Shown piece by piece: positions 1 to 21,401 of a DNA stretch of 21,401 nucleotides (the stretch's first letter is position 1; every line of letters begins with the position of its first letter). The translations under genes and the position numbers were made by a program. The notes beneath the pieces are model-generated. The model was not told the origin of the DNA, made no database searches, and saw nothing but the letters and a program-made list of their open reading frames with translations. The stretch is taken from IMG/VR virus record IMGVR_UViG_3300006929_000156, positions 1-21,401 of that record; one strand, 5' to 3'. The DNA is from a virus.

Positions 1-1185
1 CATAGATGCCATAACTAAATTATCATATTCTAGGTCAAACTGCATTGCATTTGCAACCTGTTCACCTATGTCATTGACTTCAATCATAACAAATGCTTGA
101 TTGTATACCCTCGCCATTTCATATATCTTTTGGGGAAAGAGTAGAGGTTTAATCTCATTATCTCTATACTTTGCGACTATACGATAGGGCAATTCTGTTA
201 TATCCACTACAATAAACGCTGAATAGTCGTTTGATGTGCCTCTAGATACATCAGCAGTTAACATATATGTGTGACCTTCTTCTGGTCTTGCGTGTATATC
301 TAATCCAGCATTCGACTGTATGGGTTGTCGATATGTAAGGGTTTTAAGTTTTGCAGGCGTGATAAGTGTGTCGATAGAACCCAAGAACTCACATTCAAAC
401 TCTGTGTTGAACTGTGATTCAGAAGTATTTTTGATTGTTTGTGATTTCCATTTCTCATCACGGCCAGGAACTTCGCTCCAATGTACCTCAATTGGGATAT
501 ACTCATTTCTCTCCTCTTCTGCATCTACCCATAGTTTATAGAACATGTTCATACCATGTGGGGTAGAAACAATCATTACTTTGGTGGTTTTACCAGAACT
601 TATTGTAGGATAAACTGAACTAAAGAATTGTTCTGCCACATTGCTTGGAACGTAGGCGAACTCATCCAGAAAAATGATGTTGTATGAACCGCCACGAACA
701 GCACTAGCAGAAGTAGACGAAGCCAAGATTTTCGATCCATTTTCGAGCTCAAGACTTCCTTTATTCCATGACATAACCCCTTGTTGGAGCCATTTCGGTA
801 AGTGTTCATATGCAAGTTGTAATCTCCCTAATAAATCCCTAGCAGTTGCTGCCTTATTCGCAAGAATAGCAACATTTACTGTAGGGTTAAATAAAACATA
901 ATGTAATAGATATGCAATAATTGTCGTAGATTTGCCTGATTGTCTAGGAAGTTTACATATCGTAAAACGATTATTATGAAATGTTCCTACCATTTCCTTT
1001 TGGAAATCATACAATTCAAACGGTACAAGACCTTCATCCAACGATACAATCTTAATGTAGTGTTGAATAAAATATATAGGGTCTTTCATACATTTGGCAT
1101 ATTCCTCAAGCTCTTCCTTTGTCCATTCTTGTTGAACATTGGCTTTCTTTAGATTAGGATTGCCTAGGTATACTGAATCATTCAT
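1..1185 (-). CDS. 17: Terminase large subunit gp17 (3' end beyond window)
   Basis: Motor ATPase and nuclease that packages DNA into the prohead in T4-like phages. It was read directly from the minus strand: 395 residues from ATG at 1185 to the left edge with no stop. T4 gp17 is about 610 aa, so roughly a third is outside. Visible motifs are a Walker A LPRQSGKST (residues 79-87), a Walker B IIFLDEF (170-176, Asp174/Glu175), a coupling motif VSTPHG (206-211), and the start of the RNase H-like nuclease domain with an acidic residue in ADVSRG (Asp312) and a second in IEVND (Glu369). The start lies just downstream of the cupin stop; the AAGG upstream is only 2 nt from the ATG. In T4, gene 17 follows gene 16 directly, whereas here two unrelated genes separate them. 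The assignment is firm. Confidence 0.95.
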   Translation of the reverse strand, partial: MNDSVYLGNPNLKKANVQQEWTKEELEEYAKCMKDPIYFIQHYIKIVSLDEGLVPFELYDFQKEMVGTFHNNRFTICKLPRQSGKSTTIIAYLLHYVLFNPTVNVAILANKAATARDLLGRLQLAYEHLPKWLQQGVMSWNKGSLELENGSKILASSTSASAVRGGSYNIIFLDEFAYVPSNVAEQFFSSVYPTISSGKTTKVMIVSTPHGMNMFYKLWVDAEEERNEYIPIEVHWSEVPGRDEKWKSQTIKNTSESQFNTEFECEFLGSIDTLITPAKLKTLTYRQPIQSNAGLDIHARPEEGHTYMLTADVSRGTSNDYSAFIVVDITELPYRIVAKYRDNEIKPLLFPQKIYEMARVYNQAFVMIEVNDIGEQVANAMQFDLEYDNLVMASM

Positions 1186-1189
1186 AACC

Positions 1190-1798
1190 TTATTTATTAG
1201 TTAAGTGTGTTCCATTAAACATAGGATGATTATATTCTGATGCCGAAGAACTGAATATATGCAATGGACTACATAACAAATAACTTTCATTTGTAACAAA
1301 ATGATGGGTAACCATCTTATCTAGTATTAATGTGTCTCCGCCATTCAACGGGTATTCTTCGTATCCGTTTACGACACAAAGGGCTTCTCCCTCCAAAATA
1401 TGAACCACTCTTGCAGTCGAATGTATGTGTTCTTCCTGTTCTGAACTATGTTTGGGCATATACAAAATTTGCATTGTAGGGTCACCCAATCGAATAGGAG
1501 GAACAAGAGATTCCGTAGAACACCCATTAATATAAGGAAGGTTTGTATTAAGTATTTCTACTTTTCTATTTGGTGGTGAGTACCCCCTTATAACAGTACA
1601 ACAATGCTTACTATGAATATCTCCTTTTCCTCTAATAGTCATAGCATACTTTTGGTCTTCTGTATAATACCATGCACTGTCACCAGAATTTATATGGATG
1701 GTATGATCTCCAACATAAACTACATAAGAATACAATTCATCTTTTCCCGATTGTATGAAACGGTTTTCTCCAACAGGTATAAGTTTTGTGTTATACAA
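1190..1798 (-). CDS. Cupin-fold protein, TTG start
   Basis: 202 aa. The C-terminal half has a single cupin barrel. Motif 1 is around HIH (residues 124-126), followed by a glycine in ILEGEA. Motif 2 is around GGDTLILDKMVTHHFVTN, with His165/166 and Asn170. The glutamate normally found 3-4 residues after HxH is replaced by Arg130, so the metal site may be altered. The first ~110 residues are not recognised. The start is TTG: it overlaps the end of the upstream gene by 8 nt, and GAGGAG lies 7 nt before it; the first internal Met is only at residue 53. Cupins range from sugar isomerases to dioxygenases to plain binding proteins, so no reaction is assigned. Its tight coupling to the ATP-pyrophosphatase gene suggests the two act together. 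Both interrupt the usual gp16-gp17 order. Confidence 0.75.
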   Translation of the reverse strand: MYNTKLIPVGENRFIQSGKDELYSYVVYVGDHTIHINSGDSAWYYTEDQKYAMTIRGKGDIHSKHCCTVIRGYSPPNRKVEILNTNLPYINGCSTESLVPPIRLGDPTMQILYMPKHSSEQEEHIHSTARVVHILEGEALCVVNGYEEYPLNGGDTLILDKMVTHHFVTNESYLLCSPLHIFSSSASEYNHPMFNGTHLTNK

Positions 1799-2876
1799 TT
1801 CTCAACTCCTCTACGACTTCATTTGGAATTTTATCTGAATTTTTATATTTCCAAAATCTTCCATCGTCTAATAGTAAAAATATTTTATCTTTATGGTGTG
1901 TATAACCTGTTTCAGTGCTAACACCCCAACGGGCTTCTCTTAAATCATCATTCATGAGTTTTTGTAAAGAGGCCTCTTTTAATTTACTTCTTTGATATTC
2001 TATATCACCAGTAACAGTCTTAATAAAATCTTTTGCTGGTTGTTTATATGTCATCCAAGTATTTTTATGTTTTATTGAATGATTTGCCAAAGACCATTTT
2101 TGAAAGTCTTGTGTATTAAAAAAACTATAGTTCTTATGTAGGTTTATATTCTTATAAAATAATACAAATATCCTTCTATTCACATACTCCCACTTAATAG
2201 AAAAATTAATCCACCACAACAAATCAAAAACATTTTCAAGCTTTATAGGACAACGATCAATATGTTTTTCTATTACTTCATACATTTTTAATCGAATATT
2301 TTCATCTGGTTGTTTATTAATTTTATTAGAAGGCCAAAGTATATCCCAATTCAAAACACTATCCCAAGTCTCATTTAATTCATCTGCATGTTTTTCTAAA
2401 ACATCACTACCGAAAACTTGGTCACCACATTCTCCTGTAACAAATACATGGTCAGGGTCTAATGCCGATAAATCAAAAAAATTATTTGATGGTATAGGAG
2501 ATGAAAACATTTTTATGTCTTCATATAAATTAGGAAACTCATCAATTGATTCTTGTGTGTATCTTATATGTAATGTATCTGTGATAGCCATCGTATCCCT
2601 TAGAGTAAGAAACGCAACAGTGCTATCAATACCGCCTGACCAAAATAGTGTTATGGGTTTACCAATATTCCACAATTGTTCTGCTCGAGTATAACAACAA
2701 TATTCCCATGACTGTGCATCAGAAAAATCTGTAGGTATAGGTGCGAAATTTTTATGAAATTTGTTTAGATGATTAGTTCGGTCTATCGGCACAGGACAAT
2801 TGACCATTTTGCCTAAATATGTTAACTGTTCTTCACGCCAAACTTCTCCAAAATTACCTTTGAATAATATAGACAC
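1791..2876 (-). CDS. Asparagine-synthetase-type ATP pyrophosphatase (synthetase domain only)
   Basis: 361 aa. The PP-loop SGGIDST (residues 80-86) binds ATP pyrophosphate in the adenine nucleotide alpha hydrolase superfamily. TGECGDQVFGS (147-157) matches the GEGGDELFGG region of the AsnB synthetase domain, which separates this from QueC- or TilS-like members. The N-terminal glutaminase domain of AsnB and its catalytic Cys2 are absent, and residues 1-75 have no clear match. The enzyme would therefore use free ammonia or another nucleophile to amidate or condense an adenylated carboxylate; its substrate is unknown. The start is GTG at 2876 with GGAG 7 nt upstream; the nearby ATG at the SD is in another frame and closes after 11 codons. 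It lies between gp16 and the cupin in the packaging operon and overlaps the cupin gene by 8 nt. Confidence 0.8.
   Translation of the reverse strand: MSILFKGNFGEVWREEQLTYLGKMVNCPVPIDRTNHLNKFHKNFAPIPTDFSDAQSWEYCCYTRAEQLWNIGKPITLFWSGGIDSTVAFLTLRDTMAITDTLHIRYTQESIDEFPNLYEDIKMFSSPIPSNNFFDLSALDPDHVFVTGECGDQVFGSDVLEKHADELNETWDSVLNWDILWPSNKINKQPDENIRLKMYEVIEKHIDRCPIKLENVFDLLWWINFSIKWEYVNRRIFVLFYKNINLHKNYSFFNTQDFQKWSLANHSIKHKNTWMTYKQPAKDFIKTVTGDIEYQRSKLKEASLQKLMNDDLREARWGVSTETGYTHHKDKIFLLLDDGRFWKYKNSDKIPNEVVEELRIV
1806..1811 (-). promoter_or_regulatory. Shine-Dalgarno GAGGAG for the TTG-started cupin gene
   Basis: GAGGAG on the minus strand is followed by 7 nt and then TTG at 1798. It lies inside the last codons of the upstream gene (Glu-Glu of VEELRIV). 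The ideal spacing supports the non-ATG start. Confidence 0.65.
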
Positions 2877-2883
2877 TTATCAA

Positions 2884-2887
2884 CTCC
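2884..2887 (-). promoter_or_regulatory. Shine-Dalgarno GGAG deciding the GTG start of the ATP-pyrophosphatase gene
   Basis: GGAG lies 7 nt before GTG at 2876, in the short gap after the gp16 stop. An ATG overlaps it but opens only an 11-codon frame, so GTG is the supported start. Confidence 0.6.
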
Positions 2888-2893
2888 ATTATA

Positions 2894-3376
2894 TTACTTT
2901 TGTTTTAACATTTTCTGCAATTCAGCAGTACTCCCAACAAATAAAGCATTTGTAACACTCTTAGGTGCATCATCAGGCAACTCTTTTAACTTTTTCATAT
3001 TAGTTTGTAGTTGTCCTAATTTTTCCGTAACTTCCGAAACTTGTTTAATAAGGTTTCCCGCCACTTCGTAAGCCCTAGGATGTTCCGACTCTTTAGCGAG
3101 TTCAAGAATTCCTTCAATAGCATCATTTCCTCTTTCGACCAAGTTGTAGAAGTTTTGTCTTTGGTAGTCATAATCGTTATCAATATCCTTTTCATGACTT
3201 TGTTGTGTTCTCTTTATTACAGCAGTTTTTTCTTTTGATAATTCTGGATGGAAATCTTCATATCCAGCACCAGTTGCCATATGAAAACGAGGATTACTTT
3301 CTTCAACAACTTCAAAACCACCTTCTGAGTTATGTCCAGAGGACACGCCCAATTCTTCATCAACTTTTTTTATCAC
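2894..3376 (-). CDS. 16: Terminase small subunit gp16
   Basis: 160 aa, close to T4 gp16 (164 aa). In T4-like phages this subunit forms a ring that recognises DNA and regulates the gp17 motor. Recognisable segments in T4 order are DYDYQRQNFYNLVERGN (residues 68-84), a helical region with SEHPRAYEVAGNLIKQV (97-113; compare T4 DSPRHMEVFATLM), the coiled-coil-like stretch 114-132, and the C-terminal NALFVGSTAELQKML (143-157; compare T4 NATVFMGSPTELM). The start is GTG at 3376, overlapping the gp15 stop as GTGA, which suggests translational coupling. The first 60 residues are poorly conserved, as is usual for this protein. Confidence 0.9.
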   Translation of the reverse strand: MIKKVDEELGVSSGHNSEGGFEVVEESNPRFHMATGAGYEDFHPELSKEKTAVIKRTQQSHEKDIDNDYDYQRQNFYNLVERGNDAIEGILELAKESEHPRAYEVAGNLIKQVSEVTEKLGQLQTNMKKLKELPDDAPKSVTNALFVGSTAELQKMLKQK

Positions 3377-4173
3377 TTATCAGTCCCACTTTCTGAATCA
3401 TAACTTTTTGCATCCTCAAAGAATGAACTAACTTCATTAAATCCAAAGTTATCATCTGCATCAGCAGTAGCAGGATCAGGTGTAACCTTATATCGTTGTT
3501 CTCTCTTAGGTGACTTGTCAGGTAAATCTGTATATTGGTCAACCTGTACAGTTTTAATAATTGAACTAGAAGTAACAGGCCCATATAGATAGAATTTTGT
3601 AGTAAACGATAGGGTATAGATAATAGCCCTACGAGTTTGAAAATCTGCTTGATAGTCATCCTCATAAGAAATACTATTCAGTACAATAGGAACATCTTTC
3701 TTTATTCCCATATCTGTCATATCATTAATTGTAATAGTATAATCGGGTTGGAAATAGGGTAAAATTTGTTCAACAACTTGAAGAGCATCTTCAGATTGTT
3801 TTGCCATAATATACAAAGTAAACTCTAGGTTATAAGGAACAGGCATGTACTGTGTATCTAATTGGTCATTCTTATCGCCCTTAACCTTTTTAAATTTTTG
3901 TACACGGTTTAGTTTACGAGTTGGGTCATATGTAAGATTATTAATCTCAAACCCTATGCGTGGCAAAGTAACCGCAACAGATTTTGTAAGGTCTGCATCG
4001 TCATCAAGCCGAGTTAAATACTTATCTCTCGGCCCGTAAGCAAGTGGAACTTTCATTGTTTGAATAATGTTTCCACTATTATCTTTACGAACTAATTGTA
4101 TATTGTTGAACATTGTTCCAAATGCAACAACTACTTTTCGTATTGTTTCGTGATAAAATTGTTGTCCTAGCAT
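3373..4173 (-). CDS. 15: Tail sheath stabiliser/completion protein gp15
   Basis: 266 aa against 272 aa for T4 gp15, which caps the tail tube and sheath and joins tail to neck. The alignment by eye is clear: the N-terminal YHETIRKVVVAFGTMFNNIQ (residues 7-26) corresponds to YNSSFRRYATLMGDLFSNIQ in T4, LPRIGFEI (70-77) to LPRINLHL, and the block VVEQILPYFQPDYTITIND (133-151) is nearly identical to the T4 sequence. The C-terminal 50 residues are acidic and low in conservation. Its ATG shares one base with the gp14 stop (TAATG), with GGAGG a few bases upstream. This is a structural virion protein expressed late. Confidence 0.93.
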   Translation of the reverse strand: MLGQQFYHETIRKVVVAFGTMFNNIQLVRKDNSGNIIQTMKVPLAYGPRDKYLTRLDDDADLTKSVAVTLPRIGFEINNLTYDPTRKLNRVQKFKKVKGDKNDQLDTQYMPVPYNLEFTLYIMAKQSEDALQVVEQILPYFQPDYTITINDMTDMGIKKDVPIVLNSISYEDDYQADFQTRRAIIYTLSFTTKFYLYGPVTSSSIIKTVQVDQYTDLPDKSPKREQRYKVTPDPATADADDNFGFNEVSSFFEDAKSYDSESGTDK

Positions 4174-5168
4174 TATGTGCCTCCAGCATCACCAAATGGA
4201 TTTTTTTCAGTGAAGTCTAATATAGTATCATCGGCGGCATCAAAAATCTCGTTCTGAGCAGTTTTGTCAACCGTTCCATCTCCAACTGCATACTCCTCAT
4301 GTAATAGGAATGAATGTCCGTCTTCAAGAAGGATATTCGTACCAACACTACTCGAATCATTTTCACCAATGACGTTATCGCCATCTGTTTCTTCAAGTAG
4401 AAGTCCTTGATCCCCATTACTACTTATACCGATTTCAAGTCGGATATTTTCATTTACTGCAGCAGACTGTTCAAGTGTCATCTGATAAGCCATAGCACTA
4501 ATTGAATGGTCATCTTCGATAGCATCTATCGCAGCAATATCAGTGTCAATAACTTCTGAACTGTAATCGAATAGTCTGCAATTCATTTTGTATACAGGAT
4601 TATTATCCAACTGGTGGAATGGGTCATCGTGGTCTACAAAATTAACTTGGAATACTTTACTTAATGTTGGATGATATATTAAATCCCCTTCTTGCGGCCT
4701 ATCGGAATCTGTAGGTGAACTTTCTGCAATCATATATCCACTTTCAAATGAAGACGATATATCTACAACATCGCTGTCCAACGTACCAGACTCTAATAAA
4801 ATAGAACCAGATAGGGTATCTGTACCACTCTCTATAGTAAACTGTTTTGTTAAATCTTGAAATCTATTTTTACTTACAACAAAGGTTATCTCACTAAGGT
4901 TTTGTAAACCGAATTGAGACATAAGCTCTCTTTGTCCTTGATAACCACCTTCTGCATCTTCTACATACATTTCTATTTTTGCTTGAGTAGTAAATTTGGA
5001 AAGTTGGTCTTCTCCAAAAATATCATCTTTTGCAGTAACAGTACGGTCAAGATAATAAACATCATGACCATATATTTGAATTGCCTCTGCAATTAAATCT
5101 GCATAAAGGTTCTTTTCTGTAGTGAGAGCAGCTGACCCACTTGTATGAAATGCACTATTTACAGCCAT
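4173..5168 (-). CDS. 14: Neck protein gp14
   Basis: 331 aa, longer than T4 gp14 (256 aa). With gp13 it forms the neck that seals the packaged head and accepts the tail. Matches to T4 gp14 include ADLIAEAIQIYGHDVYYLDR (residues 23-42), IFGEDQLSKFT (50-60), EGGYQGQRELMSQFG (73-87) and QEGDLIYHPTLSKVFQVNFV (159-178) followed by DDPFHQL. There are extra segments relative to T4. One of about 45 residues lies at about 110-155 and contains GSILLESG. The C-terminal part holds two related leucine/glutamate-rich strings, LLLEETDG and NILLEDG. Such LLLE-type strings are, from memory, common in marine T4-like structural proteins. The start has AGGAT 3-4 nt upstream of the ATG. Confidence 0.92.
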   Translation of the reverse strand: MAVNSAFHTSGSAALTTEKNLYADLIAEAIQIYGHDVYYLDRTVTAKDDIFGEDQLSKFTTQAKIEMYVEDAEGGYQGQRELMSQFGLQNLSEITFVVSKNRFQDLTKQFTIESGTDTLSGSILLESGTLDSDVVDISSSFESGYMIAESSPTDSDRPQEGDLIYHPTLSKVFQVNFVDHDDPFHQLDNNPVYKMNCRLFDYSSEVIDTDIAAIDAIEDDHSISAMAYQMTLEQSAAVNENIRLEIGISSNGDQGLLLEETDGDNVIGENDSSSVGTNILLEDGHSFLLHEEYAVGDGTVDKTAQNEIFDAADDTILDFTEKNPFGDAGGT

Positions 5169-5169
5169 T

Positions 5170-5988
5170 TTATCCTACCATATGCATAGGTGGTAATTCA
5201 TATGCAAGTTGAATTTGTTCTTCTAATCGTTGTTTTTCTTCTATTGCCTGTGAATAAATGGTTTCTCCGTTCATGGTAACACCACCAAGCATTGCAACAC
5301 CATTAAACTTAGAGAGGTTAGCACCCCACTGTTCTTTAATAAGAGCAGTAGCATACCGTTTCAAGAACATATCATTGTAAATATCTGCATACGATGCTGG
5401 GTCTACTTTTCTCCAACATTCAATTACAATATAATCTTGGTCTGCTGTTACATCATTCTCCCAATCCATATCAAGATACAAACGGTTTTGATGTTGATTA
5501 AATCGTAATGCTGTTTCACCTACTAAGATGTGTTGTAGGAAATCTAGGTGTTTCATTGTTAAGTCGTAATGGATTACTGATGTAGAAGAAAAATCATATA
5601 AGTCGTTTAGACGTAATTGATATCGTACATCAAACATATTAGATGTTGAACTTTCATCGAATGGAAATACTTGTACTACAGCGAGAACAGAGTCGGGAAC
5701 TGGAATCCAGTTCTTTCCTTCTTTCCAATCAGCAGTAACAGAACTATCTACAGTGTCCGTTGCAGTAACAGTTGCATCTGAACGAGCTCTTGTAACATCA
5801 GCAGTGGTAATAAGATGTTTAAGATACATCCTCTCAATGCCGTCATAATGGTATTGTGCAAAATATTGTAGAGCTTCGTCTATACGGTCATCCGCTTGGT
5901 CATCTGATACATTAATATCAATAACTCCATAACCCAAAGCACGTAGACAATAATTTTTAAATGTTGCTTTTGTTGTTGGGGTTGCCAT
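5170..5988 (-). CDS. 13: Neck protein gp13
   Basis: 272 aa (T4 gp13: 309 aa). The N-terminal pattern is typical of marine T4-like gp13: YCLRALGYGVIDINVSDDQ (residues 13-31), then DDRIDEALQYFAQYHYDG (33-50) and IERMYLKH (51-58). It forms the head-proximal neck with gp14. This is the first gene of the packaging/neck operon: a T4 late-promoter octamer lies about 20 nt upstream and AAAGGAT lies 7 nt before the ATG. Gene order 13-14-15-16 follows T4 exactly. Confidence 0.92.
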   Translation of the reverse strand: MATPTTKATFKNYCLRALGYGVIDINVSDDQADDRIDEALQYFAQYHYDGIERMYLKHLITTADVTRARSDATVTATDTVDSSVTADWKEGKNWIPVPDSVLAVVQVFPFDESSTSNMFDVRYQLRLNDLYDFSSTSVIHYDLTMKHLDFLQHILVGETALRFNQHQNRLYLDMDWENDVTADQDYIVIECWRKVDPASYADIYNDMFLKRYATALIKEQWGANLSKFNGVAMLGGVTMNGETIYSQAIEEKQRLEEQIQLAYELPPMHMVG

Positions 5989-6006
5989 GGCTTATCCTTT
6001 TTAAAT

Positions 6007-6014
6007 TATTTATA
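6007..6014 (-). promoter_or_regulatory. T4-type late promoter (TATAAATA) for the gp13 operon
   Basis: The minus strand reads TATAAATA, the exact T4 late -10 octamer recognised by gp55-programmed polymerase. It starts 26 nt and ends 18 nt upstream of the gp13 ATG, leaving a leader of about 10 nt that includes the AAAGGAT ribosome site. It overlaps the stop codon of the GNAT gene. By eye it is the only exact match on the minus strand in the window. No -35 element is expected for this class. Confidence 0.65.
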
Positions 6015-6516
6015 ATTTTAGAACAGAGAGACAATTAGGCCCAAACTCTACTTGTTCATCAAACCACTTATTACCTATTTGTTTTATACCCACCTTTTCG
6101 TAAGCAGGGACAGCATTTTCCCTAGGCATAGTCCATATATATTTACATTTTTCCCTTCTTGCTTGGTCTATTGTTCTTTCTAACAATATTGTTGATAGAC
6201 CTCTTCCCCTATATTTAGGGTCTACCCACAATCCTCTAGAACGATATATGTCATTATCTGTCCTAAAACCACTATTAACTGCTATAATCTCATTTCGTGC
6301 CTGAGCGCAATAGAATGTTGGTTCAAATTGCCATATCAAATCTTTCTTTTTTGTTAAAGAAACATTTCCCCACTCATACCAAGATGATGGATTCCAGTAT
6401 AAAGAACTTCTAGATTCTATCTTGCTCTTTCTACCAGGCCACAACTTATCATTCCAGACAGGATAAATTACGTCAAATGTGGGCGAATATATAACGCAAC
6501 TAAATTCTTTATACAT
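6010..6516 (-). CDS. GNAT-family N-acetyltransferase
   Basis: 168 aa. The acetyl-CoA binding motif A is visible as GLWVDPKYRGRGLSTILLER (residues 95-114), with the pyrophosphate loop RGRGLS at 103-108. It is followed by a helix, then a strand with a Tyr in the late catalytic region (AVPAYEKVGIKQIG, 135-148). The enzyme would transfer an acetyl group from acetyl-CoA to an amine on a small molecule, sugar or protein; the acceptor is not predictable. The gene is divergent from the plus-strand sulfotransferase gene with 17 nt between the start codons, so each promoter must lie largely inside the other gene. Its AAGG is only one base from the ATG, a weak site. Its stop codon overlaps the late promoter of gp13. 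Confidence 0.85.
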   Translation of the reverse strand: MYKEFSCVIYSPTFDVIYPVWNDKLWPGRKSKIESRSSLYWNPSSWYEWGNVSLTKKKDLIWQFEPTFYCAQARNEIIAVNSGFRTDNDIYRSRGLWVDPKYRGRGLSTILLERTIDQARREKCKYIWTMPRENAVPAYEKVGIKQIGNKWFDEQVEFGPNCLSVLKL

Positions 6517-6533
6517 ACCTTATATATATTAGT

Positions 6534-7142
6534 ATGAGAATTGGTATTGTGGCAACATCCAGAAGTGGGTCAACATTTTTTCGTAGATATCTTTGTAATG
6601 AATTCGGTTTACAGGACAGCAAATCTTGGTTAAAACATAATTTATATAAAGACATAGATACTACTGACTTCGCACAAAAACCACACCTATTAAAAATACT
6701 TCCACACTATGTATTAGAGCAATCTATTTATTCGGATATGCCTTGTATATGGTTATATAGAAAAGATATAGTAACTCAATTTCTAAGTCATGTTGCTCGT
6801 CTAAGAACAAAGGTTAATCATATTACAAATGAAAATGATAGGCCCCATTTAGCATCAAATTCCTTTGTAGCAAAATATGAAGAGTTTGAAAGATTCTCTT
6901 TGAAGATGCATGAGTTTTGGTCACTATATGAAAAATATGGGATGCCTAGTGAAGAAATGTTAATTGCATATGAGGATTTTTTAAGTAATCAACAAATAGT
7001 TTGTGAGGAATTAGACCATCACTACAAACTAAAACAAAGTGAAACAGTTACTATAAAAATAACGAAATCTCTAGGCATTAACTACAAAAGTGTATTTTAT
7101 AATTATGAGGAAATAAAGACATGGTTCAAAAACTCTGCTTAG
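6534..7142 (+). CDS. Sulfotransferase-like protein 1
   Basis: 202 aa. The N-terminal ATSRSGSTFFRRYL (residues 7-20) is the 5'-phosphosulfate loop of PAPS-dependent sulfotransferases. WLYRKDIVTQFLSH (73-86) fits the 3'-phosphate binding motif RxxxxxxxxS (Arg76, Ser85), in the style of the Stf0 family. It would move sulfate from PAPS to a hydroxyl or amine, probably on a carbohydrate; the acceptor is unknown. The C-terminal tail VFYNYEEIKTWF is shared with the next gene. The last codons carry GAGGA and the ATG of that gene (22-nt overlap). There is no convincing Shine-Dalgarno before its own ATG. It is the first gene of the only plus-strand island here. A GTPase or kinase reading of the P-loop is less likely because the RSGST form with the downstream R...S is sulfotransferase-like. 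Confidence 0.75.
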   Translation: MRIGIVATSRSGSTFFRRYLCNEFGLQDSKSWLKHNLYKDIDTTDFAQKPHLLKILPHYVLEQSIYSDMPCIWLYRKDIVTQFLSHVARLRTKVNHITNENDRPHLASNSFVAKYEEFERFSLKMHEFWSLYEKYGMPSEEMLIAYEDFLSNQQIVCEELDHHYKLKQSETVTIKITKSLGINYKSVFYNYEEIKTWFKNSA

Positions 7143-7912
7143 TATGTACCCCTCGTTCTGGTTCATATTATTTACTAGACCACATTGCAAGATATTTTGA
7201 TTTGGAAAACGGCAAGGAATGGTTCGGCCGTGTAAAGAAAGTACACTATGAAGGTCTACGAACTTCCCCTGTAGATATTGACCATAGTGTAAATGAAGGT
7301 TTATTAACAAATAAAGAAATGAGTCTTCGTTTACTCTATTTAAAAAATTATCCAACTCCATTCATTATAAAATGCATGCCATTTCAAATAACCAAAACTA
7401 TAGAACGTGATAGCATGCCTTATGAAGACAGTCAAGAGACTGCTGCAAAATATATGAGAAATTTTTCCTTGATTTATATGGAAACCCGTGATAAGATACC
7501 ACAATTTTGTTTCGATGTTATATCAAAGAATCAAGATTATGTCAAGAGAAATTTTACATCATATAATACTCTGGTTAGGGAAGTTCCAAAAGCTCAATCC
7601 CTAACTGCTACTAAAGAACACTTTATCTCTTTTATGGAACGGCAAAACTATGTCAAAGATTTTCGTGAACGTAACTATAAAGGCGAACCATTAATTTATT
7701 GGGAAGATTATATAGAATTTCCTGAGCAACAGATACACAAAATAGAACGTCATTATGGACTTAAACCTTGGGATGTTTCTTTTGATTATTCAGAGAACGG
7801 GATAAAACAAAAAAAGCAAGTGCTTCCATTTCAAAAGAAAAAGGTTATGGCACATGCAGATTACGAAACGGTATTTACTAACTATGAGGAAATACAATCA
7901 TGGTTCCAGTAA
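7121..7912 (+). CDS. Sulfotransferase-like protein 2
   Basis: 263 aa, a paralogue of the gene before it. The phosphosulfate loop VCTPRSGSYYLLDHI lies at residues 8-22. The 3'-phosphate motif is less clear: YMETRDKIPQFCFDVIS (119-135) has Arg123, and the serine is shifted compared with paralogue 1, so activity is less certain. The central region (about 35-110) is an insertion relative to paralogue 1. The C-terminal tail VFTNYEEIQSWFQ closely matches that of paralogue 1. Its ATG is embedded in paralogue 1's Trp codon, with GAGGA 9 nt upstream. The same arrangement, with the same 9-nt spacing, starts the next gene. A PAPS source may be provided by the APS-kinase-like gene at 8707-9147 on the other strand. 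Confidence 0.7.
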   Translation: MVQKLCLVCTPRSGSYYLLDHIARYFDLENGKEWFGRVKKVHYEGLRTSPVDIDHSVNEGLLTNKEMSLRLLYLKNYPTPFIIKCMPFQITKTIERDSMPYEDSQETAAKYMRNFSLIYMETRDKIPQFCFDVISKNQDYVKRNFTSYNTLVREVPKAQSLTATKEHFISFMERQNYVKDFRERNYKGEPLIYWEDYIEFPEQQIHKIERHYGLKPWDVSFDYSENGIKQKKQVLPFQKKKVMAHADYETVFTNYEEIQSWFQ

Positions 7913-8523
7913 TAGATATGATAAATGGTTACTGGTTAAAAGGTAGCCCTATGTCTAAAAGAGAACAGAGTGAAGAATTTATAAACGACCTTGCAGACCT
8001 ATTGATTGAAGTACATGCTATCAAACCAGAAAACTTAATTCCTCATCAATATGGGTCAGCACTTTCAATGATAGCGGTAGTCGATAAATTAGAAAAAACA
8101 ATGGATTGGTGTGGAATTAAACCAGCCCACTTTTGTAGACAATCAGTAAATGAGTTTAGGGAAATACAACACAATTTTACTAACACTACCTTTCTACATG
8201 GTGACCTATGGTACAAAAATGTGATAGTAGACAAAGGAATTCTTCAAGGATTAATTGATTGGGACAAGGCTCAATTCGGTGACCCTCATTGGGAATTTAA
8301 AATGATTCGTAGATGGATAGGATGGGATGGTTTAGAACGTCTTATATTTAAATACAATGCTAGTACAGGGGCAAATCTAAAGACTGATTATATAAGGGTA
8401 TTAGATAAGATTGCCCTATGTCACTCGTATAATCTTCGTGTTCGTAAACCCAATAGGGATAAACCTGTTTCAGTTATACAGGGTTATATCCAGCATTGGC
8501 CCGAATCTTGGTGGCAGAGATAG
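7900..8523 (+). CDS. APH/choline-kinase-type phosphotransferase, C-lobe only
   Basis: 207 aa. FLHGDLWYKN (residues 98-107) is the Brenner/catalytic loop HGDxxxxN, and LIDWDKAQFGDPHWEF (118-133) carries the DFG-equivalent Asp that binds Mg-ATP. This places it in the aminoglycoside phosphotransferase/choline kinase superfamily. The protein begins at about the hinge (PVIDMINGYWL), so the N-lobe with the ATP-binding lysine and glycine-rich strand is missing, about 80-90 residues against a typical member. It may be an N-terminally truncated relic, a partner of another protein, or a shorter phage lineage. The ATG with GAGGA 9 nt upstream sits inside the sulfotransferase 2 tail. Its 3' end overlaps the convergent nucleotidyltransferase gene by 50 nt. 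Confidence 0.75.
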   Translation: MVPVIDMINGYWLKGSPMSKREQSEEFINDLADLLIEVHAIKPENLIPHQYGSALSMIAVVDKLEKTMDWCGIKPAHFCRQSVNEFREIQHNFTNTTFLHGDLWYKNVIVDKGILQGLIDWDKAQFGDPHWEFKMIRRWIGWDGLERLIFKYNASTGANLKTDYIRVLDKIALCHSYNLRVRKPNRDKPVSVIQGYIQHWPESWWQR

Positions 8524-8818
8524 ATTCAATTTCTTCTCCAAGATGTTCCTGTTCGATTTTATATCCAACATCTCGACCATAAGTGATGTTTGTAATATTA
8601 GGAACCATCATAATAATATAGTCTTTATCATACTCAAATCCATGATTAAATAATTCACCAATTATCACACTCTGGTCATAAAATTCCTCACCAGTATCAC
8701 GAACCATTATTGCAACTTGTCCAGTTTTTCTATGAGCTCTTTTGAAAAGTTCTGTGTGTCCCTTATGCCATGGTTGATATCGTCCAAGCATTTGGACAGT
8801 TGGTTTTCGTCTATCCAT
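8474..8818 (-). CDS. Nucleotidyltransferase (cytidylyl/adenylyl type, HxGH)
   Basis: 114 aa, short but with both signature ends of the family. QMLGRYQPWHKGHTELFKRA (residues 9-28) holds the nucleotide-binding HxGH. The C-terminal SISATKIRANAG (99-110) has the ISxTxxR motif that binds the triphosphate. The middle contains GQVAIMVRDTGEE and VPNITNITYGRDVGY. It would join an NTP to a phosphorylated small molecule (CDP-alcohol, NMN or similar); ATP sulfurylase shares the fold but is far larger, so that reading is speculative. The first 112 nt are also read in another frame as the end of the APS-kinase-like gene. Its last 50 nt overlap the convergent plus-strand kinase gene. It is the last gene of the long minus-strand cassette. 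Confidence 0.8.
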   Translation of the reverse strand: MDRRKPTVQMLGRYQPWHKGHTELFKRAHRKTGQVAIMVRDTGEEFYDQSVIIGELFNHGFEYDKDYIIMMVPNITNITYGRDVGYKIEQEHLGEEIESISATKIRANAGYNPV

Positions 8819-9147
8819 GTTTTAATCCTCACTGACCACCACTCTGGCGGTTTAAATAATTTATTAGTATCCTCAAATTTTCCTTCTTTGATTGTATCCA
8901 TCCAGATTAGTTTGTCTGGAAAGAAATGTCGTACATAGCCTGGCAACGGTGCAATAAAAGCAGATATACTTATGGGGTCTAACTCTGAAAGTTTTCTCAT
9001 TCTAAGAGCTTGACGCTCTCTACCAGCTGAAGAAAAGTCCCAATCATTATATGATTTTCTAACAACGTCAGCATCCCAAAAAGGAATACTAAAATGTTCT
9101 GCAATGCGACTACCTAACCATGTTTTACCAGAGCCAGGCAATCCCAT
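8707..9147 (-). CDS. Adenylylsulfate-kinase-like P-loop kinase
   Basis: 146 aa. The P-loop GLPGSGKTW is at residues 2-10, DADVVR (25-30) matches the GD(N/V)VR substrate strand of APS kinase, DFSSAGRERQ (37-46) matches the FSxxDRxEN segment, and AFIAPLPGYVR (63-73) matches the next conserved strand. The FxxP-type element NKLFKPPEWW (95-104) is also typical. It would phosphorylate adenylylsulfate to PAPS, the donor for the two nearby sulfotransferases, or a related small molecule. It is odd that the ATG starts directly at the P-loop, so the usual first beta strand is missing; three in-frame upstream codons (ATT TTA ATT) would restore it but need a rare ATT start. Its last 112 nt overlap the nucleotidyltransferase gene in another frame. 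Confidence 0.75.
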   Translation of the reverse strand: MGLPGSGKTWLGSRIAEHFSIPFWDADVVRKSYNDWDFSSAGRERQALRMRKLSELDPISISAFIAPLPGYVRHFFPDKLIWMDTIKEGKFEDTNKLFKPPEWWSVRIKTWIDENQLSKCLDDINHGIRDTQNFSKELIEKLDKLQ

Positions 9148-9149
9148 AA

Positions 9150-9860
9150 TTAAAATTTACATTCAACAAAATTCCTATAGTCTTTCCATTCATGAGGCTT
9201 ATTCATTCTGTGCGTAAAATGCACGAATTTAATATCAGGATGAAATTCACCACCCAAATAAATATAATCATTACCAGTTAACTCTCTATATTTATTAACC
9301 ATCTGTATGTTCCATTTCGACATACTCTTGCCATAATTAATATCTTCATCAACTACCCAACGAGTAAACCATTCATTGGGTAACAGTACCAACTCCAACC
9401 TTTCATTTACACTATCTTCTACAAAATGTTGTTCACCATTAACAGGGCCTGATGTTGTACCATTTTTTATATAAAAGTTCTGCCACACCTTAATATCGGA
9501 CATAAACTTATCGTAAATATATTTACAATCTTGAGGATAATATTTAAAGAACCCTCCATTTATTTTATATCCTTTTCGATGGTCACGCCACCAGCCTGGC
9601 ATTGCTGCAAACTGACCTCGTTTAATTGGAAAATCAAATACTTCATTATACTCGTTTGTAAGTAAAATGTCAATGTCCATTACACAAATAGGCACATTAA
9701 CATCTAATTGCATACCCCACATTTTATTCCATTGAAGTTTTACTAAAGGATTATATGGCTCTCGTATCCAGATAAACTTGTGGTCTGAAAGTTTTCGTTC
9801 CAGATAATGCTCATATTCTATACCATATTTTTCACCTATTCTTACACAAACAATATACAT
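9150..9860 (-). CDS. Glycosyltransferase-like protein, GT-A fold with DxD
   Basis: About 236 aa. Near residues 60-68 CVMDIDILL has the DxD motif (Asp62, Asp64) that holds the metal and nucleotide sugar. It is followed by a WWRD and KINGGFF segment, like bacterial and phage GT8-type enzymes, and the C-terminal part has FVHFTHRMNKP, a likely late His ligand. The frame extends to a TTG two codons earlier, but ATG at 9860 is preferred: it overlaps the stop of the radical SAM gene as TAATG and has AAAGG 7 nt upstream. It resembles the second glycosyltransferase at 13597-14313 in plan (IVCVRxG/IVCIKWG start, DxD, GWW), so the two are probably distant paralogues. Donor and acceptor sugars are unknown. 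Confidence 0.75.
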   Translation of the reverse strand: MYIVCVRIGEKYGIEYEHYLERKLSDHKFIWIREPYNPLVKLQWNKMWGMQLDVNVPICVMDIDILLTNEYNEVFDFPIKRGQFAAMPGWWRDHRKGYKINGGFFKYYPQDCKYIYDKFMSDIKVWQNFYIKNGTTSGPVNGEQHFVEDSVNERLELVLLPNEWFTRWVVDEDINYGKSMSKWNIQMVNKYRELTGNDYIYLGGEFHPDIKFVHFTHRMNKPHEWKDYRNFVECKF

Positions 9861-10915
9861 TACCAAACCTTTTCTCTATAATTTGCACTAGCATCAAAAC
9901 TACCAGATTTATGTTTTACTGTACAAGTAGATTTACAGGGTTTCAAACACATGGATTTTTCTGTCCAAGACATTTGTAGAAGTTCATAAAAATTATCATT
10001 CAAAATTTCATTCAAACTTTTTTCTAACAGGTTATTATCTTTATTTGCAAAATACTTACCATACCAACTATTGTCCTTTACCAACTCTTTTTTGTTTGGC
10101 AAATAACAACAGGGCCATACCCTAAGAAGGTGGTCAACGTAAATTGAATTTTGTCTCTGGAATTTACAAGATATTTCATATAGTTCATCTGATTCTATAT
10201 ACTCTGCTCGTTCCCTTTCTTTTTCATTCCACTCTTTATCTATGTCTTGTGGTAATAAAAGATACTCTTTATTTTTGTACATAAAGGGTTCTGACCATCT
10301 ACCAAGTCTATTGGAAAGAATTAGTATAAAATTATGAAAACCATATTCTTTTGCAATTTCTTTTGCTTCTTCTATTTGATGTTGGTTGTGTTTAAATACA
10401 ATCATTCTCCATTGAGCCCGTCCACCAGCATCTATGAAGGCCTTTGCATTTTCCATTATCTTTTCATAATTAGCATTAATTCTATACAAACTCAATTCAT
10501 CTCGTAAACCATCAAGACAAAATGCTACCTTACTCACCTTATCTCTTTTGTATATCTTACCTAGTTCTCTCCACCAATCAGTACTTCGCAATGAACCATT
10601 TGTACTTACCATAACATGCGAACCTTTGTCAAGTACAAACTCACATATTTTTGCAAAATCTTTACTTGCAACATTCTCTGAAACATGGCCATAAAATCTA
10701 ACAGTGCCAACATTACCTATGTTATTAAATGCAATCTTAAATTCTTCTAGGGTAGTATCCATATCATTTAATGAATTGGTAGGATTACCACTGCCATCTT
10801 TCTTCCACTGTAAAACACCATCCTTTATTTGGTTTCTACCACATTGAGGACACATAAGATTACATATATTGTTTAACTCCCAATTAATGCTTATAGGTTC
10901 AGATAAATTAAACAC
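9860..10915 (-). CDS. Radical SAM enzyme with SPASM-like C-terminal domain
   Basis: 351 aa. The canonical cluster motif is C18-x3-C22-x2-C25 (ICNLMCPQCGRN), which binds the 4Fe-4S cluster that cleaves S-adenosylmethionine. Next come MVSTNGSL (about 101-108) and KVAFCLDGL, as in radical SAM barrels. The C-terminal third has more cysteines, Cys250, Cys269-Cys270 (RVWPCCYLPN), Cys323, Cys327 and Cys331, in SPASM style for auxiliary clusters. SPASM enzymes modify peptides, sugars or cofactors; the substrate here is unknown and no precursor peptide is evident nearby. The start is GTG at 10915, sharing its G with the upstream TAG stop, with GAGAGGAA just before. It is coupled downstream to a glycosyltransferase by TAATG, which would fit a sugar or surface substrate (inference). 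Confidence 0.88.
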   Translation of the reverse strand: MFNLSEPISINWELNNICNLMCPQCGRNQIKDGVLQWKKDGSGNPTNSLNDMDTTLEEFKIAFNNIGNVGTVRFYGHVSENVASKDFAKICEFVLDKGSHVMVSTNGSLRSTDWWRELGKIYKRDKVSKVAFCLDGLRDELSLYRINANYEKIMENAKAFIDAGGRAQWRMIVFKHNQHQIEEAKEIAKEYGFHNFILILSNRLGRWSEPFMYKNKEYLLLPQDIDKEWNEKERERAEYIESDELYEISCKFQRQNSIYVDHLLRVWPCCYLPNKKELVKDNSWYGKYFANKDNNLLEKSLNEILNDNFYELLQMSWTEKSMCLKPCKSTCTVKHKSGSFDASANYREKVW

Positions 10916-12219
10916 TACAACAATTCCTCTCGCCTCTCTTTAAATGGGGTTGTTCCCGTTAACCAACAAAAATTTGCTGATGATAAACATTCTTTTAAAT
11001 TGGAATATGATTTACACAGTTCTTCTAATGTATAATAAGCATGTGACATATGATAACCAAAAATATTACTAGCTCTAAAAAATACATCCTTACCCTTAAC
11101 TGTTTCATATATTCTATCGTAATCAGGCTCTATTAAGTTCATTACCCAATAATCAATATCACAATCTTCATACATTTGTTCTTGAAATTTTCGTAATTGT
11201 TCTATTTTCTTTTTTTGATTTTCGCTTCTACTGCGCCCCTCTGAACATTCCATAAACCTAGATGGCCCATCTAGAATAATATTAGTTTTAGAATTTTGAG
11301 ATAAATATCTTTGTTCTTCTAAATTCATATTCATTTCAATAATTTTTTTCTTTAAGGAGATATTTTCTTGTGTGTAATCATAAAAGATAACTTTCCCATC
11401 AAAATTATATCTATCGCAATATTCCTCTGTAAGATATCCAGCTGTTGGCGCCATAAAAACATCATATTTTCTGTCGAGTATAGGAGATAGGGGTTCTGAA
11501 TTAAACACATAAAAAGTTGAACTAATTCTAGTCATAAATCTACTAAAGTAGAAATCATTCTTGTCTACATGTTCCCAAACATTATCTAAGTCTTTCCAAA
11601 CAGCATTATATTCTCTATAATATGAAAATGATTTTTTAGACCTTTCAGTTGCACTAAAATTATCTATCTGTGGCAATCCTTCTGGCGTCAAGTGTAAAGG
11701 TGTATAATCATCATGAAAATTAAATTTTGCTCTATCATAGTTTCGCCAAAGATGTTTACTAAAAATATCTGGTGAACCAATATTATTCCACATGTCAATA
11801 TTTAAATCTATATGCTGATGATGTAGATATGCGGGCTGATGTGGTTTTGCCATAATATGTGCTTTACAAAATAAATCACTTTTAGAAAAATGTTTAAATT
11901 CATCTATTGAAGTCATAGATGGGGTCATGTCAAAAACCATACCAACAGAAACAATCATAGCATGTGAATGATGACATTTTTTTAAAACATCTCTTAGTTG
12001 ACTTTGATAACAAAATTGTATATCATGTCCTGATCCAGAACCACTACTGCCGCCAGAAACCATAAGAGTTGTAGTCTGAGTTTGTTTTTCTATATTTAAA
12101 TCCCAAACAAGTTCATCAGGATAAACAACTAAAAATAACAAATGAGCTTCAGATTTTTTAACAGGTAAATTTTTAATTCCAGTTTTCCAACAATTTACAA
12201 ATTCATCAAAATTATTCAT
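10915..12219 (-). CDS. Uncharacterised protein, possible Rossmann-like transferase
   Basis: 434 aa from ATG at 12219. The frame is open to 12246, but the ATG at 12219 has GGAAG about 6 nt upstream and gives an 8-nt rather than 35-nt overlap with the preceding gene. I do not recognise a named family. Visible features are a Gly/Ser string SGGSSGSGSG at about residues 55-64, a segment with SHAMIVSVGMVFDMTPS and PAYLHHQHIDLNIDMWNN (about 84-145), a strand-like YDVFMAPTAGYLTEEYC then KVIFYDYTQENISLKK (about 255-295), and FFRASNIFGYH near the C-terminus. The last two resemble nucleotide- or SAM-binding Rossmann strands (an acidic residue ending a strand), but this is weak. Neighbours on both sides are redox or sugar-modifying enzymes with overlapping ends, so it probably works with them. 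Confidence 0.7.
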   Translation of the reverse strand: MNNFDEFVNCWKTGIKNLPVKKSEAHLLFLVVYPDELVWDLNIEKQTQTTTLMVSGGSSGSGSGHDIQFCYQSQLRDVLKKCHHSHAMIVSVGMVFDMTPSMTSIDEFKHFSKSDLFCKAHIMAKPHQPAYLHHQHIDLNIDMWNNIGSPDIFSKHLWRNYDRAKFNFHDDYTPLHLTPEGLPQIDNFSATERSKKSFSYYREYNAVWKDLDNVWEHVDKNDFYFSRFMTRISSTFYVFNSEPLSPILDRKYDVFMAPTAGYLTEEYCDRYNFDGKVIFYDYTQENISLKKKIIEMNMNLEEQRYLSQNSKTNIILDGPSRFMECSEGRSRSENQKKKIEQLRKFQEQMYEDCDIDYWVMNLIEPDYDRIYETVKGKDVFFRASNIFGYHMSHAYYTLEELCKSYSNLKECLSSANFCWLTGTTPFKERREELL

Positions 12220-12904
12220 CAATTTCTTCCAACACATCTCTACCAAATCGTTCCACTAATGCTTTCTTCATAAGCTCTTTTCGTTCTTTATTATTTCCAC
12301 CATGTACAATAAAATGGAAACGATTTTCTTCTGAAGCATTGTATGCCTCATGTTCAACACCATTGTCAAACCAAAATCCTGTACAATTCTTAAACGGCAA
12401 TTCTTCTTTTGTATCACACCTTCTTAAATAACAATTCTCTGGTTGATAAAATGCAAGATTGATTGCAGATGATATATTCCTTCTAGCTCCTCTTGCATCT
12501 CTTGGGGGATTAGAATCATGATGTTGTTCTATTCTTCCTTCGGGTTTTAACAACATAAACCGTAATCTTCTATAATGATTATGTGGAAAATCTTCTAACC
12601 ACCTCTTAGTTTCTGGAGCATAATCTGCAATCTCTGTCCAACCCCATTTCACATTTTCCTCTTTAAAACCGTGACCGTCTGGATTTTTAGTATGTTGCCA
12701 ACCAGATTTTGTACTACGAACACTTTTATGTACAAAACTATGAATTGATGCTGAACACCAACCGTCACCATCTCCATAACGATGCTCTACAAAAAATCCT
12801 TCCTCAAAAACTGTCTGAGCTTCTTTAATACATTCTTCTGGTATTTCTAATGGCAATTGAAGATACCAAACATCATTCTCCCTACACCATTCTATAATAT
12901 CCAT
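12212..12904 (-). CDS. 2OG-Fe(II) oxygenase / aspartyl beta-hydroxylase-like protein
   Basis: 230 aa. A double-stranded beta helix pattern is visible. RRLRFMLLKPEGRIEQHHDSN (residues 112-132) supplies the HxD-like iron ligands His128 and Asp130. CTGFWFDNGVEHEAYNAS (174-191) holds the distal ligand His185, and the 2-oxoglutarate-binding Arg195 follows in ENRFHFIVHG. This layout resembles the aspartyl/asparaginyl beta-hydroxylase group of 2-oxoglutarate dioxygenases, which hydroxylate side chains or small molecules. The start has AGGAG 5 nt upstream of the ATG. It overlaps the next gene by 8 nt. Its substrate is unknown; it lies between a methyltransferase-like gene and the 434-aa unknown gene. 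Confidence 0.75.
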   Translation of the reverse strand: MDIIEWCRENDVWYLQLPLEIPEECIKEAQTVFEEGFFVEHRYGDGDGWCSASIHSFVHKSVRSTKSGWQHTKNPDGHGFKEENVKWGWTEIADYAPETKRWLEDFPHNHYRRLRFMLLKPEGRIEQHHDSNPPRDARGARRNISSAINLAFYQPENCYLRRCDTKEELPFKNCTGFWFDNGVEHEAYNASEENRFHFIVHGGNNKERKELMKKALVERFGRDVLEEIDE

Positions 12905-13603
12905 TTAGTCTCCTATGACCATAAACCTTTTCATATCATCGTGTAATCTTTTAGAACCACAATACAATATATTCTCTAGTCCCGATTGTTCTGCCAAAAC
13001 CTCAGCAGACCGTACACAGTTAATATGGTCATCATATCTGTTACTGTTAGTAGATTGTAAAACATATGTTGGTTTTGATAATCCATAACCATTTAAGTCA
13101 ACAAATCGTTTCATATGAAACATATGTTCACAAGAAGTATTTATTATTGTATCGAACTTTTTTCCATTCTTGGATTGCTTTTCATAAATCGTTTTAAACA
13201 TTACATCTAGAATATCACATTTGTATTTTTTTCTGTCTTTATGTCGTTTGTTAAACTTGTAGCTTATAGTTTTTACATCTTCATCTATCTCAAAGTTATG
13301 AATAAGAAATGTATCATATTCATCTATCAATAATTGTACAAGGAAGTTACCGTACCATCCACCCAACAAAGCCACACAGTCTGGTTTAATATTCAGATTG
13401 TTTAATTCTTCTATAATCCACAACTTACTTTGAATTTGTGATACAGTTGTAGCGTTCATTACCCTTCGATAACAATAATTTAAATCACGTTCTACATCAA
13501 CAAACGTCTGCTTCCATTCTCTTGCTGCACGTTCTTGGTCTGACTTTACATGAGTAAAAAACAAAGACGTTGCAACGAATGATTCCTGTGCTATATCTAC
13601 CAT
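12905..13603 (-). CDS. Putative class I SAM-dependent methyltransferase
   Basis: 232 aa. CVALLGGWYGNFLVQLL (residues 76-92) looks like motif I of Rossmann methyltransferases in the variant GGWYGN. NFEIDED (103-109) ends with the acidic residues expected to contact the SAM ribose, KCDILDV is a likely motif II, and FDTIINTSCEHM (motif IV region) follows. The methyl acceptor is unknown. The ATG overlaps the end of the upstream glycosyltransferase by 7 nt, inside its Trp codon. The call rests on motif pattern only and could be wrong in detail. Confidence 0.65.
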   Translation of the reverse strand: MVDIAQESFVATSLFFTHVKSDQERAAREWKQTFVDVERDLNYCYRRVMNATTVSQIQSKLWIIEELNNLNIKPDCVALLGGWYGNFLVQLLIDEYDTFLIHNFEIDEDVKTISYKFNKRHKDRKKYKCDILDVMFKTIYEKQSKNGKKFDTIINTSCEHMFHMKRFVDLNGYGLSKPTYVLQSTNSNRYDDHINCVRSAEVLAEQSGLENILYCGSKRLHDDMKRFMVIGD

Positions 13604-14313
13604 AATTTTTTAATCTCTTCTGTATTCACACCTTCAACATGAGTACTATTATTAAACAAGCATATCTTGTGGTCTTTTCTCAAAGTCTCTAAGTCCATAT
13701 CATCTGGAAAAATATTTCCTTTATACCAAGAATAAATATCTCCTTGTGGAAATCCTCTGAAAAAGCTGTCTTCTTCGTTCCATATATTATACCAACGGTG
13801 ATTGAAATAATTATCTAGACTAGGATATGTAAAGAAAATTACCTCTGCGTTTTTCCTTACATCTTTAACAACAGGCTTTAGCTGTTCTCTATCCCAACGT
13901 ATAACGGAAGAATTTAACGGCGTAGATTTTAATCTGGAATAATTTAATTTTACTTTGTGTGGGTCATTCCACCAACCTCTTACAATATAAGGTTTATCCA
14001 TAGGTAGGTCAAAAAAGTATTTTAGGTCTTGATGAATAATAACATCAAGGTCTAGAAAAAGAAATTGCTCACCATCTACCAATTCACTAAACATATAGAT
14101 TTTACGCCAAGCCCAAAAGAATCCACGTTCTTCATCATAATGGTCATCCAAATATATGGGCAATTTTACATGGTAATCTTTGGTAGGATTATCTGTAAGA
14201 CAATAAAAATCAAAAGGAACTGAGCAGTTGTTCTCACACTGTTCTTTTAATTTTTCAACGTAGGAATCATCATACTTATTTCCCCACTTGATACATACTA
14301 TAGTATTTTGCAT
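13597..14313 (-). CDS. Glycosyltransferase, GT-A fold with DLD motif
   Basis: 238 aa. The N-terminus TIVCIKWGNKYDDSYVEKL with FYCLTDNP (residues 37-44) and the metal/donor motif FLFLDLDVII (84-93, DLD at 88-90) are typical of phage and marine bacterial GT-A glycosyltransferases of the GT8-like group. GWWNDP after the DxD and the C-terminal FNNSTHVEG add support. It would transfer a sugar from a nucleotide donor to a glycan or glycosylated protein. The gene overlaps the epimerase gene by 16 nt and the methyltransferase gene by 7 nt. There is no strong Shine-Dalgarno, so coupled translation from the epimerase gene is likely. Confidence 0.82.
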   Translation of the reverse strand: MQNTIVCIKWGNKYDDSYVEKLKEQCENNCSVPFDFYCLTDNPTKDYHVKLPIYLDDHYDEERGFFWAWRKIYMFSELVDGEQFLFLDLDVIIHQDLKYFFDLPMDKPYIVRGWWNDPHKVKLNYSRLKSTPLNSSVIRWDREQLKPVVKDVRKNAEVIFFTYPSLDNYFNHRWYNIWNEEDSFFRGFPQGDIYSWYKGNIFPDDMDLETLRKDHKICLFNNSTHVEGVNTEEIKKLW

Positions 14314-15044
14314 TTAGGTTTCCATCCAACTTTCAATAGAGGGCCAATATCAGCACATGTTGTTTCTCTTTCTGATGGTCTATCTTCATATCGTATCTCA
14401 CCATCAAATCCCATAGATTTAGCAACTTCTAATACCGATACAGATTCACCACTACCTATATCTATTACGTTTCCCATAAAGGTATCATAGTTTTCTATAA
14501 TTGTATGAATTGCAGAACACAAATCATCTATATGTGTAAAGTCTCTATAATGGCCTCCGTTAATATACTCTACCTCTTCGTTAAGTAACTTTTGATATAA
14601 CATATCTGGTCGGCCTGGATAAATCGTATGAGGGCGAAACCCCACAGAATTATTTGGACGTTCTTCTTCGTTTGTAAGTTTAGTTTGTGCGTATGGATTA
14701 GTAACTTCTTTTGCGTTAGAAGAAGAAGCAAATAATAATGGAATGTTACAATTTTCTACATATTCAAATATTCTTCGTGTTCCAAAAACATTTACTTTTT
14801 TATATTTTTGTGGAATTTCCAAAGACCTACGAACACCAGCAAGTGCCGCTAAATGTATTACCATATCAGGATTATTTGATTTTCGCCGAAGTGGGAAATC
14901 ACATATGTCTCCTACATATGGAAAAACAGACATTCCCTTCATTTCTAAATAAGGTTTGAGATTAGAACCAATATAACCATCACTTCCTGTCATCAATATC
15001 TTCATCTTGTCGCTCATAAATAAATTCATTCTCCCTATTTTCAT
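14298..15044 (-). CDS. NAD-dependent epimerase/dehydratase (extended SDR)
   Basis: 248 aa as the longest frame. The Rossmann loop MTGSDGYIGSN (residues 18-28) binds NAD(P). VIHLAALAGVRRS (62-74) is the conserved second block. A serine string (107-109) with Tyr118 and Lys122 (NPYAQTK) forms the catalytic triad, and FRPHTIYPGR and YRDFTHIDDLCSAI follow as in UDP-sugar epimerases and dehydratases. At 248 aa it is shorter than the usual 310-340 aa, mainly at the C-terminus, which ends at GWKPKCKIL. Four in-frame ATGs compete (15044, 15029, 15017, 15005); the homology begins at 15005 (MKILMTG), and GGGAG is 13 nt before 15017, so the true start is probably 15017 or 15005. It likely makes a sugar nucleotide for the adjacent glycosyltransferase. 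Confidence 0.85.
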   Translation of the reverse strand: MKIGRMNLFMSDKMKILMTGSDGYIGSNLKPYLEMKGMSVFPYVGDICDFPLRRKSNNPDMVIHLAALAGVRRSLEIPQKYKKVNVFGTRRIFEYVENCNIPLLFASSSNAKEVTNPYAQTKLTNEEERPNNSVGFRPHTIYPGRPDMLYQKLLNEEVEYINGGHYRDFTHIDDLCSAIHTIIENYDTFMGNVIDIGSGESVSVLEVAKSMGFDGEIRYEDRPSERETTCADIGPLLKVGWKPKCKIL

Positions 15045-15076
15045 ATTTTCTAAAACGTGAAAAGAAAAATCGTATT

Positions 15077-15814
15077 CTATAAATAAATTTCTTCATACTT
15101 ATCATATAAAGCCTCCGCCATATGTTTATGTCCTTCTTCATTGGGGTGTCTATCTATAGTACTTATTCTTAATTTTATCTCGCCTGGATCAATCTTATTT
15201 AAGATAGTTGCCATTGTTTTACCACCAATTTCTTCATACATAGGCCATCCCCAAAAATGTTTTTCTAATATAGAATCAAATAAAGAATGTTCTAAATAAA
15301 TTTTAACTATATTACCATTAACTTTATCAAATTGTTGGCTTGGATAAAACGCCGTTCCTTGTATAAACGGAACATTATTATATAGACAATAATTTTGAAA
15401 TGCATTTTGCCATCTTAAAGTTTTTAGTATATTATATTTTCCAGAGGCAAGTTTATATTTAAATATAGTATCCATTACTTCTAATCTTCGTTTTCTAGTT
15501 TCTTCTTTGACATAAACACCAAACTGATGTTGATTGTCTGGATTTATTTGAATAGTTTTTTCCTCATTAAAATCCCATCTATCTGCACTTGACCACAAAC
15601 ATATTGCTAAATCAACTTTATTGTTTTTTCTACTTAATGCATCTACCATAGAATTGTATATAAATTCATTTCCTGCTCCTCCTCGGCCGACATTTAAAAG
15701 ATTCCAACCCAATTTCCTTGCAAGCATATTAGGCCACACTTGTCCATTAACTCCTACTGGCATTTGAGTACCAGCTGTCCAACTGTCACCAGAAGTAACT
15801 AATATTTTTTTCAT
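15077..15814 (-). CDS. SGNH/GDSL-type hydrolase, copy 4 of 4
   Basis: 245 aa. It has block I TSGDSWTAG (nucleophile Ser11), a glycine/asparagine block GRGGAGNEFI (about residues 43-52), and the C-terminal D-x-H-P-N-x-x-G-H (Asp221, His223, His229) that carries the catalytic Asp/His. It is the only one of the four copies with the classical GDS instead of GCS. SGNH enzymes remove or transfer acyl groups on glycans, lipids or peptidoglycan. It has no signal peptide, so an intracellular or virion-linked target is likely. It is most similar to copy 3 (SGAGNEFIYN, GWP). The ATG overlaps the copy 3 stop as ATGA, with AGGAG 9 nt upstream. It is the last member of the array; 32 nt separate it from the epimerase frame. 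Confidence 0.85.
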   Translation of the reverse strand: MKKILVTSGDSWTAGTQMPVGVNGQVWPNMLARKLGWNLLNVGRGGAGNEFIYNSMVDALSRKNNKVDLAICLWSSADRWDFNEEKTIQINPDNQHQFGVYVKEETRKRRLEVMDTIFKYKLASGKYNILKTLRWQNAFQNYCLYNNVPFIQGTAFYPSQQFDKVNGNIVKIYLEHSLFDSILEKHFWGWPMYEEIGGKTMATILNKIDPGEIKLRISTIDRHPNEEGHKHMAEALYDKYEEIYL

Positions 15815-16473
15815 AAATAAATGCTCCTATAATTATCATAAAAAATCTCCGCCATGAGCTCATGTCCTTTATTGTTAGGGTGAGTATCTTCAAAACTAAT
15901 TCTTAACTCCAATTTAGAAGAATCCTTTTTGTTTAATTTATCGTTCATAGTTTCACCACCCAACTGTTTAAATATAGGCCACCCTATATAATTTTTATCA
16001 TTAATGCTATCAAATTGAGCACAAGAAAATAATGCTTCAATATCCCACTCTAAAGGATTTTCAATACCTCTACCCATAAAACCTTGCATTTGTAAAAAAG
16101 GTATTTTATTCAATTGACAGTGATTTTGAAATGCATGAAACAACCTAACACCTTTAAATATATTTTCTCTTTTGCCATCTTTAAATTTCGGCGTCAATTG
16201 AAAACTAGAATTATAGAAATCCCACCTATCAAAACCAGACCACAAACAAATTGCTAAATGAACATTTTTTGTTGTACATAAAGTATCAATCATTCTATTG
16301 TAAATGAATTCATTACCAGCACCGCTTCTAGAAACATTAATACACTCCATATTAAGTTTATCTGCTAATACTTGCGGCCAACGGGGAAAATTGCAATCCA
16401 CATTCGGTGAGATTGATGATGTTGTATAGTGTTCTGTCCAACTACAACCAGAAACAACTAATATTTTTTTCAT
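15811..16473 (-). CDS. SGNH hydrolase-like protein, copy 3 of 4
   Basis: 220 aa, the shortest copy. It has block I VSGCSWTEHY (Ser10 retained, the preceding residue Cys instead of Asp), SRSGAGNEFIYN as the Gly/Asn block, AICLWSGFDRWDF, and the C-terminal DTHPNNKGHELMAE. All catalytic positions of the fold are kept. It starts ATGAAAAAAATATTAGT, the same first 17 nt as copy 4, and ends NYRSIYL. Its Arg-Ser codons AGGAGC provide the ribosome site for copy 4. The ATG overlaps the copy 2 stop as ATGA. Confidence 0.85.
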   Translation of the reverse strand: MKKILVVSGCSWTEHYTTSSISPNVDCNFPRWPQVLADKLNMECINVSRSGAGNEFIYNRMIDTLCTTKNVHLAICLWSGFDRWDFYNSSFQLTPKFKDGKRENIFKGVRLFHAFQNHCQLNKIPFLQMQGFMGRGIENPLEWDIEALFSCAQFDSINDKNYIGWPIFKQLGGETMNDKLNKKDSSKLELRISFEDTHPNNKGHELMAEIFYDNYRSIYL

Positions 16474-17282
16474 GAATAAACCTTTTTATAATTATCATAT
16501 ATTAGTTCACTTATAAGTTCATGGCCTACTGCATTTGGATGCGAATCTTTTGAACCCTCCATACGATATTTTTCTCTTTCGGGGTCTAATTTGTCCAAAT
16601 GATGGTCTACTGCAAATCCACCTAATTGTGGCATTATAGGCCATCCTATAAATTTTTTACTTTCTATTAAATCAATATATGGAGATTTTAACATGAATCT
16701 AATACATTCTTTCATAATGATATTAAAATAATCATAAGGTTCATTGTGTTCAAATAGTGGGCCCAATGTAGGCTTTCCCACTGGAAAGCACCCTTGTATC
16801 ATAAAATACGGTATATCCTTTAATATATTTTGTGTAATCCAGAATAATCTAAAAGCAGCTAAAGTTGATGAAGCAATACTATTATATTTTAATAATTTAT
16901 TTTTTGCTGCTGGATCGAGTTTATATGTTTCGTAATTAGTAAGTCTGTGTGGATGTAAATGTTGCCAAACAATTTTTCGCCACACTCCCGCTGGAATATA
17001 AGTATCAATTTCTTGAAGATCAAATAGGCCTAATTCTTGAAAATCCATTCTTTGAAATTCTGACCACATAATAACTATGAAATCAAATTTTTCTTCAACA
17101 ATGCTATCGAATAGTTGACCAGAGATATGAGTATTTCCTGCTCCATTAGCACCCAAATTTATACAGTCCATATCCAATTTTTCAGCAAGAAGTTGCGGCC
17201 AGACAGGAAATCCATGTTTATGCGTCCAGTACAAAGATGTATAACTACAACCGATTGCAAGTAACCTTTTACGTTTCATCAT
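16470..17282 (-). CDS. SGNH hydrolase-like protein, copy 2 of 4
   Basis: 270 aa. It has block I AIGCSYTSLYWT, the Gly/Asn block LGANGAGNTHI, VIMWSEFQRMDF, FIGWPIMPQLGG, and the C-terminal DSHPNAVGHELISELIYDN. It pairs closely with copy 1: WSEFQRMDF, HLHPHR, YFMIQG/HLMIQG and FIGWPI are shared. Copies 3 and 4 form the other pair, which suggests a duplication followed by two further ones. Two ATGs start the frame (17282 and 17279), both overlapping the end of copy 1. No signal peptide is visible. Confidence 0.84.
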   Translation of the reverse strand: MMKRKRLLAIGCSYTSLYWTHKHGFPVWPQLLAEKLDMDCINLGANGAGNTHISGQLFDSIVEEKFDFIVIMWSEFQRMDFQELGLFDLQEIDTYIPAGVWRKIVWQHLHPHRLTNYETYKLDPAAKNKLLKYNSIASSTLAAFRLFWITQNILKDIPYFMIQGCFPVGKPTLGPLFEHNEPYDYFNIIMKECIRFMLKSPYIDLIESKKFIGWPIMPQLGGFAVDHHLDKLDPEREKYRMEGSKDSHPNAVGHELISELIYDNYKKVYS

Positions 17283-18066
17283 CTACCCCATAAATGCTCC
17301 TATAATTATCATAAATTAACTCACTTATAACTTCATGTCCAGTTGTATTTGGATGGGAATCTAAAAGATGATGTATACGATATCTTTTTCTATCGTAATC
17401 TACATCATCAAAATAACTATCAATTGACATGCCGCCTAATTGTTTATATATGGGCCATCCGATAAATTTTTTACTATTGATTAATTCAATATATGGAGAT
17501 TTTAGTAAAGATGATATAGCATCTTCATTCACGCTTTTCCAAAAATCATCAGGATATGGATCATCTTTAAAATTGGGTGTACAAAGAGCCTTCGGGCCCT
17601 GTATCATTAGGTGAGGAATATCTTTCAGTATATTTTGCGCCGTCCAAAATAATCTAACATTATGTAAAACAGAAGCAACGATATCGTTATATTTTAATAA
17701 ATTTCTTTTCCAAGGATTGTCTATAGGAAATATTTCACTACCTTCGCCAAAAGTCTTGTTTCTATGAGGATGTAAATGTTTCCATTTAATTTGATTAAAT
17801 TTATTCAAATATTCAAAATCCATTCTTTGAAATTCTGACCACATAATAACTACTAAGTCATAATTATCTTCAATAATAGTATCACACATTTTACCAAAAA
17901 TATAATTATTACCCCTACCAGCAGAACCTAAATTCAAATAATCCCAATCTAATTTTTTTGCGAGAAGTTCAGGCCAGACAGGAAATCCATGTGCTTTTGT
18001 CCAAGATGAAGTTGTATAACTACAACCTATGGCGAGTAATTTTTTACGTTTAGAAAACAGCGACAT
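17269..18066 (-). CDS. SGNH hydrolase-like protein, copy 1 of 4
   Basis: 265 aa from ATG at 18066. The frame is open to 18111, but ATG at 18066 has GAGAGG 7 nt upstream and leaves a 17-nt overlap with the carbamoyltransferase end. It has block I AIGCSYTTSSWT, the Gly/Asn block LGSAGRGNNYI, VIMWSEFQRMDF, FIGWPIYKQLGG, and the C-terminal DSHPNTTGHEVISELIYDN. The tail NYRSIY is the same as in copy 3 but is followed by an extra GVDDET. As a result the embedded AGGAG is about 14 nt from the start of copy 2 instead of 9 nt as at the copy 3-4 junction. Confidence 0.84.
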   Translation of the reverse strand: MSLFSKRKKLLAIGCSYTTSSWTKAHGFPVWPELLAKKLDWDYLNLGSAGRGNNYIFGKMCDTIIEDNYDLVVIMWSEFQRMDFEYLNKFNQIKWKHLHPHRNKTFGEGSEIFPIDNPWKRNLLKYNDIVASVLHNVRLFWTAQNILKDIPHLMIQGPKALCTPNFKDDPYPDDFWKSVNEDAISSLLKSPYIELINSKKFIGWPIYKQLGGMSIDSYFDDVDYDRKRYRIHHLLDSHPNTTGHEVISELIYDNYRSIYGVDDET

Positions 18067-18517
18067 TATACAGCCTCTCAAATTCACATGCATCATTCCA
18101 ACCATTAACAATTGGTTTTCCTTTTATATTTAGGGATGTATTGAGAAGCATAGGGCAACCTGTCCTATCATACCATTCTTCCAGAATAGGACGTATAATA
18201 GATTTACAATCTTTCTTGACTACTTGTACTCTTGCAGTACCATCAACGTGTGTGACAGAACTATAATCATGTTTTGCCTTTGCGACAAACTGCATGTATT
18301 CGTTCATTGGGCCTTCAAAGTATTCGTCTTTATATTCTTCCAGAATTGCTGGAGCAAAAGGACGAAACTTCTGTCTACGTTTTATGGTGTTTACTGTGTC
18401 TTTGATATCATAACGAGGGTCACCAAGTAGAGAACGATTACCTAATGCTCTAGGGCCGAACTCTGCTTTACCATGTGCAACTCCACATATCTTTCTTTCT
18501 AAAAGTTCCTGTACCAC
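18050..18517 (-). CDS. Carbamoyltransferase, C-terminal part (split gene)
   Basis: 155-aa frame from GTG. GKAEFGPRALGNRS (residues 16-29) is the signature of the YrdC-like/C-terminal half of NodU/TobZ/CmcH carbamoyltransferases, and RTGCPMLLNTSLNIKGKP (about 117-135) is the next conserved block. The half has no proper ribosome site of its own: the AAGG touches the GTG. The frame continues upstream of the GTG as NPKK before meeting a stop, and it joins the N-terminal half if one base is dropped near 18528-18531. So this is not an independent gene but the end of one carbamoyltransferase read in the +1 frame. Its end overlaps SGNH copy 1 and supplies that gene's GAGAGG ribosome site. Confidence 0.88.
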   Translation of the reverse strand: MVQELLERKICGVAHGKAEFGPRALGNRSLLGDPRYDIKDTVNTIKRRQKFRPFAPAILEEYKDEYFEGPMNEYMQFVAKAKHDYSSVTHVDGTARVQVVKKDCKSIIRPILEEWYDRTGCPMLLNTSLNIKGKPIVNGWNDACEFERLYNVAVF

Positions 18518-18521
18518 CTTT

Positions 18522-18531
18522 TTAGGATTTT
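18522..18531 (-). other. Frame change inside the carbamoyltransferase gene (AAAA TCC TAA)
   Basis: On the minus strand the N-terminal frame reads GTA AAA TCC TAA. Removing one A from the run at 18528-18531, or a +1 slip of the ribosome at TCC-TAA, reads into the C-terminal frame without loss of conserved sequence. TCC followed by a stop is also the form of the eukaryotic antizyme +1 site (TCC TGA). A real mutation, a sequencing or assembly indel, and programmed frameshifting all fit what is seen here. Confidence 0.75.
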
Positions 18532-19409
18532 ACACTTACTTGAATATCATGTCCTAGATACGGGTCAACCCATTTCAATTTCTTTTTCTGTACTAATGCA
18601 GCTGCACCCAAGGAACTTCCAGCATCGCCAGGCGATGGCATAATCCAGATATTCTTTCCCTGTATCTTTGAGTTTGCAACACAATTCAACGCACAACCAC
18701 CCATAATAATTAGATTTTCTTTTGGACACATATCCACCAGTTTAAGAAACTCTCTCTCGTACAGGTCTTGTATGGACGCTGCGAGGTCTTCTGAGCGTGC
18801 TTTTAGGAATATGTCTCCAACACCCTTATGGTTGTTTTTATCAAGTAAAAAAGTTAAATCATACTTGGGTTCACCAAATGCAGCCATCCCCATTGTAATA
18901 TATTCTTCTTCATTGGGTTTCAAACCAATTCGGTGAGTAATTGCAGAGTATAGAAGTCCAAGAGAATATGGATACTTCCAAGATTTTAGTTTTTTAAGAT
19001 GATGTATCTTTTGACCAAGATATAAATTTTTACAACTACCATCCCAAATAGATATGGTATCCCATTCACCGATTGCATCTATAACTAAAATATTACAATC
19101 ATTGAATGGAGCGGTATAATAACCAGCAGCTGCATGAGACTGATGGTGACCAAAACTAACATCATACCTACTTCTAGGCTTCTGCCATGTTTGACCAGCG
19201 TATATTCGTCTTAGATTTTTGAGGAAAGGTTTTTCATAATAAGCAACAGTGTCTTCTTTAGATACTTTATTCCATTGTTTATGGTGTAAGTATCTGTCAC
19301 CCTTGGTTTTACTATATCTTTCCGAATGTGAGGCGTAGACAATTCTTCTACCCTCCAATATAGTAATCCCAGCATCATGATATCCTTCGGAAATTCCAAC
19401 TATTCGCAT
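18522..19409 (-). CDS. Carbamoyltransferase NodU/TobZ family, N-terminal part (split gene)
   Basis: 295 aa. The ASKHA-type kinase-like domain starts with MRIVGISEGYHDAGITIL; FGHHQSHAAAGYY (residues 87-98) has the conserved metal-binding histidines, followed by ILVIDAIGEWDT, EEYITMGMAAFGEP and MGGCALNCVANSKI. Known members first make carbamoyl-adenylate from carbamoyl phosphate and ATP, then pass the carbamoyl group to a sugar or antibiotic hydroxyl. The frame ends at GHDIQVSVKS and stop, while the C-terminal half follows in another frame. Dropping one base gives GHDIQVSVNPKKVVQELL, a smooth join with a combined length of about 450 aa, which fits the phage forms I recall. Next to the SGNH array and epimerase, the acceptor is probably a glycan (inference). 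Confidence 0.88.
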   Translation of the reverse strand: MRIVGISEGYHDAGITILEGRRIVYASHSERYSKTKGDRYLHHKQWNKVSKEDTVAYYEKPFLKNLRRIYAGQTWQKPRSRYDVSFGHHQSHAAAGYYTAPFNDCNILVIDAIGEWDTISIWDGSCKNLYLGQKIHHLKKLKSWKYPYSLGLLYSAITHRIGLKPNEEEYITMGMAAFGEPKYDLTFLLDKNNHKGVGDIFLKARSEDLAASIQDLYEREFLKLVDMCPKENLIIMGGCALNCVANSKIQGKNIWIMPSPGDAGSSLGAAALVQKKKLKWVDPYLGHDIQVSVKS

Positions 19410-19417
19410 TTATCATA

Positions 19418-19945
19418 TCAAAATTTATTATAAGCTATAATCGCATCCGTTACTGTTTTTGATTTTCTTAATTCAGATTTTGCTTCTTTATCTTTAGAAT
19501 CTTCCACATGTTCTTGTTCAAACATTTTAAGTTTCAACTTGAATAATTCTTCTTTATGTGTAGTATTCTCAGCATCAAAACTACAAATGGTATCAAATAA
19601 AACCGAAACCGTATTTGTTTCACCATCAAGCGCCAATTTATGAGCATCAGGATTACCGTGCTGATATAATCCATGTTCTGTAGCATAGTTATGAAACGCA
19701 ACACGAAACTCATTACGCACTTCTTCATTTTGTGCCTTTGTAGCATCATCAATTGCTTCCAATGGCCACTCTTTCAATAAATCTTGATATTGCCAATCAT
19801 CCTCATCCACTGCTAAATAATGTGCAACTAAATCATTGCCTGTTGCTTTCTTATGATTCTCATCTGCTTCATATAGAATTTCTATAGCAGTAAGCTCTGG
19901 ATTTGTATAATAAGCATTAACTATTCTGTCACTAAAAATTGCCAT
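19418..19945 (-). CDS. Hypothetical phage protein, possibly virion-associated
   Basis: 175 aa, not assigned to a named family. The N-terminus FSDRIVNAYYTNPELTAIEIL looks like a short beta-rich start seen in small proteins of marine phage fibre regions (weak recollection). Residues 45-95 contain a Trp-rich stretch (DDWQYQDLLKEWPLEAID) and a helical part. The C-terminal 60 residues are highly charged and probably helical. The start has GGAG 9 nt upstream of the ATG. It sits between two structural genes and the carbamoyltransferase gene, so a role in fibre assembly or as a minor structural protein is possible but unproven. Confidence 0.7.
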   Translation of the reverse strand: MAIFSDRIVNAYYTNPELTAIEILYEADENHKKATGNDLVAHYLAVDEDDWQYQDLLKEWPLEAIDDATKAQNEEVRNEFRVAFHNYATEHGLYQHGNPDAHKLALDGETNTVSVLFDTICSFDAENTTHKEELFKLKLKMFEQEHVEDSKDKEAKSELRKSKTVTDAIIAYNKF

Positions 19946-19967
19946 TGTTGTTTTCTCCTATACCTAT

Positions 19968-20918
19968 TTAGTTCTTAATAATACGCAAGTTATAGGTACT
20001 AATCGTTGCAGCACTACCATTCGGAAATTCCTGTGAACGATAATCATCAACGCCTGCAGCCTGTAGCGTTTGGTAATTACCAGAACCATTTAATTTAGTA
20101 TCAGTCATTGCTGTTCCTCTTGTGTATCCACCACCAGACGTACCAACTGTATAATTAATTCTATATGTTTCACTCGTATCTTCTGATGCAACTTCTCGTA
20201 TCCATTGTAAAAATAATGAATCAAAATCCGCTTCAGCATACTGTCTAAGATTATTATCACCATCAATATATAATGGTGTCTTTAGATTCGACCAGCCTGG
20301 GTCAACAGCATTTCTACGATGCAAATAATAATTCGTAATAGTAGTTGGTTGGTCTAATGTTTCTGGAATACCAGCAGCAGAATACGCACCTGTATTTGCT
20401 CGTGTATCAATAAATACAGGGGTTGTACTTACATTGGTAAAATTAGTAAGAGAAGTTCCTGTATGAATTGTATATGTTCCAGCAGTATGTTGATTATCTG
20501 AATTTGCAGTAAGCAAATCAATTGCAGGCTGCAACCATGTATCTTTTACATCAGCAAGAGGCATTGCTTGAATATCACTTCCCGTATAATATACAGGGAA
20601 AGTTGTTCCTGAGTCAGAAGTTGGTGATACCGAATTATTTGTTTGTGTAATTTTATCATAAGATACAGTAACAGTACTAGGTTCAGCAGTGTCACCTTCA
20701 GCAACAAATGCTGATGCGTGAGTTGATGTCGCTCCCGCTTGTAATCTAGTATCACTCATTGCAGCAAGTGAGCCAGAAGAACCCACTACTGATAAAACCA
20801 CTGATGGACTTGTACCATAAAGATAGCACATATATTGCGTCCACTGTAGCACTTCTGCTGTGGTCATCTCTTGTAAATCATTACTACCGTCCAAATATAA
20901 TGGAGCTCTTACTGCCAT
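19968..20918 (-). CDS. Virion structural protein made of three repeats
   Basis: 316 aa, rich in Thr/Ser/Gly and low in Cys and Lys, as in phage fibre and baseplate decoration proteins. Three units of about 100-107 residues are seen. Unit starts are LYLDGSNDLQEM (residue 7), VYYTGSDIQAM (109) and LYIDGDNNLRQY (216). Each unit has a second landmark about 50-60 residues later: DTRLQAG (56), DTRANTG (171) and DTKLNGS (273). Each ends in a beta-rich stretch. No enzymatic motif is present. It follows the fibre-like gene directly, with a single base between them. The assignment to structural protein rests on composition, repeats and neighbourhood. Confidence 0.75.
   Translation of the reverse strand: MAVRAPLYLDGSNDLQEMTTAEVLQWTQYMCYLYGTSPSVVLSVVGSSGSLAAMSDTRLQAGATSTHASAFVAEGDTAEPSTVTVSYDKITQTNNSVSPTSDSGTTFPVYYTGSDIQAMPLADVKDTWLQPAIDLLTANSDNQHTAGTYTIHTGTSLTNFTNVSTTPVFIDTRANTGAYSAAGIPETLDQPTTITNYYLHRRNAVDPGWSNLKTPLYIDGDNNLRQYAEADFDSLFLQWIREVASEDTSETYRINYTVGTSGGGYTRGTAMTDTKLNGSGNYQTLQAAGVDDYRSQEFPNGSAATISTYNLRIIKN
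19971..20900 (-). repeat. Three-fold internal protein repeat
   Basis: The units are 20595-20900 (residues 7-108), 20274-20594 (109-215) and 19971-20273 (216-316). They share the pattern (L/V)Y-(D/T)G-(N/D)-(L/I)-(Q/R) at the start and D-T-(R/K) in the middle. The similarity is clear in protein but has decayed in DNA. Confidence 0.6.
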
Positions 20919-20919
20919 T

Positions 20920-21401
20920 TTATGTCATCCCTTTAATTGTTTTCAATGTCGTACCACTTGAGTTTTTAACTAATAGTGTTGCACCTGGCGATGCACAAGT
21001 AACTGTACCTGATACATCAAGATTACCATTTAAATCAACCGTTGTAGCGGTAAGTTCAATTTCATCCGTAGCTCGAATATCCAATTGAGTAGCAGAAGCA
21101 CCACAAATATATTGAGATGCATCATTAAACTGAAGTTGTTTAGTACTGTTTAACAATAGGCCTGTATCGTGAACATGTGTTAATGTAATATCATTATCAT
21201 CGCCAAAATGGAGTATTACCCCGTCATGGTCAAGATGGACATTATCCGTAATAGTCATTCCACCAGTTACATTAACACCACCCGCTACTGTTGCAAGTTT
21301 AACTGCATTATCATAGTAAAGAGAAACAGCACCATTCACTGTTCCTGTAATCATATTTTCACTAGTACTTGCACTTCTGAAATAGAATTGATCTGACTGA
21401 A
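20920..21401 (-). CDS. Tail-fibre-like structural protein, C-terminal end (5' part beyond window)
   Basis: The frame is open from the right edge, so the Met at 21354 is internal: QSDQFYFRSASTSEN precedes it without a stop. The visible 159 residues are beta-rich. They contain NAVKLATVAGGVNVTGGMTI, a pattern common in marine T4-like fibre and structural proteins, then LQFNDASQYI, IRATDEIELTATTVDLNGNLDVSGT and a C-terminal tail ending in KGMT. Such proteins form trimeric fibres or whiskers that contact the host. The downstream gene starts after a single base, so the two are probably co-translated. Confidence 0.75.
   Translation of the reverse strand, partial: QSDQFYFRSASTSENMITGTVNGAVSLYYDNAVKLATVAGGVNVTGGMTITDNVHLDHDGVILHFGDDNDITLTHVHDTGLLLNSTKQLQFNDASQYICGASATQLDIRATDEIELTATTVDLNGNLDVSGTVTCASPGATLLVKNSSGTTLKTIKGMT

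Follow-up and report, generated by a model that had tools for sequence, protein, structure and literature searches.

A four-gene array of SGNH-fold proteins without the block III asparagine in a marine phage operon beside the neck genes

Canonical SGNH hydrolases carry, among their conserved blocks, a block III GxND with the oxyanion-hole Asn and a block V DxxH. Sugar-modifying genes occur in large sets in the phages that infect abundant marine bacteria. Variants of the SGNH pattern have been described: AlgX and AlgJ, periplasmic and circularly permuted, have a block V DXH and a Tyr in block III but no block III Asn, and departures from this Asn are also found in SASA, PatB1 and the plant XOAT1 (PMC9487903). 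In pelagimyophages, a host recognition cluster adjoining gp14 is rich in GT8/LPS-type genes and is thought to alter the host O-chain (PMC7029224); hydrolases, lipases and carbamoyltransferases go unmentioned in the main text of that paper.

We analysed a 21,401-nt stretch of DNA (the window), a complete 21.4-kb IMG/VR record from a marine phage of T4-like type. Between 2894 and 5988 it carries genes for the terminase small subunit, a tail sheath stabilizer, head closure and a head-tail adaptor, and the best deposited matches of the tail sheath stabilizer are Methylophilales phage Melnitz and Pelagibacter phage HTVC008M (61-62%). The neck genes are present and no VrlC gene was identified within the fragment. 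Adjoining the terminase small subunit gene, at 1791-2876, is an asparagine-synthetase-like protein with an SGGIDST motif and no Pfam match; in related phages, similar genes stand beside an SGNH gene or end the SGNH operon (L002 4793-5986; L011 9357-11669).

The array consists of consecutive ORFs in the order S4-S3-S2-S1, with neighbours overlapping by 4-14 nt (Table 1). An earlier note on this DNA had reported four SGNH paralogues at 15077-18066, of 220-270 aa and falling into two pairs, three with a GCS motif and the last with GDS. All of this was confirmed: the exact ORFs were found, the motifs could be read from them, and AlphaFold2 models of S3 and S1 match solved SGNH/GDSL hydrolases. S3 and S4 are 51% identical in amino acids (E 2e-97) and S1 and S2 41% (E 2e-56), with 27-35% identity between the pairs (E 1e-24 or better). 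These alignments indicate that S1-S4 are homologous far beyond chance and that the two-pair grouping holds.

Table 1. Features of the SGNH operon and its borders, in window coordinates
Feature	Position	Strand	Remark
Carbamoyltransferase N-terminal part (Carbam_trans_N)	18522..19409	(-)	upstream of SGNH run
Carbamoyltransferase C-terminal part (Carbam_trans_C)	18050..18517	(-)	frame differs from N part
S4, SGNH-fold, A type, GCSYT, 265 aa	17269..18066	(-)	first of run
S3, SGNH-fold, A type, GCSYT, 270 aa	16470..17282	(-)	sister of S4
S2, SGNH-fold, B type with A-type segment, GCSWT, 220 aa	15811..16473	(-)	
S2 recombination tract, gene nt ~41-140	16334..16433	(-)	near-identical to A-type gene of L002
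S1, SGNH-fold, B type, GDSWT, 245 aa	15077..15814	(-)	last of run
NAD-dependent epimerase/dehydratase	14298..15044	(-)	insert relative to related operons read
Putative glycosyltransferase, weak GT8	13597..14313	(-)	conserved operon gene
Putative methyltransferase-like	12905..13603	(-)	assigned by visual inspection, Pfam matches not significant; conserved operon gene
Aspartyl/asparaginyl beta-hydroxylase-like	12212..12904	(-)	conserved operon gene
Orphan 443-aa protein	10915..12246	(-)	conserved operon gene
Radical SAM protein, SPASM-like C-terminus	9860..10915	(-)	conserved operon gene
Unassigned 238-aa protein	9150..9866	(-)	conserved operon gene
Neck genes	4173..5988	(-)	border of island; Hc2 / gp14-like head closure 4173-5168, head-tail adaptor 5170-5988

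The AlphaFold2 models of S3 and S1 were built on 67 aligned relatives (pLDDT 91.6 and 86.4, respectively) and compared with the PDB by Foldseek. The top matches of both were nearly all SGNH hydrolases, comprising the Bacteroides lipase 3bzw, 4rsh, TesA and acetylxylan esterases, with a TM of 0.72 on target length for TesA (1u8u), and S1 and S3 were therefore assigned to the alpha/beta/alpha SGNH fold. At the sequence level, all four copies score under the gathering cut-off of the Pfam GDSL models PF13472 and PF00657, PDB sequence searches gave no significant match, and matches to 'PPR' profiles were weak.

Motif conservation was counted in 123 non-redundant family members. The nucleophile Ser of block I is present in 120/120 and the block II Gly in 117/122, including all four window copies; the Ser lies at residue 11-16 and the DxH close to the C-terminus, in canonical block order. 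The block III Asn is conserved nowhere in the 123 members and is missing from all four window copies; the position reads W-[ST]-x-x-x-R instead of GxND (W in 123/123, R in 122/123), with E, Q, T, G, S and others following the W. Block V is DxH followed by PN, not DxxH (D in 114/121, H in 119/121), and a GWP motif is conserved in addition. These counts contradict the earlier note, according to which every other catalytic position is retained, and its view that none of the copies looks dead stands only for the Ser and His, which are kept, but not for the oxyanion-hole Asn, which is gone. With this Asn missing, the usual SGNH esterase activity cannot be taken for granted. Cys precedes the nucleophile in 92 members and Asp in 28; GCS is therefore the usual state of the family and not the departure from GDS it had been taken for. 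As a mark of a new catalytic class, the Cys-for-Asp exchange was ruled out, since Cys is the norm and the two residues have switched several times.

Compared with known SGNH/GDSL hydrolases such as TesA (1u8u/1ivn) and Axe2, the family shares the fold, the Ser after strand 1, the block II Gly and a C-terminal His followed by PN..GH, but it differs in the lost block III Asn, the shortened block V, the usual Cys before Ser, the invariant W-[ST]-x3-R, the GWP motif and, for the window copies, the low Pfam scores. The block V DXH and the missing Asn are common to AlgX/AlgJ, whereas the phage proteins have no Tyr conserved after strand 3 and keep the canonical order, and for this last reason they fit none of AlgX/AlgJ, SASA, PatB1 and XOAT1. 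The family is a variant on the SGNH fold that falls outside the canonical hydrolases.

Two tblastn queries were run against 50,697 deposited phage records, and each matched only gp86 of Pelagibacter phage Mosig EXVC030M (QOI69050.1, 'hypothetical protein'; 32.5% to S2, E 2e-31, GCSYT). This gene belongs to the same family and lies near DegT, MoaA-like and carbamoyltransferase genes, but, unlike the window genes, it is single-copy, falls in another clade and has a different operon order. IMG/VR holds at least 187 loci of the family, for which alignment queries were needed, single-sequence scans with S3 and S2 yielding 0 and 7 loci, respectively. Four further contigs from the genome collection were bacterial MAG loci, in all likelihood phage DNA: L089 closely resembles the viral L004, and the others are surrounded by phage-type genes. 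As far as searched, the SGNH-fold family is confined to marine phages. Some relatives match the Pfam model DUF6071 weakly, and a literature search on that family turned up no paper. L156, a single-cell virus contig (Marine virus AG-345-D19), encodes at 3894-5640 a further pair of GCS proteins of this kind, more distantly related, which directly precede a carbamoyltransferase and a radical-SAM-like protein.

Arrays of two to three adjacent copies recur in about 14 further contig populations of marine phages (L011, L013, L014, L023, L035, L055/L057, L074, L088, L093, L107, L113/L114, L116, L118 and L149), four being the highest number seen, and the arrays of L107, L113/L114, L116 and L118 contain one gap of 80-140 nt. 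Such arrays are not unusual, contrary to what was first supposed; the one in the window is a larger example of an arrangement that recurs. The closest counterparts, with 2-3 copies against four in the window, are L010, L011, L013, L014, L023, L055, L093 and L116, all of which have the same operon except L023 and L055. In arrays that combine the two motifs, the last gene is the one with GDS in 9/10 cases, the window counted, a pattern that is a description and not a test because most such arrays share one ancestor.

Operon gene orders were compared by local similarity labels. L011, L013, L014, L093 and L116 share the order carbamoyltransferase, SGNH-A, SGNH-B, glycosyltransferase-like, methyltransferase-like, Asp/Asn hydroxylase, orphan 443-aa protein, radical SAM (where present), unassigned protein and neck genes (where the contig extends). 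L010 is likewise organized with B displaced, no carbamoyltransferase was seen beside A in L093, and in L116 the leading SGNH gene scores as an A-like outlier. The window keeps the shared order plus the epimerase, and parts of the operon are found in L094 and L096. Carbamoyltransferase is the immediate upstream neighbour of A genes in 12/26 cases; of the 86 members outside the A/B group, 31 are followed by a DegT aminotransferase and 10 by a carbamoyltransferase, and 23 have an unassigned neighbour labelled PAPxx on the other side. The orphan protein had no match in Pfam or deposited phages. L094 and L096 also carry a pair of sulfotransferase-like genes, as does the window, where the two lie with a phosphotransferase (APH) in a plus-strand insert at 6534-8523 within an otherwise minus-strand region.

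The carbamoyltransferase is one continuous gene in L010, L011, L013, L014 and L116, while in the window its frame is broken at 18510-18535, between the N and C domains. This break may be a mutation, a programmed shift or an assembly error, indistinguishable here, and because of it the operon copy in the window may not be fully functional. The SGNH operon sits in a variable island beside the neck genes that may be of the kind called the host recognition cluster in pelagimyophages, which likewise adjoins neck genes and is rich in sugar-modifying genes (PMC7029224). Together, one conserved operon is defined along with an SGNH subfamily with an altered active site, uncharacterised as far as we found; this Asn-less subfamily, the operon and the mosaic S2 described below are, in our view, what is new.

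The reading we prefer, for which we judge the chances to be about even, is that these proteins are serine acyl enzymes with a rebuilt oxyanion hole that act in the cytosol on a sugar or sugar-lipid substrate and alter the host surface. With Ser and DxH kept, S1-S4 would be active, and the oxyanion hole would be rebuilt without the block III Asn, probably by means of the invariant Trp-[Ser/Thr]-x3-Arg. With strand 1 beginning as early as residue 4-6, there is no space for a signal peptide, and they would be expected to work in the cytosol. Judging from the neighbouring genes, an acyl group would be transferred to or removed from an intermediate, either a sugar or a sugar-lipid, to be carbamoylated and otherwise decorated by the same operon, and the product would most likely change the host surface glycan in infection. 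This function is testable in the cultured phage Mosig EXVC030M, a single-copy carrier.

The chief rival to this glycan reading is an operon with another kind of product, a modified peptide, metabolite or DNA base, which the SGNH enzymes would tailor or release. The radical SAM/SPASM and Asp/Asn-hydroxylase genes would also fit peptide or small-molecule tailoring, and the methyltransferase-like gene in the same operon and the DegT aminotransferase beside other family members point the same way. We nevertheless hold it to be rather unlikely: no gene for a precursor peptide, an ATP-grasp enzyme, adenylation or base modification could be recognised in the window, the glycosyltransferase-like, epimerase and carbamoyltransferase genes indicate sugars, and LPS-type genes are published for such an island (PMC7029224). 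Loss of ester chemistry, leaving SGNH-fold binding or scaffold proteins, would agree with the weak Pfam scores and the disappearance of the block III Asn from all members, but the retention of Ser in 120/120 and His in 119/121 across very deep divergence, together with the activity of SGNH variants without this Asn in other families (PMC9487903), makes it improbable. That the proteins are virion-associated esterases, like SGNH-bearing tail fibres that de-acylate host polysaccharide, is very improbable despite the location in a putative island of host recognition (PMC7029224) and a weak PHROG tail fibre match (phrog_5240, E 0.001-0.03) of three of the four window copies and 14/68 relatives, since each is a stand-alone single domain without a fibre or attachment domain and the genes are linked to biosynthetic and not fibre genes.

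The origin of the four copies was addressed with trees covering 31 relatives of A and B type. S3 and S4 come out as sisters (100/97) adjoining the A gene of L011 (98/94) and are a true tandem duplicate pair, whereas the B clade (100/99) takes in S1 and S2 together with the GDS genes of L010, L011, L012, L013 and L014. Monophyly of the four window genes was rejected (AU p 1.3e-59), and A and B copies occur together in one contig in L010, L011, L013, L014 and L093, so the A/B split predates the window phage. The four genes accordingly represent two ancient types, A (S4, S3) and B (S2, S1). The earlier note had proposed a tandem quadruplication of one ancestral gene within this phage, with the copies diverging for different acyl substrates, a scenario that could draw on the adjacent, same-strand, overlapping genes, on the S3/S4 sisterhood and on the fact that S1 and S2 as sisters were not rejected (p 0.17), but which is highly unlikely given the rejected clade of four, the side-by-side A and B types of other phages and the foreign segment in S2. 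A single local quadruplication is thus refuted and tandem origin survives for S3/S4 only, S1 and S2 being of the older B type.

S2 is a recombinant, of B type with an A-type segment. Over nt 6-141 it shares 89% identity with the L002 gene of A type, with 95/100 matching positions at nt 41-140 and ~58% identity just beyond. Since its first 43 nt resemble S1 (35/43), the breakpoint lies no more than about 10 nt from the Cys codon, which may itself have arrived with the segment, and the ~100-nt tract is downstream of the GCS motif. It is the strongest A/B tract found, setting aside an artefact of physical overlap in L014. In the N-terminal part S2 groups with L002/L003 (98/96), a grouping rejected in the rest of the gene (p 1e-5), while N-terminal trees alone do not exclude S2 on the B side (p 0.53); the mosaic claim is therefore based on the DNA identity and the C-part rejection. 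Copy number was altered by duplication (S3/S4) and segments were swapped between types (S2), so that the copies trace to one recent duplication, one old split and one recombinant. We consider it unlikely that the whole amounts to a phage-specific SGNH subfamily with a Trp-[Ser/Thr]-x3-Arg oxyanion hole, in which paired, non-redundant A and B acyl enzymes act with the carbamoyltransferase and a locus kept variable by duplication and segment exchange yields phage-specific surface glycans.

A near-identical tract of ~95 nt is also present at the gene 5' ends of L053/L058 and L073, members otherwise diverged, which suggests that segment exchange may be common in the family. Finally, the 3' ends of S4 (17290-17315) and S2 (15817-15842) share an identical 26-nt stretch that contains AGGAG, likely the ribosome-binding site of the next gene.
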